Assembly (NCBI RefSeq): GCF_007747995.1
Contig: NZ_CP036276.1
Coordinates: 6,376,001-6,440,000 of the forward strand
DNA: 64,000 nucleotides
Direction of reading: 5' to 3'
Origin: Symmachiella dynata
GTDB lineage: Bacteria > Planctomycetota > Planctomycetia > Planctomycetales > Planctomycetaceae
The position numbers were made by a program, and so were the translations under genes. Below the pieces are notes generated by a model. The model saw only the letters and a program-made list of their open reading frames with translations, was not told the origin of the DNA and made no database searches. Positions 1 to 64,000 of this stretch are shown in pieces (positions within the stretch are counted from its first letter, which is position 1; each line of letters begins with the position of its first letter).

Positions 1-233
1 CACAGTTTCCAGCCCTCGATAAACAGCGGCGCGAGTTCCACCGTCGGTGTACAACGTGCCAGTGATGTAACGATATCCTCAATTGGGCCGGTCAGCGGCG
101 GCATTGTTTGGATCTTTCCATCATCGAAATCCGTGATAATTTTCTGCGCCGCTTCGATCGCTCCGAAGAGTTCCTCTTGTGGCGTTTTCGTTTCAGCTTG
201 CGTTGCGGTTTGAGTAATCGTTTCGGTCGTCAT
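1..233 (-). CDS. Hypothetical protein of the phage-like element, C-terminus cut by window edge
   Basis: An open frame begins at ATG 233 and runs off the left edge (77 complete codons). A good ribosome binding site, GAGG followed by AAAACTAAAC, lies just before the start. The N-terminus is rich in Thr, Gln and Glu (MTTETITQTATQAETKTPQ) and is followed by an amphipathic stretch. No known domain is recognisable. It lies downstream of the large terminase in the same leftward operon, where phage structural genes such as the portal usually start, but nothing seen identifies it as one. Confidence 0.6.
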   Translation of the reverse strand, partial: MTTETITQTATQAETKTPQEELFGAIEAAQKIITDFDDGKIQTMPPLTGPIEDIVTSLARCTPTVELAPLFIEGWKL

Positions 234-282
234 GTTTAGTTTTCCTCAAAAAGGGTGCGAAAAAAAGTGGTGGCTAGTGAGA

Positions 283-576
283 CTACGGCCGCGCGGCGAC
301 GATCATTTCACGCCAGTCGGACGGATCGTCATCTAGCAAAATCAACAATTCCTGATGACAGCGTTCATTGAAACCATGCATGCACGGTTGGTGGGTTTTG
401 GCGTCATCGATGTATTTATTTGGCACAACGATTGTGCAGCGCCCCACTACGATGCGACCGGTCTTCATGTCAAACGATACGGTCGTGGCGTCGGGTGAAT
501 GTGGCGTGATTTCGTAGTTCGATGTTTTGCCGCGAATCAGGCTGCGGGCAGGGGTTTCGCGTGTGATGGTTTTCAT
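283..576 (-). CDS. Hypothetical protein of the phage-like element
   Basis: A 97-residue protein starting at ATG 576, 13 bp after the terminase stop, with AGGA about 6 bp upstream. The open frame continues upstream into the terminase gene, but the first 31 residues of that longer version are out-of-frame terminase sequence, so the shorter start is preferred. The middle contains a beta-rich stretch (TTVSFDMKTGRIVVGRCTIV) and the C-terminal half has two Cys (CMHGFNERC). No family is recognised. Same orientation and tight spacing suggest co-transcription with the terminase. Confidence 0.6.
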   Translation of the reverse strand: MKTITRETPARSLIRGKTSNYEITPHSPDATTVSFDMKTGRIVVGRCTIVVPNKYIDDAKTHQPCMHGFNERCHQELLILLDDDPSDWREMIVAARP

Positions 577-589
577 GGTTTTGTCCTGT

Positions 590-2182
590 CTAATTGGAGT
601 CGTGAATGCGGCGAACGACTTCTGGGTCGTAGCCAGTTTGTACAAAAGTTCGCGGCCGCCAGTCGGCACGCTTTAGTTGGATCCCAAAGCGGCGAGGGTC
701 GCTCCTTTGAAGTGATGTGGTACCTGGTGCCTCGGGCTTTTGGACGTGCGAAAAAATCATGTATCGCAACGTGTCGACGCAATCGTCCTCCTTTTTCAAC
801 GGCTCATGTCGTGGACTCGCGGGGTTAAGACCTTTGCCCGATGCGCGGAGCCAACGATACTTTCGCATCTCCTTGGCCAAGTGCGGGCAGTTTTCCTTGT
901 GGATATACAATGAAGGTTGGCCAGTCAGCGGGTCGAGCTTCAAATGCTGACGAACGCACTCGATGCCGCGGTGCACATCGTTTCGGGCCGACGATGTCGG
1001 GATACCCCGCGCGGAGAATTCGTTCAGCAGGTCCGGACGCGACGGGTCGCAATATGTCGGGCCGAATTGCGCATGACCGCCGAACCAACGGAAGCGGTCC
1101 TTGATCAACTCCGCTCGAAGTTCACTGAGCAAGCCCGTATCGTCCCAGAGTTCGTCGAAGATAAACCAGCGACCAGTGCCGTCGACGTAACCCCATAGGC
1201 ACACAAACGGATGCTCCGCCGATCCGCCCCAGTCGATAGCTCGAACGTACTGCACACCATTCGGATGCGTAATGACGTTGTCGCCGACAAGATGGACATG
1301 TGGATTGAATGACTTGTAGATTTGACCGCGATACGATGCGAACTTACCTTCGCGGCGAGTTGCGACCATTTCGTCGCTGACGCTCGAAAAGAACGCGTCT
1401 TTCCATTCCTTTGAGACGGCGCTATTCGCCATCGTATTCAGGCTGTAAAACGACCAGCCCAGCGGCGGATTGTCGTACAACTCCTCGAGCTCGATGCTCA
1501 GGTCCGGGTCGATTGGCGTGCACTCAATGATCACACTGCCGGGATACCACGTGTCCCGCAGACCGCGAATGACTTCTTCGAGGATCTCCCACGGGAATTG
1601 CTCCGAAAACCACGCGCCGCCAATGCTCCGCCCCTGGAACTTCTGCCGGCGTTGCTCAGTCGATTTGAATTCGATCACCCAATTCTTGCCCGGTCGGCCC
1701 GGCCAAGGCTTCAAGGGAACATGCGAGGGCCATTCGGCCTTGCTGGACAGCCATTGCACTCGCGACCAGTCGACCAATGATGGCGGGATAAAGCGTCGCA
1801 AGCCCTGGGCCCAGCCGATGCCAATGCATTGCTCGTAGGTATCGCTGATCACCCAATAAGGGCAATCGCGGCGCGGTGGCGGCTGTTCTTGGCATAGGAA
1901 CTTGGCAACTTTGTAGGCGGCGGCCGTCGATTTGCCTGAACCGTTACCGCCGAGAAGCACACTGACCGGCGACGTCGAATCGCAGAAGCTTGATTGCATA
2001 TCACCCAGCGCGAGATTGTCTTTGCGCGGCTGGAACGTCATCAACTCGCTCGCCTTCAATTCGAGCAACTCACGAACGCGCGGATTGTTCGCGGCCGCTT
2101 CGATCATCTCCGGCGTGATCTCGCCAGACGCACGAAGTTCGCTTGTATTGCGTTGTTCGGGTTGTGGGGTGTCGTTGGTCAT
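590..2182 (-). CDS. Phage terminase large subunit
   Basis: A 530-residue packaging ATPase/nuclease that translocates phage DNA into procapsids and cuts it. Visible motifs, in order: Walker A GGNGSGKST at 78-86, a Walker B-like GGAWFSEQ with acidic residue near 194, the coupling motif VIIECTP at 217-223, and a C-terminal RNase H-like nuclease with Asp317 (AIDWGG), Asp379 (YCDPS) and the terminal DDCVDTLRY cluster at 466-473. The frame is open to 2413, but that extension is Arg/Ser/Pro-rich and overlaps the plausible zinc-ribbon gene at 2278-2472, so ATG 2182 is chosen. The small-terminase-like gene lies two genes upstream, the usual order. Confidence 0.93.
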   Translation of the reverse strand: MTNDTPQPEQRNTSELRASGEITPEMIEAAANNPRVRELLELKASELMTFQPRKDNLALGDMQSSFCDSTSPVSVLLGGNGSGKSTAAAYKVAKFLCQEQPPPRRDCPYWVISDTYEQCIGIGWAQGLRRFIPPSLVDWSRVQWLSSKAEWPSHVPLKPWPGRPGKNWVIEFKSTEQRRQKFQGRSIGGAWFSEQFPWEILEEVIRGLRDTWYPGSVIIECTPIDPDLSIELEELYDNPPLGWSFYSLNTMANSAVSKEWKDAFFSSVSDEMVATRREGKFASYRGQIYKSFNPHVHLVGDNVITHPNGVQYVRAIDWGGSAEHPFVCLWGYVDGTGRWFIFDELWDDTGLLSELRAELIKDRFRWFGGHAQFGPTYCDPSRPDLLNEFSARGIPTSSARNDVHRGIECVRQHLKLDPLTGQPSLYIHKENCPHLAKEMRKYRWLRASGKGLNPASPRHEPLKKEDDCVDTLRYMIFSHVQKPEAPGTTSLQRSDPRRFGIQLKRADWRPRTFVQTGYDPEVVRRIHDSN

Positions 2183-2277
2183 GTCAGGGGGCCTTGCGGC
2201 TGCTGGTGATATCAATTTGGCTGTCTGCGGCGACGCTGGTTGAACGTTCGTGACTGTGGTGGTTGAATGACTGGCGG

Positions 2278-2472
2278 TTAATGTCGGCCGGTGCGGCTTT
2301 GGTATTCTTCGGCTTGGCTCCATTTGGCTTGGATCTCCGCACATGCCGCGCGGATCTCTGCGGGAGTTGGATCGTGGCGACGTTTGCCGGCTTTCGCACG
2401 ACAATCGCTGCACAATCGGAAGCCCTCAGCGGTCGCGTTGGGACAGAATTTGCATTGCGGTTGATCTTCCAT
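2278..2472 (-). CDS. Small zinc-ribbon protein
   Basis: A 64-residue protein with two CxxC pairs (Cys7/Cys10 and Cys21/Cys24, CKFC and CSDC), the pattern of a zinc ribbon, followed by a charged helical tail. It sits 20 bp after the small-terminase-like gene and 95 bp before the large terminase, in the same direction. The Cys pairs and codon-like composition suggest a real gene; it could bind DNA or a packaging partner, but function is unknown. Confidence 0.6.
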   Translation of the reverse strand: MEDQPQCKFCPNATAEGFRLCSDCRAKAGKRRHDPTPAEIRAACAEIQAKWSQAEEYQSRTGRH

Positions 2473-2492
2473 TTTCGGGCCGCTGTTGGCCT

Positions 2493-2978
2493 TTATGAGT
2501 CTTGTGGTGGAGTCTGTGGGACGTCAATTTGCGTAAGTGATATCTGGTCAACGGGTTGCGATTGGTCGTCTACTGATTGACTATCGGTAGATGGTGGGAT
2601 TCCCAGAACTTCTCGAATGGCGTCGCCGATGGCGCTGTCGATTTGTTCCGGCGACGGCATCGCGCTGTTGAAGCCTGAGAACGAATTCATTTCGATGTTG
2701 ATCAATGCTTTGTCTGGCAACAGCCGTTCAGAAACCCATTTGACCGCGCTCGGCTGACCTTTCTTTGCTCGCCGAATTTGCTCCTTGATAATTTTGAGCC
2801 AGTCGTCATTGCTCACATTTTCCGCCAGGGTTCGCAGCCGATCCTCCGGCGTCGGCGGCGCCTTCTTCGGCCGACCGGGTCCGCCGCAGTTTCCCGGAAC
2901 GAACAGCCCGCGCTCATCGCGCTCGGGAGTGTTCGGTTTCGATACAGGCATTTGGTTTTCTGCGCCGTTTTCGATCAT
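2493..2978 (-). CDS. Small-terminase-like / DUF5681-type protein
   Basis: About 161 residues if it starts at ATG 2978; ATG 2951 (MPVSKPN) is equally possible because neither has a clear ribosome binding site. The frame is open to 3080, but that start lies inside the inverted repeat at 3016-3126 and the extension looks non-coding. The N-terminus carries GLFVPGNCGGPGRPKK, the short Gly/Pro/Arg motif of DUF5681-like proteins often found just before phage terminases. A helical middle (DDWLKIIKEQIRRAKKG) and a Gln/Asp/Pro-rich tail follow. The position next to the large terminase supports a DNA-recognition role in packaging, by inference. Confidence 0.65.
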   Translation of the reverse strand: MIENGAENQMPVSKPNTPERDERGLFVPGNCGGPGRPKKAPPTPEDRLRTLAENVSNDDWLKIIKEQIRRAKKGQPSAVKWVSERLLPDKALINIEMNSFSGFNSAMPSPEQIDSAIGDAIREVLGIPPSTDSQSVDDQSQPVDQISLTQIDVPQTPPQDS

Positions 2979-3015
2979 GTTGACTCGATTGGCTAGTATT
3001 ATTCGTGCTGTCACT

Positions 3016-3126
3016 TGGGACGCTTGGGACGGCTGTTTCCTATTGTGGTTACTTTCCAGCCCTATATGGTGTGTTTTCATTTGTGGAAACGTTTAACAAT
3101 AGGTGCCAAGCGTCCCAAGCGTCCCA
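3016..3126. repeat. 43-bp interrupted inverted repeat with 9-bp units between primase and small-terminase genes
   Basis: The arms are 3016-3058 and 3084-3126, with a 25-bp spacer. Each arm reads, from outside in: TGGGACGCTTGGGACG, 7 variable bases, CCTATTGT, 6 variable bases, TTTCCA. The three blocks (16, 8 and 6 bp) match exactly between arms, at identical spacing. The outer block is two tandem copies of CTTGGGACG. It could be an iteron-type replication origin (primase adjacent), a packaging site (small terminase adjacent) or an operator. There is no T-run typical of a terminator. Confidence 0.85.
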
Positions 3127-3130
3127 GCCG

Positions 3131-5338
3131 TCAGGTGAAATTGAATGATCCTGGATGTTTTTGTCGTTCGATTCGTTCCTTGATATCGCGATGCGTTTCG
3201 TTCGGATTGGAGTTTTCACCCGCCCAAATGAAACCACGTCCGTAGGCTCGCGATGGGCAAACCTGAATGCGTTTGAAGTTGCCCTTTTCGATCATCGCGG
3301 CCATTTTCTTCGCGGCGGATTGGGTCTTGAGTTTTTCACCGGCGGCTTTGTTCAGCATTTCGGCGGCGACGGCGGTGGGGATGAAAACGTGGTCCGCATT
3401 GGCGTCGTAGTGCAGCCGCTCCAATTCGTTGGCGAAGTGCTCCTCGATCAGTTCTCCTTCCTCTAGCTCGCTGTCGGCGATGTCCTGTCGTTCGGCGATG
3501 ACGGCCTGGGCTTCGGTCGGTTCGGGCAGCCGCGCGACAATCTCTCGTTCCCAGTCCCCCCATCGCGTGAACTTTGTAAGGATTGCCGGCTCGCTCCGCA
3601 GAAATGCAATCAGGTCGCCAATGATGGCCTGCCGTTGTTCCCGCACAAATCCGGCGGTGTCTTCAGACCATGTCGCGGAATACTTTGGCCTGCCCAGCTT
3701 GATTGTCACGACGCGTTGAGCAAGGTCAGTCGATAGCGACGCACCGTTGAGCGTGATGATCCAGGTAATGAGGTTAGGGCGGCTCGCCTCGCCGATGTAC
3801 AACCGTCGGCCGCTGATGACTGGCGTTGTGATGAGGCTTTCCAGTTCGGCCCATGACAGTTTGAGTGACTTGACGTTGTCGAGAATCGCGACACGCTTAT
3901 CTACGGCATCGGGGGATAACAACCGTTGTTTGATGACGGTGATATCTTCCCGTACCGAAATGTCGGGGAAGCCGCCGGCAAATTCTCCCACGGTAGTAGC
4001 CATCGTCGATTTTCCGACGCCAGTTCCGAAATCGCTGGTGATGAGGAATGCGGGACGTGCTCCCCCGGGTCCGCCCCAGATGATGGAAGCAAATAGGGCC
4101 AAGATTAAATCGCGGTCGATGTCCGTTGCGGGGGAGAAGCGATCGAGCAACGTATTAAGCGCCTTGCCATCACCTGGCTGCGGGAACTTGCATGCGTAGT
4201 AGTGCCCGTCGACTCGCGGTTCGTGGGGCAAAGTCTCGATCCCCTCGTAATCAGTCGCAGTTCGCCTCAGTTCGGAGAAGACCTCATTTTTCGTGTGAAG
4301 ACGATCGCCTCGCGAAAACGATGGCGGCATACCGGTTGCCGAACCGACCCAACCAAATAGTGATGCGGGATTGTCGAGCCAATCGATTTGGGAATCATGC
4401 TCGTGCACGAATAGTGCCGGCCCAACGCGGCGCGGCCAATCGCCAGTTGCGGCCTTGATCGTATTCAATATCTCAGGCATGGGGACCGGCGCCATACCTC
4501 CGCCAGCGATCGAAGCAGCGTTGCGGATCCGCGCGGTTGCTGCGGGTTCGTTCGTAGGTTCGGCGTTCGTCATCACGTCCGCTTCGGGAGCTCCGGCAAC
4601 GATCCGCTGCAGTTCGTCAACCGTCCCGCCAGCGTCCAGCCAGTCCGAAACGTCGCCCTTGGGCGGCAGTCCCGGCAATTCGATGACCTTGACCATCGTG
4701 GCGATGCCTGACAGCGACCTCGCGACTTTGGCGGCGTGCTCCCGGCCCGGATCGTCATTGTCGGAAATGATGGCAACCGTGCGATTCCTGAATAACGGGC
4801 AGTAGGATTTGTTCCACTTTCCAGCGCCGCCGATGTTGGTTGTCGCGACCAGCCCCATTGTGGCCAGTCGATCTGCATCCTTCTCCCCCTCGACCACGAA
4901 GACCGTTTCGGAAGATTCGGTCGCGAGCACGTCCGGCAGCCGATACAGGATCCGATTGACTCCCTTCATCGACCACGTCCAGCCACCGTTGCCATCCGGC
5001 TGACGTTGCCGAAAGTCCTTGGGGTCTAGGCGGACGGCTTGATAGAGCAGCTCGCCCATCGCGTTGCGGTAGTCATACGCGGCGATGATCCGTTTGCCGT
5101 TTCGGCTGCCGTTACAAGTCGAATCCGGAAACAACTCATTGAACGACATGCGGACCGCTTTCAGGACGTCGCCCGTCGCGCAACCGGCCTGGCATTTCAC
5201 CAACGTTTTTCCGTCATCGGCGATAGAGATGCACAAAGAATTCTTGTTATCGTCATGCGCGGGGCATTTCGCTTCCCAGCCCGATTTCGTTGTTTCGACG
5301 TCGCGGAGTCGTGAGAGAATAGGCGGCGCGTCTGTCAT
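3131..5338 (-). CDS. Phage primase-helicase (CHC2 zinc finger, TOPRIM, P-loop ATPase)
   Basis: A 735-residue replication protein. It has a CHC2 zinc finger (Cys25, His28, Cys49, Cys53), a TOPRIM catalytic core with VEGEKDAD around Glu150 and SDNDDPGRE around 192-200, and a helicase/ATPase module with Walker A GTGVGKST at 438-445 and a Walker B-like VAILDNVKS. It should synthesise primers and unwind the element's DNA. The start is ATG 5338, which overlaps the upstream stop as ATGA. The frame is open to 5896, but that stretch is Arg/Ser-rich shadow sequence across another gene. The 3' end lies 5 bp from the inverted repeat at 3016-3126. Confidence 0.93.
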   Translation of the reverse strand: MTDAPPILSRLRDVETTKSGWEAKCPAHDDNKNSLCISIADDGKTLVKCQAGCATGDVLKAVRMSFNELFPDSTCNGSRNGKRIIAAYDYRNAMGELLYQAVRLDPKDFRQRQPDGNGGWTWSMKGVNRILYRLPDVLATESSETVFVVEGEKDADRLATMGLVATTNIGGAGKWNKSYCPLFRNRTVAIISDNDDPGREHAAKVARSLSGIATMVKVIELPGLPPKGDVSDWLDAGGTVDELQRIVAGAPEADVMTNAEPTNEPAATARIRNAASIAGGGMAPVPMPEILNTIKAATGDWPRRVGPALFVHEHDSQIDWLDNPASLFGWVGSATGMPPSFSRGDRLHTKNEVFSELRRTATDYEGIETLPHEPRVDGHYYACKFPQPGDGKALNTLLDRFSPATDIDRDLILALFASIIWGGPGGARPAFLITSDFGTGVGKSTMATTVGEFAGGFPDISVREDITVIKQRLLSPDAVDKRVAILDNVKSLKLSWAELESLITTPVISGRRLYIGEASRPNLITWIITLNGASLSTDLAQRVVTIKLGRPKYSATWSEDTAGFVREQRQAIIGDLIAFLRSEPAILTKFTRWGDWEREIVARLPEPTEAQAVIAERQDIADSELEEGELIEEHFANELERLHYDANADHVFIPTAVAAEMLNKAAGEKLKTQSAAKKMAAMIEKGNFKRIQVCPSRAYGRGFIWAGENSNPNETHRDIKERIERQKHPGSFNFT

Positions 5339-5628
5339 CGATTGCGCTCCTTGATCTTGCCTGCGATCCGAAGGGTAACGACTCTCGCTGCACGGTCCGT
5401 AAATGCGTTGATCAATTTGTCCAACGATCTTGCCGATAAAGCTCCATGAGCATCCACGGCCATAGCTGCGAAAACGCGTGTAGAGCACAACACACAGACA
5501 TGCAGCGGCTCGGCGCTCCCGCTCTCGGGATTCCAAGTCGCGTCGGATTCGTTGCCGCAATTGAAACATGTCGGCGGTTCGCATTGATCCGTAGTTGCTA
5601 TTGATGTGTCGGGGTAGGTTGCTACCAT
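5335..5628 (-). CDS. Zinc-ribbon protein translationally coupled to the primase
   Basis: A 97-residue protein with CxxC pairs at Cys21/Cys24 (CFNCGN) and Cys45/Cys48 (CVLC), plus an extra Cys16, followed by a helical Ala/Arg-rich tail. It resembles a zinc ribbon but matches no named family I recognise. Its stop overlaps the primase start by 4 bp (ATGA), so the two are probably co-translated and may work together at the origin or in primer synthesis; that link is inference. Confidence 0.7.
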   Translation of the reverse strand: MVATYPDTSIATTDQCEPPTCFNCGNESDATWNPESGSAEPLHVCVLCSTRVFAAMAVDAHGALSARSLDKLINAFTDRAARVVTLRIAGKIKERNR

Positions 5629-5706
5629 TCTGTTGTTCTCGATTTACTCCCTCGGGAATGTTGAAATCAGCGCCCCGCCGGTTCGGTCCCGGCGGGGTTG
5701 CTTGCG

Positions 5707-6222
5707 TTATGCTGTAATGCGTTCCGTCTGCTGGGGGCGTTTTCCTTCGTGGACGTCTCGAACAAAACGCTCGAGCATTTTGAGGGTCAATCGCTCCGCA
5801 TAACGACGATTCGGCGCGAAGATGAAGTGCACGCCGTAACGTTGCATCCACGCGATAGTGCTGCCGACAACTGATGCCGGCTCGACTTTTGTCCAATAGT
5901 CCCCTTCGACGATGCAGTCGAGCGGCGCCTCAATCATCACGACCGCGAACTCAAATTTGGACATGCGCTCAAGTTCCCGAACAAATCGCTCTCGAGAGTG
6001 CCCGATACAACTCAGGAAATCTCCGGCTGATTTGCGCTCTATACAGATTCGGTCGCTGTAGTCCTCATGCTCCGTCGCGGCGCTGTAATCGCCAGTCGCC
6101 AGCGTTTGCACGCGTGTCTCAACAGTCGACCGCGAAAAATCAAACGGCAGTTGCTCGCGAGTGTCGATCAATATCCACCACAAGAGGAATTCATGTATTC
6201 GGCGTTGCGGAGGTGCGCTCAT
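5707..6222 (-). CDS. ERCC4-type (XPF/Mus81-like) nuclease
   Basis: A 171-residue protein with the metal-dependent active-site pattern of the ERCC4 fold: Asp20-Thr-Arg22-Glu23 (IDTREQLPF), Asp45 (TGDY), then Glu62-Arg-Lys64 with Asp68 (IERKSAGDF). These nucleases cut branched or flapped DNA, and phage versions probably act in recombination or replication-fork processing. The domain fills the protein, with no attached helicase or HhH module. Its start overlaps the upstream stop by 4 bp (ATGA). Confidence 0.88.
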   Translation of the reverse strand: MSAPPQRRIHEFLLWWILIDTREQLPFDFSRSTVETRVQTLATGDYSAATEHEDYSDRICIERKSAGDFLSCIGHSRERFVRELERMSKFEFAVVMIEAPLDCIVEGDYWTKVEPASVVGSTIAWMQRYGVHFIFAPNRRYAERLTLKMLERFVRDVHEGKRPQQTERITA

Positions 6223-6488
6223 CGTTGGCCCTCCTCACGTTGGCGGCGCAGAAAATCCAACAACTCGGACCGCTCGTATATGATCGATTTACCAACGCGA
6301 CTGCCTACGATTTCGCCACGGTATCGGGCTTCGGCGAGTTTGTGTTTGGCGACGTCAAGAAGTTTGGCGGCGTTGGCTTCATTGATCGCCAGTTTTTCGG
6401 CCGCAATCAGGCTCGCGTCTTCGCGGATCGATTCGAGCGTCTCGTGCACTGCGGCGCGGATTTCGTCGATAGGGACTTCTACGTGCAT
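6219..6488 (-). CDS. Excisionase-like helix-turn-helix DNA-binding protein
   Basis: An 89-residue protein. The N-terminal half is a charged helix (MHVEVPIDEIRAAVHETLES); the C-terminal half has the winged-helix arrangement of MerR/excisionase HTH proteins: a helix entered at INEANAAKLL, a recognition helix around KHKLAEARYRGEI, and a wing ending SIIYERSELLDFL. These proteins direct integrase during excision or act as small repressors. It overlaps the ERCC4 nuclease start by 4 bp and the upstream small gene by 10 bp. Confidence 0.75.
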   Translation of the reverse strand: MHVEVPIDEIRAAVHETLESIREDASLIAAEKLAINEANAAKLLDVAKHKLAEARYRGEIVGSRVGKSIIYERSELLDFLRRQREEGQR

Positions 6489-6664
6489 GTTGCGGCCTCC
6501 TCTCGGCGATGCTCTGCAATTCGGGCATTCACTTCCTCAAGGCTCGCACGGTTTTTCAGGAGAGTGCACAGTGATTTCAGGAATGACGCCTCACGCCTCG
6601 TACGGGTCAACTCTCGCTCGATCTCCTCAATCGGTGGCAGCTTCTCAATTATTGAAAGTGTCAT
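6479..6664 (-). CDS. Small coiled-coil hypothetical protein
   Basis: A 61-residue, mostly helical protein with a heptad-like pattern (IEEIERELTRTRREASFLKS). ATG 6664 is preferred because GAGG lies 7 bp upstream; a TTG 18 bp upstream is in frame but has no good site. Its 3' end overlaps the HTH gene by 10 bp, implying coupling. No family is recognised. Confidence 0.6.
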   Translation of the reverse strand: MTLSIIEKLPPIEEIERELTRTRREASFLKSLCTLLKNRASLEEVNARIAEHRREEAATCT

Positions 6665-6749
6665 CAAAAAAACCTCAACCAAAACGGGCCATTGAATATG
6701 GCATCGTTTTAATCGAGGCGAATTACAAACCGATGGGCAACTTGCCCAT

Positions 6750-7274
6750 TCATTGATTTTTTGGAAGATTTTCCAGCCTTGTGCGACGCTCCTTGTTATT
6801 GATCCTCAGGGTACAGGGGGTGTCTATTAGACCGAGACCTTTTTGCAGTCGAACAAGCCCGCCTTTAATTCCCGCGTCGGTAGTGAACTCACTATTCCTC
6901 CAGAAATCTCGTTGTTCTTTCAACGTATCATAGCTCGTCCAACCTTTGTGGCTCTTGAGAAACCGATAAATCAGAAGCGCTTGACCAGTCAATGATTCCT
7001 CAGCCGGGTCGGATGTTTGACCTTGCAAATAGTCCGGCGGGTCAAGTTGCTCATTGATGAGATCCAACACGGATCGGAGTCCTGCGGAAAATTGGCTGGT
7101 TTGTGCGTTCCGCGTAGCAATGTCTTGTACTTCTGCGAAGTTTGGCCACTCGCTGGGAACGTAGTTCGGATACTTTTCATGAATCCGAGTCAGCCGATCA
7201 AGGTGTACCTGCGTCGGTTTAGACTTTATCCACAAGTTCGTAATCAACCATTCACAATCGTATTTAATACTCAT
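6750..7274 (-). CDS. Hypothetical protein with possible C-terminal winged helix
   Basis: A 174-residue protein beginning at ATG 7274 with GGTGGG 3 bp upstream; the frame continues upstream to 7331 without a better start. The first half is helical and polar with a WPNFAEVQDI patch. The region LLIYRFLKSHKGWTSYDTL to GLVRLQKGLGLID reads like a winged-helix fold. It is more AT-rich than the chromosomal genes to the right, fitting acquired DNA. It may regulate the element, but no family is recognised. Confidence 0.6.
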   Translation of the reverse strand: MSIKYDCEWLITNLWIKSKPTQVHLDRLTRIHEKYPNYVPSEWPNFAEVQDIATRNAQTSQFSAGLRSVLDLINEQLDPPDYLQGQTSDPAEESLTGQALLIYRFLKSHKGWTSYDTLKEQRDFWRNSEFTTDAGIKGGLVRLQKGLGLIDTPCTLRINNKERRTRLENLPKNQ

Positions 7275-7368
7275 CGTCCCACCGTCTTTCGTGGATGCCT
7301 TGAAAACCAAGCGGGAAGGCCGGCAAGACAATCCGGCCGTTCGGTGATCAGCCTATCCCGCTCTGTTT

Positions 7369-7725
7369 CTAGCTCGTTTTCCCTTTTCTAGCTTCGCAAA
7401 TGTTGCAAATTAGGAATACCAAACCGCCATGGTTATTTTTCCGGACGTTAACGAGCTTTCGATCATAATCCCAACACGCCATGCAAAAAGGACCACTTTC
7501 CGTCCCGTCCGTGGTCTTGCGAATGTAAACATTTCCGTCGCGTTTTAATTCGTTAGAAATGTCCTCAGCTTCCTTCAGCCGTTTCAATTCCTCTCTGAGT
7601 TCCAGATTCTGTTCACGGATATCGAAAATCTCGTCACGGAGATCACAAATCTTTTGGTACAATTCTTGGTTGTCGAGCTTCCTGATGAGATCAACGATCT
7701 CTTTGGTATTGCTGACAATGCTCAT
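7369..7725 (-). CDS. Coiled-coil protein with C-terminal zinc ribbon
   Basis: About 118 residues. The N-terminal half is a long heptad coiled coil (IVDLIRKLDNQELYQKI, then REQNLELREELKRLKEAE). The C-terminal half holds two Cys pairs, CMAC and CNIC, about 29 residues apart, typical of a zinc ribbon. ATG 7725 is preferred because GGATCGGAAC lies just upstream; in-frame starts at 7764 or 7770 are possible. It is the rightmost gene of the element and probably the first of the leftward operon. Function unknown. Confidence 0.65.
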   Translation of the reverse strand: MSIVSNTKEIVDLIRKLDNQELYQKICDLRDEIFDIREQNLELREELKRLKEAEDISNELKRDGNVYIRKTTDGTESGPFCMACWDYDRKLVNVRKNNHGGLVFLICNICEARKGKTS

Positions 7726-7876
7726 TTTACGTTCCGATCCTTGAATTCCTGATGACTCTTTCATGACCACAAACCGGCCCGCCCTACCGCAACTAGACTG
7801 GTTTCGGCAAACGCTAAACCCCTGATTTTACAGCATAACATCAGAGACGATACCCGAATCTCAGAGTCGCTCAGGT
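7726..7876. other. Terminal non-coding region of the element, probable leftward promoter region
   Basis: About 150 bp between the first element gene and the tRNA fragment. Arm-type integrase sites and the promoter of the leftward operon would be expected here. I see no unambiguous -35/-10 pair or repeated arm site. Confidence 0.35.
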
Positions 7877-7918
7877 TTCGTAATGCGTAGGTCAAGAGTT
7901 CAAGTCTCTTCGGCGGCT
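7877..7918 (+). other. attR-type attachment site: displaced 3' half of tRNA-Thr(CGT)
   Basis: The segment reads as the right half of a tRNA: anticodon loop TTCGTAA (anticodon CGT, 7879-7881), 3' side of the anticodon stem TGCGT, variable loop AGGTC, T stem/loop AAGAG-TTCAAGT-CTCTT, acceptor strand CGGCGGC and discriminator T. The 5' side of the anticodon stem is absent: the bases before the loop (CTCAGG) cannot pair with TGCGT. A truncated tRNA with a normal 3' half is the expected scar of integration into a tRNA gene. Intact tRNA-Thr should lie at the left end of the element. Confidence 0.85.
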
Positions 7919-7923
7919 CTGCA

Positions 7924-7972
7924 AAAGCCCTTCGATTGCATTGGTTTATGGCAATCGGTGGGCTTTCTTTTT
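7924..7972 (+). terminator. Rho-independent terminator of the former tRNA-Thr gene
   Basis: The stem AAAGCCC (7924-7930) pairs with GGGCTTT (7960-7966), and an inner stem CGATTGC pairs with GCAATCG (7951-7957). The tract CTTTTTG follows. It lies immediately after the tRNA 3' half, so it marks the chromosomal side of the junction. Confidence 0.85.
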
Positions 7973-8287
7973 GTGCCGAATTCGAGTGCTCCACTAGCGG
8001 GCGGCTCTTCGATTGCCCACGTGCTATTGCCTGTCTCACTGCTTCCGGGCTATCGGCCGTTCTGCGCTGAACCGGCACTTCGCAACGCCCTGGACTCATC
8101 GGATCGTTGCCGGTCGTTTTCCGTAGACTCTCGCGAATCTTGAAAAAATCTGCTTTTGCGGGGATTCGTCTTTAACCATTTCGCGTATCTCGCGTCTGTT
8201 AGGTTAGACTATTAATTTTGCAGGCCGGAGACATGACGATTCGCGATTCATTGGATTCGCAGGGCGCTTGGGAGCGGACCCGTCAAA

Positions 8288-8767
8288 GTGAGCGACGGAA
8301 TTGCAGATTATGTTTCGCGTGTGTATCGCTTTGCATTGCGACTTACTGGAGATCCGCACCGTGCGGAGGACCTGACGCAGGAGACGTTTTTGCGGGCGTG
8401 GCGAAAGCGAGGTTCGCTGCGTGATCCGCGGGCGATGCGGACCTGGTTGTTTCGCATTGCAGTGAACCTGTGGCGAGACGGACTCAGAAATCGCCGTGAC
8501 GGTGATACGGAATGGTTGGAAACAGAACTCCCCTGCACGAACGTTGCACCGGAGCAATCGCTAGAGAGTCGTGAGGAATTGAGGCGCGTGCTCGACATGC
8601 TGGACAACCTGCCGCCGCGACAACGTGAGGTGTTACATTTGGTCGCCGTGGAGGAATTGTCGTTGGCACAGGTCGCGGAAGTATTACAGATCAATCCGGG
8701 CACAGCCAAGGTGCACCTGAGCTTGGCCCGTAAACAGATGCGTGAGAAGTTTCAGGCGGAATCATGA
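8288..8767 (+). CDS. ECF RNA polymerase sigma factor
   Basis: A 159-residue sigma-70-family protein. Region 2 runs from about 10 to 65 (DPHRAEDLTQETFLRAW and RTWLFRIAVNLWRD). Region 4 runs from about 103 to 155 (LPPRQREVLHL and AEVLQINPGTAKVHLSLARK), the HTH that reads the -35 element. Size and layout are those of an extracytoplasmic-function sigma factor. The start is GTG 8288; ATG 8233 upstream is out of frame. The last codons overlap the anti-sigma gene as ATGA. Confidence 0.92.
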   Translation: MSDGIADYVSRVYRFALRLTGDPHRAEDLTQETFLRAWRKRGSLRDPRAMRTWLFRIAVNLWRDGLRNRRDGDTEWLETELPCTNVAPEQSLESREELRRVLDMLDNLPPRQREVLHLVAVEELSLAQVAEVLQINPGTAKVHLSLARKQMREKFQAES

Positions 8768-9264
8768 AACCACTCGATTGCCAATGGCTCGACGACTACC
8801 TGTCCGGTGAATTGCCGTGCGACTGGGAACCGTTGTTTGAACAGCATGTCGAAGACTGCGCGGCGTGCGGCGAAGAAGTGGCGCAGTGGCGAGCATTGCG
8901 AGCAGAATTATCGCGGGCCTCTCGCACGTTGGAAACCCCACCTGCAGGGCTGTTGCAATCCATTCAGGCGATGTACGAACCGGCCCCATCGCCGTCCCGT
9001 GAACCGTCACGCGCCCGCCGGTTTGCGGCAGCGGTGGCGGCGGTTTGTTTGATGGCCGGTTTGTTTTTTGCGGCGCTCACCGCGCGGCAAGATGTACCGG
9101 AGGTCGCGGTCGAGGACCAGATTGCGGATGTCACGCCTCCACCGTCAGTCACCCACGTGGAGTTGCCGGACGATGTGATTGGCGTGCCGATTGATATCGG
9201 CGATCCGGACGTGACGGTGGTGTGGGTCTACCCGGTGTATCAGCCTGATGGTGATGAAGACTGA
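8764..9264 (+). CDS. Zinc-finger anti-sigma factor, single-pass membrane protein
   Basis: A 166-residue protein with the ZAS motif His28-x3-Cys32-x2-Cys35 (HVEDCAAC) at the N-terminus, one membrane helix at about 87-106, and an acidic, proline-rich external tail rich in Val and Asp. It should hold the preceding sigma factor inactive at the membrane until a signal arrives from outside. The 4-bp overlap with the sigma gene is the standard pairing. The tail has no obvious protease or sensor domain. Confidence 0.88.
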   Translation: MKPLDCQWLDDYLSGELPCDWEPLFEQHVEDCAACGEEVAQWRALRAELSRASRTLETPPAGLLQSIQAMYEPAPSPSREPSRARRFAAAVAAVCLMAGLFFAALTARQDVPEVAVEDQIADVTPPPSVTHVELPDDVIGVPIDIGDPDVTVVWVYPVYQPDGDED

Positions 9265-9332
9265 AAATTAGTGCTGCGGGACGGACGTTTTTTCACTGCG
9301 GAAATTACCGTTGACTATCAAGGAGCCATTTC

Positions 9333-10187
9333 ATGTTGAATCGCTATCAGAGCCGGATATTGTTTGCCGGACTTTTGTCGTTGTTGGTTTTAAACGGGGC
9401 CATGACGGCATATGCTCAGGAAGCCCAGCAAACGCAGGAAAAACAAACGCCCGAACATTTAGTCAAGATTTATCGCGTCAAACATCAGGACGCTTCGGGC
9501 TTGATGTCTACAATCGCTAGGATCGTTGAACACTCCGACACGTCTAAAACCGTCCGAATTGCAGTGGATCACAATACCAAATCACTGATTGTCTCGGGCG
9601 ATGAAAAAACGCAGAAATTAGTGGGGAGCTTGTTACAAAGCCTCGATGTCGAACCCAAAAATCTTGAACCAAATGAACCCGCCGCGCGGGACGTCATGAT
9701 TCGCATCGTCTGGTTGGTGGACGAGAAGCTCGTCGAGGGGGACGCGACCGCGATTCCGCCAGACTTGATTCCCACGGTCGAGAAACTGAGTACAAAATTT
9801 GGCCTAGGCAAGCTCGTGACGGCCGGACAAATCATCATCAACCAACACGTGACTCAACAAACGCAATTTGATGGGAGCGGGACCGCGGCGATACAAGGGA
9901 AAAGCGAATTCAAAGTCCGCGGAACGTCAAGATTTAAAGATGATCAAGTTGCTGAACTTGAGGTACATGTGCAAACCACCTCTTTAAGTATTGAACGATC
10001 ACCCGTGGTGCAACAGATGGGTGCTTCGAGAAAAGCGACATGCGAACTCGCCTCGAAAATCTCAGCACCGATTGGACGCCCCGTCTTCTTCGGCATGGCG
10101 CCGATTGAGTCCAAAACATCCCTATTCGTCGTACAAGTCCTCGACGCCAATTCCGTGGCCGACGAAACGGCCCGCTCAGAAAAATAG
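9333..10187 (+). CDS. Exported protein with secretin N-domain-like fold
   Basis: A 284-residue protein with a signal peptide (residues 1 to about 28, cut near AYAQ) and a region at about 42-105 (VKIYRVKHQDASGLMSTIA, then VDHNTKSLIVSG) matching the repeat seen in secretin N1/NolW domains. The remainder (WLVDEKLVEG onward) is beta-rich with no recognised domain and no secretin pore. It begins 68 bp after the anti-sigma gene in the same direction, so it is probably part of that operon, as the regulated target or part of the signal-sensing branch. Confidence 0.7.
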   Translation: MLNRYQSRILFAGLLSLLVLNGAMTAYAQEAQQTQEKQTPEHLVKIYRVKHQDASGLMSTIARIVEHSDTSKTVRIAVDHNTKSLIVSGDEKTQKLVGSLLQSLDVEPKNLEPNEPAARDVMIRIVWLVDEKLVEGDATAIPPDLIPTVEKLSTKFGLGKLVTAGQIIINQHVTQQTQFDGSGTAAIQGKSEFKVRGTSRFKDDQVAELEVHVQTTSLSIERSPVVQQMGASRKATCELASKISAPIGRPVFFGMAPIESKTSLFVVQVLDANSVADETARSEK

Positions 10188-10205
10188 CGTCGGGTGATGG
10201 GCAGC

Positions 10206-10282
10206 CGTAGGTCATGCTGTGCATGACGACACTCGCCAATGCCACCTCTTCCCAAGCAACGTCATGCACAGCATGACCTACG
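10206..10282. repeat. REP-like inverted repeat pair, probable bidirectional terminator
   Basis: A 23-bp sequence at 10206-10228 recurs as its exact reverse complement at 10260-10282, 31 bp apart. Each unit contains GTCATGC-TGT-GCATGAC, itself a hairpin. The nested arrangement resembles REPIN-type mobile palindromes. It lies between two convergent genes, where it may also end transcription from both sides. Confidence 0.8.
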
Positions 10283-10284
10283 AA

Positions 10285-11928
10285 CTAGTGCTCCTCGTCG
10301 ACCTTGCGGCGAAGGAGCATTTTTAGTTCGTTCATGCCCAGCAGCGTCGCAGCGGCATAATAAACGATGACCGATACCACGACCGGTATCACCACGCTCA
10401 GCACGCGGGATGGGATTCCTTGGGCCTCACCGCACATCCACATGGCGAGAAAGCATGCTGCCGACATCACGGCGGTTGCGATACCGGATTTGAGGATAGT
10501 TCCCCACAAGCGGCGGCCGTCGACCTGTCCGGCGCGGGATTGGATCATCCACGTTAGCACAAGCACTTGTAGCGTGGCGGAAATCGTGGTCGCGTACGCC
10601 AAGCCTTCTCCGCCCAGCGGCCAGATCAATGTCAGATTCAGTGCCAGATTCACACCCACGCTTGCTAACCCCACTCGGAGGGGTGTCGTACGGTCATCGA
10701 GCGCATAATACGCCCGGTATAAAATCAATTGCCCGCAATAGGCCCAAACGCCGCAGCCATACGCGGCGATCAACCCAGCCGTGCGCGCCGAGTCACCGGC
10801 ATCGAATTCGCCATATTCAAACAAGGTTGTCGCCAGCGGTCGCGCCAGCAGTACTAAACCCACACTGGCGGGAAAACCGATGGCGACCACCAACCGCAGT
10901 CCCAATGTCAAATCGTGCCGCAAGAGGTCATAGCGTTGCTGTGCCGCATGCCGCGCGAGCAGGGGAAACAACACCGTGCCCAGTGCGACGCCAAACACAC
11001 CGAGCGGGAATTGGTAGAGCCGCTGGGCATAATAGAGCGCCGCTGCTGCCCCCTCCTGAAGTGGCGGATTCTCTAAAAACCGGGCAAAGCCCCAGGCAAT
11101 CATTCGGTCCGCGAGGGTATTGATCAGCGTGGTCGACATGCCCAACATGACCGGCAACGTGGCCCACACGATTTCGCGAACGCGGGGCATCGCTGAACTC
11201 CAGTCCGTGCGAAAGTGAAAGCCATATTTTTTGAGCAGCGGCCACTGCATGGCGACTTGCACCCCACCGGCAATGACAATGGCAACGGCGATCACATAGG
11301 CCTGACTCAGCGCATCGGGAGCGAAAAACGGTGCGACCAACCACAACGTGGCGATCCAAAACAGATTTAACATCACCGGCACCAAAGCGGGTAACGTAAA
11401 ATGTCCCAACACGTGTAGCACCGCACTCACCTGCGCAGCCAGGCAGATCAAAATCAGATAAGGCAACATAGCTGCGGTGAGGCCCAAGAGGATGTGGATG
11501 TCCGTGTCGTGACTACCCCATTTGAGCAGCCCCCAGATCCCGAGTTCACCGACAAGCACCAAGGCGGTCAAAGAAACGGTCAACAGCGCAAAGACGGCGC
11601 TGACGAGTCTCCAGACGTTTTCGCGATCCGGTTTTTGCAGTTCCCGCGTGAGCACAGGCAGGAACGATGCGGAGAGGGCTCCCTCGCCAAACAGACGCCG
11701 AGCGAGATTGGGAATGCTGAAGGCAACAACAAAGTGGTCGGCGATTGGAGTCAGACCAAACAGTGCGGCCATGCCCATGTCGCGGATCAGACCTAAAACC
11801 CGACTGAGCAATGTGCAAAGGCTGACGATGCGTAGTCCCGAAAAGAGCCGTTGCCGATGCTGATCGGGAGCGTCCGCTTCACCACCGACGATACCGGATT
11901 CAGCCGCAGTTTCAGAGGGATTCTGCAC
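10285..11928 (-). CDS. murJ: Lipid II flippase MurJ
   Basis: About 547 residues, a polytopic MVIN/MOP-superfamily protein that flips lipid II across the cytoplasmic membrane for peptidoglycan synthesis. Family signatures include SLCTLLSRVLGLIRDM near the N-terminus, IPNLARRLFGEGALSASFLP, YYAQRLYQFPLGVFGVALGT and LYRAYYALDDRTTPLRV. Around 14 hydrophobic segments are visible. No ATG precedes the conserved region; GTG 11928 gives a normal length, and the preceding gene stops 23 bp upstream. The 47-residue polar N-terminal lead is longer than usual. The C-terminus abuts the REP-like repeat. Confidence 0.92.
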   Translation of the reverse strand: MQNPSETAAESGIVGGEADAPDQHRQRLFSGLRIVSLCTLLSRVLGLIRDMGMAALFGLTPIADHFVVAFSIPNLARRLFGEGALSASFLPVLTRELQKPDRENVWRLVSAVFALLTVSLTALVLVGELGIWGLLKWGSHDTDIHILLGLTAAMLPYLILICLAAQVSAVLHVLGHFTLPALVPVMLNLFWIATLWLVAPFFAPDALSQAYVIAVAIVIAGGVQVAMQWPLLKKYGFHFRTDWSSAMPRVREIVWATLPVMLGMSTTLINTLADRMIAWGFARFLENPPLQEGAAAALYYAQRLYQFPLGVFGVALGTVLFPLLARHAAQQRYDLLRHDLTLGLRLVVAIGFPASVGLVLLARPLATTLFEYGEFDAGDSARTAGLIAAYGCGVWAYCGQLILYRAYYALDDRTTPLRVGLASVGVNLALNLTLIWPLGGEGLAYATTISATLQVLVLTWMIQSRAGQVDGRRLWGTILKSGIATAVMSAACFLAMWMCGEAQGIPSRVLSVVIPVVVSVIVYYAAATLLGMNELKMLLRRKVDEEH

Positions 11929-11951
11929 GGAGGTTAACAGGTCGTTATGCC

Positions 11952-12353
11952 TCAGATGCGGGCGGGAACCGGTTCGAGCCGTGCCCGGTTGATATTCAAC
12001 TGGTGCAGAATGCTCATGACAGGATCGATTGGCAGCCCCCATTCCAAGGACCAGCAGATCACATCCAGATTTTCATAACCGCGAAGCACGCGATCGAGGA
12101 TGCGATCCAGCAGCAGGTCGTTTTCGACCAGCAGTCGGGGAATCAGACCGAAGTCGTCGTCACCGAACTCCGTCCAGTGTTGCCTGCCGGTCAAATGCTC
12201 TAAACATTTGCCGCGACAATAGTGGGGCCAGTAGCGATCGTACCATTGGCCGAGGGCGACAGATCCGACGTCCCACCCCCGCTTTTCGCTTTCGATCCAC
12301 TTATGGCGCTCGGCTTCGCGAAGCCCTTCCTGGTATACGCTCAAACAAGCCAC
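11952..12353 (-). CDS. Conserved hypothetical protein upstream of murJ
   Basis: A 133-residue protein starting at GTG 12353, chosen because AAAGGAG lies 6 bp upstream; the frame upstream of this is open to 12548 but has poor coding character. Trp- and Tyr-rich segments (GQWYDRYWPHYCRGKCLEHL and DDDFGLIPRLL) suggest a compact folded protein with a CxxxC pair. I do not recognise the family. It ends 23 bp before murJ and is probably co-transcribed with it. Confidence 0.7.
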   Translation of the reverse strand: MACLSVYQEGLREAERHKWIESEKRGWDVGSVALGQWYDRYWPHYCRGKCLEHLTGRQHWTEFGDDDFGLIPRLLVENDLLLDRILDRVLRGYENLDVICWSLEWGLPIDPVMSILHQLNINRARLEPVPARI

Positions 12354-12760
12354 GACCGACTCCTTTGCACTCTCGGTGCAAAGTTGGGAAATAACAGCAA
12401 ACGAATTTCGCAATTCTATCCCAACACCGAATCTGCGGCAAGATAAGTTCTCAGATAAAAACGACCAAAAACCGACATGGGGAACATTCAACAAATCCGG
12501 GCAGGATTGAGGCCGAACTTTGCCGGCGAATTCCCGCGACCGGTTCACCAGGACTGAAGTGACTCCAGCAAATCAGAACGTCACCATGAACGCTCGAAAC
12601 GCCTGCAATAGAAGTAATCAACGAGCAAACATTGCATCCGACAGCGGCAGAATTCGTGGCAGACTTGGTGCCGCCTTACGAGGCTGGTACGATGCAACGA
12701 GCTAATGGATTTCCCTACCCGTCGAGTCATCCCTTCATTGAGATTTTTGTTGGAGCCCCC
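12354..12760. other. Intergenic region between divergent genes
   Basis: About 400 bp separating the leftward murJ unit from the rightward substrate-binding lipoprotein. It must hold promoters for both. I see no convincing small gene, hairpin terminator or repeated operator. Confidence 0.4.
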
Positions 12761-13753
12761 ATGACGCCCCGCATTTTCCTGGTTGGTATTTTGGCCCTAG
12801 CCGTCGGCTGCGGCGGGGACGACACATCGTCGACCGAGACAAACACCGGTTCCGGCGAAAAACAATATACGATTGCGGTGATCCCCAAAGGGACGTCGCA
12901 CGTGTTTTGGAAATCGGTCCACGCCGGTGCCCAGAACGCTGCCGACGAACTAGGGAATGTTATGGTGCTCTGGAAAGGCCCGTTGCTGGAGTCCGACACG
13001 AAAGGCCAAGTCGATGTGGTACAGGATTTCATCGTCAAAAAAGTAGATGGCATTTGTCTAGCACCACTTGATTCGCAAGCGCTCATCGAGCACGTCAACG
13101 TCGCCAAGGAAGCGGGAATTCCCGTCGTTATTTTTGACAGCGGCTTGGATGATGAATCGAATACGGTCTCCTACGTGGCGACTGACAATTGGCACGGCGG
13201 AGAATTAGCCGCCCAGACCTTGGCCGAAAGTATCGGCGGCAAGGGGAACGTGATCCTGCTGCGTTACAAAACCGGCAGCGAAAGTACCGAACAACGCGAA
13301 GAAGGATTTCTGGCGAAACTCAAAGAGGCCTATCCCGAAGTCAATGTGATTTCCTCAGACCAATACGCCGGTGTCACCCCGGAAGAAGCCTTTGCCAATG
13401 CCACGCAGATCCTGCAGAAATATGAAGGACAGGTCAACGGAATCTTCGCTGTCTGCGAACCGAACGGCGAAGGAGTTCGCAAAGCGATTGAACAATTGGG
13501 GCTGACCGGCAAAGTGAAATTCGTCGGTTTCGACCCCAACGAACCGTTGATTGACGGACTGTCCAACGATCAGGTCCATGGCATCGTGCTGCAGGACCCG
13601 GTCAAGATGGGCTACGAAGCGGTGATGTCGATGATGAAGCATCTCCAAGGCGAAGAGGTCGAAAAACGAATCGTCACCGGCGAATACGTCGCCACGCCCG
13701 AAAATATGAACACCGAAGAGATGCAACGGTTGCTCAAACCGGAACAGTACTAA
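12761..13753 (+). CDS. Periplasmic sugar-binding lipoprotein (RbsB-like)
   Basis: A 330-residue protein. A lipoprotein signal ends in AVGCGG, giving a lipidated Cys near residue 18, and is followed by a Ser/Thr/Gly linker. The rest is a type I periplasmic binding protein of the ribose/LacI class: YTIAVIPKGTSHVFWKSV, GICLAPLDSQALIEHV, IPVVIFDSGLDD, GKGNVILLRYKTGS and VKFVGFDPNEPLIDGL. It would bind a monosaccharide or small polyol for an ABC importer. No permease or ATPase gene is adjacent. The start is ATG 12761, with GGAG 5 bp upstream. Confidence 0.88.
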   Translation: MTPRIFLVGILALAVGCGGDDTSSTETNTGSGEKQYTIAVIPKGTSHVFWKSVHAGAQNAADELGNVMVLWKGPLLESDTKGQVDVVQDFIVKKVDGICLAPLDSQALIEHVNVAKEAGIPVVIFDSGLDDESNTVSYVATDNWHGGELAAQTLAESIGGKGNVILLRYKTGSESTEQREEGFLAKLKEAYPEVNVISSDQYAGVTPEEAFANATQILQKYEGQVNGIFAVCEPNGEGVRKAIEQLGLTGKVKFVGFDPNEPLIDGLSNDQVHGIVLQDPVKMGYEAVMSMMKHLQGEEVEKRIVTGEYVATPENMNTEEMQRLLKPEQY

Positions 13754-13811
13754 GCCGAAAAGAGCCCGCTGCGCCGTTCGCACGATGTTGAATCGCGACT
13801 ATCGAAATCCC

Positions 13812-15101
13812 CTACGGCGTTTCTTTGATTCGCGGCGGGGGCAATTTGGCGACGCGGAGCTTTCGGAAGGACAAGTCGGTGGTCGGGTCGTGTCCTTGAA
13901 TACTGAAGTGTCCCGCTGCGGTGCGCAAACCTTCGCGAGGATTCTCAGCCGGTGCGCGCTCGTCCGTCCAATCGGTTACGGGAAAACCATCGACCCAGAC
14001 CGCCACGTGAGCGGCCTGCGCGATGACCGTCATCGTGAACCACTCGTGATCAGAACTGATCACCCGCCGCGTGGGGACACGACGATAAATACCACCGGTA
14101 CCAAAATCGACCGGTTGATTGCGATCATCCCCTTTCCACTCGTTGCGGACCTGCGCTTCATAACCATTCATCTGATCGGCTGAGGGAGCAGGCAGCGCCC
14201 GGAAGAAGATGCCGGAGTTGAGGTGTTCGCCATTGGAAATAATTTCCGCTTGCAATACAAAGTCGTCCCATGTCGATTCGCTTTCCAGATAGCCCCGACC
14301 ATCGGAAACGTGAATGGCTCCCTCCTGGACTTCGAACGTACTTTTGCCCCCTTCGACCACACGCCAACCGGTGAGATCGGTGCCGTTAAAAATCGGCGAG
14401 GTTCCCAACGGTTTTAAAGCGATATTGCGAAATTTGACCGTCCCTTCGCGAAATTGTAGCCCAATGTACCCGGTGACCGGCCGATCGGGACTTTCGTCGG
14501 TGAAATCGAGAACTGTTTTGCCGTCGACCTTGGCGATGATCTGATTTCCCCCCACGGTGATGTGATATGCCACCCACTCACCGTCGTTGGCAACCGGTTG
14601 CGCCGGCTGTTGCCGCGTCACCAAACTGGCCGTGGCAAATGCCGCGTGCGTGTCGCACAGATTGAATTCATAGCAATCGGCTGACGGGTCCTGGGGTTCG
14701 AGCGGCGCGCGCAAAAACAAGCCGCTGTTGCCTCCCTTTTCGACCCAGCATTCGCAGCGCAGTTCGTAGTCGGCAAATTGCGTGGTCGTGTTCAACCAAC
14801 CCGGTTCGCCCGCCGAGGCGACGATTTCGCCATTCTCAACGCTCCAGTTCACATCGTTTGTCGCCTTCCAACCAAACAGCGATTCACCATCAAACAGTTG
14901 AATCCACCCCTCGGTGATCTCCGCACGCGACAACGGTCGGTGCTGTGTGGCGACAGCCGCTTTCTGTTCGGCTTTAGCGGGCGCTGCCACTTTTTCAGAT
15001 TCCTCCACCGGAGAATCAACGGCGGCAGGGACCGGTTCCTCTTGGGCACAACCGGCCGCGGACAATACAAGCAGACTCAACACCCAAAAGCTATTTCGCA
15101 T
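13812..15101 (-). CDS. Lipoprotein with two DUF1080 (3-keto-disaccharide hydrolase) domains
   Basis: A 429-residue exported lipoprotein (lipobox SAAGCAQ) with a Glu/Ala/Lys linker followed by two DUF1080 domains. The first starts at GWIQLFDGESLFGWKA and contains GGNSGLFLRAP; the second starts at SPIFNGTDLTGWRVVEGG and contains LNSGIFFRALPAP. This concanavalin-like family is abundant in planctomycetes, where it is linked to glycoside or 3-keto-sugar breakdown. ATG 15101 is chosen because GAGGGAG lies 6 bp upstream. It is convergent with the binding-protein gene. Confidence 0.88.
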   Translation of the reverse strand: MRNSFWVLSLLVLSAAGCAQEEPVPAAVDSPVEESEKVAAPAKAEQKAAVATQHRPLSRAEITEGWIQLFDGESLFGWKATNDVNWSVENGEIVASAGEPGWLNTTTQFADYELRCECWVEKGGNSGLFLRAPLEPQDPSADCYEFNLCDTHAAFATASLVTRQQPAQPVANDGEWVAYHITVGGNQIIAKVDGKTVLDFTDESPDRPVTGYIGLQFREGTVKFRNIALKPLGTSPIFNGTDLTGWRVVEGGKSTFEVQEGAIHVSDGRGYLESESTWDDFVLQAEIISNGEHLNSGIFFRALPAPSADQMNGYEAQVRNEWKGDDRNQPVDFGTGGIYRRVPTRRVISSDHEWFTMTVIAQAAHVAVWVDGFPVTDWTDERAPAENPREGLRTAAGHFSIQGHDPTTDLSFRKLRVAKLPPPRIKETP

Positions 15102-15197
15102 CACAGGCTCCCTCAAATTTTATTGATTCGGATTCCACAGCACCCGAGTATGATTCAAGCACAAATTTACCCAAAAGGGGAAAGCGTCACACTCCGC

Positions 15198-17423
15198 TCA
15201 GTTGCCCGTCTTTTCGGGCGGACCAATCGTCGGGCGACGTCGCTGGGCAGCGCCTTGCTCGATCCGTGTTTTCATTTCCAAGAACATCCGATTGCCCGGT
15301 TGTAACCGCATCAACCGGTCGGCGGCATCGACCGCTTTGTCCCATTGTTGTTGCTTTTCATAGAGCAGGGTCAGCATCATTAAAAAATCGGGACTCGTCG
15401 GGTCAAGCACGTAGGCTCGTTCCAGCGCCGTCATCGCCTGCTCCTCCCGCCCGAGCAAATAATTCACCAATCCCAAACGATAATGGATCGTCGCATTGTT
15501 CGGGAGTAGCCGCGCATCACGAGCGAGAATCTCCGCTTCTTCTTCGCGAAGCTGGCGGACTTCATCTGTCTCCCCTTGTTGTTCAAGCAGCCCCGCCAAA
15601 TTTGAACGCGGCCCGGCAACGCTCGGTTCTAAGCGAATCGCGGTGCGGTATTCGTCGGCCGATTGCTGCGGTTTGCCTTGGTTGGCATAGAGCAGCCCTA
15701 AGCTCAAATGGACGCCTGATTGATCGGTATGCGCGTTGAGGCCGGTTTGGTATTCCGCCAACGCGGCGGCGAGGTCTTTGCTTTCGGTAGAATTCAACAC
15801 CCCCGGCGGCAATGCAGACAGTAGTCGCGCTGCTGTCACCCGAACCAACCGGGACGTATCTTTAAGTAGCGGAGCCAAACGGCGTTTTTGTTCGTCCGCC
15901 TCTTCGCGAGAGCGGGGTTGCCAACCCTCAAACAATCGCAGCGCCGCCGTCCGGACCAAGGGGTCGCCATCCTCAAGCGCCTTATAAACCGCGTTGCGGC
16001 TGGCGTTAGTATTAAAACGGGTCGCTAACAACGACACGGCTGTCGCCCGCACGATGGCCCCTTCTTCTCGATTGCGGGCCAGTTTGGCCAATTTGGGCAC
16101 CGCCGACGGTGCGCTCTTTCGACCGGCATCGATGATCTCACCATAATGCGGATCCTGCCGCCGCTTGGGGCCATACCATTCAACGATTTTGTCCGCCGCC
16201 CACTGCGGGGATTCTTCCGGTTTTGTGTGACAACCATTACAGGCATTGGGCGTGCCAATCTTGACGGTCAAATCGGGACGTGGCACGCGCAGGCTGTGAT
16301 CGCGGCGGGGATCGACGACCATGTATTTTTTCGACGGCATGTGGCATTCCACGCAAGAAGCGCCATCGGTGCCGATCTTGTGATGATGGTGGTTGGGGCC
16401 GTCGTATTTCGCCGGCAAATGGCACTGCGTGCAGAGCTTATTCCCCTCGAACTTTAATTGGGTCGAGTGCGGGTCGTGGCAATCGGTGCAGCGGACTCCT
16501 TTGCGATACATCAAGCTTTGCAGGAACGAACCGTAGACGTAGACCTCTTCGTCGATTTGTCCGTCGGCGTGGTAGAGATGATCTTCGAGCAAGGATAAAT
16601 TGAAATGATCGAGAAACTTCTCTCCCGGTTGGAATCCAGGATGAATGTGTTGTCGGTGCGAATGGCAGGGAGCGCAAGTTTCTAGCTGCGCTCGCGCGTT
16701 GGGATCTTTGAGCTTCGCCAATCCGTAACCATAATGTCGGTCCCAGAACAGCGAATTCGAATTCGCCAACTCCTCGTGGATACTCCCCGGTCCATGACAC
16801 GCTTCGCAACTGACGTCCATCTCATGAAACGAATAGTTATGCGTATCGGTTTTGACGTCGTAATTTTTGGCGAAATTGGTCGAATGGCAGTCGGCGCACA
16901 TGTGGTTCCAGTTTTGCGCCGACCCGGTCCAATGCAACGGATCGTCCGGTCCGAAGGGGGCATCGGGATTGGCGTAATACCAACGCTTCTCCTCTGTGTC
17001 CCACGTCACCGGTAAAACCTGGACTTGCCCCCGTTCCAGCTCGGTCAGGTATTGTTGGAGTGGATGGTAGCCAAAAACATATTTGACTTGAAACTCCGCC
17101 GTCTCGCCGTCGGGGCCTTGGGTTTCGACGAAATAATCGTCGCCGCGACGCTGCATTTTGGAAACGATGCCGTGATGTTCCAATTGTGTATCATTGAAGT
17201 CACCCAACACGAATTCCGGCGTCGCCAAGTCCATGGCCAGATCGTGATCCGAGCCTTGCCACTTTTTGTACTCCGAGGAATGGCATTCGATACAGGACTG
17301 CCGGCCCACAAACGTCGCCGTGCGGCCTTCCGGCAAGGCGATATACCAATCCAGCGTCGGCCACGCGATTACCGCCAAGATGGCGGCGGCGAGAATCAGT
17401 CCTATCCAAATCCGTTTCTTCAT
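15198..17423 (-). CDS. Octaheme c-type cytochrome with HEAT and TPR repeats
   Basis: A 741-residue protein with an N-terminal membrane/signal anchor (IGLILAAAILAVIAWPTLDW). Eight CxxCH heme sites follow: CIECH, CADCH, CEACH, CAPCH, CTDCH, CTQCH, CVECH and CNGCH, all in roughly the first 400 residues and similar in layout to cytochrome c554-type multiheme proteins. Next comes a HEAT-like segment (about 430-530) and then TPRs (HLSLGLLYANQGKPQQSADE; IHYRLGLVNYLLGREEQAM). Likely an extracytoplasmic electron-transfer protein; the repeats could bind a partner. Heme attachment would need the cytochrome c assembly fusion at 55240-58881. Confidence 0.88.
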   Translation of the reverse strand: MKKRIWIGLILAAAILAVIAWPTLDWYIALPEGRTATFVGRQSCIECHSSEYKKWQGSDHDLAMDLATPEFVLGDFNDTQLEHHGIVSKMQRRGDDYFVETQGPDGETAEFQVKYVFGYHPLQQYLTELERGQVQVLPVTWDTEEKRWYYANPDAPFGPDDPLHWTGSAQNWNHMCADCHSTNFAKNYDVKTDTHNYSFHEMDVSCEACHGPGSIHEELANSNSLFWDRHYGYGLAKLKDPNARAQLETCAPCHSHRQHIHPGFQPGEKFLDHFNLSLLEDHLYHADGQIDEEVYVYGSFLQSLMYRKGVRCTDCHDPHSTQLKFEGNKLCTQCHLPAKYDGPNHHHHKIGTDGASCVECHMPSKKYMVVDPRRDHSLRVPRPDLTVKIGTPNACNGCHTKPEESPQWAADKIVEWYGPKRRQDPHYGEIIDAGRKSAPSAVPKLAKLARNREEGAIVRATAVSLLATRFNTNASRNAVYKALEDGDPLVRTAALRLFEGWQPRSREEADEQKRRLAPLLKDTSRLVRVTAARLLSALPPGVLNSTESKDLAAALAEYQTGLNAHTDQSGVHLSLGLLYANQGKPQQSADEYRTAIRLEPSVAGPRSNLAGLLEQQGETDEVRQLREEEAEILARDARLLPNNATIHYRLGLVNYLLGREEQAMTALERAYVLDPTSPDFLMMLTLLYEKQQQWDKAVDAADRLMRLQPGNRMFLEMKTRIEQGAAQRRRPTIGPPEKTGN

Positions 17424-17726
17424 TCCGGTCTATTTTCCGATTTCGGTGAATCAAAGCTGTTCGGTGCGGTTGGCGACTGCGACTATCTGAGGGGGGAGCC
17501 TGGAAAACCGTCCATTCATGATTGTGGAGCATCTTGGCGGGAACAACAAGCCAAGCGACCCGGAGCGTGAAGATCGAGAATTACCGCTGAGGAGCTGCTC
17601 GGGCGGACATTTTTGCCGCATGCTTTACCTAGGGGGCTCATCCTTTACAATCCGGGAAACCGATGCGGTTTCTGCGTTGATATCAGACTCCACAAATTTC
17701 CCGATACGGATAGATTGCTCCTGACG
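17424..17726. other. Divergent promoter region
   Basis: About 300 bp between the leftward cytochrome gene and the rightward TIM-barrel gene. In-frame codons extend rightward from 17613, but their Cys/Pro/Arg-rich translation does not look like protein. No clear promoter or operator could be assigned. Confidence 0.35.
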
Positions 17727-18740
17727 ATGTCGCAAAATCCCAAAGTCATTCTGAGCGCCTTTGCCGACGAAGGTGCCGTGTCCAAAACGGCCATTGAACA
17801 AATGGCCACATTGTCCGCATTGGGGCTGGAATACTACAGCCCTCGTTTCGTCGATGTTTCCGGCGAAGTCAAAAATGTGATGGCGCTGACCAAACAGGAA
17901 ATTAAAAAACTCAACAAACTGCACGCCGATTACGGCATGCACGTGACGAGCATTGGCTCGCCGATCGGCAAGGTCAAACTGCTGGACGTCGATGATGGAT
18001 CGCACAACAAGTTTGTGCCCTTCAAAAAGTATTTGGCGACGGACGTGAAAACGGCCATCGACCGCGCCAATCAATTGGACACCAAATTGATCCGCGGATT
18101 TTCGTTTTATCATCCCGCCGGGACCGATCCCGCTGAACACGTTGACCAAGCAGTCGATCAACTCGCACAAATCGTCGAAGCCTGTGCCGCGGGCGGCGTG
18201 ATCTTCGGGTTGGAAGTCGAAGCCAATCTGATCGGACAGAACGGGCGACTGCTGGCTGAGTTGTCGCGAAAAGTCAACAGCCCGCACATGGTCTGCATTT
18301 TCGACGGAGGCAACCTCGCCTGCCAAAATCTCACACCGGTCGAATGTTTTGATGAATACGAAGCGATGCGCAAGCACATCGGCTGGATGCACATCAAAGA
18401 CTACGCCGTCGATCCGACGTTATCCTGGACCGGCGTCGTCGATGAAGAACGCTTGAAAAACTTTGTGCCGGCCAACGTGGGCGATACCGGACACGAAGCG
18501 ATCTTGCGAGATTTCCGCGCGCATGTCACCAAACTCGACAAAAAAATGAAGAAGCTGGGAGTTCCCGGGGTCTTTTTGGAATTAGAACCGCACCTCAAAG
18601 GGGGCGGACAATTCGGAGGGTTCAGCGGACCGGACGGTTTGGGCGTTGCCTGCCGCGGACTCTGTTCGGTCTTGGATTATGTCGGTATCGATTATGACTT
18701 GCGCGGCTTCGAACACATTCGCACTGCCCGTGGTTTTTGA
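17727..18740 (+). CDS. Xylose isomerase-like TIM-barrel protein (sugar phosphate isomerase/epimerase family)
   Basis: A 337-residue cytoplasmic protein of the AP-endonuclease-2/xylose isomerase-like superfamily. Conserved segments include [59 protein letters not shown] and [12 protein letters not shown], which supply the Glu, Asp and His residues that bind a divalent metal in the family. Members isomerise or epimerise sugars or keto-sugars. ATG 17727 starts the conserved domain. No sugar operon surrounds it, so the substrate is unknown. Confidence 0.82.
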
Positions 18741-18759
18741 GAAGTATTGACGACAAGTC

Positions 18760-18835
18760 GTTTCAAAACCCGCTGACGCGTCTCACTGACACGGATCTGA
18801 AGATTTCGAGAACAAGCGCAACCGGGTTTTGAAAC
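18760..18835. repeat. 13-bp inverted repeat in intergenic region
   Basis: GTTTCAAAACCCG at 18760-18772 recurs as its exact complement at 18823-18835, with 50 bp between. The loop is too large for a standard terminator. It follows the TIM-barrel gene and precedes the Trm112-like gene. Confidence 0.7.
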
Positions 18836-18892
18836 TGGTTCTACACACTCATGACGAAGGACGGCGCGCTAAAATAGCGTTGCCGCGAATTC

Positions 18893-19141
18893 ATGGCATT
18901 TACGCAAGATACGCTCGAAAAAATTAAATTGGTTTGCCCCAAGACCAAAGCAGACCTCGTGCTCGACGGGGCCTTGCTGGTGAGCGTAGACCCGCAGTCG
19001 CGCCTGCGTTACGAAGTCAAAGACGATATCCCCATCATGCTGATCGACGAAGCGGTCGAGTTGTCAGCCGAAGATTGGTCCGCCGTGATGGCGCGGCATC
19101 AGCGCGATCCACAAACCGGGAAACCGCTCGAAGCCACGTAA
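18893..19141 (+). CDS. Trm112-like protein (YcaR family)
   Basis: An 82-residue protein with the Trm112 pattern: LEKIKLVCPKTKADLVLDG, then RYEVKDDIPIMLIDEAVEL. In eukaryotes and archaea Trm112 binds and activates several methyltransferases; bacterial YcaR-type proteins are poorly understood. The usual second Cys of the CPxC pair is Thr here, so this copy may not hold zinc. A methyltransferase gene follows after only 32 bp. Confidence 0.85.
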   Translation: MAFTQDTLEKIKLVCPKTKADLVLDGALLVSVDPQSRLRYEVKDDIPIMLIDEAVELSAEDWSAVMARHQRDPQTGKPLEAT

Positions 19142-19173
19142 TCCCTCGGCGTCCAGAATAAAGGAAAGCCGCG

Positions 19174-19983
19174 ATGAGACTTCCGCATGCGAATTCAGGC
19201 TGCCGCACTCATTTCTGGTCCTGGGCGCTGTTTGCGGTCCTCGTGACTGTGAGCCTGGCCAGCGATTTACCGATCGCATTCGGCGATGAACCGGCTGCTA
19301 AGAAGAATGCGACAAAACCAGAGGAGCGGTATTCGTTTCGCAAAGACCACGATCCCAACGGCATTGGCAAGTTCTACATGGATCGTGAGATCGCCCATGT
19401 CATGGGTTTTGCCGGAATGCCCTGGTTGGAACGGGACGAACGCGAGGAAGAAGAAGCCACTTCAAAACTCATTGAGGCACTGCAACTCAAACCCGGCATG
19501 GTGATTGCCGACATCGGCGCGGGGAGTGGAGTGATCTCCGTCCTCATGGCTGAGAAAGTCGCCCCCAACGGCGAGGTCCTGGCAGTCGACGTCCAACAGA
19601 AAATGCTCGATGCCCTCAAAGCCAAATGCAATCGGCTAGGCATCAAAAACATCAAGCCGGTTCTCGGCAAAACAAAATCACCGCAATTGCCCGCCGGAAA
19701 GGTCGACTTGGCGATCATGGTCGACGTCTACCACGAATTTGATTTCCCCTACGAAATGGTCCAAGGGATTTCCGCAGCAATGAAACCGGGCGGACGTGTG
19801 GTGTTTGTCGAGTACCGTAAAGAGGACACCAGCGTGCCGATCAAACGGGTCCATAAAATGAGTGAAGCCCAAGTCAAACGAGAAATCGGCCTGCCGGAGC
19901 ATCAATTGAAATGGACAAAAACCATCGACGTCTTACCTTGGCAGCACATCATCGTGTTTGAAAAGCAAAAACCGAAACCGTAA
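19174..19983 (+). CDS. Exported class I SAM-dependent methyltransferase-like protein
   Basis: A 269-residue protein. The first 38 or so residues form a signal peptide (hydrophobic core WSWALFAVLVTVSLASDL, cleavage near FGDEP). A Rossmann methyltransferase follows with motif I IADIGAGSGVISVL, motif II VLAVDVQQKMLDAL and VDLAIMVDVYHEFDFPYEM, then GGRVVFVEYRKEDTSVP. The SAM-binding residues look intact, which is odd for a protein predicted to leave the cytoplasm, where SAM is absent. A start downstream of the signal is not supported by a visible ribosome binding site. Confidence 0.82.
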   Translation: MRLPHANSGCRTHFWSWALFAVLVTVSLASDLPIAFGDEPAAKKNATKPEERYSFRKDHDPNGIGKFYMDREIAHVMGFAGMPWLERDEREEEEATSKLIEALQLKPGMVIADIGAGSGVISVLMAEKVAPNGEVLAVDVQQKMLDALKAKCNRLGIKNIKPVLGKTKSPQLPAGKVDLAIMVDVYHEFDFPYEMVQGISAAMKPGGRVVFVEYRKEDTSVPIKRVHKMSEAQVKREIGLPEHQLKWTKTIDVLPWQHIIVFEKQKPKP

Positions 19984-19997
19984 CTCGGTTGCACGAT

Positions 19998-20894
19998 TCA
20001 GACGCCGACAGCTTTGAGGGGATGCGCCGCAAGAAATTCGCGAATCCGAGGGATGAGTTTCTCATGCGCGTCCTCAAACACATAATGCCCCGCCTCGGGA
20101 ATCCGCAACGTTTCGGCGTTGGGGAAGAAGTTCAAAAACTCCTCTAAGAAGTCCGGCGTAAAACACCAATCCTGCTCTCCCCAGGGAAACAGCACCGGGT
20201 ATTCACGAAACTGCTGTAAACCCTCTTCGATCTGCTTCAACGTGCCGTAGCTGGGATGCTGCTTTTTAAGCGGAATATCCTCCACAAACCGCAACGTGGC
20301 GATGCGGTCCGCCCAATTGCCATAGGGGGCCAGATATCCGGTGCGGACTGCACGCGTCATCCGCTCGTGCTTCTCCACAGCCATCGAAATGGCCGCGCGG
20401 GCAAACGCATTCATGCCGCGAATGGCGAGCGTGCCGAATATCGGAATACGGCAGATGGCAATCCGCAGCGGAATCGATGTCGAACGAAACGCCGCTGTGT
20501 TCATTAGCACAAACCGCGAAAACCGTTCAGGCAATCGAGTGGCGGCGCCCATGCCGATTGCGCCGCCCCAGTCATGAGCAATCAGCGTGGTGTTGTTCAA
20601 ATCGAGCGTGTTGATCAATCTTGTCAGATTGGTCACATGCTGGTCGAGCGTATAAGGATAGTCCTGCGGCTTATCGGAAAACCCGCAGCCAATATGATCG
20701 ACCGCCACACAGCGATAATCCGCCGAAAGGTCCTTAATCAAATTCCGCCAAGCAAAGCTCCACGTTGGATTGCCGTGCACGAACAACAACGTCTCGCCCG
20801 CGCCTTCATCGAGATAATGATAGCGCGCGCCGTCGAGGTCGAGATAATTCGACGCAAATGGATATTCCGATTCAAAGCCAGCACGTGAATTCAT
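19998..20894 (-). CDS. Alpha/beta hydrolase, haloalkane dehalogenase-like
   Basis: A 298-residue alpha/beta hydrolase. The oxyanion motif HGNPTW (40-45) and nucleophile motif AHDWGGAIG with Asp108 are those of haloalkane dehalogenases and related Asp-nucleophile hydrolases, not Ser esterases. Asn42 and Trp109 correspond to the halide-holding pair; His in [13 protein letters not shown] is the catalytic base. ATG 20894 gives normal length; the frame continues to a TTG that overlaps the bioF-like stop. The natural substrate need not be halogenated; epoxides or activated esters are possible. Confidence 0.82.
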
Positions 20895-20950
20895 AACGGT
20901 ATCAATAATTCTACAAAATCCGCTCGGCAAACAACTGCGCAGAGAGTCTA

Positions 20951-22135
20951 TCAACTTCCAGGGGCTACGTCGCGTAAGACGTCTCTCAACGCTGTGGTGA
21001 ATTCCTCAATCACCCGCTGGTCGTGCGCCCACGACAACGTGATCCGCAAACGAGACGTCCCAGGCGGAACACTGGGCGGGCGAATGGCTCCCACGAGAAA
21101 CCCCCGCTCCTCTAACGCAGCGGCAGTCCGCACCGCCAACTGTGGGTCGTCTAGCAGGATCGGAAAGATAGGCGCGACCGCCGCCTCAATGGTCGCAAAT
21201 CCCTCCGCGATCAGAGCGGCGCGGAAATCTCCACATCGCTGGAGTAACTCCGTGCGTCGCTGCGGTTCTGTTCGGATTATCTCAACAGCCGCACCAGCCG
21301 CCGCACAAACCGGCGGGGGCAAGGCTGTGGAGAAAATCTGAGGCCGCGCGCGATTCCATAGCCAGTCAATCAGCGATTGCGAGCCACTGACAAATCCTCC
21401 GCTTGCTCCCAACGCTTTGCTCAACGTTCCCACGCGAAAATGCACGCGGTCTTCGACGCCCGCGAATTCTGCAAAACCTTTTCCCTGTGCCCCGAACACG
21501 CCCGTCGCATGCGCTTCATCAATCATCAACATCGCATCGTGCGCTTCGGCCAATTCGCACAAGTCTGCCAGCGGCGCCGCATCGCCGTCCATGCTGAAAA
21601 TGCTATCCGTGACAATCAATCGTCGGCGCACCGACGATGCTGCGGACAATGCCTCGCTGAGGGCACTGAGATTCTTGCGATCGTAAATCGTCAAAGCCGC
21701 CTTGGACAACCGGCAGCCGTCCACCAAGCTGGCATGGTTCAAGCGATCGGAAAATACCGCATCCTCGCGGCCAACCACGGCGACGATCACTCCCATGTTG
21801 GCGGCAAAGCCGGTTGGAAACAGCAGCGCCGACTCGGTCCCCTCAAACTCAGCCAGTTGTTCTTCCAACCGCGCGTGCCATTGTGTGCGTCCGCAGATCA
21901 ACGCACTGGCCGTGGCGCCGGTCCCCGCTTCCGCAGCGGCCTGTTGCGCTGCTGCGATGACCCGCGGATCCTGCGAAAGATTCAAATAGTCGTTGCCGGC
22001 GAAATTCCACATCTCCCGGCCATCGATCCGGCAGCGTCCGCCCGGCAAGGGTTCGACCATCCGCCGTCGTCGCCGCAAACCACGACGCTCAATTTCTTCC
22101 AGTTCTTCATTGATCCAGGGCAACGCATTGGACAT
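20951..22135 (-). CDS. bioF: 8-amino-7-oxononanoate synthase-like alpha-oxoamine synthase (BioF/KBL family)
   Basis: A 394-residue PLP enzyme that condenses an amino acid with an acyl thioester, forming the biotin precursor if it is true BioF. Motifs: [47 protein letters not shown], and the PLP lysine in [16 protein letters not shown]. Fold and length are standard. The family also includes 2-amino-3-ketobutyrate ligase and sphingoid-base synthases, and no bioA/B/D gene is adjacent, so the symbol is tentative. It probably forms an operon with the hydrolase downstream. Confidence 0.8.
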
Positions 22136-22203
22136 GTGAAAACGCGATTCCCGGCCGACACAATCGCGGCGCGAACAATAAATAGTGACTGGAGGACGTA
22201 TTG

Positions 22204-23388
22204 TTATGCGAGCGAAATCAAGTGATTGCTCAATTGCTCATACCCGGTTTCGGTAATGAGGTAGTTGTGTTCGATGCGAATACCGCCGATGCCTTCGACA
22301 TACAGGCCCGGTTCCAACGTCACCACATCTCCGGCGACCAAAATATCTTCACTTTGCGGAACCAAAATCGGGGGTTCCGGATGCGCTAAACCGATGCCGT
22401 GTCCAGCGTGATGATTGAACGTATCGCCGTAGCCCGATTCTTTGAGCGGCCGCTCGGTCGCCGCGTGCACATCCTTCGCAGCGGCACCGGCCTTGAGCGC
22501 CTTTTCGCCGCTCTGCATAGCTGCTTGGCATAACTCCATCAGCATGGTCTGTTCATCACTGGGAGACCCCACGCTGAGTACATTGGTGAAGTCGCCGCGA
22601 TAACCGTCGATCACAACCGAAAAATCCATCAGCATCAAATCGCCGTCTTTGAGGATTTCTCCCGTCGGCAATCCGCCCGCCTTAAACTGCTGAGCATTGG
22701 TGACGCGAAAATCCCCGTAGAGAATCACCGGGCGTCCCGCGGCTTCCATGGCGGCTGCGTGGATTTCACGGTAGACGTCAAAATCGCTGATCCCCGCACG
22801 CACGATTTCGCGTGCCCGCGCATGGCCTGCTTCGCCGGCACGGATGGCGGACCGCATCAGTTCCAATTCGTCCGGTTCCTTTTGCCGCCGCAAGCGACGC
22901 AGTACCGATCCTAAATCAATCGCCGGACGTCCTGAACCAACAGCATCGGCGATGCGTTCTTGTACGGAATGTCGTTCGCGATCGGGCGAGAGCACTTCCC
23001 AGGCGGCCAACGGTAACCATTCTGCTTCGACCGCGCCGTTGCGGCCGAGAATGTGTCCATCAATCGCTTCCAGCGCTTTAAACAGCGCATGGTCCCGGTT
23101 GATGACCGCATGCTGGTGGTTGTACCAAGTTTCTTCGATCACCCGATCTACGAAATGTTCGCCTGCAGCGGAGCGCACGGTGAAATTGTCGGCGCAGAGC
23201 GTCGCTGTGCCGCCCCGTTCCAATAACAGCAACCCCCGTTCGCCTCCGGAAAAGCTATACGGGTTCACCAGAAAATTGCTGAGGTAGTACACGTGGCGCG
23301 GATCCGCCACCAACAACCACTCCACGCTCTCCGGCACACTCGCCCACAATCGAGCCCGCCGCGCTAAACATCCCGCTTCGGTTAACAT
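22204..23388 (-). CDS. M24 family Xaa-Pro aminopeptidase/dipeptidase
   Basis: A 394-residue metallopeptidase with an N-terminal creatinase-like domain ([17 protein letters not shown]) and a C-terminal pita-bread catalytic domain. Metal ligands are visible: Asp in [16 protein letters not shown], Asp in GDFTNVL, His in HHAGHGIGL, Glu in VTLEPGLYV and Glu in IRIEHNY. It should release N-terminal residues preceding proline or cleave Xaa-Pro dipeptides in the cytoplasm. AGGA lies 8 bp upstream of ATG 23388. Confidence 0.88.
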
Positions 23389-23420
23389 CGTTTTTTCCTA
23401 ATTAGGAGGCCGTCGACTGT

Positions 23421-23530
23421 AGGCCTGAGGCGTGAGGTGACAGGCTTGAGGATGCGCCATCGCAAGCCAATCTCTCAACAACCTGACACTTCTGTTTCAC
23501 TGGCCACCGGCCACTCGCCACCGGCCACTT
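23421..23530. repeat. Dispersed intergenic repeat, copy 1
   Basis: One end reads AGGCGTGAGGTGACAGGCTT (from about 23428) and the other end is a run of GCCACCGGCCACT-like units (23498-23530). A second copy with the same two ends is at 39678-39820, and a fragment of the first end lies at 54598-54620. Confidence 0.7.
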
Positions 23531-23535
23531 CGTCA

Positions 23536-24588
23536 TCAATCATACCCCTTCGACGCCAACCAACGTTCGGCGTCGAGGGCTGCCATGCAACCGGTCCCGG
23601 CGGCCGTAATCGCTTGACGGTAATAATCGTCCGCGACATCTCCGGCAGCGAAGACTCCTTCGACGCTGGTGTAGGTTCGTTGCGGAGTCGTCCAGGTGAG
23701 ATAGCCTTTCTCGTTCATCTCCAACTGGCCCGCCAAGAAGTTGGTGTTGGGCGTATGGCCAATGGCGGCGAAATAACCGGCCACTTCCAGTTCTTCCGTT
23801 TTTTCCTCATCCAAGGTGCTGCGGAGCCGTACGCCGGTCACTCCGTCGTTATCGTTGCCAAGCACCTCATCAACCACGGTGTTCCATTTGACGTCGATTT
23901 TTTCATTGGCTAAAACGCGATCAGCCATGATCTTGCTCGCGCGGAATTCATCGCGACGGTGCACGATGTAGACCTTGCTGCCGAATTTGGTCAGAAAAGT
24001 CGCCTCTTCCATCGCGCTGTCGCCACCACCAACGACCACCAGCGGCTTGTCGCGAAAACGTGGAATGGCGCCGTCGCAAACCGCACAGGCCGAGACACCC
24101 ATGTTTTTGAAACGTTCTTCCGAATCGAGTCCCAGATAATTGGCGCGGGCTCCGGTGGCAATAATCACCGAGAGCGCTTCGATCTCCGTGCCTTCCAGCG
24201 ACTTGAGTTTGAACGGATGCACCGAAAAATCGACTTCCACAATGTCGTCCGTCACGACCTTCGTGCCGAAGTTCACGGACTGTTGCCGCATCAATTCCAT
24301 CAACTCCGGCCCGCTGACCCCTTCTTTGAGGTGCGGCGCCATGTATTTTCGTTTCGATTCGTCGATCGAATTGTCGAGGTAGCCCCCCAGATCGCCGGCA
24401 GGAAATCCGGGATAATTCTCAACCTCGGTGGTCAGGGCCAATTGCCCGAGCGGCAATGTCCCCTGCAAGCGGTTCTCTTCGGTCACTGCCCCCTCGTAAA
24501 CAACCGGTTCGAGATTGGCGCGTGATGTATAAATGGCGGCCGCCCATCCGGCGGGGCCGGAGCCGATAATGACTACGCGTTCAGCCAC
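23536..24588 (-). CDS. trxB: Thioredoxin reductase
   Basis: A 350-residue FAD/NADPH flavoenzyme that reduces thioredoxin. FAD motif [16 protein letters not shown] at the N-terminus, redox pair Cys168-Ala-Val-Cys171 (ACAVCDG), NADPH motif [13 protein letters not shown] and terminal [24 protein letters not shown] 24588 is chosen because GGAG lies about 9 bp upstream and the protein then begins at the FAD motif. Between ENYPGFP and GPELMELM there is an insertion of roughly 28 residues ([20 protein letters not shown]...) absent from the short bacterial enzyme. Confidence 0.92.
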
Positions 24589-24756
24589 GTGGTGTATCTC
24601 CCCAAAAGTCCTTGAAACTCGCTCATTTTTTGAAAATCCTTGCGCGGGGAATGATACTCCACCAGCGGGCGCGAGGACAACCAGCATCAGCATTTCGCCG
24701 CAACACAGACTGCAAAACCGGGGCTGGACAATTGTGAAAGCGTCAGCACTGCGGGC

Positions 24757-25782
24757 TCAATCGCGAAACCAACCGATTTTGGCGCGATTTTTATAATACA
24801 CCGTGCCGAGCTGATGCATGACCACGATGGAGACGTACAGCAGCAGCAGTGCCGAAATCGTGTGGACAAACAACATCATCAACAGACTGTCCGGCCCCAG
24901 CATAGACATGATCACGGCGCCCAATAAAAAATAGACGACCAACACACTGGCCGAGAGCAAGCAACAGGTTAAATATTGCCGTGGCAATTTGAAAATCGCC
25001 CCCAGAACGTACAGAGGGTTGGCAGCCAATATTGAATTGAACAGCGTCGCGGCCAGCAAGGCCATGGGTGAGTAAAATGCACCGATCAGCAGCAGGATTT
25101 CGCCGACTTCCGCAGGAGTCTCCCAGGCAAACCACCACCGGAGCAGGTGGAATCCCCACCAGGGAGACAATCCCAAGACAATCGCACCACACCAAGTGAC
25201 CGCATCTTGAAGCACATCTTCACCGGAGGATGTTTCAGGCAGTTCGACATCCCCTCCAGCGGCAACACGGACGACCTCGCTCAAAAAATGGAAAAAATAT
25301 CCCGCAGCGATCAACAGCACGAAAAGTCGAGCGATGTTGGCAACAAGAGACGGGATCGGAATTGACATCATGATTGCGACAAACGCAAAGCCGATTCCCC
25401 ATCCTAAAAGCGTGAATTTGTTTTCGTCCTGAAACGGGAACTGAAAACTGGCCAACCATGGCCGTTGGGAACGTCGCTTTTCCCGCGATGCTGACCGCCA
25501 AGCGGATGGGGCAGCCTTCGATGTGGGCGGCTCACTCGACCGTGCTGCCCGATATGTCGATTTGGTTCGCTTCCTGGAGGAACGCTGCGACGTGTCCATT
25601 CGTACAGAAACGAGATCGTCACTGCGGGGAGATTTACCGTCAACAGAATAAGCATCAGGATCCTCACCCAGCTTGGGAACCAACGTCTGTTCCTCACAGG
25701 CTGGACAGCGAACGACCTGACCGGCGCGCTGGTCGGGAACTCGTAACCGGGATCCGCAGTCACAACGAAATTCGATGGGCAT
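24757..25782 (-). CDS. Membrane protein with N-terminal zinc ribbon
   Basis: A 341-residue protein starting at ATG 25782 with AAAGG just upstream. The N-terminus has Cys7/Cys9 and Cys26/Cys29 (RCDCGSRL and CPACEEQ), a zinc ribbon common on planctomycete membrane proteins. A long Ser/Arg/Lys-rich linker follows, then about six hydrophobic segments from residue 130 onward (WGIGFAFVAIMMSIPIPSL and others). It resembles Yip1- or DUF-type membrane proteins, with no catalytic motif. Function unknown. Confidence 0.7.
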   Translation of the reverse strand: MPIEFRCDCGSRLRVPDQRAGQVVRCPACEEQTLVPKLGEDPDAYSVDGKSPRSDDLVSVRMDTSQRSSRKRTKSTYRAARSSEPPTSKAAPSAWRSASREKRRSQRPWLASFQFPFQDENKFTLLGWGIGFAFVAIMMSIPIPSLVANIARLFVLLIAAGYFFHFLSEVVRVAAGGDVELPETSSGEDVLQDAVTWCGAIVLGLSPWWGFHLLRWWFAWETPAEVGEILLLIGAFYSPMALLAATLFNSILAANPLYVLGAIFKLPRQYLTCCLLSASVLVVYFLLGAVIMSMLGPDSLLMMLFVHTISALLLLYVSIVVMHQLGTVYYKNRAKIGWFRD

Positions 25783-26291
25783 CGGCGGCCTTTGAGCTGA
25801 GAATGATCGATCCACTAAAGCGACTTGTTTTAAGAACCCGCGAGCGAGCGAATTTGCCTCTCTGAAAACGCAGAATCGGCAGATCAGGATCAATCAATAC
25901 TCCGTCCGGCTCGTGATTTTCGGACAGTGCTTTTTCGGCACAAAGAAAAAGAAAACGTTCCGCACAACAAGGCGCGGAACGTTTTCCAGTGTACCAATGG
26001 CGGAAGTGCGGGCCAACGCTTACCACCACGGCGATGAATATATAAAGCATTAATGATGCCAAATCGCACCGTTTTGAGCTAATAAACGCAACACACTGCT
26101 GCCAAAAGAGATACAAACCAAACAGACATCTCGATCAACCCGGCCACCTGAAAGAAGTGTCCCATAAATGAACACTGAACAGAATTGCGCGTATTATTTT
26201 GCGCCACATGCAGCACAATGCGACACACGCCCTAACTGCCCTGTTCCCTCCGCTTTGTGCACAACCCCCGCGCCCTCTCAATTCGATCACG
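25783..26291. other. Intergenic region with a terminator
   Basis: About 510 bp between two leftward genes. It contains one strong hairpin at 25951-25986. The rest is AT-rich with short spurious frames; I see no supported gene or RNA. Confidence 0.4.
25941..25986 (-). terminator. Rho-independent terminator
   Basis: A perfect 13-bp stem (GAAAACGTTCCGC at 25951-25963 with GCGGAACGTTTTC at 25974-25986) and a 10-base loop. On the minus strand it is followed by TTTTTCTTTG. It would end leftward transcription arriving from the gene at 26292-27083. Confidence 0.75.
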
Positions 26292-27083
26292 CTATTTATC
26301 TTTTTTCTTATCGATCTCAGCGAAAGGATTGGCCACTGCATTACCTTCGGATTTTTTATCCGACTTCGAGGCGGTGGACGAGCCGCGTGAACGCCTGCGG
26401 CCGCGCTTGGAGCCCTTTTCCTGAGCCGCAAAATACTTTTCGGCAGTCAACGGATTCTCCAGATTGACCTCGACCCCGGTCGCCTTAAAACGACCGCGAG
26501 TTGGTCTACCAGCCAACACGACCCCCGCTCCTGGAACAATCAATGCGTGGTTCGCCGATTCGATTTTGACCTTATAGCCTTCCTCCAACTGCACGATGCC
26601 CGGACCACCGCGCCCGATGTTGATCGCCATCTGCTCCTTATCCAACTGAGTGATCACCCCCATCACCTCGAGGACTTCATCAGTCTTGCCCTTTTTGACA
26701 CCGCGAAACCGCGAGCCATCCAAGTAAACTTTGAATTCCTTGCCGAACAACTTCTTATCTTTAGTTTGGTAAGCCTTTGTATAGACGACTGCGCCGCGCC
26801 GTAGAAAGCCGGAATCCCCGTCTCCCTTGATCACCAGGGGCGTACGCGTTGTGAGCAGTTGCTCGACGGTTTCCCCGTCCTCCGTCTCGATCGACAAGAC
26901 CAGCGTGCGGCCTTTTTTCTCGACGGATTTGATTTTTCCCGCCAGAGTATTTGCCGGATCGGGCTTTGTGGTCTTATTTTGAGCAAACGCCGACTCTGCA
27001 GCCAGCAGCGCTAGTGCGACCAATCCGGCTGTCATTGCGCTGTATCGCATCGCCTGCCTGAGGTTATGGGATCGCAGCATCAT
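26292..27083 (-). CDS. Exported protein of unknown function
   Basis: A 263-residue protein with a signal peptide (ALLAAESAFAQ, cleaved near residue 35). The mature part is beta-rich (AGKIKSVEKKGRTLVLSI; GVITQLDKEQMAINIGRGG), suggesting small barrel-like domains, and ends in a Lys/Arg/Ser-rich tail (KRGRRRSRGSSTASKSDKK) that could bind polyanions. GGAG lies about 6 bp upstream of ATG 27083, which is the first of two ATGs in tandem. I do not recognise a named domain. Confidence 0.75.
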   Translation of the reverse strand: MMLRSHNLRQAMRYSAMTAGLVALALLAAESAFAQNKTTKPDPANTLAGKIKSVEKKGRTLVLSIETEDGETVEQLLTTRTPLVIKGDGDSGFLRRGAVVYTKAYQTKDKKLFGKEFKVYLDGSRFRGVKKGKTDEVLEVMGVITQLDKEQMAINIGRGGPGIVQLEEGYKVKIESANHALIVPGAGVVLAGRPTRGRFKATGVEVNLENPLTAEKYFAAQEKGSKRGRRRSRGSSTASKSDKKSEGNAVANPFAEIDKKKDK

Positions 27084-27288
27084 CTGTGCTCCTGACGTGA
27101 AAATAAATGGGTCTGCTTGCCTGTTGAAGCGGGCATAGCGAACCTATGTGACTTCGGAGACCTCGTTCGTTAGGATACACCGGTTGAGTGCCGACGGCAA
27201 TCATTTTCCAGATGGCGAGATGAATCCCCCGCGAATCGTCGCGACGGAAGGATTTTGAAATCACCCAAGATTAAAAAGACGCGCCCCG

Positions 27289-28113
27289 ATGACTACAGAT
27301 GCTGACAACGGCGGACAACCCGCTTCTCCTTGGACCGTGCCTCAATTTTCAGCGGCAAAACAACAGGGCCGCAAGCTCACCGTGTTGACGGCGTACGACT
27401 TCACTTGGGCTCAGCTGTTGGATGAAATCGGCATCGACGCCATTCTTGTCGGCGACACGCTGGGCATGGTCGTCCAAGGCCGCAACTCCACGTTACGGGT
27501 CACAGTGGATCAGATGATCTACCATGCGGAGATGGTTGTCCGCGCGGTCAAGCAGGCGTTGGTGATCGTGGATATGCCGTTCATGTCGTTTCACGTCAGC
27601 CCCGAACAGGCGATGGAAAACGCCGGACGATTGATCAAAGAAACAGGCGCCGCAGCGGTCAAACTCGAAGGGGGAGTCAACCAGGCGGGCACCATTGCAA
27701 AATTGACGGGCGCCGATGTGCCGGTGATGGCTCACGTCGGACTCAAGCCACAATCGGTCCTCTCCATTGGCGGCTACAAAGTCCAGCGAGCCAAACAACC
27801 ATTGCTGGACGATGCCTTAGCTGCTCAAGAAGCGGGGGCATTTGCGATTGTTTTGGAGTGCGTCCCGCGGGAAATTGCCGCCGAAATCACAGCCACGCTG
27901 ACGATCCCCACAATCGGCATTGGTGCTGGCCCGGATTGCGATGGACAGGTTTTGGTGACCAACGACATGCTGGGGCTAACCCCTGGATTCACACCGAAAT
28001 TTCTCAAAAAATACGCTGACCTGCGAAACACTGTCGAAACATCGGTGCGGAATTACATCCAGGAAACCCGTGACAATTCGTTTCCAGACGATTCGCACAG
28101 CTTCCACGAATGA
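27289..28113 (+). CDS. panB: 3-methyl-2-oxobutanoate hydroxymethyltransferase
   Basis: A 274-residue enzyme that transfers a hydroxymethyl group from methylene-tetrahydrofolate to alpha-ketoisovalerate, the first committed step to pantothenate and CoA. Signatures: TVLTAYDFTWAQLLDEIGID, ILVGDTLGMVVQGRNSTL, VDMPFMSFHVS, AAAVKLEGG, VMAHVGLKPQSV, IVLECVPREIA and TIGIGAGPDCDGQVLV. The metal ligands (Asp in VGDTLG, Glu in KLEGG) and catalytic Glu (VLECVP) are present. No panC or panD is adjacent. Confidence 0.95.
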   Translation: MTTDADNGGQPASPWTVPQFSAAKQQGRKLTVLTAYDFTWAQLLDEIGIDAILVGDTLGMVVQGRNSTLRVTVDQMIYHAEMVVRAVKQALVIVDMPFMSFHVSPEQAMENAGRLIKETGAAAVKLEGGVNQAGTIAKLTGADVPVMAHVGLKPQSVLSIGGYKVQRAKQPLLDDALAAQEAGAFAIVLECVPREIAAEITATLTIPTIGIGAGPDCDGQVLVTNDMLGLTPGFTPKFLKKYADLRNTVETSVRNYIQETRDNSFPDDSHSFHE

Positions 28114-28160
28114 TGCTGCTCAGCAATCGGGTGGGTCAGTTCAAGTTGTCATGCATTGAG

Positions 28161-28343
28161 TTAGTTGAGCTGCAATTCCGCCTCTTGTGTTTTCAGGTAC
28201 AGGATCTCTTCCCAGTAGTTCAGTTCGCCATCCGTGGAGGTTATGCCCAAGCGGACGTATTCGTCGGTAATCTCCACAACGGTTAAGGTCAAGTTTTTGC
28301 CAAACTGAATCGATTCGCTTTCAGCACGTGAGATGACTTGCAT
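28161..28343 (-). CDS. Divergent CsrA-family RNA-binding regulator
   Basis: A 60-residue protein matching CsrA in length and strand pattern: MQVISRAESESIQFGKNLTL, then TVVEITDEYVRLGI, then WEEILYLKTQEAE. CsrA dimers bind GGA-containing hairpins in mRNAs to alter translation. Arg6 is kept, but the second key RNA contact, Arg44 (in the usual VHREEI), is Trp here, and His43 is Tyr. ATG 28343 is chosen because AAGAGG lies 7 bp upstream; the frame is open to 28532, but the extra residues are not CsrA-like. Confidence 0.78.
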   Translation of the reverse strand: MQVISRAESESIQFGKNLTLTVVEITDEYVRLGITSTDGELNYWEEILYLKTQEAELQLN

Positions 28344-28698
28344 CAACCAGCCTCTTGAATCTGAATAAGAGTCGAAAGAAGAAATCAGAAAACACGCATC
28401 AAACGTCATGCGTTGGTGTCCCATTTTGTCGAACACTCCTCGGAAGAGCAAGCTCCAAAACGCAGGATTATGAATGAAAAAAGTCTTTGTGTTTTCAGGA
28501 ATCGATACTTGACAAATTACGTTTGCGCGCACCTAAGTGATGAAACAACGACCACGTGACATGGTAACATGTTACCAAAACTGCAAAGTAAACAACGGAA
28601 TGCACTCGTCCGGACAACTGTGAAAATTCAATCTCAAAACCAAGCCGCGGCGCTTGTGATGACGCATTGCTTTGACGCCTCAAGAGAACCGAAACACC
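28344..28698. other. Divergent intergenic region with palindrome
   Basis: About 355 bp between the leftward CsrA-like gene and the rightward dehydrogenase. It holds a 16-bp perfect palindrome at 28562-28577 and no other clear feature. Confidence 0.4.
28562..28577. promoter_or_regulatory. 16-bp perfect palindrome, candidate operator
   Basis: TGGTAACATGTTACCA is perfectly self-complementary and lies 122 bp before the dehydrogenase start. The form suits a dimeric HTH regulator. No regulator gene is adjacent, so the assignment rests on symmetry only. Confidence 0.4.
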
Positions 28699-29703
28699 AT
28701 GAAAAAACTTGTCATCTATCCGCCTGTCGACGACCTGCGCTTGCAAAGAATTCTTGATGCGGCGCAAGACATGGTGGTTGTGAATGCAGCGGATCAAGCC
28801 ACTGCCGACGAAGCAATCGTCGAAGCCACCGCGTTCTTTGGCAAGCTCACGCCACAGCTATTAGCGCGTGCCAAAAAATTGGAATGGGTGCAGTCCCCGA
28901 CCGCTAGTTTGGAGCATTACCTCTTCCCGGAATTGGTCGCGCATCCTTGCCAGTTGACGAATATGCGAGGCTTGTTTTACGACGTCATCGCGGATCATGT
29001 GCTGGGCTACGTGCTGATGTTCGCGCGAAATTCCCATATTTATTTGCGGCAACAAATGCAATCGCGTTGGGAACCGGTTGGCGGAGAAGACGCGCGGGCC
29101 GATTTTGTGAACGGGCCGGGTCAAGTCAATGCCATCGACCGCGGCGCACTGCATCTGGCCGATTGCACACTGGGGATTGTCGGCGTAGGAAGCATCGGTG
29201 GGGAAATCGCTTGTCGGGCGCGCGCCTTTGGCATGCATGTGCTGGGCGTCGATCCGGTCCGCCGTGAAATCCCCGATGTCCTGCCGGAAATTTGGCCGAT
29301 CCGCCAACTCCCCGACCTGTTGGCCTCCAGTGATTTTGTGGTGATCGCCGCCCCGCACACGCCGGAGACAGAAAAACTTTTCTCTGCCCAGCAGTTTCAG
29401 CAAATGCGTGACTCGGCCTATCTGATCAATATCGGACGGGGGGCGATTGTCGATCTAGCGGCGCTGAGTACCGCTCTCGAAGCAGGACAGATTGCCGGCG
29501 CCGCTCTGGACGTGTTTGAAGTCGAACCGCTTCCCGCTGACCACGCGTTGTGGGGTATGGAAAACGTACTGATCACGCCGCACGTAGCAGCCGCCTCACC
29601 GCGCATCGCCGAACGGCATACCGAAACACTACTGGAGAATATTCGCCGTTACATCAACGGTGAAGAGTTCTTGACCCCTGCTGACAAACAGAAGTGGTTT
29701 TGA
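28699..29703 (+). CDS. D-2-hydroxyacid dehydrogenase
   Basis: A 334-residue NAD(P)-dependent oxidoreductase of the phosphoglycerate/formate dehydrogenase family. The nucleotide-binding motif is LGIVGVGSIGGEIACRARAF. The catalytic trio is Arg in YLINIGRGAIVDL, Glu in DVFEVEPLP and His in VLITPHVAAASP. It would interconvert a 2-oxoacid and a D-2-hydroxyacid in the cytoplasm; specificity cannot be read. ATG 28699 starts the conserved fold; an in-frame ATG 27 bp upstream is less likely. Confidence 0.88.
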   Translation: MKKLVIYPPVDDLRLQRILDAAQDMVVVNAADQATADEAIVEATAFFGKLTPQLLARAKKLEWVQSPTASLEHYLFPELVAHPCQLTNMRGLFYDVIADHVLGYVLMFARNSHIYLRQQMQSRWEPVGGEDARADFVNGPGQVNAIDRGALHLADCTLGIVGVGSIGGEIACRARAFGMHVLGVDPVRREIPDVLPEIWPIRQLPDLLASSDFVVIAAPHTPETEKLFSAQQFQQMRDSAYLINIGRGAIVDLAALSTALEAGQIAGAALDVFEVEPLPADHALWGMENVLITPHVAAASPRIAERHTETLLENIRRYINGEEFLTPADKQKWF

Positions 29704-29729
29704 GCGTGCGGGATGGAATGGCCGGCCTA

Positions 29730-31745
29730 TCAGCGTCGGCGACGCAGCACGATGAAGTAGCCATCGGTGCGATCGGGTAACAATTCCCAGGTTTGCGGGC
29801 TGTCGCGAAATTCCTTGACCTCGCTGGGCAGCTTGATGTTGCTGTAGCGATGCCGCGTATCGATCACGATATAATCCGTGTCGTCCGGGACAATGGGGCG
29901 GTAGTCGCTGTAGTCATACGACCGCGCGTAATGCGTGAAGCGCGGATGCACGAAATCGGTCGAGGCGACTTTTGATTCCGCGGGGATTTGCTCAATCACT
30001 TCCGCGAATTTCTCAGCCCGTTCGCCCGGCACGTACCAGCGTCCCCAATAAAAAGCAGATGTGGGATCCCAGAATGCGATTCCTGTTGGACCGATACTGA
30101 AAAACAAACCCGTACACAACGCGCAGGCGAATGCCCACCGCGGCCGGAATCGTGCGGTGGTTGTCAGCGACGCGGCTGCTGCCCAGAAAATTATCGGGAT
30201 CAACGGCGCATGGAAATGGTGTTGCGTATCACGGGCAATTTGATTCAGGCACAACACCCCAAACAACGGAGCCGCCACCGCCAACCGCGTGGGGGACAAC
30301 AATGGCAAGCCACCGAGCGGTAACAATAGATACATTGCGAACAGCAAGTTGCCCGGTGTGAACAAATACTCGGCCACTCGCAGTGGATGCATGAAGACAT
30401 TGCGCACCATTTCGCCGGGCGTTGCGCCCAGATCTTCGGGGAAATAACGTACGTAATGCACATCGCCGCCGCGAAATAAGGGGATGGCAAATTTGATCAC
30501 CAACATCAAATACAGCACCCCAAACAGCGCCAAACATCCCCCCAGCCACCAGAGTCGTTTGCGCGGCATGGTATGATCCGCCTCCGCCTGCCGGTGCAGG
30601 GCGATCCAAACTCCCAACGGGGCGATGATCATCGCGTAGTCTTCTTTGGCCGAGAGCGCCACGGCAAGTAACAACAGCATTGTTTTAACGCGCCCGCGCT
30701 CCCATTGATCGAGCGCGAAGAGTATCGCCGGCACGCCGAAACAAATCGGGCGGAACGTCTTGAAGTCGATTTCGATGTCTAAAAAATGCAGCGGAAAATA
30801 GAGCAGGTACGCGCCGGCGAGCAGGGCGGCCCCGCGGCGCGACCCGGAATGCCGCCTCCCGATGAAAAACACCGCCAACGCCCCGCTGGCTAAGGCGAGG
30901 GTTTCGCACAATTCCAACGTCAGGTGCGAACGCCAGATGAGATACACCGGCAACAACAACACATGCACGACTTGGATATGCTCGCCCAAAAACAGACGAA
31001 ACTCCGGCGGCTGCCGTTCGGTGTTGTAATCCAAAAAGCTGCGAAAGCCTTTGCCATGCGTGAGATTCCAAAGATGCTCTTCATACATCGCGGAATCGCC
31101 GTGTGGCGTTTGCAGTCCGTAATACAGCTGCCGGTTCATGGTGAAGAAACAGCCCACGAACAGCGCGATTCCCAACCACAATGCCCAGGGAACGCGCTGT
31201 GGTGGTGTGGTGTCGAGATTCTTGGATTCCTGCAGCGGCGCCGCCAATGTGAAAAATGTCGCCCCCCAACCGGCGCAGCTGATTGCCAACCAAAATGGCG
31301 TACTGGCGGTGACGAATGGATTCCACGTGCCTCCCAGGGAAACCAGCCACAGGATTTGCCAGACAAACGGCAGCAACAACCACGGCCAGCCTCGCCAGCC
31401 CCAGTAGGCGAGCGAATCGACGTATTCTTCGCCGCGTTTGCGACTCAACCAGGCCGCCCCGGCTAGCCACGTTGCGATACTCGCCGTGCCATTGATCAGC
31501 AGCAAACGGAAAAAGGGAACGACCGCTGTGAGTGCATTGGCGGCGGGATTGGCTTTTATTTCGCCGCCAAAAATGCCAACGACCTTTCGCCACAGGCCGG
31601 AACTGATCATATTGGAGGAGAGCGATTGATCCTCAAGCAGCATCTGCAGGCCGATGCAATAGGCCAACGTGCCACCAATCACCATGCCCAGCGCCCAAGA
31701 GAGACGCGGTGGCAGTGCCTGCGGACTGGCGTGAGGATTGGACAT
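29730..31745 (-). CDS. DUF2079 family polytopic membrane protein
   Basis: A 671-residue membrane protein with about 12-14 hydrophobic segments. The region GDSAMYEEHLWNLTHGKGF, followed by the loop PPEFRLFLGEHIQVVHVLLL, is the signature of DUF2079, a family related to GT-C-type lipid-linked glycosyltransferases. A soluble C-terminal part (YVPGERAEKFAEVIEQIPA onward) ends the protein. It may move sugars onto surface polymers. The start at ATG 31745 omits a Pro/Ser-rich upstream extension. It converges with the dehydrogenase gene. Confidence 0.75.
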   Translation of the reverse strand: MSNPHASPQALPPRLSWALGMVIGGTLAYCIGLQMLLEDQSLSSNMISSGLWRKVVGIFGGEIKANPAANALTAVVPFFRLLLINGTASIATWLAGAAWLSRKRGEEYVDSLAYWGWRGWPWLLLPFVWQILWLVSLGGTWNPFVTASTPFWLAISCAGWGATFFTLAAPLQESKNLDTTPPQRVPWALWLGIALFVGCFFTMNRQLYYGLQTPHGDSAMYEEHLWNLTHGKGFRSFLDYNTERQPPEFRLFLGEHIQVVHVLLLPVYLIWRSHLTLELCETLALASGALAVFFIGRRHSGSRRGAALLAGAYLLYFPLHFLDIEIDFKTFRPICFGVPAILFALDQWERGRVKTMLLLLAVALSAKEDYAMIIAPLGVWIALHRQAEADHTMPRKRLWWLGGCLALFGVLYLMLVIKFAIPLFRGGDVHYVRYFPEDLGATPGEMVRNVFMHPLRVAEYLFTPGNLLFAMYLLLPLGGLPLLSPTRLAVAAPLFGVLCLNQIARDTQHHFHAPLIPIIFWAAAASLTTTARFRPRWAFACALCTGLFFSIGPTGIAFWDPTSAFYWGRWYVPGERAEKFAEVIEQIPAESKVASTDFVHPRFTHYARSYDYSDYRPIVPDDTDYIVIDTRHRYSNIKLPSEVKEFRDSPQTWELLPDRTDGYFIVLRRRR

Positions 31746-31873
31746 GGACGGCTTCGATGGTACGGGAGAAATCTTGAATGGCGGCGACCGCCCCGTGATT
31801 GATGTTAGTGTAATCCTCCCCCGTTCATCCACTCCGCTTCCAGGGAATTCCTACGTAGGCAGAAAGACCAAAC

Positions 31874-32731
31874 ATGCGACAACCGATTTTTCTATTGTTA
31901 TTCAGTGCACTCGCCATCACGACGACGGGGGTCAGTCCGACTTTTGCTGAGTCTCCCCAGAGCATCGAGATGCCGAAGCGGGGGATTTGCGCACATCGCG
32001 GGGCGAGCAATACGCATCCGGAGAATACCTTAGCCGCGTTTCGCGAGGCGATTCGATTGGGGGCGCAGATGATCGAATTTGATGTTGCTCTCACCAAGGA
32101 CGGGCAACTGGTGTTGATGCACGACCCCAAACTCGACCGCACGACAGACGGTAGCGGCCCGGTCGGGGACTACACGATGGCGGAACTCAAGAAATTGGAT
32201 GCAGGAAGTTGGAAGTCGGCTGAATTTGCCGGAGAACGAATTCCGACGCTCGATGAAGCTTTAGAGGTGATGCCGGAAAATATTTGGTTGAATGTGCACC
32301 TGAAAGGGAATGCGGAATTGGCCGAGAAGACGACGCAGCGAATCATCGCGCATCAGCGGCAGCATCAAGCATTTTTGGCCTGCAACAAAAAAGCCGCCGA
32401 GGCAGCCCGTCGCGTTGATGCGGATATTCTCATCTGCAACATGGAGCGCCAAGGCAATAACCTGCAATACGTCGACGAAACGATCGCCATGGGAGCGGGC
32501 TTTATTCAATTGCTGCGTGGAAAAACGGTTTCCCCCGACCACACGCAAAAACTCACGATGCACCACGTGCGGATCAATTATTGTTGTGCGAACGATGCGG
32601 AGGTCGTGCGGCAATTGTTTCAAAGCGGCGTCCAATTCCCGCTGGTCGATGAATTGGCGGCGATGCTAAAGGTGGCGGACGAGGCCGGCATCGCGCGGTT
32701 GAAACCGGTCTATCGGCCGAAGGCAAAGTGA
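31874..32731 (+). CDS. Exported glycerophosphodiester phosphodiesterase
   Basis: A 285-residue protein with a signal peptide (LLLFSALAITTTGVSPTFAES). The GDPD TIM barrel follows: the HRG motif in CAHRGASNTHPENTLAAF, metal ligands in IEFDVALTKDGQLVLMHDP, and LDEALEVMPENIWLNVHLKG. It hydrolyses glycerophosphodiesters to glycerol-3-phosphate and an alcohol. At the usual IEIK position it reads LNVHLK, so the third metal ligand is changed. AGAAAG lies just upstream of ATG 31874. Confidence 0.88.
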   Translation: MRQPIFLLLFSALAITTTGVSPTFAESPQSIEMPKRGICAHRGASNTHPENTLAAFREAIRLGAQMIEFDVALTKDGQLVLMHDPKLDRTTDGSGPVGDYTMAELKKLDAGSWKSAEFAGERIPTLDEALEVMPENIWLNVHLKGNAELAEKTTQRIIAHQRQHQAFLACNKKAAEAARRVDADILICNMERQGNNLQYVDETIAMGAGFIQLLRGKTVSPDHTQKLTMHHVRINYCCANDAEVVRQLFQSGVQFPLVDELAAMLKVADEAGIARLKPVYRPKAK

Positions 32732-32771
32732 CAGGGCTGGTCATCAACGGCCCTCCAAGTCTAGCGATCCC

Positions 32772-32851
32772 GGGTGGCACTGGCGGCTTGCCCGTTAGTG
32801 TTTTGCTGCATCACGTAATTCGCACTGGCGGACAAGCCGCCAGTGGCACCC
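32772..32851. repeat. Inverted pair of GCCACTGGCGG repeats, probable terminator
   Basis: Each unit is a hairpin, for example CACTGGCGG-ACAAG-CCGCCAGTG in the right unit (32821-32851). The left unit (32772-32800) is a diverged copy in opposite orientation. TTTTTT follows the right unit, so it can end rightward transcription from the phosphodiesterase gene. A 30-bp identical copy lies at 53326-53355. Confidence 0.8.
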
Positions 32852-32897
32852 TTTTTTAATACACCATGAACGTGGATACCGTGATAGGGGCGTGCCG

Positions 32898-34118
32898 TTG
32901 AAAATCACCGAAGTGAAAACGATCCTCACCGCTCCGGCGGGGATTCGACTGGTGGTGGTCAAAGTGCTGACCGACCAACCGGGGCTGTACGGGCTGGGCT
33001 GCGCGACCTTCACACAACGTGCGCGGGTGGTGCAGACAGCGGTCGATGAATATTTGCGGCCGTTCTTGCTTGGTAAAAATCCGCTCGACATCGAAGACAT
33101 CTGGCAGTCGGCGTTTGTCAGTTCCTATTGGAGGAATGGTCCGGTGCTGAACAATGCCCTGAGTGGTGTCGATATGGCGCTGTGGGATATCCTGGGAAAA
33201 GTCGCCGGAGTGCCCGTCTATCAACTGTTGGGAGGCAAATGCCGCACAGCTGTCGATACGTATCGGCATGCCTCGGGCAGTGATTTCCAAGAAGTCGAAG
33301 ACCAAGTCCGCGGATTTCTACAGGCGGGTTACCGCCATGTGCGGGCGCAGGTCGCGATTCCCGGTATGGGGACCTATGGCAGTGGAGAGACAACGGGCGC
33401 GGGAGATGTTCCTGAAAATCGCCGCACCGAAATCTGGGAACCACGCCCCTACGTTCGGGCGATTCCGCGATTGTTTGAGCATCTGCGAAATCAACTAGGC
33501 GACGAAGTGGAATTGATTCACGACGTGCACGAACGTGTGCCGCCGACTTTGGCGATGGGACTGGCCAAAGATTTGGAGCAACTTCGTTTGTTCTATCTGG
33601 AGGATCCGTTTAGTCCGGAGGATGCGAGTTATTTTTCGCAGTTGCGGCAACAAACCAGCACGCCGCTAGCCATGGGTGAGTTGTTCAATAATCCGCATGA
33701 ATGGATGCCGTTGGTGAGCGGGAGACTGATTGATTTTATTCGCGTGCATATTTCGCAAATCGGGGGACTGACCCCCGCTCGCAAAATGACCGCCATGTGT
33801 GAGTTGTTTGGCGTGCGGACCGCTTGGCATGGACCAGGGGATGTCTCGCCGGTGGGGCATGCGGCCAATATTCACCTGGATTTGGCTGTCCCGAATTTTG
33901 GCATTCAAGAAGCCCACGCATTCAACCAAGCCGAACAGGATGTCTTCCCCGGCTGCCCGGAATTGCGTGACGGGTATTACCATGTGAATGATCGTCCCGG
34001 ACTGGGGATTGACCTCGATGAAACGTTGGCGGCGAAGTTCCCAATCACCGGCGCCCCGCCGTTTGATATGTTCTGGGGCAATTATCGCCGCGCAGACGGC
34101 ACGATCGTCAAACCGTAA
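32898..34118 (+). CDS. Enolase-superfamily sugar-acid dehydratase (ManD/RspA-like)
   Basis: A 406-residue mandelate racemase/muconate-lactonizing-type enzyme, closest in pattern to D-mannonate dehydratase. Signatures: NALSGVDMALWDILGK, YRHVRAQVAIPG, ELIHDVHERVPP, FYLEDPFSPED, PLAMGELFNNPHEW, RVHISQIGGLTPARKM and AWHGPGDVSPVGHAA. The metal ligands Asp (HDVH), Glu (LEDP) and Glu (GELF) are present. TTG 32898 is chosen over GTG 32892 because AGGGG is then 7 bp upstream and the protein begins MKITEVK, typical of the family. Likely cytoplasmic sugar-acid catabolism. Confidence 0.85.
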   Translation: MKITEVKTILTAPAGIRLVVVKVLTDQPGLYGLGCATFTQRARVVQTAVDEYLRPFLLGKNPLDIEDIWQSAFVSSYWRNGPVLNNALSGVDMALWDILGKVAGVPVYQLLGGKCRTAVDTYRHASGSDFQEVEDQVRGFLQAGYRHVRAQVAIPGMGTYGSGETTGAGDVPENRRTEIWEPRPYVRAIPRLFEHLRNQLGDEVELIHDVHERVPPTLAMGLAKDLEQLRLFYLEDPFSPEDASYFSQLRQQTSTPLAMGELFNNPHEWMPLVSGRLIDFIRVHISQIGGLTPARKMTAMCELFGVRTAWHGPGDVSPVGHAANIHLDLAVPNFGIQEAHAFNQAEQDVFPGCPELRDGYYHVNDRPGLGIDLDETLAAKFPITGAPPFDMFWGNYRRADGTIVKP

Positions 34119-34217
34119 CATCCCCGCCGTTCGTATCCTCCTGGCGTCCAGTTCGATACAATCAAACAACACCGTATTTTTTCGTCGGTCGTCAACTCGA
34201 TTCGAGGTGTTGTTGAT

Positions 34218-35057
34218 ATGTCAGGCTCAAAGGCAATTGGTTTCGTTTTTGTTGTGGCTACTTTTTGTTTCGCCGGTTTCGCCGGTTGGGCAGGCCATTC
34301 GCACGACCACTTCGTGAGCACGGTTTCCGCAGAGGAGGCAGATGCCAAGTGGGGCGATCTGAGCGGACAGTTCATCTACGGTGGTGAACCGCCGGTGCCC
34401 GAAGCATTGGAACTCAACAAGGATGCCGAATTCTGCGGGCCGTTCGATCTGCATTCCGAACAACTGCGGGTCGACAAAGAAAGTCGCGGCATCGCCAATG
34501 TCGTGATCTGGCTGGAAATGCCACGACGTCAGACGCCGCCGATTCATGAGTCGTATGCCGAATCAGCCAAGGCGGATGTCTTGTTGGCCAATAAGGATTG
34601 CCGATTCGTACCGCACGTAACAACGCTGCGAACCACGCAAAAACTGTTGATCAAAAACGACGACAAGATCGCACACAACACCGCCGCGTATTTGAAGCGG
34701 AATCTGCCGTTTAACGCTGTTTCCCCCCCCGAAACCGAAGACCGCCGCACGGCGCGTCGTGTCGAGCGGGCGCCGGCGAAGGTCAGTTGTTCGATTCACG
34801 CTTGGATGACCGGTTGGCTGCTCGTTCAAGATCATCCCTATATGGCCGTCACCGACAAGGAAGGCCGCTTTACGATCAAAAACCTCCCGGCTGGTGAATG
34901 GACGTTTCATGTATGGCACGAAGTTCCGACCGATGTCACGGCAGCCACTCAAGATGGCGCGTCGCAGACCTGGAAAAAGGGCCTCGTGACCGTGACGGTC
35001 AAACCGGGAGAGAACGATTTTGGTCAGTGGACGCTCGATCCGAAACTATTCAAATAG
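34218..35057 (+). CDS. Exported cupredoxin/carboxypeptidase-regulatory-like protein
   Basis: A 279-residue protein with a signal peptide (hydrophobic core FVFVVATFCFAGFAGWAGH). The mature part begins with LSGQFIYGGEPPVPEAL, a regulatory-like beta domain. It then has a cupredoxin-type stretch (TTQKLLIKNDDKIAHNTA), a CSIHAWMTGWLLVQDHPYMA segment with Cys-x2-His resembling a copper-binding loop, and a final beta-sandwich segment DKEGRFTIKNLPAGEWTFHV. Such proteins are common in planctomycetes and may bind copper. It lies 122 bp before the sugar dehydrogenase and could be its electron partner, by inference. Confidence 0.72.
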   Translation: MSGSKAIGFVFVVATFCFAGFAGWAGHSHDHFVSTVSAEEADAKWGDLSGQFIYGGEPPVPEALELNKDAEFCGPFDLHSEQLRVDKESRGIANVVIWLEMPRRQTPPIHESYAESAKADVLLANKDCRFVPHVTTLRTTQKLLIKNDDKIAHNTAAYLKRNLPFNAVSPPETEDRRTARRVERAPAKVSCSIHAWMTGWLLVQDHPYMAVTDKEGRFTIKNLPAGEWTFHVWHEVPTDVTAATQDGASQTWKKGLVTVTVKPGENDFGQWTLDPKLFK

Positions 35058-35179
35058 CCGTGTGCTTTGAAATCGGTGCCGCTTCGCTCTATTCTCATAC
35101 GACCTACGAATCAGGTGCGTTGCGTTACGCGCCTGACAAGAACCTTTTTCTACCAATTCACGCAACAGGTGGTCCGCTG

Positions 35180-36388
35180 ATGAAGATGCTTCCGCGTATG
35201 ACGCTGGTGTTCTCCGCACTGGCTTTGACAGTTTCTATTTTGAGCGCCGCCGGCCGTGCGGCGGAGATTGATGAATCGCCGCTCGCCATCCGTGCGACGC
35301 AGGCATTTATCGATCTGGAGTTTCGACGCCCAATCGTGATGACCTACGCCGGCGACGGCAGTGATCGTCTCTTCGTCGCCGAACAAGAAGGGGTGATTCG
35401 CGTCTTCAAAAACGATCAGGACGCCACCGAGTCGAGTCCGTTTCTCGATATTGAGTCTCAGGTGGTCTACAAGGACAATGAAAACGAAGAAGGTTTGTTG
35501 GGATTCGCGTTTCATCCCAAATACAAAGAGAACGGCCACCTCTTCGTGTATTACACAACGACTGATGCTCCACACACCTCGGTCGTTTCGCGGTTCACCG
35601 TCTCCGCCGACAATCCCCAGCACGTGGATCCCAAGACGGAAGTCGAAATTTTGCGTATTCCGCAACCATTTTGGAATCACAACGGCGGCACGATTGCCTT
35701 TGGGCCGGATGGTTATTTGTACATTGCTCTGGGAGATGGCGGAGCTGGTAATGATCCGATGGGGAATGGACAAAACTTGAAGACATGGTTGGGATCGATC
35801 TTGCGGATTGATGTCGACCACAAATCCGATGGAAAGAACTATTCGATTCCCAAGGACAACCCGTTCGTGAAGACCCCCGGTGCGCGTCCGGAGATTTATG
35901 CCTACGGCGTTCGCAATATCTGGCGGTTGTCTTTTGACCGTAAAACCGGCCTATGCTGGGCTGCGGACGTGGGACAGAACATTTGGGAAGAAATTGACAT
36001 CATCGTCAAAGGTGGCAACTACGGTTGGAACCTGCGTGAAGCGAAGCACAAATTCGGTCCCAACGGGGTCGGGCCGCGCAAGGATTTGATCGATCCGATT
36101 TGGGAATACCATCACGACATCGGCAAATCGATCACCGGCGGGCAGGTTTATCGTGGTAAGAAATTCCCAGAATTGGCCGGCTCGTATTTGTATGCCGACT
36201 ACGTGAGCGGCCGCATTTGGGCCTTGAAGTACGACGCCGACAAAAAGGTCGTGACCGCTAACCGCAGCATCAGTTGGCCGGAAGGAGTCGACCCGCTGCC
36301 GGTGATGTCGTTCGGCGAGGACGAACAAGGCGAAGCGTACATGCTCACCCCATCAGGTCACATTTTCGGGTTTGAGAAAGCTGAATAA
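35180..36388 (+). CDS. PQQ-dependent sugar dehydrogenase (glucose/sorbosone dehydrogenase family)
   Basis: A 402-residue exported protein with a signal peptide (LVFSALALTVSILSAAGRAA) and a six-bladed propeller of the soluble glucose dehydrogenase type. Hallmarks: RLFVAEQEGVIRVF, EEGLLGFAFHPKYKENG, FWNHNGGTIAFGPDGYLYIA, GDGGAGNDPMGNGQ, YAYGVRNIWRLSFDR and GGNYGWNLRE. It would oxidise a sugar in the periplasm using PQQ. The reading frame is open far upstream, overlapping the preceding gene, but ATG 35180 with GGTGG upstream and a proper signal peptide is chosen. Confidence 0.88.
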   Translation: MKMLPRMTLVFSALALTVSILSAAGRAAEIDESPLAIRATQAFIDLEFRRPIVMTYAGDGSDRLFVAEQEGVIRVFKNDQDATESSPFLDIESQVVYKDNENEEGLLGFAFHPKYKENGHLFVYYTTTDAPHTSVVSRFTVSADNPQHVDPKTEVEILRIPQPFWNHNGGTIAFGPDGYLYIALGDGGAGNDPMGNGQNLKTWLGSILRIDVDHKSDGKNYSIPKDNPFVKTPGARPEIYAYGVRNIWRLSFDRKTGLCWAADVGQNIWEEIDIIVKGGNYGWNLREAKHKFGPNGVGPRKDLIDPIWEYHHDIGKSITGGQVYRGKKFPELAGSYLYADYVSGRIWALKYDADKKVVTANRSISWPEGVDPLPVMSFGEDEQGEAYMLTPSGHIFGFEKAE

Positions 36389-36398
36389 CACGCGCATG

Positions 36399-36444
36399 AA
36401 AAATCCCCCACTCCTCGTAGAAAACCGAGGGGTGGGGGATTTTC
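36399..36444. terminator. Bidirectional hairpin terminator
   Basis: The stem AAAATCCCCCACTCCTCG pairs with CGAGGGGTGGGGGATTTT with one mismatch and a short loop; A- and T-runs flank both sides. It separates the convergent sugar dehydrogenase and secretin-N genes. Confidence 0.9.
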
Positions 36445-36490
36445 GTTTGATTGTGCAACCCTGATTACGCAATCCTGACAGCAAAGCGAG

Positions 36491-39433
36491 TCAGTTCAGT
36501 ATCGCTGCGGCTGCGGCATCTTGTTGTTGCTGCTGTTGCTTTCGCTGCATTTCTTTTTGCTTCTCTGCTTCTTGCCTTTTCTTTTCGTCTTCCGATGGCC
36601 GCGGGTTGAGCAGTTTGGCCAGGTTCTCATGGATCGCTGCGGAATCCATACCCGGCTTGAGTTTGACGACCTGCATATTGGATTCCAGCGGCGCGGCAGA
36701 ATTTTCAAGTTCTTTGATCATGATTCCCACGTTGTGCAAAATGGCTTCCGTGGCTGAGACGATCAACGTGTTGGTCTTGGGGTCGACCCCGATCGACAAG
36801 TCCCCCTTAAAGCGGCCTTGGCTCAGCTCATCCTTGTCATCGTCGCCGTACATGTCGGCGTAGCGAATGTTGGTTTGTTTTTTCGGCTGATTTTCCAGCG
36901 CCTTGTCATTGGCGCTGAGCAAGTCGCGATAAACATCCTTAATCGCTAGGGAAACGTCTTTCGCGCTGTTGTGCTTGAGTTTGAAGATCTGCACATGTCG
37001 CACATTGCGCGAGTTGGGCGGCAAGGCTTTGTCGTACAATTCAATGAGCTGCTCAACGGTTTTCCATTGGGTGGCATCTCCGCCGCGGACCATGATTGAG
37101 TTCGTGTCGACATCGACGATGAATTTCAATTTCTTACGCTTGGATAAACTTCGCGTTTCGTCTTTTGAGCTATCGTCGTTATCGTACCAGGAAGACCAGT
37201 AGGGGCGGCGTTGTTTGTCGTCATCGTCATCTTCTTTGAAGAAGTCCTCTAGATTGAAGCTGACCCAATAGGCGGACGCATATTTGAGGAAGAAGACTTT
37301 GTAGGTCTTCGGTGGCGGTGCGATGTCGACCATCAAATCTTCCAGAATGTCGAGTGCAGCGGGGTCGTCGCAACTGATGACGAGACGTCCATCGTGCGTA
37401 CGGCGGATCGAGATAGGCGGCGCTTCGGCTTTGCGGACGTCCGCGGGACGCCCGGCTTGTTGATTGTTGCCCGCATCGGCTGAGGCTGCATCAACCGGCG
37501 CTGCTTCAACCGGTTTCTCAGTGGCCGGTTCTTTAGCCGCCGCCTTTTCTTCATAGAAATTCGCCAACTGCAGGCGCGGTTGAATCGGTCGGGCAGCGGT
37601 CTTGGGTTCGGCCGCTTCATCCTGTTGTTCCTCAGCCGGTTCGTCTGATTTCGGAGTTTCAACTGGCTCGGGGAGAATCAATTCATTGGGAGCGATGTTC
37701 GGCCAAATCTTCCGTAGGCGTTCTAAAACCTTTTCGGAATCCTCGGGAGATACCGCTTCCATCAATCGCATCTTGCTGCGGTTCTGGCCGGGAGCCCGGA
37801 TTTCGCCCAACTTGACCAACAGCTCTTCCACCGAATCCAACTCAATGTCGTTGGCCCACAGCAGCAGGCGGTTGTTGTCCATGTCGGCATCGACACGGAA
37901 TTTGTCATCTTTTTCGTCCTTTTCATTGGACCCGTAACCGCCATATCCCCAATAGCGCGAGCGGCGGTTGTCCTTTTTCTCTTCTTCGCCACCCATCATG
38001 AATTTAATCGAGCCGGCGACCTCGATCGCATCCAGCCGTCGCAATTTGATCACGTCAAACCGCCGACCGCTGCCGTCGAGCTTGGCGATCAATTTGCGGA
38101 TCATCAGATGGTCGGTCATGGAGGCTTTGGCGATGATGGCCTTGTTCTTTTTATCGACTTCCAATTGCGTGCCGATATCCAAGCCCCCCAGGTCTTCCAA
38201 CATATTGACCAACGTTTCGGGGTCGGTCGCCGCCAAGCGATAGGTTTGCATGCGGTCGATGTTGTTAAACAGCGAGTCGGACGGATCGGCAGCTACGTCC
38301 AGCGATTTGATGGCTTGCGTGATGATGGCCATTTTGTTGGGTGGTGCCGTTGCCATGATGCTGTTGCTGCGGGAATTAACAATCAGCCGCACTTCTTCGG
38401 GAGCCGAAGCACCGGCATCCCCTCCCTTTTTTTGCTGTTGTTGCTGCATGCGTTGCATCATTTGTTGCATTTGCTGCTGCATCTGGGGATTCGCAGCGCC
38501 GGAGACTTCGGCTGTTCGTTTGATCCCCAGAAGATCTTGTAATTGCACCAACGTTTCTGAAGCGCGGGTATGCTTGAGAAAGAACTCCTGCATCACACGG
38601 TCTTGACCGATATCGGATTTCTCCATCAATAGATACGATTGGATCTGCCGCAAATTGGCAACGGTATCCATCGCTTCCAGACGATTGAGCGACTCCACTG
38701 CGTCCAGGCGGCCATGTTCGGGGCTGATCAACGGTTTGAGTTGTCCTGCCAAATCCTTGGCAATCAACGTATCGAGCACGAACGATGTGCGGACGTATTC
38801 GTGGGGCATCAACTTGGCGAGTTCCTCGGGCGTGACCTCCGGTACGACAGCGGGGTTGAGTTCTTTGATCTTCTTCAGGCTGACCACCGAGAGCATTTCT
38901 TCATGCAGGATCATGGTGTAACCCCGCGCCAGCAGGTGGCGATTGATCACGTCGCGAGCTTCGTCGACCTCGTAACTGCGGGTTGTGACAAAATTCAAAT
39001 AGTCGCCCGGCAATTCCTGCCAGTCCAAGTTGAGATGCGCAACGTCGGCCAACTCCTTGAGTACGACCGGCCAGGGAGCGCCACGGAAATTGAAGCGAAC
39101 TTCGCCATCACCCAGTCTCTGGAGTTTGAGATCTTCCGGCTTGGGCTCCTCTTCCGGTTTAGCGGGCCGCTTGACGGCTGACGTTCCCGGTTCCGCCTTT
39201 TTATCATCCGGTTTTTTGTCTTTGTTCTTGTCGTCACCCGGCTTAGCATTGCCGTCTGGTTTGGCTTGTCCCGGTTGAGGTTGGCCAGGCTGCCCTGGTT
39301 GAGAGGGCGAGGAGCGCCGACTCCGTACTCCTGCAGGGACGGCAACAGCTTCTTGGGCCTGACAGAGTTCGGGCAATCCGCTGAGCAACAACCCGCAAAC
39401 AGCCGACAGAAATATGCGATGCATGGAGCGCAT
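36491..39433 (-). CDS. Large exported protein with repeated secretin N-domains and no pore domain
   Basis: A 980-residue protein with a signal peptide (LSAVCGLLLSGLPELCQAQ), then a Pro/Gln/Lys/Asp-rich linker. An N0-like domain (GEVRFNFRGAPWPVVLKELA) and several N1/NolW-like units follow, each with a 'strand-helix-NSIMA/NTLIV-strand' pattern (SRSNSIMATAPPNKM; DVDTNSIMVRGGD; DPKTNTLIVSATE). A Gln/Met-rich coiled segment and acidic KEDDDDDK loops lie between. The beta-barrel secretin domain is missing and the protein ends in a charged Gln-rich helix. AAAAGG lies 9 bp upstream of ATG 39433. Confidence 0.82.
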   Translation of the reverse strand: MRSMHRIFLSAVCGLLLSGLPELCQAQEAVAVPAGVRSRRSSPSQPGQPGQPQPGQAKPDGNAKPGDDKNKDKKPDDKKAEPGTSAVKRPAKPEEEPKPEDLKLQRLGDGEVRFNFRGAPWPVVLKELADVAHLNLDWQELPGDYLNFVTTRSYEVDEARDVINRHLLARGYTMILHEEMLSVVSLKKIKELNPAVVPEVTPEELAKLMPHEYVRTSFVLDTLIAKDLAGQLKPLISPEHGRLDAVESLNRLEAMDTVANLRQIQSYLLMEKSDIGQDRVMQEFFLKHTRASETLVQLQDLLGIKRTAEVSGAANPQMQQQMQQMMQRMQQQQQKKGGDAGASAPEEVRLIVNSRSNSIMATAPPNKMAIITQAIKSLDVAADPSDSLFNNIDRMQTYRLAATDPETLVNMLEDLGGLDIGTQLEVDKKNKAIIAKASMTDHLMIRKLIAKLDGSGRRFDVIKLRRLDAIEVAGSIKFMMGGEEEKKDNRRSRYWGYGGYGSNEKDEKDDKFRVDADMDNNRLLLWANDIELDSVEELLVKLGEIRAPGQNRSKMRLMEAVSPEDSEKVLERLRKIWPNIAPNELILPEPVETPKSDEPAEEQQDEAAEPKTAARPIQPRLQLANFYEEKAAAKEPATEKPVEAAPVDAASADAGNNQQAGRPADVRKAEAPPISIRRTHDGRLVISCDDPAALDILEDLMVDIAPPPKTYKVFFLKYASAYWVSFNLEDFFKEDDDDDKQRRPYWSSWYDNDDSSKDETRSLSKRKKLKFIVDVDTNSIMVRGGDATQWKTVEQLIELYDKALPPNSRNVRHVQIFKLKHNSAKDVSLAIKDVYRDLLSANDKALENQPKKQTNIRYADMYGDDDKDELSQGRFKGDLSIGVDPKTNTLIVSATEAILHNVGIMIKELENSAAPLESNMQVVKLKPGMDSAAIHENLAKLLNPRPSEDEKKRQEAEKQKEMQRKQQQQQQDAAAAAILN

Positions 39434-39970
39434 GTGAGACTACCTTTTCGTGTTAGAGAACGCATTCCGAACGGTATTTTTTACCCGTATCACGCAAGTG
39501 TGAGTACTCGCGGAAGAATCGATCGACACGGGGCTTGCCTGTGAAATCACGGCGAGCAAGAAATCTCGATTTCCCATTTTATCACGGAATAACTTGGCTA
39601 CAACTGCGAAATGCTCAATCGCGGACTGTTTAAGAAGATGCGACGGGGAGCGAAATTTGTCTATTTTTGCGTCAAACAGGCGTGAGGAGACAGGCTTGAG
39701 GTGGTGAGTGGGAAGTCCATTTCGAACTGGCGGACTAGGCTCTAAGCTTCTCCCCCCGCGACCAATCACGAGAAATCGCTCCCCCGATTCTGGCCGCCGG
39801 CCACTAGCCACCGACCACTCTACACAGCCGACGACCCTGGTATATTCCCTAGATCACGTTGCATGGATTGCAGTGATTTGAGTAGAATTCACATCAATGC
39901 CGCGTGATGCGTTGTGGGCCCCGCAATGACGTGGGACGATTGCCCCCATTTAGGTTGGGAGAAACCGACG
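39434..39970. other. Intergenic region containing dispersed repeat copy 2
   Basis: About 540 bp between divergent genes. It contains the repeat at 39678-39820 and promoters for both genes, which I cannot place. No supported small gene. Confidence 0.4.
39678..39820. repeat. Dispersed intergenic repeat, copy 2
   Basis: The left end AGGCGTGAGGAGACAGGCTT differs by one base from copy 1 near 23428. The right end (39791-39820) is again made of GGCCACTAGCCACC-like units. Total length is about 140 bp, against about 110 bp for copy 1. Confidence 0.7.
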
Positions 39971-41344
39971 ATGTTGCAAGTCGATATGGGAAACACGGAA
40001 AAGTACTGCGACGGCATGAGTCGCCGCAGCTTTGTACAGTTGGGCGTCGCCGGCATGGCGACTGCGGGATTGGCCGACGTGTTGCGTGCCAAGGAAACTG
40101 CGGCAGAGGGTCAACGGGATCGCTCAGTCATCTTGCTGTGGCTCGATGGCGGACCGGGGCACTTGGATCTTTACGATCTGAAACCGGAAGCACCGGCTGA
40201 GATTCGTGGTATGTGGAATCCCATTCCTACGAACGTCCCTGGGTTTGAAATCAGCGAACTGTTTCCCCAACAAGCAAAAATCGCCGACAAGTTTTCAATC
40301 GTCCGCTCACTCCATCACGGCACGGGCGATCACTTCGCCGGTGGGCATCGTATGCTGACCTCCAAAGCGATGGGTGTCAGCGGCGGGAACAAATCGGGCA
40401 AATTCCCTTCCCTCGGTTCCGTGATCACGCGCGAGTTGGGTGCCAAAAACCCGGGCATGCCCAGCTACATCAGCGTACCGGTTGCCAGTAGCATCGGCTT
40501 GCGTCCGGGCTACTTCGGCGGAAACTGGTTGGGCGTGCAACACGATCCGTTTCAGACTGGTGGGGATCCGAACAAAGATAAATTCAAAGTCAAAAACCTG
40601 AACCTGGCAAAAGGGTTGTCTTTAACCCGGTTGGAGGATCGCCGCGGGTTGTTGACGCAACTCGACACGATTCCCCGCAATGTCGAAAAGACCGCCACGT
40701 TCGATGCCATGGACCGGTTCGACAAAAACGCGTTTGAATTTGTCTCCGGTAAAAGCGCGCGGGAGGCTTTTGACCTCAGCCGTGAAGATCCACGGATTCG
40801 CGATCTCTATGGACGGCATACCTGGGGCCAAAGCACATTGTTGGCGCGACGGTTGGTCGAAGCCGGCGCACGGTTTGTCACTTGCCACTTTGGTGGCTGG
40901 GACAGTCACTGGGATCTCGAATCGAGAATGAACTCGTATTTGCCGCGGGTCGACGCAGCTGTGTCTGGATTGTTCAAAGACCTGGAGCAGCGCGGGCTGT
41001 TGGAAAGCACCATGGTTGTGCTCTGCGGCGAATTCAGCCGCACACCACGGATCAACGACGGTGGCAATGGCGGTCCTCCGTTGAGCAAGGGGACACCCGG
41101 TCGCGATCACTGGGGGGCTTCGATGTTCTGCCTGATGGGTGGCGGTGGCATTCGCGGCGGGCAGATAATCGGCTCGACCGATAGCAAGGGCTATCGACCG
41201 CTTACCCGCGCCGTCCGTCCGGAGCACATCCATGCCACAATCTACAAAGCCATGGGACTCAACCCGGCGCTACATCTCTTAGACCATCGCGGTCGCCCAA
41301 CCCCGGTCCTGGAAGATCCCACCCCGATTTCGGAATTGCTGTAA
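39971..41344 (+). CDS. DUF1501 family Tat-exported protein
   Basis: A 457-residue protein of the DUF1501 (sulfatase/alkaline phosphatase-fold) family, greatly expanded in planctomycetes. A twin-arginine signal SRRSFVQLGVAGMATAGLA lies at about 17-35. Conserved segments: SVILLWLDGGPGHLDLYDLK, FSIVRSLHHGTGDHFAGGH, FVTCHFGGWDSHWD, VVLCGEFSRTPRIN and GRDHWGASMFCLMGGGG. The Asp/His residues resemble phosphatase-fold metal ligands. Family activity is not established. Members usually pair with a DUF1549/DUF1553 protein, and none is next to this gene. GGGAGA lies 8 bp before ATG 39971. Confidence 0.9.
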   Translation: MLQVDMGNTEKYCDGMSRRSFVQLGVAGMATAGLADVLRAKETAAEGQRDRSVILLWLDGGPGHLDLYDLKPEAPAEIRGMWNPIPTNVPGFEISELFPQQAKIADKFSIVRSLHHGTGDHFAGGHRMLTSKAMGVSGGNKSGKFPSLGSVITRELGAKNPGMPSYISVPVASSIGLRPGYFGGNWLGVQHDPFQTGGDPNKDKFKVKNLNLAKGLSLTRLEDRRGLLTQLDTIPRNVEKTATFDAMDRFDKNAFEFVSGKSAREAFDLSREDPRIRDLYGRHTWGQSTLLARRLVEAGARFVTCHFGGWDSHWDLESRMNSYLPRVDAAVSGLFKDLEQRGLLESTMVVLCGEFSRTPRINDGGNGGPPLSKGTPGRDHWGASMFCLMGGGGIRGGQIIGSTDSKGYRPLTRAVRPEHIHATIYKAMGLNPALHLLDHRGRPTPVLEDPTPISELL

Positions 41345-41367
41345 CCCCCGGCGCGGGTTCCACAATT

Positions 41368-41883
41368 TCAACCTTCTTTATGCGCGTCGGCGACGTTGCG
41401 AGTAACGTCGTTGAGAATTGATTGTGCGATCGGTCCATGGGCGGCGAACTTGAAAACGCGGGTGCTTTCTCCCGTGATGTCGATTTCAATCCGTAGCACA
41501 TCGTCAGGCAAGACGCCGGCAACGCGGTCTGCCCATTCGATCAAGCAGACGCCTCCGGCTTCAAAGTATTCCTCGACGCCCAGATCCAGAAACTCATCGA
41601 CGCTGCCCAACCGATACGTATCGAAATGAAAGACCGGCAGTCGACCGGCGTATTCTTGGATCAATACGAATGTTGGACTCGTAACCAACTTTTCGTCGAC
41701 CTCCAGCGCCTTGGCAACGGCACGAGTCAGACGCGTCTTACCCGCACCGAGGTTGCCCACCAAAGCAATCACCGCCCCCGCTCGAGCAGCGCGTCCTATG
41801 GCAGCGCCTATTGCAGCAGTTTCGACTTCGTCATGTGACGTGTACGTCCAGGTTTTCGGGAAGGATGATTCGGAGCCGGGCAC
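41368..41883 (-). CDS. tsaE: tRNA threonylcarbamoyladenosine biosynthesis ATPase TsaE
   Basis: A 171-residue P-loop protein needed with TsaB and TsaD for the t6A37 modification of ANN-decoding tRNAs. Walker A GNLGAGKT, family motif SPTFVLIQEY, FDTYRLGSVDEFLDLGVEEY and VCLIEWADRV. The start is a GTG at 41883 with a weak site upstream. It lies 52 bp after thiL in the same direction. Confidence 0.93.
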   Translation of the reverse strand: MPGSESSFPKTWTYTSHDEVETAAIGAAIGRAARAGAVIALVGNLGAGKTRLTRAVAKALEVDEKLVTSPTFVLIQEYAGRLPVFHFDTYRLGSVDEFLDLGVEEYFEAGGVCLIEWADRVAGVLPDDVLRIEIDITGESTRVFKFAAHGPIAQSILNDVTRNVADAHKEG

Positions 41884-41935
41884 AGTGGGGCTTTCTCAAT
41901 CAGCTGTCGTTACGGAAAATCAAAACCGGCGGCAA

Positions 41936-42868
41936 TTATAACAGATGCTTCCAGCCTGACACCGGTAGGGGGATCACCTCACCGGCTGCGGTGCGCAATT
42001 GCATTTCGTTCCCGTCAACGACCGTGCCGATTCGCGACAGTGGGATCTCCAGCGGTGAGTTGGCCAACAACCGTACAGCGTCATCCTCTGAAACGGTAAA
42101 CAACAACTCAAAGTCCTCACCGTCGGAGAGGGCATGTTCCCAAGCAGAGCGATCGTCTTGGCCGGCGGCGGTTTGGGCGGCTGGGCTGATGGGGATTGCC
42201 GACTCGTCTAAAATAACTCCCACGCCGCTTTCTTCGACAATGTGCTGCAAATCCGCTGCCAAGCCGTCGCTGACATCGAGCATGGCATGCAGGTCCACGG
42301 TTTCATGTAGCTTCAAGGCTTCGTTGATGCGGGGCGTGAAGTCGAGGTGTTTGCCCGCTAGACTGCCGCCCAATTCTCCGGTGACAAAGATCGCGTCACC
42401 TGGGCGAGCGCCGCTGCGGGTTACGGCGCCGCGGTCGGTTGTTTCACCCAAGGCGGTGATGCTGATGACCAGCGGACCTTGCCAGCTATTGGTATCTCCG
42501 CCGGCGATGGCGACACCGAATTGGTCGGCCAACTCCCCGATGCCGGCGTACAGTTCCTCGGCGAATTTCGCGGGGATACCACGGGGCAGGGCGAGGCTGA
42601 TGACAGCTGCCAAGGGGCGTCCGGCCATCGCGGCAATATCGCTGAGATTGACCGCCAGTGCTTTATGGCCGATTTGCCGGGGCGTCGCCGGGGGCATGGT
42701 AAAATGCACCCCTTCCATCAGCATGTCGACCGTGACCAGACAGTTCGCCGGATTTGGAAAGGCTAATGCTGCGGTGTCATCGCCGATTCCCAGCGGGATA
42801 CGTTCATGAGCGCGGGTCTGTTGGCGAATCCATGCGATCAGTTCAAATTCATGCCGGCCGGTGTTCAC
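41936..42868 (-). CDS. thiL: Thiamine-monophosphate kinase
   Basis: A 310-residue enzyme phosphorylating thiamine monophosphate to the active diphosphate. Signatures: GIGDDTAAL with the ATP-Mg aspartates, LVTVDMLMEGVHF, KALAVNLSDIAAMAG, AIAGGDTN, LDVSDGLAADLQHI and ALSDGEDFELLF. Length is standard. GTG 42868 is the likely start. The gene leads the unit ending with tsaE. Confidence 0.93.
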   Translation of the reverse strand: MNTGRHEFELIAWIRQQTRAHERIPLGIGDDTAALAFPNPANCLVTVDMLMEGVHFTMPPATPRQIGHKALAVNLSDIAAMAGRPLAAVISLALPRGIPAKFAEELYAGIGELADQFGVAIAGGDTNSWQGPLVISITALGETTDRGAVTRSGARPGDAIFVTGELGGSLAGKHLDFTPRINEALKLHETVDLHAMLDVSDGLAADLQHIVEESGVGVILDESAIPISPAAQTAAGQDDRSAWEHALSDGEDFELLFTVSEDDAVRLLANSPLEIPLSRIGTVVDGNEMQLRTAAGEVIPLPVSGWKHLL

Positions 42869-42963
42869 CCGAGTGGACCTTAGCTGATTGGGGTTAAAGA
42901 GACTCTCGCCCGGATTGTAGGCCCGTACCGATGTGCTGGGAAGGACCGTACGTCTCGGCGCAT

Positions 42964-43008
42964 AAAAACACCGGACCCCAGCTAGCCACGGCGCTGGGAT
43001 CCGGCGTT
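42964..43008 (-). terminator. Rho-independent terminator after the HtrA gene
   Basis: A stem of ACCGGA/CCCAGC-type bases (42969-42982) pairs with GCTGGG/TCCGG (42994-43005) with minor mismatches. On the minus strand it is followed by TTTTTATG. It ends leftward transcription from the protease gene. Confidence 0.75.
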
Positions 43009-43107
43009 AGTCTTCTTACTGCAACCGGTGAGTCAAGGTGATGACAGTCCTAGCATCACGCAGCAGAGTCAGTAACTTTCAATCATGTGTCCATACCACC
43101 TGCAACA

Positions 43108-44508
43108 CTAGTCTTGCAGGGGAAGGCTCAATGTTTTTTCGATAATTTGCTCTCCGCGAATGATATGGCATTTCACAGGTGCCAATTCCGAAGCGGCCGA
43201 GTTGGCGGTCAGCGATTTGCGTTGTTGATTGAAGGCATACGTCACATGCGTAATCTTATAGGCTTCCCACAACGCCAAGCCCACAACCACATCGCCGGAC
43301 TTCACTCCTTTGGCAGCCGCTGGGCCGTTGGCACGGACTTCGATGACCTGCAATCCGCCCTTGTAGTGTTTTTGATACTTGTTGGGCAGTTGGTTTTGGC
43401 TGATGGAACGGAATCGCAAACCGAGAATCCGCCAGACCATTTGCTGTGGCGTATCTCCACGATAGGAACTGGTGTCACCATTGTTGGCACGAGCCACGAT
43501 ATTCGTGAGGGGTCGTTCGCCGTTGCGTCCGATGCGGAGTTGCAGGGCGACCTCAGAGCCATCGCGTCGTACTGTGACCGGCACCTCTTTGCCGGGATTG
43601 ATTCCCAACAACGCTCGTTCGAAGTCTGCCCGATCCGACACTGCCACTTTACCCGCCTTGAGGACTTCATCGCCGGGCAACAACCCCGCTTGGAAAGCCG
43701 GGCTGTCGGAATGCGTTCCGCTGACAACCATCTTCTTCGTTTCAGGTGACCGGACATCCTTGGTGAGCAAGCCGTGGTAGGTGCCGAATTTTTCGTTGTC
43801 CAGCAATCGCGAAATCGTGCGGCGGGCATCATCGATGGGAATCGTGAAGCCGATTCGTTGTGCTCCGGCACGAATGGCGACGTTAATGCCGATGACTTCG
43901 CCGTCCAAGTTCACCAACGGCCCACCACTGTTGCCGGGATTGATGCTGGCGTCGGTTTGGATCAGGTTTTTGTAGCCGATCTTTTCATTGACTTCGACAT
44001 TACGGCCCAATGCGCTAATGATGCCGCGAGTGATCGTGTGGGTGTATCCAAACGCATTGCCCACAGCGAAGACGGTTTCGCCTCGCATCAAGTCACAGGA
44101 TGTTCCAAAGGGAGCGACGGGCAGCGAGCGTCCGAAGTCGACTTTGATGATCGCCAAGTCCTGACGGCTGTCAAAGGAGATGACATTGGCTTTGGCTTGC
44201 GTGCCATCGATCAATTCGACGCGAATCGCGTCTTGGTCGACGTTGTGAATCACGTGCTCGTTGGTAACGATGTAGCCTCGTTCGTCAACAATCACACCGG
44301 TTCCCATGCCGTTCACCTTTTTCGGCGAGCCGAATACAGGGTCTTTGGATTGGGTTTTTTCGGTGTGGATATTAACGACAGATTTTTCGACACGCTGGAC
44401 CGCATTGACCAGCGGTGTCATACGGCGTTCCGATCCAACGCCGTCATTCACCAACCATGTCAAAAGGAGCGCACAACAGAGTCCGGTAATTTGAATCCGT
44501 GGTTGCAT
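43108..44508 (-). CDS. HtrA/DegP-like serine protease with two PDZ domains
   Basis: A 466-residue exported protease. A signal peptide (ITGLCCALLLTWLVNDGVGS) precedes a trypsin-like domain with triad His85 (VTNEHVIH), Asp117 (SRQDLAII) and Ser194 (INPGNSGGPLV). PDZ1 (about 255-340, SPAFQAGLLPGDEVLKAG) and PDZ2 (about 395-445, GPAAAKGVKSGDVVVGLAL) follow. It should degrade or refold damaged envelope proteins. ATG 44508 is preferred; an in-frame ATG 45 bp upstream encodes a second MQPR, and its extra residues would spoil the signal peptide. Confidence 0.92.
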   Translation of the reverse strand: MQPRIQITGLCCALLLTWLVNDGVGSERRMTPLVNAVQRVEKSVVNIHTEKTQSKDPVFGSPKKVNGMGTGVIVDERGYIVTNEHVIHNVDQDAIRVELIDGTQAKANVISFDSRQDLAIIKVDFGRSLPVAPFGTSCDLMRGETVFAVGNAFGYTHTITRGIISALGRNVEVNEKIGYKNLIQTDASINPGNSGGPLVNLDGEVIGINVAIRAGAQRIGFTIPIDDARRTISRLLDNEKFGTYHGLLTKDVRSPETKKMVVSGTHSDSPAFQAGLLPGDEVLKAGKVAVSDRADFERALLGINPGKEVPVTVRRDGSEVALQLRIGRNGERPLTNIVARANNGDTSSYRGDTPQQMVWRILGLRFRSISQNQLPNKYQKHYKGGLQVIEVRANGPAAAKGVKSGDVVVGLALWEAYKITHVTYAFNQQRKSLTANSAASELAPVKCHIIRGEQIIEKTLSLPLQD

Positions 44509-44966
44509 AAGTCGGGTTCTTCTCGGCGCGGGGGTCTCAAACCGAGGTTGCATCCAGCAACTTCCGGTTCAACGAATGGCAGCGTCATCAAACTGCAGGC
44601 GAGACTCAGATCCGTTGTATCTCGATACCAAAGGTCGGGGCGATGTCCGTTAGAATTTCCAATCGGCCACGCAACCCAAAATTGGTTACCCTTCCGCTGC
44701 GGGGTCGGCACGTAGTGTCTGTAGCGATTAGGTAATTCGCTAATTGGGTGAATCCGCATATCTCGAAACATTTTCTTCTCAAGTCAACGTACGCTAGAAT
44801 GCTGTTTTGATATGCCGACACGGCAAATCTCATAGCCTACCGAGATGCTGTGATTTGTAACGGCCACTCAAAATGCTTAACCCGAACGGTCCCATACTCA
44901 AATGGCCCCGACCGGGTGGCAACTGCAAACCCGTTTCCCTCAATATAGACAGCAAAGAAACCCGCC
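44509..44966. other. Divergent intergenic region
   Basis: About 460 bp between the leftward HtrA gene and the rightward TPR gene. Short frames on the minus strand (44460-44833) lack ribosome binding sites and recognisable sequence. No hairpin or repeat was found. Confidence 0.35.
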
Positions 44967-45284
44967 ATGTCTCGTCGCGAAAAACTCGAGGAATTATTGG
45001 CCGCAGATCCGACCGACACTTTTCTGCAATACAGTATCGCCATGGAATACCGAACCGAGGGTGACCTGCCGGCCGCCGAAGTACGATTTCAAACCTTGTT
45101 GAAGGCGTCGCCCGACTACGTCCCGACATATTTTCGGCTGGGCGAGGTGTATACGGAACTCGATCGGATCACCGACGCGCGCGAGATCCTGACAACGGGC
45201 ATCGAAACCGCTCTGCGTATCGGCGACCAGCATGCCGCCGGCGAAATGACCGAATTCCGGGCGAGCTTGGACGATGCCGGATAG
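44967..45284 (+). CDS. Small TPR-repeat protein
   Basis: A 105-residue, wholly helical protein with about two and a half tetratricopeptide repeats (FLQYSIAMEYRTEGDLPAAE; TYFRLGEVYTELDRITDARE). It has no signal peptide, so a cytoplasmic protein-binding adaptor is likely. The neighbours give no partner. Confidence 0.8.
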   Translation: MSRREKLEELLAADPTDTFLQYSIAMEYRTEGDLPAAEVRFQTLLKASPDYVPTYFRLGEVYTELDRITDAREILTTGIETALRIGDQHAAGEMTEFRASLDDAG

Positions 45285-45347
45285 GCCGCACTGCAGGTGA
45301 CGCGGAGATTTCTCAAAACCCTCGACGTTGACAGTCGCAGCAGCTGC

Positions 45348-46949
45348 TCACTTCGCCCACGACGGCAACACCTGGGTGTCGATGCCGAAGATGGGGATCA
45401 CCAATAAATAGGTGACCGCAGTGATGAGCAATACGCCCAGCAGGTTCAACAAGATTCCATAGCGAACCATGTCGAGCACGCGAATCCGACCCGAGCCAAA
45501 TACGATGGCATTGGGGGGCGTGGCAATCGGCAACATGAAAGCACAGCTTGTGGAGACCGTTGCCGGTAGCATGAACAAACGGGGATCGATTCCCAAGCTG
45601 ACGGCCGCTGCTCCTAAGATCGGCAAAAAGATTTGCGTTGTGGCGACGTTGGAAGTGAACTCCGTAAGAAACGTCAACAGCAGGCAAATTCCCAGCACCA
45701 TGACCAGGGGATGGCTACCGGCCGCATATTCGGTGAACAGGGTCCCGAAATAAACAGAAAGCTGAGAATTCTCAAACCCAGCAGCAATCGCAAAGCCGCC
45801 TCCAAACAGCAACAGCAATCCCCAGGGGAGTCGCGATGCTGTCTCCCAATCCATCAGGAACCGCAGTTTTCCTTGTTCATCGCGTCCACCGGGCAGGCAG
45901 AACATGAGCACGACCATCGCCATCACCGTGGTGGAGTCATGCAGAAAACGATGCGTGAACGAACCGGCGATTTGGCGTGCGGCCAACCAGTTTTCTAGCC
46001 AGGTTGCCCAACCCTCAAAGATAACGTGATCCTGAAACTGGAATTTACCCCGCAAAACCCACAAGCAGGCGGTCATCACAAATACGCCGAACATCAGCAT
46101 TTCGCCCATGGTGGGCGGTCCCAACTCTCGAATGCGGTCGCGAAAAAAGCCGCGTCCCAGCGCCGCCAATTGCGGCTGCGGTGGCATTCTTAAGGTCAAC
46201 AAGACCCACGCGCAAAAAATCAACAGCATCCCCAACGGCACAAATGCCATCATCCATTGTCCGGCGGTGATTTCCGGTCCCTCGGCAAAATGCTGGTCCC
46301 AGACTCCCAAAAAGGCGATGTTCGTCGGCGTCCCCACCAAGGTTGTCGAGCCTCCCATGCTGGCGGCATAGGCGATGCCCAGCAACAGCGCCAAGGAGAG
46401 CCGCGACAAATCGGGGCGCTCTCCCGATTCTTGTTTGGCGGACAAGACTTCTTCGAGCGAAGTTAAGATCGCCAGCGCGATGGGCAGCATCAAGAGCGTC
46501 GAGGCGGTGTTGCTGATCCACATCGATAAAAATGCCGTAGCGCACATGAACCCCAACACGATCCGTCGCGGGCCGGTGCCGATCAGTCGGACGATATGAA
46601 AAGCGATCCGTCGGTGCAGTCCCCAACGTTCGATTCCCAACGCGATCATGAACCCGCCCATTGCCAACACAATGCTTTGGTTCATGTAGGCCGTGGGGAC
46701 TTCCTTAGCGGGCTGAATCCCCAAGAGAGGAAACAGGGCCAACGGCAGCAAACTGGTGGCGGCAATGGGAACGGCTTGCGTGACCCACCACATGACCATC
46801 CACAAAACGACTGCCACGAGTCGATGTGCCTCGACCGACATACCTTCGGGGAGGGGACTGAACAACACGCCCAGGAACAGCAGCGGTCCGCACACCAATC
46901 CGGTCCGCCCTACCGGTGTCGGCATTGCCTCGTATGCATTGGAAGACAT
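45348..46949 (-). CDS. SLC13/DASS family sodium:anion symporter
   Basis: A 533-residue transporter with about 11-12 membrane segments. The two family motifs are present: SMWISNTASTLLMLPIA in the first half and TEFTSNVATTQIFLPILGA in the second, each carrying the SNT/SNV Na+-site signature, plus AYAASMGGSTTLVGTPTN and LPIATPPNAIVFGSG. It imports di- or tricarboxylates, or sulfate/phosphate, with sodium; substrate cannot be told. A polar loop at about 270-350 is longer than usual. Confidence 0.9.
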   Translation of the reverse strand: MSSNAYEAMPTPVGRTGLVCGPLLFLGVLFSPLPEGMSVEAHRLVAVVLWMVMWWVTQAVPIAATSLLPLALFPLLGIQPAKEVPTAYMNQSIVLAMGGFMIALGIERWGLHRRIAFHIVRLIGTGPRRIVLGFMCATAFLSMWISNTASTLLMLPIALAILTSLEEVLSAKQESGERPDLSRLSLALLLGIAYAASMGGSTTLVGTPTNIAFLGVWDQHFAEGPEITAGQWMMAFVPLGMLLIFCAWVLLTLRMPPQPQLAALGRGFFRDRIRELGPPTMGEMLMFGVFVMTACLWVLRGKFQFQDHVIFEGWATWLENWLAARQIAGSFTHRFLHDSTTVMAMVVLMFCLPGGRDEQGKLRFLMDWETASRLPWGLLLLFGGGFAIAAGFENSQLSVYFGTLFTEYAAGSHPLVMVLGICLLLTFLTEFTSNVATTQIFLPILGAAAVSLGIDPRLFMLPATVSTSCAFMLPIATPPNAIVFGSGRIRVLDMVRYGILLNLLGVLLITAVTYLLVIPIFGIDTQVLPSWAK

Positions 46950-47000
46950 TGAGCTGCGGAGTTTCCTTATCGCGGCTGTTCGACTGATTGTTATCGAATC

Positions 47001-47459
47001 TTAAGGATGAACGAACTGATGCCCCTCGGGCCGGACGGTGAGTACCGGGCAGGGAGCTTTGCGGACGACTTTTTCAGCCTCACTGCTGGTCAGCATGTGT
47101 GCAATCGCGCCGTGGCCGTGTGTGCCCATGACGATCAAATCGATTTCATTTTCGCGAGCGAAATTGATGATCTCCACAAAGGGTGTGCCATGCACCCAGT
47201 GCAATTGGGCGTTGCAGCGTTTTTTGTCGTCGTCGGTCAGCCACCCCTCCATGCGTTCTTGCGCATATTGCTCGAACTCCGCTTTCGACGGCATGGGATA
47301 GCTTTCAAACATCGGCAGATAAATCACAGGGTCGACGATGACATGCAGCAAATGCAACGTCGCGCCAAAACGCTCCGCCATTTCCACAGCATAGTTAGCC
47401 GCTTCGAGACCGGGTTCGGAAAAGTCGGTGGGCAACAGGATATTTTTCAGTTGGATCAT
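47001..47459 (-). CDS. Universal stress protein UspA-like
   Basis: A 152-residue protein of the Usp fold: ILLPTDFSEPGLEAANYAVE at the N-terminus and IDLIVMGTHGHGAIAHMLTS followed by EAEKVVRKAPCPVLTVRP. The usual nucleotide motif Gly-x2-Gly-x9-Gly-Ser/Thr reads GTHGHGAIAHMLTSSE here, with Ser replacing the final Gly, so ATP binding may be weak. It sits 51 bp downstream of the SLC13 gene and may share its transcript. Confidence 0.88.
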   Translation of the reverse strand: MIQLKNILLPTDFSEPGLEAANYAVEMAERFGATLHLLHVIVDPVIYLPMFESYPMPSKAEFEQYAQERMEGWLTDDDKKRCNAQLHWVHGTPFVEIINFARENEIDLIVMGTHGHGAIAHMLTSSEAEKVVRKAPCPVLTVRPEGHQFVHP

Positions 47460-48057
47460 GACGTTTATTCAAACTCGCAAGGCCGTTTTTTTTTCACTCA
47501 AACGTTCCGACACAATACCACGGCGGGAATCAGGCGACCAGTCGGTTTGTCGCACCGGGGGCTACTGAACGTATAGCTGTTTGCTGATACGGCAGTGCGG
47601 ATTTTTCATCGAGTTTTGTACTGCTCACCTCGTTGATAATTCCCTCAAAATTGCTTAAAATCGGCATTGTTGGAATGTCGGTTTTTCGTCGAACCAGCTG
47701 AACGAAACCCGTGCCGCAAGTTATTTTGTAGAAAAGGGTTGCGAAACTCGTCTTCGCTGATGGATTGGCAGCAAGACTCCCGGGCACGATGATTTGTGTG
47801 CGTGCCTCGATCCGGCGACGAATTCGGCAGATTTCACCTCTCCATTTGGCGTTCTTCAGGCTGAAGTTCGCACGAAAGTTGGCTGGGGATTTTAGCAAGC
47901 CCGGCAAATAATCGCGGCGTGTCAGACGCCCTGGAACCGATGGAACCAGCGGCCGAAACCGAACCGCGATCCGTATTCATTTCGCGGTGAATGGATTCCT
48001 TGGCGAATCGATTCGCCGAATTGAAAATATGTGTATAGCCCTCAAGGAGGCCAGGAA
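47460..48057. other. Divergent intergenic region upstream of gyrA-like gene
   Basis: About 600 bp between a leftward stress protein and the rightward topoisomerase gene. Apart from the palindrome at 48002-48017 and the strong ribosome binding site at 48045-48050 I see nothing supported; a 125-residue leftward frame at 47530-47907 has no recognisable sequence. Confidence 0.4.
48002..48017. promoter_or_regulatory. 16-bp perfect palindrome before the gyrA-like gene
   Basis: GGCGAATCGATTCGCC is perfectly self-complementary and lies 40 bp before the start codon. It could be an operator or an mRNA hairpin in the leader. Assignment is by symmetry and position only. Confidence 0.4.
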
Positions 48058-50757
48058 TTGTCGACAGGAGACGCAGAGAACATCCAGCAGATGGATATTC
48101 GCGATGAGATGCGGAATAGCTATCTGACCTATGCGATGAGCGTAATCGTCAGCCGCGCGTTGCCCGACGTGAGAGATGGTTTGAAACCGTCGCAACGTCG
48201 CATCCTGGTGGCGATGAATGACCTGAACCTGGGCCCGAGCAGCGGGCGAGTGAAGTGTCAAAAGATCTCCGGCGACACGTCGGGAAACTATCACCCGCAT
48301 AGTGGTGAAGGGGTTTATTTGACGCTCGTGCGTCTGGCGCAGGAATGGAACATGCGCCAAGTCCTGGTCGACAAACAGGGGAACTTTGGTTCGCTGGCCG
48401 GATTGCCGCCGGCTGCCGCGCGTTATACCGAAGCTCGGCTCTCGGCTGCGGCGACGGAAATGCTGGATGACATCCGCCGCGACACCGTCGACTTTGTGCC
48501 GACCTACGATCAACGGCTGACCGAGCCGGTCGTGTTGCCTTCGCGGTTCCCGAATTTGCTGGTAAACGGTTCCAACGGGATCGCGGTCGGCATGCGGACG
48601 ATGATTCCGCCGCACAATTTGGCCGAGGTTTGCGATGCCGTGCAATTGCTGATCGACGAACCCAACGCCACGCTCGATGATTTGATGGGATGCATCCAAG
48701 GTCCGGACTTTCCCACCGGTGGAATCATCTGCGGACAACTCGGCATCCGGCAGGCGTTTAAAGAGGGACGTTCGACAATCGCCGTCCGGGCCCGTACGCA
48801 TTTCGAACAAGAGAAAAACCACGACGTGATCGTCGTCACCGAAATCCCTTACCTGCAGACGCGTGACGGGATTCGTGAAAAGCTGGAACAAGTGGTCCGC
48901 GAAGGTCGCATTAAAGAAATCTCGCAGATCGTCGATCTCACCGACCGTACGATCCCCGCGTGGCAAGTGCGACTGCATATTATCCTCAAGCGGGACGCGG
49001 ATCGTGAAGTTGTGTTGAACCAACTCTTCCAGTATTCCCCCTTGCAAACAACGCTCAGTTTGAATTTCGTGGCCCTGGTTGGCAGCCGTCCGAAGCAGTT
49101 GTCGCTGAAAGAAATCCTCGAAGAATTCGTACGACACCGCGTAACCGTGCTGCGGCGGCGGACTGAGTTTTTGTTGGCCGAAGCCAAAAAGCGTAAGCAC
49201 ACCGTCGAAGGCTTGTTGATCGCGCAGATCAACATCGACAACGTAATCAACACGATTCGGCAGTCGCCCGATCGCAAAGAAGCCTGTGTGCGGCTGCAAA
49301 GTCTGGAAGTCGCCAGCGAATTGATCGCCCGCGCCTTGGGGGATCACGGATTCCAGTCATTCCTGGCTGAACGTCATCCCGGAGCGGAAGCCCCGGCAGC
49401 GCTAGAGAATTATGGACTGACCGCAAAACAGGCTGAAGCGATCGTCGCCATGCAACTCGGCTCGCTGGCCGGGTTGGAACGAGAAAAACTCGGTGAAGAA
49501 CACCGCAAACTGTTGGAAGACGTCGACGAATTCCTGCGGTTGCTCTCCGACGAAGCCCACCTGCTGGCTGTCATCCGCGACGAGATGGATCAACTCAAGG
49601 GAAAATTCGGCGACACGCGGCGGACCGAAATCAATGATGAAGAAGTCGGCAACGTCAGCAAAGAAGAGTTGATCACCGAAGAAACCATGGTCGTCACGCT
49701 GTCGCATCGCGGATACATCAAACGCATCAAGCTCGACAGCTATCAAGCGCAGAACCGCGGTGGCAAGGGCATTATGGGTGCCAAGTCGGATGACGAGGAC
49801 CCCATCGAACATCTCTTCGTTGCCAGCACGCACGACTATTTGATGTTCTTCACCGATCGCGGAAAGGTGTACTGGCAGAAGGTCTACGACCTGCCATTGG
49901 GCAGCCGCGTCGCTAAAGGGCGCGCGCTGGTTAATCTTGTGCGTCTCGAGCCGGACGAGAAGATCTTCCATTGTCTGGCCGTACGTGATTTCGACGGAGA
50001 ACGGCAACTAGTGCTGGCCACCCGTAATGGCATCGTTAAGAAGACCGCCCTGTCCGCTTACAGCCGCCCGCTGCGTGGCGGATTGATTGCCGTCAAATTG
50101 GACGAAGGGGACGAACTGATCGGCGTGGCGATCGTGGGGCCGGGAGAAGATTTGCTGCTCGCCTCGGCCAACGGGATGGCGATTCGTTTTGCCCAAGAAG
50201 ACGCACGCAGCATGGGCCGCAATACGCGGGGAGTCAAAGGCATTAGCCTCCGCGAAGGGGACTATGCTGTCGGCATGGTCGTCGCCGATCCGGAGTTGAA
50301 CCTCTTGACCGTTTGTGAAAATGGTTTTGGCAAACGAACGCCGATCGGGGTCGTTGATCATGACGAGCCAGACACCGAGGACACAGATACCGGCGAATCG
50401 GATCCGTCTGCTGTTGAGGACGCTCCCGAGGAAACCGAAGCCGCGTCGGAAGAAACGGTCCGCAGCAGCATGAAATACCGCCGGCAAAAACGGGGCGGCA
50501 AGGGGGTCATCGATATTCGTACGACGGAACGCAACGGCAAAGTGGTTGCCGTGACAGCGATTTCAGAAGAGGACGAAGTCTTGATGATCACCGCCGGTGG
50601 CAAAATTCAACGTGTGCGGGTTGCCGATATTTCGCAGGTCGGACGCAATACGCAAGGGGTGCGGATTATCCGGATGGGCAAAGACGACAGACTGGTCTCT
50701 TTGGCCCGCGTACCTCAAGAAGAGATTGACGAGGATGCGGTCGCTGAGGAAGAATAG
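48058..50757 (+). CDS. gyrA: DNA gyrase subunit A-like protein with divergent quinolone-determining region
   Basis: An 899-residue type IIA topoisomerase A subunit. TTG 48058 is chosen because AGGAGG lies 7 bp upstream; GTG 48031 is in frame but has no such site. The breakage-reunion domain has the catalytic pair Arg122-Tyr123 ([10 protein letters not shown]). The C-terminal propeller has a GyrA-box-like NRGGKGIMG and a later [11 protein letters not shown], separated by an acidic insert ([17 protein letters not shown]). Around the usual HPHGDSAVYD this protein reads [10 protein letters not shown], and the following GSIDGD reads GSLAGL. It is probably a functional but atypical gyrase or a paralogue; no gyrB is adjacent. 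Confidence 0.88.
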
Positions 50758-50881
50758 GTGTAGACCCACTGCCTGCAACAAGGCGGTTCCCTAAAACTCC
50801 TCGGCATCCCTGTGACCGTTCGCCTCATTTTCTACAAATACGACTGACTTCGAAAAGATTGAATTCGAAAAGGATGAGGCG

Positions 50882-51898
50882 ATGCGTCTACTAGTAACCG
50901 GTGGCTGTGGGTTCATAGGATCGAATTTCATACGCCAACAATTGCAGACCTATGACGACGTCTCGATCGTCAATCTCGACCTGCTGACCTATGCGGGCAA
51001 CTTGGAAAATCTCCGCGATGTCGAAGACAACCCACGATACGAATTCGTGCGGGGCGACATCTGCGACCGCGAATGTGTGAACAAGATTTTGGAGAGCCAA
51101 CCGGTCGATGCGGTGATCAATTTCGCCGCAGAAAGTCACGTTGACCGTTCGATTCTCGATAGCGGCCCGTTCATTCAAACAAATATCGTGGGGACACAAA
51201 TCCTCCTCGACGCCAGCCGAGCCGCCAATGTGGAGCGTTACCTACAGGTCTCCACCGACGAAGTTTACGGCAGCTTGGGCCCGACCGGTTTGTTCACCGA
51301 AGAGACGCCTTTAGCGCCGAGCAGCCCTTATTCGGCATCCAAGACCGCGGCAGACCTGTTGGTCAATGCTTATCACCATTCCTTTGGCTTCCCGGCGATC
51401 ATCACGCGGTGTTCGAACAACTACGGCCCCTATCAGTTTCCTGAAAAATTGATCCCGCTATTCATTTCCAACGCAGCAGCGGACTTGAAATTGCCCGTCT
51501 ACGGCACCGGCACCAATGTGCGGGACTGGATTCACGTCGAGGACCATTGTCGCGGTATCGATGCGGCGCTGCGTCGCGGGAGCATTGGCGAGGTTTATAA
51601 CTTCGGCGGCGGCAATGAACGGACCAACCTGGAAATCACGCACGGCATTTTGAAATTGTTGAACAAGCCCGAAAGCTTGATCCACTACGTCACCGACCGC
51701 CCCGGACACGATCTACGGTACGCCATCGATTCCAGCAAAGCCGAACGAGAATTGCAGTGGCAGCCCCAGGTCAATTTTGAACAAGGGCTACAGGACACGA
51801 TCAATTGGTACTTGTCGCAGGCCGAGTGGACCGCCCATATCAAGAGCGGCGAATACCAAACCTATTACGAAGAACAGTACGGCAAACGACTCGAATAA
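50882..51898 (+). CDS. rfbB: dTDP-glucose 4,6-dehydratase
   Basis: A 338-residue short-chain dehydrogenase/reductase. NAD motif TGGCGFIGSNF; active-site STDEVYGSLG and YSASKTAADLLVNAYHHSFG (Tyr-x3-Lys); RCSNNYGPYQFPEKLIPLF and RDWIHVEDHCRGIDAALRRG are diagnostic of RmlB. It makes dTDP-4-keto-6-deoxyglucose, the precursor of rhamnose and other deoxysugars. With the UDP-glucose dehydrogenase downstream it forms a surface-polysaccharide precursor pair. Confidence 0.93.
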   Translation: MRLLVTGGCGFIGSNFIRQQLQTYDDVSIVNLDLLTYAGNLENLRDVEDNPRYEFVRGDICDRECVNKILESQPVDAVINFAAESHVDRSILDSGPFIQTNIVGTQILLDASRAANVERYLQVSTDEVYGSLGPTGLFTEETPLAPSSPYSASKTAADLLVNAYHHSFGFPAIITRCSNNYGPYQFPEKLIPLFISNAAADLKLPVYGTGTNVRDWIHVEDHCRGIDAALRRGSIGEVYNFGGGNERTNLEITHGILKLLNKPESLIHYVTDRPGHDLRYAIDSSKAERELQWQPQVNFEQGLQDTINWYLSQAEWTAHIKSGEYQTYYEEQYGKRLE

Positions 51899-52007
51899 AT
51901 CTGATTCAACTTTGATGTTAATGAATCACCCGGCCGCCAAGACGTAGGGCAGTGGCGGTCCCCCATCCGAATGAAACGAACGGTCAAGGCAACGAGGACG
52001 ACAACAT

Positions 52008-53309
52008 ATGAAGATTGCAATGGTGGGGACCGGCTATGTCGGTTTAGTGACCGGGACATGCTTTGCTGAGAGCGGCAACGATGTGACCTGCGTGGATATC
52101 GACCAAAAGAAAGTCGATATGCTCCTAGGCGGCGAAGTGCCGATTTACGAACCAGGTTTGACAGAACTGGTCAAACGCAATGCTCAAGCGGGACGATTGC
52201 ATTTCACCACACAGCTGTCAGAAGCTGTCGCCGATTCGCAATGCGCGTTCATCGCAGTCGGCACCCCGCAGGGCGATGATGGTTCGGCCAACATGGGCGC
52301 ATTTTGGAAGGTCGTCGATTCACTGGCACCCATCCTGCCCGACGATTGTATCGTCGTTGTCAAAAGCACCGTTCCCGTGGGAACCAATCGTGCGGTTTCG
52401 GAACGTTTACGCGAATTGACCGGCCGTGTCTGTGACGTTGTCTCCAATCCCGAATTCCTCAAAGAAGGTTGCGCGATTGACGACTTCACCAAACCGGACC
52501 GCGTGGTCGTCGGGGTCGAGCGTCCTGAACCTGCTGAAGTTCTCAAAGAGCTTTACAAACCATTTTTACGCACCGAAAAGCCGTTCCTCTCCATGGGTTT
52601 GGAGAGTGCGGAGATGACCAAATATGTGGCCAACTGCATGTTGGCCACCAAGATTAGCTTCATCAACGAAATGGCGAACGTCTGTGACGGCGTGGGCGCC
52701 GACATCAACGATGTGCGACGCGGCATCGGGCACGATGCACGCATCGGCTTTTCGTTTCTATTTCCGGGCGTGGGTTACGGCGGGTCTTGTTTCCCCAAGG
52801 ATGTCCGGGCGCTGGCAGCGGTGGCAGCAGCTCACAAAGTCGAGTCACAGATGCTGGACTCCGTCGACAAAGTCAATCAAGCACAAAAAACGGTACTGTT
52901 CAGCAAACTGCAGCGGTATTTCGAAGGCGATTTCTCCGGCCGTACAATTGCCATTTGGGGCTTGGCATTCAAACCTCGCACCGACGACATCCGTGAAGCC
53001 CCGGCGCTGGTGTTGATTGATCAATTACTGGCTGAAGGTGCTACGGTGCGAGTCCACGATCCTGTGGCAATGGACAATGTCAAACAAATCTACGGCGACA
53101 AGATTACCTATTGGGAAGACCAATACGCCGCTCTCGAAGGGGCGGATGCGTTGGCCATCAATACGGAATGGAACGAGTTTCGCAATCCGAAGTTCGACCT
53201 GATGTCCAAGAATCTGACACAACCGATCATTTTTGACGGGCGAAATCTTTACGATCCCGCTAAGATGCGCGATCACGGATTCCATTACGAGGGCATCGGC
53301 CTGCGTTAA
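52008..53309 (+). CDS. ugd: UDP-glucose 6-dehydrogenase
   Basis: A 433-residue NAD-dependent enzyme oxidising UDP-glucose to UDP-glucuronate. N-terminal Rossmann motif [50 protein letters not shown]; the catalytic Cys in [16 protein letters not shown]; and the C-terminal NAD/UDP domain ([18 protein letters not shown]). Length and order are typical. It starts about 110 bp after rfbB. Confidence 0.95.
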
Positions 53310-53325
53310 GCGCCCGATGGAAAAG

Positions 53326-53355
53326 GGGTGCCACTGGCGGCTTGTCCGCCAGTGC
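53326..53355. repeat. Single copy of the GCCACTGGCGG dispersed repeat
   Basis: These 30 bp are identical to the reverse complement of 32822-32851. They fold as a hairpin (CACTGGCGG-CTTGT-CCGCCAGTG) and lie just after the dehydrogenase stop. No second inverted unit is visible here. Confidence 0.85.
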
Positions 53356-53482
53356 AAACAGCGTGACCAGAAAAGCAGTGCTGGACCAACCAGCAGTAGC
53401 ACCCGGCGCGCCCCATAGACAATATCTATTTGAGGCCGTTCGGCGCAGCCGGACACCTATTATAAAACGGAGTGATCAGTCG

Positions 53483-54590
53483 ATGGACAACGAATTACGC
53501 GGCACCTGTCAAGGAATCTTGGATCGCATTGTTCAGCTCAGAGACTCTCTTTGACTTAGCTGGCAAACAGACTCGCTCGCAGGAAATCAACGAACTGATG
53601 GGGGCTCCCGGATTTTGGGACGACCAAGAGAAGGCGCAAGCGCTGGTCGGCGAATTGCGCCGGATCACACTGACGATCAAACCGTTGACGGAGTTGGAAG
53701 AAAGCTCCGAAGAGATGGAAGTGCTGATGGAATTCTCCGAGGAGGACGACTCCGGCGAGAGTACGACCGAATTGGAAAGTCTCGCCAAGCAACTTGAAAA
53801 ACGTCTGGAGGCGATGGAACTCAAGGCGATGATGAGCCGACCCGAGGATGGTTGCAACGCCTATGTCAGTATCCAAGCCGGCGAGGGCGGCACCGACGCA
53901 TCCGACTGGGCGGCGATGTTGTTGCGTATGTATCAGCGTTGGAGCGAAGACAACGGCTACTCGACAGAACTGATTGATATCTCCGCAGCGGAGGAAGCCG
54001 GAATCCGCAGTGCCACGATCGCCATCCGCGGCGATTATGTGTACGGATATCTGAAAGGCGAAGTCGGCAATCATCGGCTGATTCGCATTAGCCCGTTTGA
54101 CTCCGCCGGCCGCCGTCAAACGTCCTTTGCTGCTATCGATATTGTGCCTGAAATCGAGGACGATCTCGACATCGATATCAACTGGGACAAGGATGTGCGA
54201 GAAGACACCTACCGCGCCAGCGGGGCAGGGGGGCAGCACGTTAACAAGACCTCGTCGGCCATCCGCTTAACGCACGAATCGACCGGTGTGGTTGTGCAAT
54301 GCCAAAACGACCGCAGCCAACACAAAAACCGAGCGACAGCGCGGAAGATGTTGCAGGCCAAGCTGTACCAAATCGAGCAGGAAAAGCGGGACAGTGAATT
54401 GGCCGCCAAGCGGGGGGACAAATCCCGTATTGGATTTGGTGGTGAAACGATCCGCTCCTACGTGTTGCATCCGCAACAACAGGTCAAGGATCACCGCACA
54501 ATGCATACCTCGTCCAACCCCACCCGCGTTTTGGACGGCGACTTAAATGCGTTTATCGAAAGCTACCTGCGGTGGAGCTTGACGAATTAG
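53483..54590 (+). CDS. prfB: Peptide chain release factor 2 with programmed +1 frameshift
   Basis: RF2 reads UAA/UGA stops. The first 23 codons ([19 protein letters not shown]..) end at in-frame TGA 53552-53554, inside the classic slip site CTT-TGA-C. Reading resumes at GAC 53553 in the +1 frame ([16 protein letters not shown]) and continues to 54590, giving 368 residues. The GGQ loop ([19 protein letters not shown]) and the RF2-specific SPF tripeptide ([13 protein letters not shown]) are present. The slip is autoregulatory: low RF2 favours frameshifting. The Shine-Dalgarno-like stimulator (CTCAGAGACT) is weaker than the usual AGGGGG. Confidence 0.95.
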
Positions 54591-54597
54591 GCTCGCG

Positions 54598-54620
54598 GCT
54601 TGAGGGGTGAGGCCTGAGGA
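54598..54620. repeat. Fragment of the TGAGG-type dispersed repeat
   Basis: GGCTTGAGGGGTGAGGCCTG lies just after prfB. It matches the first-end motif of the repeats at 23421 and 39678 but lacks the GCCACC end. Confidence 0.5.
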
Positions 54621-54652
54621 AAGTGCGCGCGTCGTTTGGCCGTCTATTGATA

Positions 54653-55120
54653 TCAATCGGTGACTTCGGCCCAGACGGCCAATTGCACGGCGGCGTCCAG
54701 CGGCATTTCGCTCACCCCCAAGGCCACGCGTGTGTGCCGACCGGCGTCGCCGAATAACTCGACGAGAAGTTCCGAAGCGCCGTTGAGCACCTGTGGCTGA
54801 TGCTGAAACCCCGGAGCGGAGTGGACATAACCTTCCACACGGACAATCCGCGAGACCTGTTGCAGGTCACCGATGCAGGCTTTGATCTGCGCCAGGGCAT
54901 TGACTACACAGATCCGGGCAGCATCGATCCCCTGTTGTTCGTGCAGTTCAGTCCCCAACTTTCCGCTAAAGACGATCTCCTTACCGATGAAGGGCAATTG
55001 CCCACTGGTGACCACCAGGTTGCCGGTCCGCAGCACGGGAACATAGTTGCCCACCGCTGCCGGCGGGGTGGGAAGATCGTAACCAAGTTCTTGCAGCTTT
55101 TCTTCGATCGTTTGGCTCAT
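54653..55120 (-). CDS. RidA/YjgF-family protein
   Basis: A 155-residue protein of the RidA-like fold: [40 protein letters not shown], and [21 protein letters not shown]. RidA deaminates reactive enamine/imine intermediates. The subgroup here (longer N-terminus with [15 protein letters not shown], no terminal Arg-containing signature of true RidA) is the less-studied YjgH/endoribonuclease-like branch. It is monocistronic and faces prfB. Confidence 0.85.
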
Positions 55121-55239
55121 CGAGCTGGCTCGCAGTTAATTCGTGGGTTGGTATTTGAGTGACAGTTCAGCGGACGCGCATCATAACCAAACTCGCCCCG
55201 CAAGCCCAATGCCTACGGTCAGGTTTGCCGTCACGCGTG

Positions 55240-58200
55240 CTAAGCCGCGCTACGCCATTTATTGCGAGGAATCGCCCCCAGCAAAATGACGGCCATCTGA
55301 CTGACCCAGAACATGGCCAAGGCTTTGAGCACACCGTCGGTAAAGCCGTAGGAATGCAGGCCGATTCCTAATTCGTTCACGCCGAACCAGGACCAAGCGG
55401 TGACGATGTTGCCGAAGATGGCCAGCATGGCCAGCCCGCGATCTTTGACCATTCCGCCCCAGCGGGCATGCAGAATCAACGCGTTCCACAACACAATGAT
55501 CAAGGCACCGTTTTCCTTCGGGTCCCAACCCCAAAAACGTCCCCACGAATCATCGGCCCATAATCCGCCCAACACCGTGCCGAAGAAACTAAAGAACAGG
55601 GCAAAACAAACCGTGCCGTAAATCATGCGGCTCATCGTCTTGCTGTTTTGTGGTGTGAATGTGGTGGTAAAGACACCCCAGATTACATAGATCAGACCCA
55701 ACATGCCGGCCACGAATGTCGTCGCGTAACCCAACGTAATGCAGACCACGTGTGTCGCCAACCAGAACTGCGTGTCGAGCACTGCTTGCAACACGCCGAT
55801 AGTATCGCCATCGTTGGAAAGCATGTGCGCGATTCCCAGGGAGACAAAACCGGCCGTTGAGGCAATTACGTTGCCGACCCCGATTTTGAAGATCAGTTCC
55901 AGCACAATCCCCATCAACACAGCCGCTAGTCCGATGAAGACCGCCGAGCTGTACAGGTTGGTCACCGGGGGACGGCCGGAGATATACATCCGCATGATCA
56001 CCGCTGCCATCTGCACGCCGCACAGCAAGACAATCAGCCAAAAGGCGGCGCGATTGAAGGGACGGGTCCACCCCAACCAGGAAAGTGCCGTCAGCACAAA
56101 TGCCAAGATATACAGCGCTGCCGAGTAATAGAATGGCGATGCATGGTTAAACCATGCTTCGGCATTGACCTTGGCAGGGCGGTAATCGACCGGGCGCTCT
56201 GTGGCCAACAATTCGTTGTAATCTTCCACGCCGCGATTAAACGCTTTGGCATCTCCCGCTTTATAGGCATCAAAAATCCCCTTCAGCGCCGCCGTCGCAG
56301 GGTTTCCAGCTTCACGCTGCAAATCCACGGTCATGAAATAGTTGACCCATGCCATCGAAAATGGTTCCCAACCGTCCCCAGTGGCCTCTTCGTCCTGCGG
56401 GGTTGGTACTGAGCGCGGCGGTTGCATGCGGCTGAGGGCCTGGTTCGCCGCGCGGGCACGCTCCAAGACTTCCTTGGTGAGCATCAAGGTTTTCATCGCT
56501 GCTTCGCGGTTGTTCTTGAATTCCTCCTCCGTCGGCAAGGGGGGGAACTCGGCAGCTACGAATGCGGCTTGCAGCAACGTATAGCGGCGGACGCGTTTGT
56601 CGAGTTCTAAAACCTTGCGCTGAAACACGCTGAGGTGTTCGGCCCCTTGGTCGCGCGAGACCTCCCGCGCTTTATCGACCTGCTCGTTAAATTCCACCGC
56701 CTTAGGCCGCAGTTCCGATAACGAATACAGATACCCTTTACGCGGCTTGAGACCCAGATTCTGCTGAACTTCGAGGTTCTCAATCCGAAAGACCCGATGC
56801 TCTTCAGCCGCATCGGTCCCCGCTGCGACATCCAAAAACCAGCGGATGGCGGGTTGACGTTTGACGTTGTTGTCCTTGAAATCCTGCTTGTTGGAAATGA
56901 TCCGCATGCTATTGCGGGCCAATGTGTCGAACGGCTTCACGCGGCCTTCGAAGACCAACGGCAATTTGCCGAATGCGTACAGATCCATTTCGCCCTCAGC
57001 TGTCCGAGGCGGCATCGAGACGCGGAGCAGATACAGTGCGCAAATCCCCACGATCAACACCGGGAACCACTGCGCGGCCATCCCGGCCAAGGTCTTGTCA
57101 GGCTCTTCGAGCGGAGGCAGCACGCCGTCGTCATCCGTTTTTGAGGAGGACTTCTCGACCGCCTTGGCCGCGGCAACGGGGCGGGACTGGCGATCCATGA
57201 AACGGATCAACACCATGCCAAACTGCGCCAACATGCCGATGACCACAATCATGCAACAGACATAGGGAATCATCCAGCCTGGGTTGCTGACGACCTGCAA
57301 CGTGGTCGTTTCGGTTCCGGTCCGTGGATCTTGAAAATAACCGCTTTGATAGAACGTTTCTCCGGCGAATCGCAACGGGTTGTTCATCCAGATTTTGACT
57401 TCACGATCAACCTTGCGCGACTTATCTACGAGTTGAATATTCGAGGAATAATTCCGCGGGGTATCGGTGCCCAGGTAGTCATCCTTGCGAACGTCGAGCA
57501 GCGTGACCTGATAGTCCTTATAGGTTCGCTTGAACCGCATCGCCACGTCGTAGGCTTTCCCGTCAGGAGCAGCCACCGAATCGCTGAAATCGACGTTCGA
57601 TAAGAAGAGGCCGACGAGGTAAGTCCCCAATTCCTCGCCTGTTTTTTTATCCGTGAATTTCAAATAGGCGGAGGTCAAATCGACGCTGCTGTTGCTGTCC
57701 GCCCCGGTACTCGCCTTGGCTTCATCAACCGTCCATTGCTGCCCCACACCCGCGGTCGCTGGCGTTTTTTCGCCCGGCTTAAGTTTGCGGGCATTGGAAT
57801 TTTGCAGGAACTTGACAACTTCAATGTCAAACGGCAAGAACTCATGTTTGATTTTCGCGCCGGTTTTGAGCATCGATTTGGGGATCACAACGACGTCGTC
57901 GGTTTCCTTCCCCGAGGGATCAATGACGGCGAGTTCCACTTCGCGGATGTCGCGGACGAAGTTCGCTGTTTGGTTTTCGCTGACCGTTAATTGCGCTTCC
58001 TCGTTGGTCAGGCCCACGTACAGTTCGTTGAACATCAACAGCGCGATGCCCCAGTGCAACAAGACGATCCCGCCCCGTTTTTTGAACAGCAGCAGACATC
58101 CCCCCAATAACACCACTCCGGCGAACGAGGCTTTGATCAACTGCCACAAAATCCGCATTTCCGATTCGCCCAGGAATCCGGCGTCCGGTTGGAACACGTA

Positions 58201-58881
58201 ATACAGGAAGAGGCCGCCAATGGAGACGTTGACAATTGCCAACGCCCAGCACAGCAATTTGCGCTGCGTGCCGACTTGAAAGAGCGCATATCCCGTTCCC
58301 AACCAGGCTGCCCCCAGTCCGGCCAACGAGAGATACCACAATGTTTTCCACTCCAATTTGGGAGCGATTGAGAATCCGGCCTGGTTGGTTCCACTGGCAA
58401 TCACCAACCAAGTCACAAACATGCCGACGGCGAGCAATGCAAATCCCGCGATCCGCTGCGATCCTTTGGCTTGCAGTTTAAAACGAATGCCGTGGGCAGC
58501 GAGCAAGTTGATGCCCATCAATCCGCCGATCAACCAGCCGCCGGGAAACGGAAAGGTCAGCGGCAAACTCACGGTCTCGGAGATTCGAAGCGACTCAGGA
58601 ATGTCCCAACCGGGGAAGAACGAGGGGGGGAACAAGACTTTCAGTGGAACCCAGGCAATCGCGGTACGGAAGTAATCATCCATCACCTGCCAAATGTCAT
58701 CCTGCGCCTGAGCCAACGTGCCGATCAACACCAGTACGATCGCCAATGCGAACAGCACCACGGTGAATTTCAGCGAGGCTAACGGCTTGAGCAGCGGATT
58801 GATGTTGGCGCGCACAGAGAGTGAGTCCAGGCGTTCATCGTCAAGTGCCACGGTCTTAGAATGGGTTGTGGTACCGGCCAC
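55240..58881 (-). CDS. Cytochrome c assembly fusion protein ResB-CcsA
   Basis: A 1213-residue membrane protein joining both subunits of the system II cytochrome c synthetase. The N-terminal ResB half has paired membrane helices and a periplasmic domain (residues about 300-560). A linker with FDTLARNSMRIISNKQDFKD joins it to CcsA, which has about eight helices, the tryptophan-rich heme motif WGRFWGWDPKENGALI and external His residues (LATHVVCITLGYA; GLHSYGF). It ligates heme to CxxCH sites outside the membrane. GTG 58881 with GGAG 6 bp upstream directly follows the stop of the preceding gene (TAA-A-GTG). Confidence 0.9.
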   Translation of the reverse strand: MAGTTTHSKTVALDDERLDSLSVRANINPLLKPLASLKFTVVLFALAIVLVLIGTLAQAQDDIWQVMDDYFRTAIAWVPLKVLFPPSFFPGWDIPESLRISETVSLPLTFPFPGGWLIGGLMGINLLAAHGIRFKLQAKGSQRIAGFALLAVGMFVTWLVIASGTNQAGFSIAPKLEWKTLWYLSLAGLGAAWLGTGYALFQVGTQRKLLCWALAIVNVSIGGLFLYYVFQPDAGFLGESEMRILWQLIKASFAGVVLLGGCLLLFKKRGGIVLLHWGIALLMFNELYVGLTNEEAQLTVSENQTANFVRDIREVELAVIDPSGKETDDVVVIPKSMLKTGAKIKHEFLPFDIEVVKFLQNSNARKLKPGEKTPATAGVGQQWTVDEAKASTGADSNSSVDLTSAYLKFTDKKTGEELGTYLVGLFLSNVDFSDSVAAPDGKAYDVAMRFKRTYKDYQVTLLDVRKDDYLGTDTPRNYSSNIQLVDKSRKVDREVKIWMNNPLRFAGETFYQSGYFQDPRTGTETTTLQVVSNPGWMIPYVCCMIVVIGMLAQFGMVLIRFMDRQSRPVAAAKAVEKSSSKTDDDGVLPPLEEPDKTLAGMAAQWFPVLIVGICALYLLRVSMPPRTAEGEMDLYAFGKLPLVFEGRVKPFDTLARNSMRIISNKQDFKDNNVKRQPAIRWFLDVAAGTDAAEEHRVFRIENLEVQQNLGLKPRKGYLYSLSELRPKAVEFNEQVDKAREVSRDQGAEHLSVFQRKVLELDKRVRRYTLLQAAFVAAEFPPLPTEEEFKNNREAAMKTLMLTKEVLERARAANQALSRMQPPRSVPTPQDEEATGDGWEPFSMAWVNYFMTVDLQREAGNPATAALKGIFDAYKAGDAKAFNRGVEDYNELLATERPVDYRPAKVNAEAWFNHASPFYYSAALYILAFVLTALSWLGWTRPFNRAAFWLIVLLCGVQMAAVIMRMYISGRPPVTNLYSSAVFIGLAAVLMGIVLELIFKIGVGNVIASTAGFVSLGIAHMLSNDGDTIGVLQAVLDTQFWLATHVVCITLGYATTFVAGMLGLIYVIWGVFTTTFTPQNSKTMSRMIYGTVCFALFFSFFGTVLGGLWADDSWGRFWGWDPKENGALIIVLWNALILHARWGGMVKDRGLAMLAIFGNIVTAWSWFGVNELGIGLHSYGFTDGVLKALAMFWVSQMAVILLGAIPRNKWRSAA

Positions 58882-58882
58882 T

Positions 58883-59656
58883 TTAGGCTCCGTCAGAAGA
58901 GGAAAACTGAATCGATCGCAAGAACGTCTCGAATGCGGGCTTTTCACGTGCCGCCAACGCAGACGGGGCTCGCAATTTGAAGAACCAAACGTTGCCCGCA
59001 CGCATGACAATCGCCCCTAGAATTGTTTCTTGTTTTGCCGCCGATTCCGGACCGACCAACTCGACAAACAATCCTTCCGTCCCGCCGATCGACATCTGTG
59101 TCGAATTGGCTTTTAAGTCTTCTTCGGTGGTGTCGGGCAAATTGACTTGCCCCCGCCAACGATTGATATTCGCTAACAGGCCACCCACATTTCCGGGGAG
59201 GCTGATGGCTGTGACTTCCCCGTTGTTGTCTCCGCCAGGAATTTCGAAAGCAGCTTTACGCATTCCCCCGGCGGCAATCTCCTTCCAACCCTCTGGAACT
59301 TCATACGTTAATTTCTCAGCCGCTGCGGGCGCGGAAGGCGGCATGGGCGGCCGTGCCGATTTGGGTTGTTTCGGAGCCGTATAACGCCGGATTTGATCCT
59401 GATTTCCAAATCCAATTTGAGGACCCGACAAAAACATGCCAGCCAACAAAGGAGCCATGCAAACCAGTTGAAGCAGAAATGGGCGGCCCGCTTTGGACCA
59501 ATTCGTGATCAGAAAATAGAACGCGAAAAAGGGGATAAACAGACATCCCAGGCACGACCAAATACTCTTCTCGTAGGCTACCAATAAAAACCAAAAACTA
59601 GCCACGAGGCCACCGACGCCGCCGATGACCTGCAACAGCATCCCAAGTATTTCCAT
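58883..59656 (-). CDS. Membrane protein with exported C-terminal domain, coupled to ResB-CcsA
   Basis: A 257-residue protein starting at ATG 59656 with GGAGG 10 bp upstream. Three hydrophobic segments occupy the first 80 residues, followed by a Pro/Ala/Gln linker and a soluble domain (LTYEVPEGWKEIAAGGMRKA; GNVWFFKLRAPSALAARE) resembling PsbP/DUF1795-like domains that follow membrane anchors. Its stop is one base from the cytochrome assembly start, so translation is coupled. A helper role in cytochrome assembly is possible but unproved. Confidence 0.72.
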   Translation of the reverse strand: MEILGMLLQVIGGVGGLVASFWFLLVAYEKSIWSCLGCLFIPFFAFYFLITNWSKAGRPFLLQLVCMAPLLAGMFLSGPQIGFGNQDQIRRYTAPKQPKSARPPMPPSAPAAAEKLTYEVPEGWKEIAAGGMRKAAFEIPGGDNNGEVTAISLPGNVGGLLANINRWRGQVNLPDTTEEDLKANSTQMSIGGTEGLFVELVGPESAAKQETILGAIVMRAGNVWFFKLRAPSALAAREKPAFETFLRSIQFSSSDGA

Positions 59657-60116
59657 AGCAATAAATCCTCCGGGGGAAATCACCCCGGCTAGGTCGAAAG
59701 TTATGTCTAAATGTTGGTACCGGCAAATGCCCGTCCCATACGTTACTTGCTCAACGTTTCAAGCAATGAAATCCTTGGAGCCATGTTACTCAGGGAGAAT
59801 TGTTGGGCAAAGTTGGCAGCCTATGTGGTCTGCCGAGGAACAGGTTGAAAATCAGGAATGCGCGGACCGAGAGCGCCTGATAACGCCGCGGGGAACCAGC
59901 GCGGGGGGAGCCTGAAAAAACGGGTTTTCCAGGCCAACGCCATGTTTAGGAGGGTTAGATCTTATTATAGGCCCGCAGTCCGCAAAAAGTACACGCTGAC
60001 TTGTCGGATGTGCTGAAAAATACCGGGAAACCCCCGCGCACCCGGAAAACATGGCGTACACTTCGGTGCTGAAGTCACCGTTTCTCCTCGACACCTAAAA
60101 CCCCAAAGGTAGCATG
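59657..60116. other. Divergent intergenic region
   Basis: About 460 bp with promoters expected in both directions. A leftward frame of 80 residues (59852-60094) has no start signal or recognisable sequence. No hairpin or repeat found. Confidence 0.35.
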
Positions 60117-60383
60117 ATGCTACGCGCAGCAATATTCGCCTGTGGAATCTTCGTTTCCCTCTGCGGAACCGCATTCCTCATGACCGATAAAATCGTAGTT
60201 TTCCCCAAACGCGAAGCGGTCGCGCTGATGAAGTTGGAAGCGCCCCGGCGTGATCCACTGGGAGCGATACTCTACGGCGCCGTCGCCCCGCGCCGCGAGA
60301 TTGTGGTCCCCGAATGGGCCGCTTATGCGACTCTCTCCACCGGAGCCGTCGCGGCTGTACTGGCACTGGGTAAGGGACGTTGA
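60117..60383 (+). CDS. Small membrane protein of unknown function
   Basis: An 88-residue protein with two hydrophobic segments (LRAAIFACGIFVSLCGTAF at the N-terminus and AAYATLSTGAVAAVLALG at the C-terminus) and a basic middle loop. AAAGG lies 7 bp before this ATG; an adjacent upstream ATG (60114) is also possible. The family is not recognised. Confidence 0.6.
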   Translation: MLRAAIFACGIFVSLCGTAFLMTDKIVVFPKREAVALMKLEAPRRDPLGAILYGAVAPRREIVVPEWAAYATLSTGAVAAVLALGKGR

Positions 60384-60418
60384 GCTCTGTCCGTTCACAA
60401 AACCGCGAAGACAATTGC

Positions 60419-61681
60419 TTATTGATTCTTGGATTCGTCCGTACGAGGATCGGTTCGCAAATAACGCTCCAACGCCAACCCCAATCGCTGGCCAATCATC
60501 TGATACCCGGTTGGATGACTGTGCGGCGTGTTCCAGGCGGTTTCTAAAGTCATGCCGACCACGTGGTCCCGCATGTTCTGTCTAATCCAATTGGCCGAAA
60601 TCCGCTTCCACAACGGATCGTATTGCGGGCCGGTGGTCGGTAGATCTTTTTCCAACGGCCAAGGCTCAACGAACTCCAAGCGGCTCGCAGCGATAAAACG
60701 CTCTTGGTGCCCACGTTGCTGTTCGGAGACCAAACTCGGTGCGGCAACGTAAAAGTACGGCCGCGGCGAATTGGCGCCGGGATTGTGTAAGTCAATGAAC
60801 GCAACCAAACGTTGTTGCTGATCCAACGCTTGCAGTTTTTGCATGGCAGCTTTGACGGCGTTCCATTGCGTGTCGGCAAACCATCCACGATTGTGATCGT
60901 AGGGACGTTGGTTCTTTCCGCCATTGCCTGTCGCCGTATTGTCGATGTCCATGATCGGCACGAAATAGACAACTGTCTGTTTGCGCAGTTGCACGGCGCG
61001 GGGATCATCACCCGTGAGCCATTCCACGAATCCGCGTCCCACCCAACTCGCGCCCGATTCCCAAGCGTGTTGCCGCGCTTGGACCCACACCGCCATCCGC
61101 GTGCCGTCATCATCGCCACCTTCGGTGACAGTGAGCGCAGGAACAACGCGACCGGCACGTGTGCGACAAAGCGTAAATGCCTTCGCATGCGGAGACGACT
61201 TGTCCAGTCTTTTGGCCAAAGCTTCGGCGTCGCTGGGAACAAACGGCGGGCCCCAAGCAAACCAAGCGGTGGTTGCATCAATCTTCGCCGTCCAGACAGC
61301 GCGATCCTTGTCGCGCACGCCGGGCTGGGTTTGCGTCCACTGCTTCTGGTCGATGCTCATTGCCGCTCGGCTCGGCAACGCCCAATTCGCGCTGAGCGCT
61401 TGTCCGTTGGTGCGTTTGAGTTGGTCCGCCACAACCTCCAAGCGAATGGTTTCGCCCGGCTGAATTCCGTCCAGGCGAAAATACCACCAACAGGGCCAAC
61501 CGAATTGGGGATCTCCGGCCGGGCGGATCGAGACGCGACGTGCGGTTTGATCAATCTGCACAACCTGAGCCGATCCGCCGGGAAAATCGGACGTGACCCG
61601 AAGCTCCTCGGCGCAAAGCGTTGTCGTACAAACAGCGATCGCGAAAAACGCCGCAACGCCTTTTACAATGTCAGACAGCAT
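60419..61681 (-). CDS. Exported M14-like zinc carboxypeptidase
   Basis: A 420-residue protein with a signal peptide (VAAFFAIAVCTTTLCAEEL). An N-terminal beta domain (FGWPCWWYFRLDGIQPGETI) resembles that of cytosolic-carboxypeptidase-type M14 enzymes. The metallopeptidase domain has zinc ligands His205 and Glu208 (QHAWESG) and His299 (IDLHNPG), and a late catalytic Glu in GMTLETAWNT. It likely trims peptides or amides outside the cytoplasm. It starts 17 bp after the stop of the SMP-30-like gene and forms a unit with it. Confidence 0.78.
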   Translation of the reverse strand: MLSDIVKGVAAFFAIAVCTTTLCAEELRVTSDFPGGSAQVVQIDQTARRVSIRPAGDPQFGWPCWWYFRLDGIQPGETIRLEVVADQLKRTNGQALSANWALPSRAAMSIDQKQWTQTQPGVRDKDRAVWTAKIDATTAWFAWGPPFVPSDAEALAKRLDKSSPHAKAFTLCRTRAGRVVPALTVTEGGDDDGTRMAVWVQARQHAWESGASWVGRGFVEWLTGDDPRAVQLRKQTVVYFVPIMDIDNTATGNGGKNQRPYDHNRGWFADTQWNAVKAAMQKLQALDQQQRLVAFIDLHNPGANSPRPYFYVAAPSLVSEQQRGHQERFIAASRLEFVEPWPLEKDLPTTGPQYDPLWKRISANWIRQNMRDHVVGMTLETAWNTPHSHPTGYQMIGQRLGLALERYLRTDPRTDESKNQ

Positions 61682-61698
61682 CCGGTGAAGCTTTCCGC

Positions 61699-62808
61699 TT
61701 ACGATATGTGCGCACCCTTGGTCTCGACATACACCGCATACAGCGACTGGCTGGCGGTCATGAACAGACGATTGCGTTTCGTGCCGCCGAAGCAGACGTT
61801 GGAGCAAATTTCGGGCAGCAGGATTTGCCCGATACGGTCGCCATCGGGAGCAAAGATGTGCACGCCGTCGTAACCTTCGCCAACCCACCCGGCACTGGCC
61901 CAGATGTTGCCATCTTCATCGGCGCGAATCCCGTCAGCGAATCCCGCCTTGCCGTCGAGTTCCATTGACGCAAACACTTGGCGATTGGCCAACGTCTTGC
62001 CGTCAACGACATCCCAGACTTTGATGTCTTTCGGTGCGTCGGGGTAGTGCGACGCCCCGGTGTCGGCGACGTAGAGTTTTTTGTAATCGGGTGAAAAGCA
62101 GAGGCCGTTGGGTTTGTAGATCTCGTCAGCGACCTTGTCCATCTTGCCGGTTTTGGCATCGATACGATAGACCGCTTCCTTGATATGCAGTGGTCCCTTG
62201 ACCCCTTCGTAGTTCAGCAAGCTGCCGTAACCCGGGTCGGTGAACCAGATGGCCCCGTCGTGAGGGTGCACGACCGCATCGTTGGGAGCGTTGAGCGGTT
62301 TGCCTTCCCATTTGTCGGCCAAGACAGTCATGCTGCCGTCGTATTCATATCGCACAACGCGGCGGTGTCCGTGCTGACACGAGATTTGCCGTCCCTGATA
62401 GTCGAAGGTGTTGCCGTTGCTGTTTCCCACCGGATTGCGAAACGTGCTGACATGTCCGTCTTCTTCCAGCCAGCGATGTTGGACGTTATTGGGAATGTCA
62501 CTCCACAACAAATACTTCCCGACTCCGTTCCAGGCCGGCCCTTCGGCCCACAGCGTGCCACGATATAGCCGTTGAATCGGCGCGTTGCCCAATTTGTATT
62601 TGGCGAATCGAGGATCTAAGACCACCACATCGGGATCGGGATATCGAACGGGTGGCGCATCAGGACCGTAATCCCGTCCAAAGGCGAGATTGGCCGTCGC
62701 TGCCGCAGTTGCCGCAGCGGTGGCCAGAAACGAACGGCGTCCCAATCGAACGGCGGGCGCGGACGCCGGAACGTTCTCCTCAGCGTTTCCGTTGGCGATT
62801 TCAGTCAT
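61699..62808 (-). CDS. Tat-exported SMP-30/gluconolactonase-like protein
   Basis: A 369-residue six-bladed propeller protein. A twin-arginine signal GRRSFLATAAATAAATANLA lies at about 23-42. Family segments: LWAEGPAWNGVGKYLLWSDI (metal-binding Glu), FDYQGRQISCQHGHRRVVRY, PNDAVVHPHDGAIWFTDPGY (Asn/Asp ligands), KPNGLCFSPDYKKLYVADTG and FADGIRADEDGNIWASAG. It probably hydrolyses sugar lactones outside the cytoplasm. The downstream peptidase may be co-expressed. Confidence 0.88.
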   Translation of the reverse strand: MTEIANGNAEENVPASAPAVRLGRRSFLATAAATAAATANLAFGRDYGPDAPPVRYPDPDVVVLDPRFAKYKLGNAPIQRLYRGTLWAEGPAWNGVGKYLLWSDIPNNVQHRWLEEDGHVSTFRNPVGNSNGNTFDYQGRQISCQHGHRRVVRYEYDGSMTVLADKWEGKPLNAPNDAVVHPHDGAIWFTDPGYGSLLNYEGVKGPLHIKEAVYRIDAKTGKMDKVADEIYKPNGLCFSPDYKKLYVADTGASHYPDAPKDIKVWDVVDGKTLANRQVFASMELDGKAGFADGIRADEDGNIWASAGWVGEGYDGVHIFAPDGDRIGQILLPEICSNVCFGGTKRNRLFMTASQSLYAVYVETKGAHIS

Positions 62809-62900
62809 GGTTGTCTCCTCTCAAGGTGGAAGGTTCATCGTGACGGTTTGCGAAACAGAACGCGACTCAACCGCAGTCCCACATCACTCGAGTCAGATCA

Positions 62901-64000
62901 CTAGAGCCGGATAAAGATGTTGTGCTTCTCAAGATGGCGTACAAACAGATAGTTAATGGCCATGAAGACAAACGTGATAAACCAGCAGTACCACAAAGGC
63001 GAATCATTCGGTGCGAGGTTATGCATCGAGTGTCCCACGACGTGGTGGATCGCATAAGCGGCCAGAGGATTCATACCGAAGGTACGGAACACGCCGATAT
63101 GCATGCCGTTGATATCCGACAGCAAAATGAACAACGCATAAATCGCAATCGCGACCCCTGTGGCGAAGAGGATAAACGAAACGCTGACCATCCGCTTGTA
63201 CATCATCCAATAGTTCCACTGCCGTCCATACTCGTAGTGCTGCGCACCTAAAAGGCTTCGGTTGAGTTGCTCCAATTCTTTCTGTTGCTTCTCATCCAAT
63301 TCCGGCATCGCTTCTAACTCATCTCTCTTTTTGAGACGGTCGTTGACAGATTTTTGATCGGGGTGCGGCGGCATGACAAATGGCGGTTCGGCCAACAGGT
63401 CCGATAACCCGCGGCCCGCAGCCTTGCTGAAATCAGGGATCATGGGATCCTGCGCATACTTTGCCACGTCGCCCGGTTTTTGCGGAGCGTTGTTCGCCAT
63501 TTGCTTGAGGAGCGGCTTGGGTTTTTTCTCTTTCCCTTTTTTGCCTTTCCCTGGTTTGCCCTTGGCCTTTTTATCCTTGGCCGGTTTGCCTTCTTCTTTC
63601 TTGCCTTCTTCTTTTTTATCCGTTGCTTTTTCGCCTGCGGTCTTTTTGTCCTCGGCCTTTTTGTCCTCGGCCTTTTTGTCTTTGGCTTGGGATTCTTTCG
63701 CCGGCTCTTCCTTTGCCGGCTCTTCCTTTGCCGGTTCTGCTTTTGCTGGTTCTGCCTTCTCTTTCTGGTCCTTAGCTTTTTCGTCGCTGGCCTTTTTGTC
63801 TCCGCCTTCTTTTTCGGAGGCTTCTTTTTTCGCGGCTGGTTTTTCCGGGGCTGCGGGGAGCGGGGTGTCGTAGAACCGTGTGCCGCAAGAGAGTATGTAG
63901 CCGATGATCATGAACACAGCAGCAAACAGAAAGATCTTGCCACCGGCGTTTTTGCGGGTATTCGTCGCCAGAATGTCATAGACCAGCGAACCGGCCAACA
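62901..64000 (-). CDS. Acyltransferase-like membrane protein with long charged insert, N-terminus cut by window edge
   Basis: The visible 365 residues are the C-terminal part of a membrane protein. One helix (IFLFAAVFMIIGYILSCGTR) precedes about 130 residues of Lys/Glu/Ala/Pro repeats, then two or three more helices ending FGMNPLAAYAIHHVVGHSMH and FITFVFMAINYLFVRHLEKH. The ending resembles heparan-alpha-glucosaminide N-acetyltransferase (NagX/DUF5009) proteins, which usually lack such an insert. No ATG start is seen in the window, so the gene continues to the right. Confidence 0.65.
   Translation of the reverse strand, partial: LAGSLVYDILATNTRKNAGGKIFLFAAVFMIIGYILSCGTRFYDTPLPAAPEKPAAKKEASEKEGGDKKASDEKAKDQKEKAEPAKAEPAKEEPAKEEPAKESQAKDKKAEDKKAEDKKTAGEKATDKKEEGKKEEGKPAKDKKAKGKPGKGKKGKEKKPKPLLKQMANNAPQKPGDVAKYAQDPMIPDFSKAAGRGLSDLLAEPPFVMPPHPDQKSVNDRLKKRDELEAMPELDEKQQKELEQLNRSLLGAQHYEYGRQWNYWMMYKRMVSVSFILFATGVAIAIYALFILLSDINGMHIGVFRTFGMNPLAAYAIHHVVGHSMHNLAPNDSPLWYCWFITFVFMAINYLFVRHLEKHNIFIRL
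63500..63840. repeat. Low-complexity coding repeats in the charged insert
   Basis: Within the acyltransferase-like gene, short tandem units such as CCTCGGCCTTTTTGT (63651-63680) and GGCTCTTCCTTTGCC (63702-63732) recur, encoding AEDKK and AKEEP repeats. These are expandable coding repeats, not a CRISPR array. Confidence 0.75.

Follow-up and report, generated by a model that had tools for sequence, protein, structure and literature searches.

Most phage and satellite replication origins are unmapped. In phage P4, the alpha protein is a fused primase-helicase whose C-terminal domain binds short origin iterons (GGTGAACAG), and two separate sites, ori and crr, are used. Experimentally shown PICI origins, such as that of EcCICFT073, consist of an A+T-rich segment with iteron sets on both sides, located immediately downstream of the replication gene (PMC6092414). 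Origins are bound by the C-terminal domains of SaPI Rep and Cch2 (PMC7581432), and in SaPIs the opposite repeats load two hexamers (PMC9894130). At the putative origin of SCCmec Cch2, repeats just 3′ of the helicase operon are bound by the Cch2 C-terminal domain (PMC7581432); for NrS-1 polymerase, from a deep-sea phage, recognition sites on both strands were suggested as the origin (PMC7102993).

Here we describe a dyad in a window (the whole stretch of DNA analyzed, 64,000 nucleotides) of the Symmachiella dynata genome. Judged from sequence, it is very probably a PICI/SaPI-type replication origin, that of a 15.5-kb tRNA-integrated phage-satellite-like element. As in PICI/SaPI origins (PMC6092414, PMC7581432, PMC9894130), opposed iteron sets enclose an A+T-rich middle immediately 3′ of the primase/initiator gene, a position also found in relatives. 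The element itself is likewise small and tRNA integrated, with an integrase, a replication gene, and a TerS-like gene, and the helicase fold resembles SaPI PriRep1. Unlike PICIs and SaPIs, the dyad has 9-bp TTGGGACG iterons, a zinc-TOPRIM part is fused to the helicase, the element also has TerL, and the host is a planctomycete. The features, in window coordinates unless stated, are as follows.

590..2413, minus strand: terminase large subunit (TerL).
2493..2981, minus strand: TerS-like protein, a weak DUF5681 match below the Pfam cutoff; the start is tentative, probably 2981 or 2954.
3014..3031, plus strand: left iteron set, two tandem exact copies of CTTGGGACG (3014-3022 and 3023-3031).
3032..3101, no strand: A+T-rich center of 70 bp, 37% G+C versus 55% in the element flanks; presumed melting region.
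3039..3046, plus strand: left copy of the inner box CCTATTGT.
3096..3103, minus strand: right copy of the inner box, ACAATAGG as read on the plus strand.
3102..3128, minus strand: right iteron set, its outer end 2 bp from the primase stop codon.
3102-3110, minus strand: degenerate third copy of the right set, CTTGGCACC.
3111-3119, minus strand: exact copy CTTGGGACG of the right set.
3120-3128, minus strand: copy GCTGGGACG of the right set.
3131..5338, minus strand: primase-helicase of 735 amino acids, presumed initiator; the frame is open to 5896.
3148..3472, minus strand: C-terminal winged-helix domain (about residues 623-730, from AlphaFold models), presumed iteron reader.
5707..6222, minus strand: ERCC4-type nuclease.
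6219..6488, minus strand: HTH_17 protein, excisionase/AlpA-like.
7877..7920, plus strand: attR, 44 bp identical to the 3′ end of the tRNA-Thr gene.
Genome position 6368349, outside the window: attL, the 3′ end of the tRNA-Thr(CGT) gene.

Direct reading and a repeat search agree on tandem 9-bp repeats in two inverted sets at 3014-3128, the outermost iteron starting 2 bp past the primase stop codon. The sequence-only reading had placed the structure at 3012-3135, coordinates that direct reading bears out, and its 16-bp (TGGGACGCTTGGGACG), 8-bp (CCTATTGT), and 6-bp (TTTCCA) blocks are indeed found in both arms at equal spacing; the last forms a shorter inverted pair, TTTCCA/TGGAAA, inside the dyad center. 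The repeat search gave arms of 31 nt, 3016-3046 and 3096-3126, which are 84% complementary and score 21 (26 matches minus 5 mismatches). The arrangement had been called too regular for chance; indeed, when the 64-kb window was dinucleotide shuffled 60 times, no inverted repeat scored above 19. We also agree that no gene explains the dyad: an open reading frame at 2493-3080 does run over the left arm, but it has most likely been extended too far. A single other palindrome of the window outscores the dyad, at 23, near 10243. It spans 10205-10285 (GTAGGTCATGCTGTGCATGACG ... CGTCATGCACAGCATGACCTAC), between genes ending at 10187 and 10285, and is perhaps a bidirectional terminator.

A long inverted repeat right past a stop codon could also act as RNA, forming a hairpin at which transcripts end or are processed between replication genes and packaging genes. 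We regard this as exceedingly unlikely. The arms are far apart, with 49 nt between them, and each arm is itself a tandem repeat; the short G+C-rich hairpin and following T run of an intrinsic terminator are absent, Rfam gave no match, and the center varies in length from 36 to 117 among relatives. A MITE or other small inserted repeat would account for a 115-bp unit with inverted ends, but scarcely any probability attaches to it: the dyad is a single copy in the 7.77-Mb genome, where a dispersed repeat should have several, a target duplication is not clear, and the position is fixed at primase stop codons across phages. The single copy likewise speaks against the ordinary dispersed repeat that the sequence-only reading had named as its own refutation.

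The gene ending at the dyad encodes a zinc/TOPRIM primase part, a D5/NrS-1-like helicase, and a C-terminal winged helix. In Foldseek searches with the full AlphaFold model (mean pLDDT of 70, from seven sequences), the C-terminal region of NrS-1 polymerase ranked top, with double-stranded DNA-bound PriRep1 and the pox D5/E5 helicases close behind. Modeled alone, the C-terminal 131 residues reached a pLDDT of 85 and showed the helix-strand-helix-helix-strand-strand order of a winged helix; the fold matches were generic, and among them no replication initiator stood out. A profile search of PDB sequences with the primase gave no match. A presumed helicase initiator with a C-terminal DNA-binding domain, as at PICI/SaPI origins, is present here in predicted structure only. 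NrS-1 polymerase is the best Foldseek match for the helicase part, but its sites are single 8-nt sequences rather than tandem sets and its primase domain is of the AEP type (PMC7102993). SCCmec Cch2 differs in having three direct 5-nt iterons, with no flanking inverted set needed, and a separate primase-polymerase (PMC7581432). As with P4 alpha, a fused primase-helicase is paired with the element's own short iterons, although the iteron sequence is different.

Eighteen other genomes of the bacterial family encode homologues of the primase, with identities of 36 to 54% for the better ones. By eye, a dyad with drifted iterons sits at the stop codon in 9 of the 14 readable family homologues; in the other five (L300, L304, L305, L306, and L308), none was seen within 330 bp. 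Absence of the dyad beside the same gene in relatives had been named as a refutation of the sequence-only reading; it is mostly kept, at the same place. The repeat words drift in the family (TTGGGAC, TTAGGAC, TTAGTAC), and both arms change together: TTGGGACA in L299, TTAGGACG in L298 and L301, TTAGTACG in L315, and GGGGACGAA in L302, among others. In genome G152, a second primase has TTGGAACGG. Opposite arms match best within their own genome (sum of 146 versus a shuffled mean of 122.7 and a maximum of 144 in 20,000 shuffles; P of about 5e-5). The inner TATTGT/ACAATA pair is retained in the window and in L298, L301, and L315, although the iterons differ. In both L298 and L315, an iteron (TTAGGACGC and TTAGTACGC) takes in the TAG stop codon of the primase, so that the gene runs into the presumed origin.

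Botrimarina L190 and Pirellulales L197 retain TTGGGACG iterons where the primase gene stops, but their inner pairs are different. In L197, a Prim-Pol domain replaces the zinc-TOPRIM part found in the window and L190, while helicase, C terminus, and dyad are conserved; the helicase and C-terminal domain are thus what remains linked to the dyad. Among 169 other genomes searched in the order, none has the strict TTGGGAC dyad, because the iterons drift; the dyad-bearing relatives were located via the protein rather than by a strict DNA pattern.

No relatives of the whole primase were found in viral contigs, and we therefore used DNA patterns and whole-genome searches. IMG/VR was scanned for a palindromic arrangement of two TGGGAC words, spaced by 9 bp, opposite two GTCCCA words; 48 contigs matched with gaps of 60 to 90, 17 with gaps of 30 to 59, and 35 with gaps of 91 to 120, with some overlap. 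A stricter pattern gave 23 loci in GTDB genomes, mainly Planctomycetes, Verrucomicrobia, and Lentisphaerae. With genome loci included, TGGGAC dyads were found at 112 loci, or 90 distinct sites, with the consensus T-TGGGAC-R-N; the center is lower in G+C than the flanks in 74 of these 90 sites. A random hexamer in the identical pattern form gave 0 matches in the one such control run. The reversed pattern, CAGGGT, was tried as a negative control and matched 73 contigs; it proved to be another 9-bp iteron dyad class rather than a null. The second iteron class, CAGGGTNNN with 60- to 90-bp centers (viral contigs L108-L180), lies 3′ of a primase cluster in 58 of 60 proteins. Exact 18-mer matches at L049, L050, L053, L054, L059, and L062 were, on inspection, unrelated coding repeats.

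When open reading frames around 73 dyads were clustered, the dominant neighbor was a primase-helicase cluster (44 loci); of the 46 proteins in it, 42 have the dyad at the 3′ end, often 2 to 11 bp from the stop codon. Other protein types adjoin dyads at that place: VapE, DUF927 with a Cch HTH domain, AAA_25, and the phrog_21086 type. BLAST revealed no C-terminal domain common to all TGGGAC-associated primase types; unrelated primases may have this word in common by convergence, through a host factor, or through reader domains whose divergence exceeds what BLAST can detect. By eye, Yersinia phage YeP5 (AGACAACCT), APSE-1 (GTAACAACC), and Synechococcus phage MinM1 (TGTGAG type) each have a dyad close behind the 3′ end of the primase gene, and a TAACACAGC array lies several hundred base pairs beyond the primase in Salinibacter phage M8CR30-2. 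Also by eye, Alteromonas, Idiomarinaceae, and Salicola phages have more complex arrays (GGTTCAC, GGTACAC, and GGGGACA) after the primase; no dyad was seen there in Bordetella phage PY223. Of 39 primase loci from across the phylum, only 10 have their best inverted repeat downstream of the primase, with about 3 expected. In two planctomycete-phylum genomes (L284 and L288), the primase gene is directly followed by a large multicopy array of AGGTGTAGT iterons, which would make a good second model origin.

TGGGAC dyads also occur without an adjoining primase, as chromosomal sites in Lentisphaerae MAGs (L183, L184, L186, L192, L195, L202, and L203). One such MAG (CAITYL) has six contigs with TGGGAC dyads away from any primase, several of the dyads being at ordinary chromosomal genes. 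These are perhaps a different dispersed repeat.

The same surveys bear on packaging. In the window, the TerS-like and TerL genes directly follow the dyad, and of the 25 dyad loci with a TerL-like protein, 16 encode it ≤1.5 kb from the dyad, as expected if the TerS-like protein bound repeats upstream of its own gene and TerL cut there. However, no TerL-like protein was found in 48 of 73 dyad loci, many of them short; in G152, the dyad stays with the primase, followed by a zinc-ribbon-like protein and a tape-measure gene with no adjoining terminase; APSE-1, YeP5, and the Salinibacter phage have other genes beyond the dyad; and iteron drift is tied to the primase homologues. Across genomes, it is the primase rather than the terminase that the dyad accompanies, the reverse of the linkage expected of a pac/cos site, and we therefore consider a packaging role highly improbable.

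The dyad also fills the gap ahead of the leftward terminase operon, where an HTH or zinc-ribbon protein might repress that operon via the repeats. Iteron initiators often repress adjoining genes, so a double role is plausible. That the dyad is solely an operator or autoregulatory site seems very unlikely to us: it is at the primase 3′ end even where the gene beyond is convergent (L055, L061, and L190), and a pure operator leaves unexplained both the two inverted sets around an A+T-rich center and the tie to a primase-helicase. Of the three roles offered by the sequence-only reading, then, an iteron replication origin is strongly supported, a packaging site is disfavored, and an operator is possible as a side function only.

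Layout, recurrence, and co-drift can be read from the DNA itself; for binding, loading, melting, and initiation, we infer the PICI/SaPI mechanism because all the sequence hallmarks of such origins are present in the dyad. We imagine that the primase-helicase recognizes the iterons through its C-terminal winged helix and that their inverted orientation would set two helicase hexamers head to head. The hexamers would then melt the A+T-rich center, perhaps aided by the inner CCTATTGT boxes, and the zinc-TOPRIM part would make primers, with the excised circle replicated by the host polymerase. As iterons and C-terminal domain drift jointly, each element would come to have an origin specificity of its own. 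The dyad had been proposed as an undescribed control site of this phage group. The layout is that of the published PICI/SaPI origins; for the sequence class, we found no description in the searchable literature (8-mer and phage-origin searches), most subscription papers being outside its coverage.

One can envision a single large, largely unrecognized class of origins, in which inverted sets of iterons of about 9 bp lie 3′ of primase-helicase genes in phages and satellites, with the word read by a fast-diverging C-terminal winged helix, a slower-changing inner box (CCTATTGT), and primase domains that are exchanged while reader and origin are conserved. This is a tentative proposal, slightly more apt to fail than to hold; the iteron words that we would place in the class include TTGGGACG, TTAGGACG, TTAGTACG, TTGGAACG, CAGGGTGTG, AGACAACCT, GTAACAACC, AGGTGTAGT, and others. 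If it holds, origins could be called from sequence alone and the code read from co-variation. The layout, which has been described as specific to PICIs, would extend to full phages; this spread beyond satellites is the interesting part and deserves systematic study. If the window dyad is an origin, thousands of genomes could be searched for theirs in the stretch immediately downstream of the primase-helicase gene, one gene plus about 120 bp might suffice for a minimal planctomycete replicon, and the joint drift of iterons and C-terminal domain would be a natural data set for the recognition code.

What kind of element carries the dyad? It is a 15,528-bp island bounded by 44-bp perfect direct att repeats at the tRNA-Thr gene, with a tyrosine integrase close to attL. 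One congener has a single att copy, with the left flank 92% identical and the right flank matching for 20 further bases, as expected of an unoccupied integration site, and neither of two congeners has a TerL match. Pfam and PHROG profile scans of the element's open reading frames identified terminase, primase, ERCC4 nuclease, HTH_17, pentapeptide-repeat, and AlbA proteins and recognized no portal, capsid, tail, or head genes. It had been taken for a prophage; with no structural genes recognized, it looks like a phage satellite and is better called satellite-like, or a prophage with its structural genes lost. About 15 kb long and tRNA integrated, with an integrase and a primase-rep gene and, in profile scans, no full structural set, the element resembles a PICI as a whole; TerL within it is atypical of classical PICIs.

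The element has further genes of note on its opposite strand, encoding a pentapeptide-repeat protein and a Schlafen/AlbA_2 protein (L003:15632-18055), possibly cargo or interference genes. In the related element of G152 (L205:5649-7283), a tail tape-measure gene, unusual cargo for a small element, comes shortly after the dyad, and an integrase lies further on.
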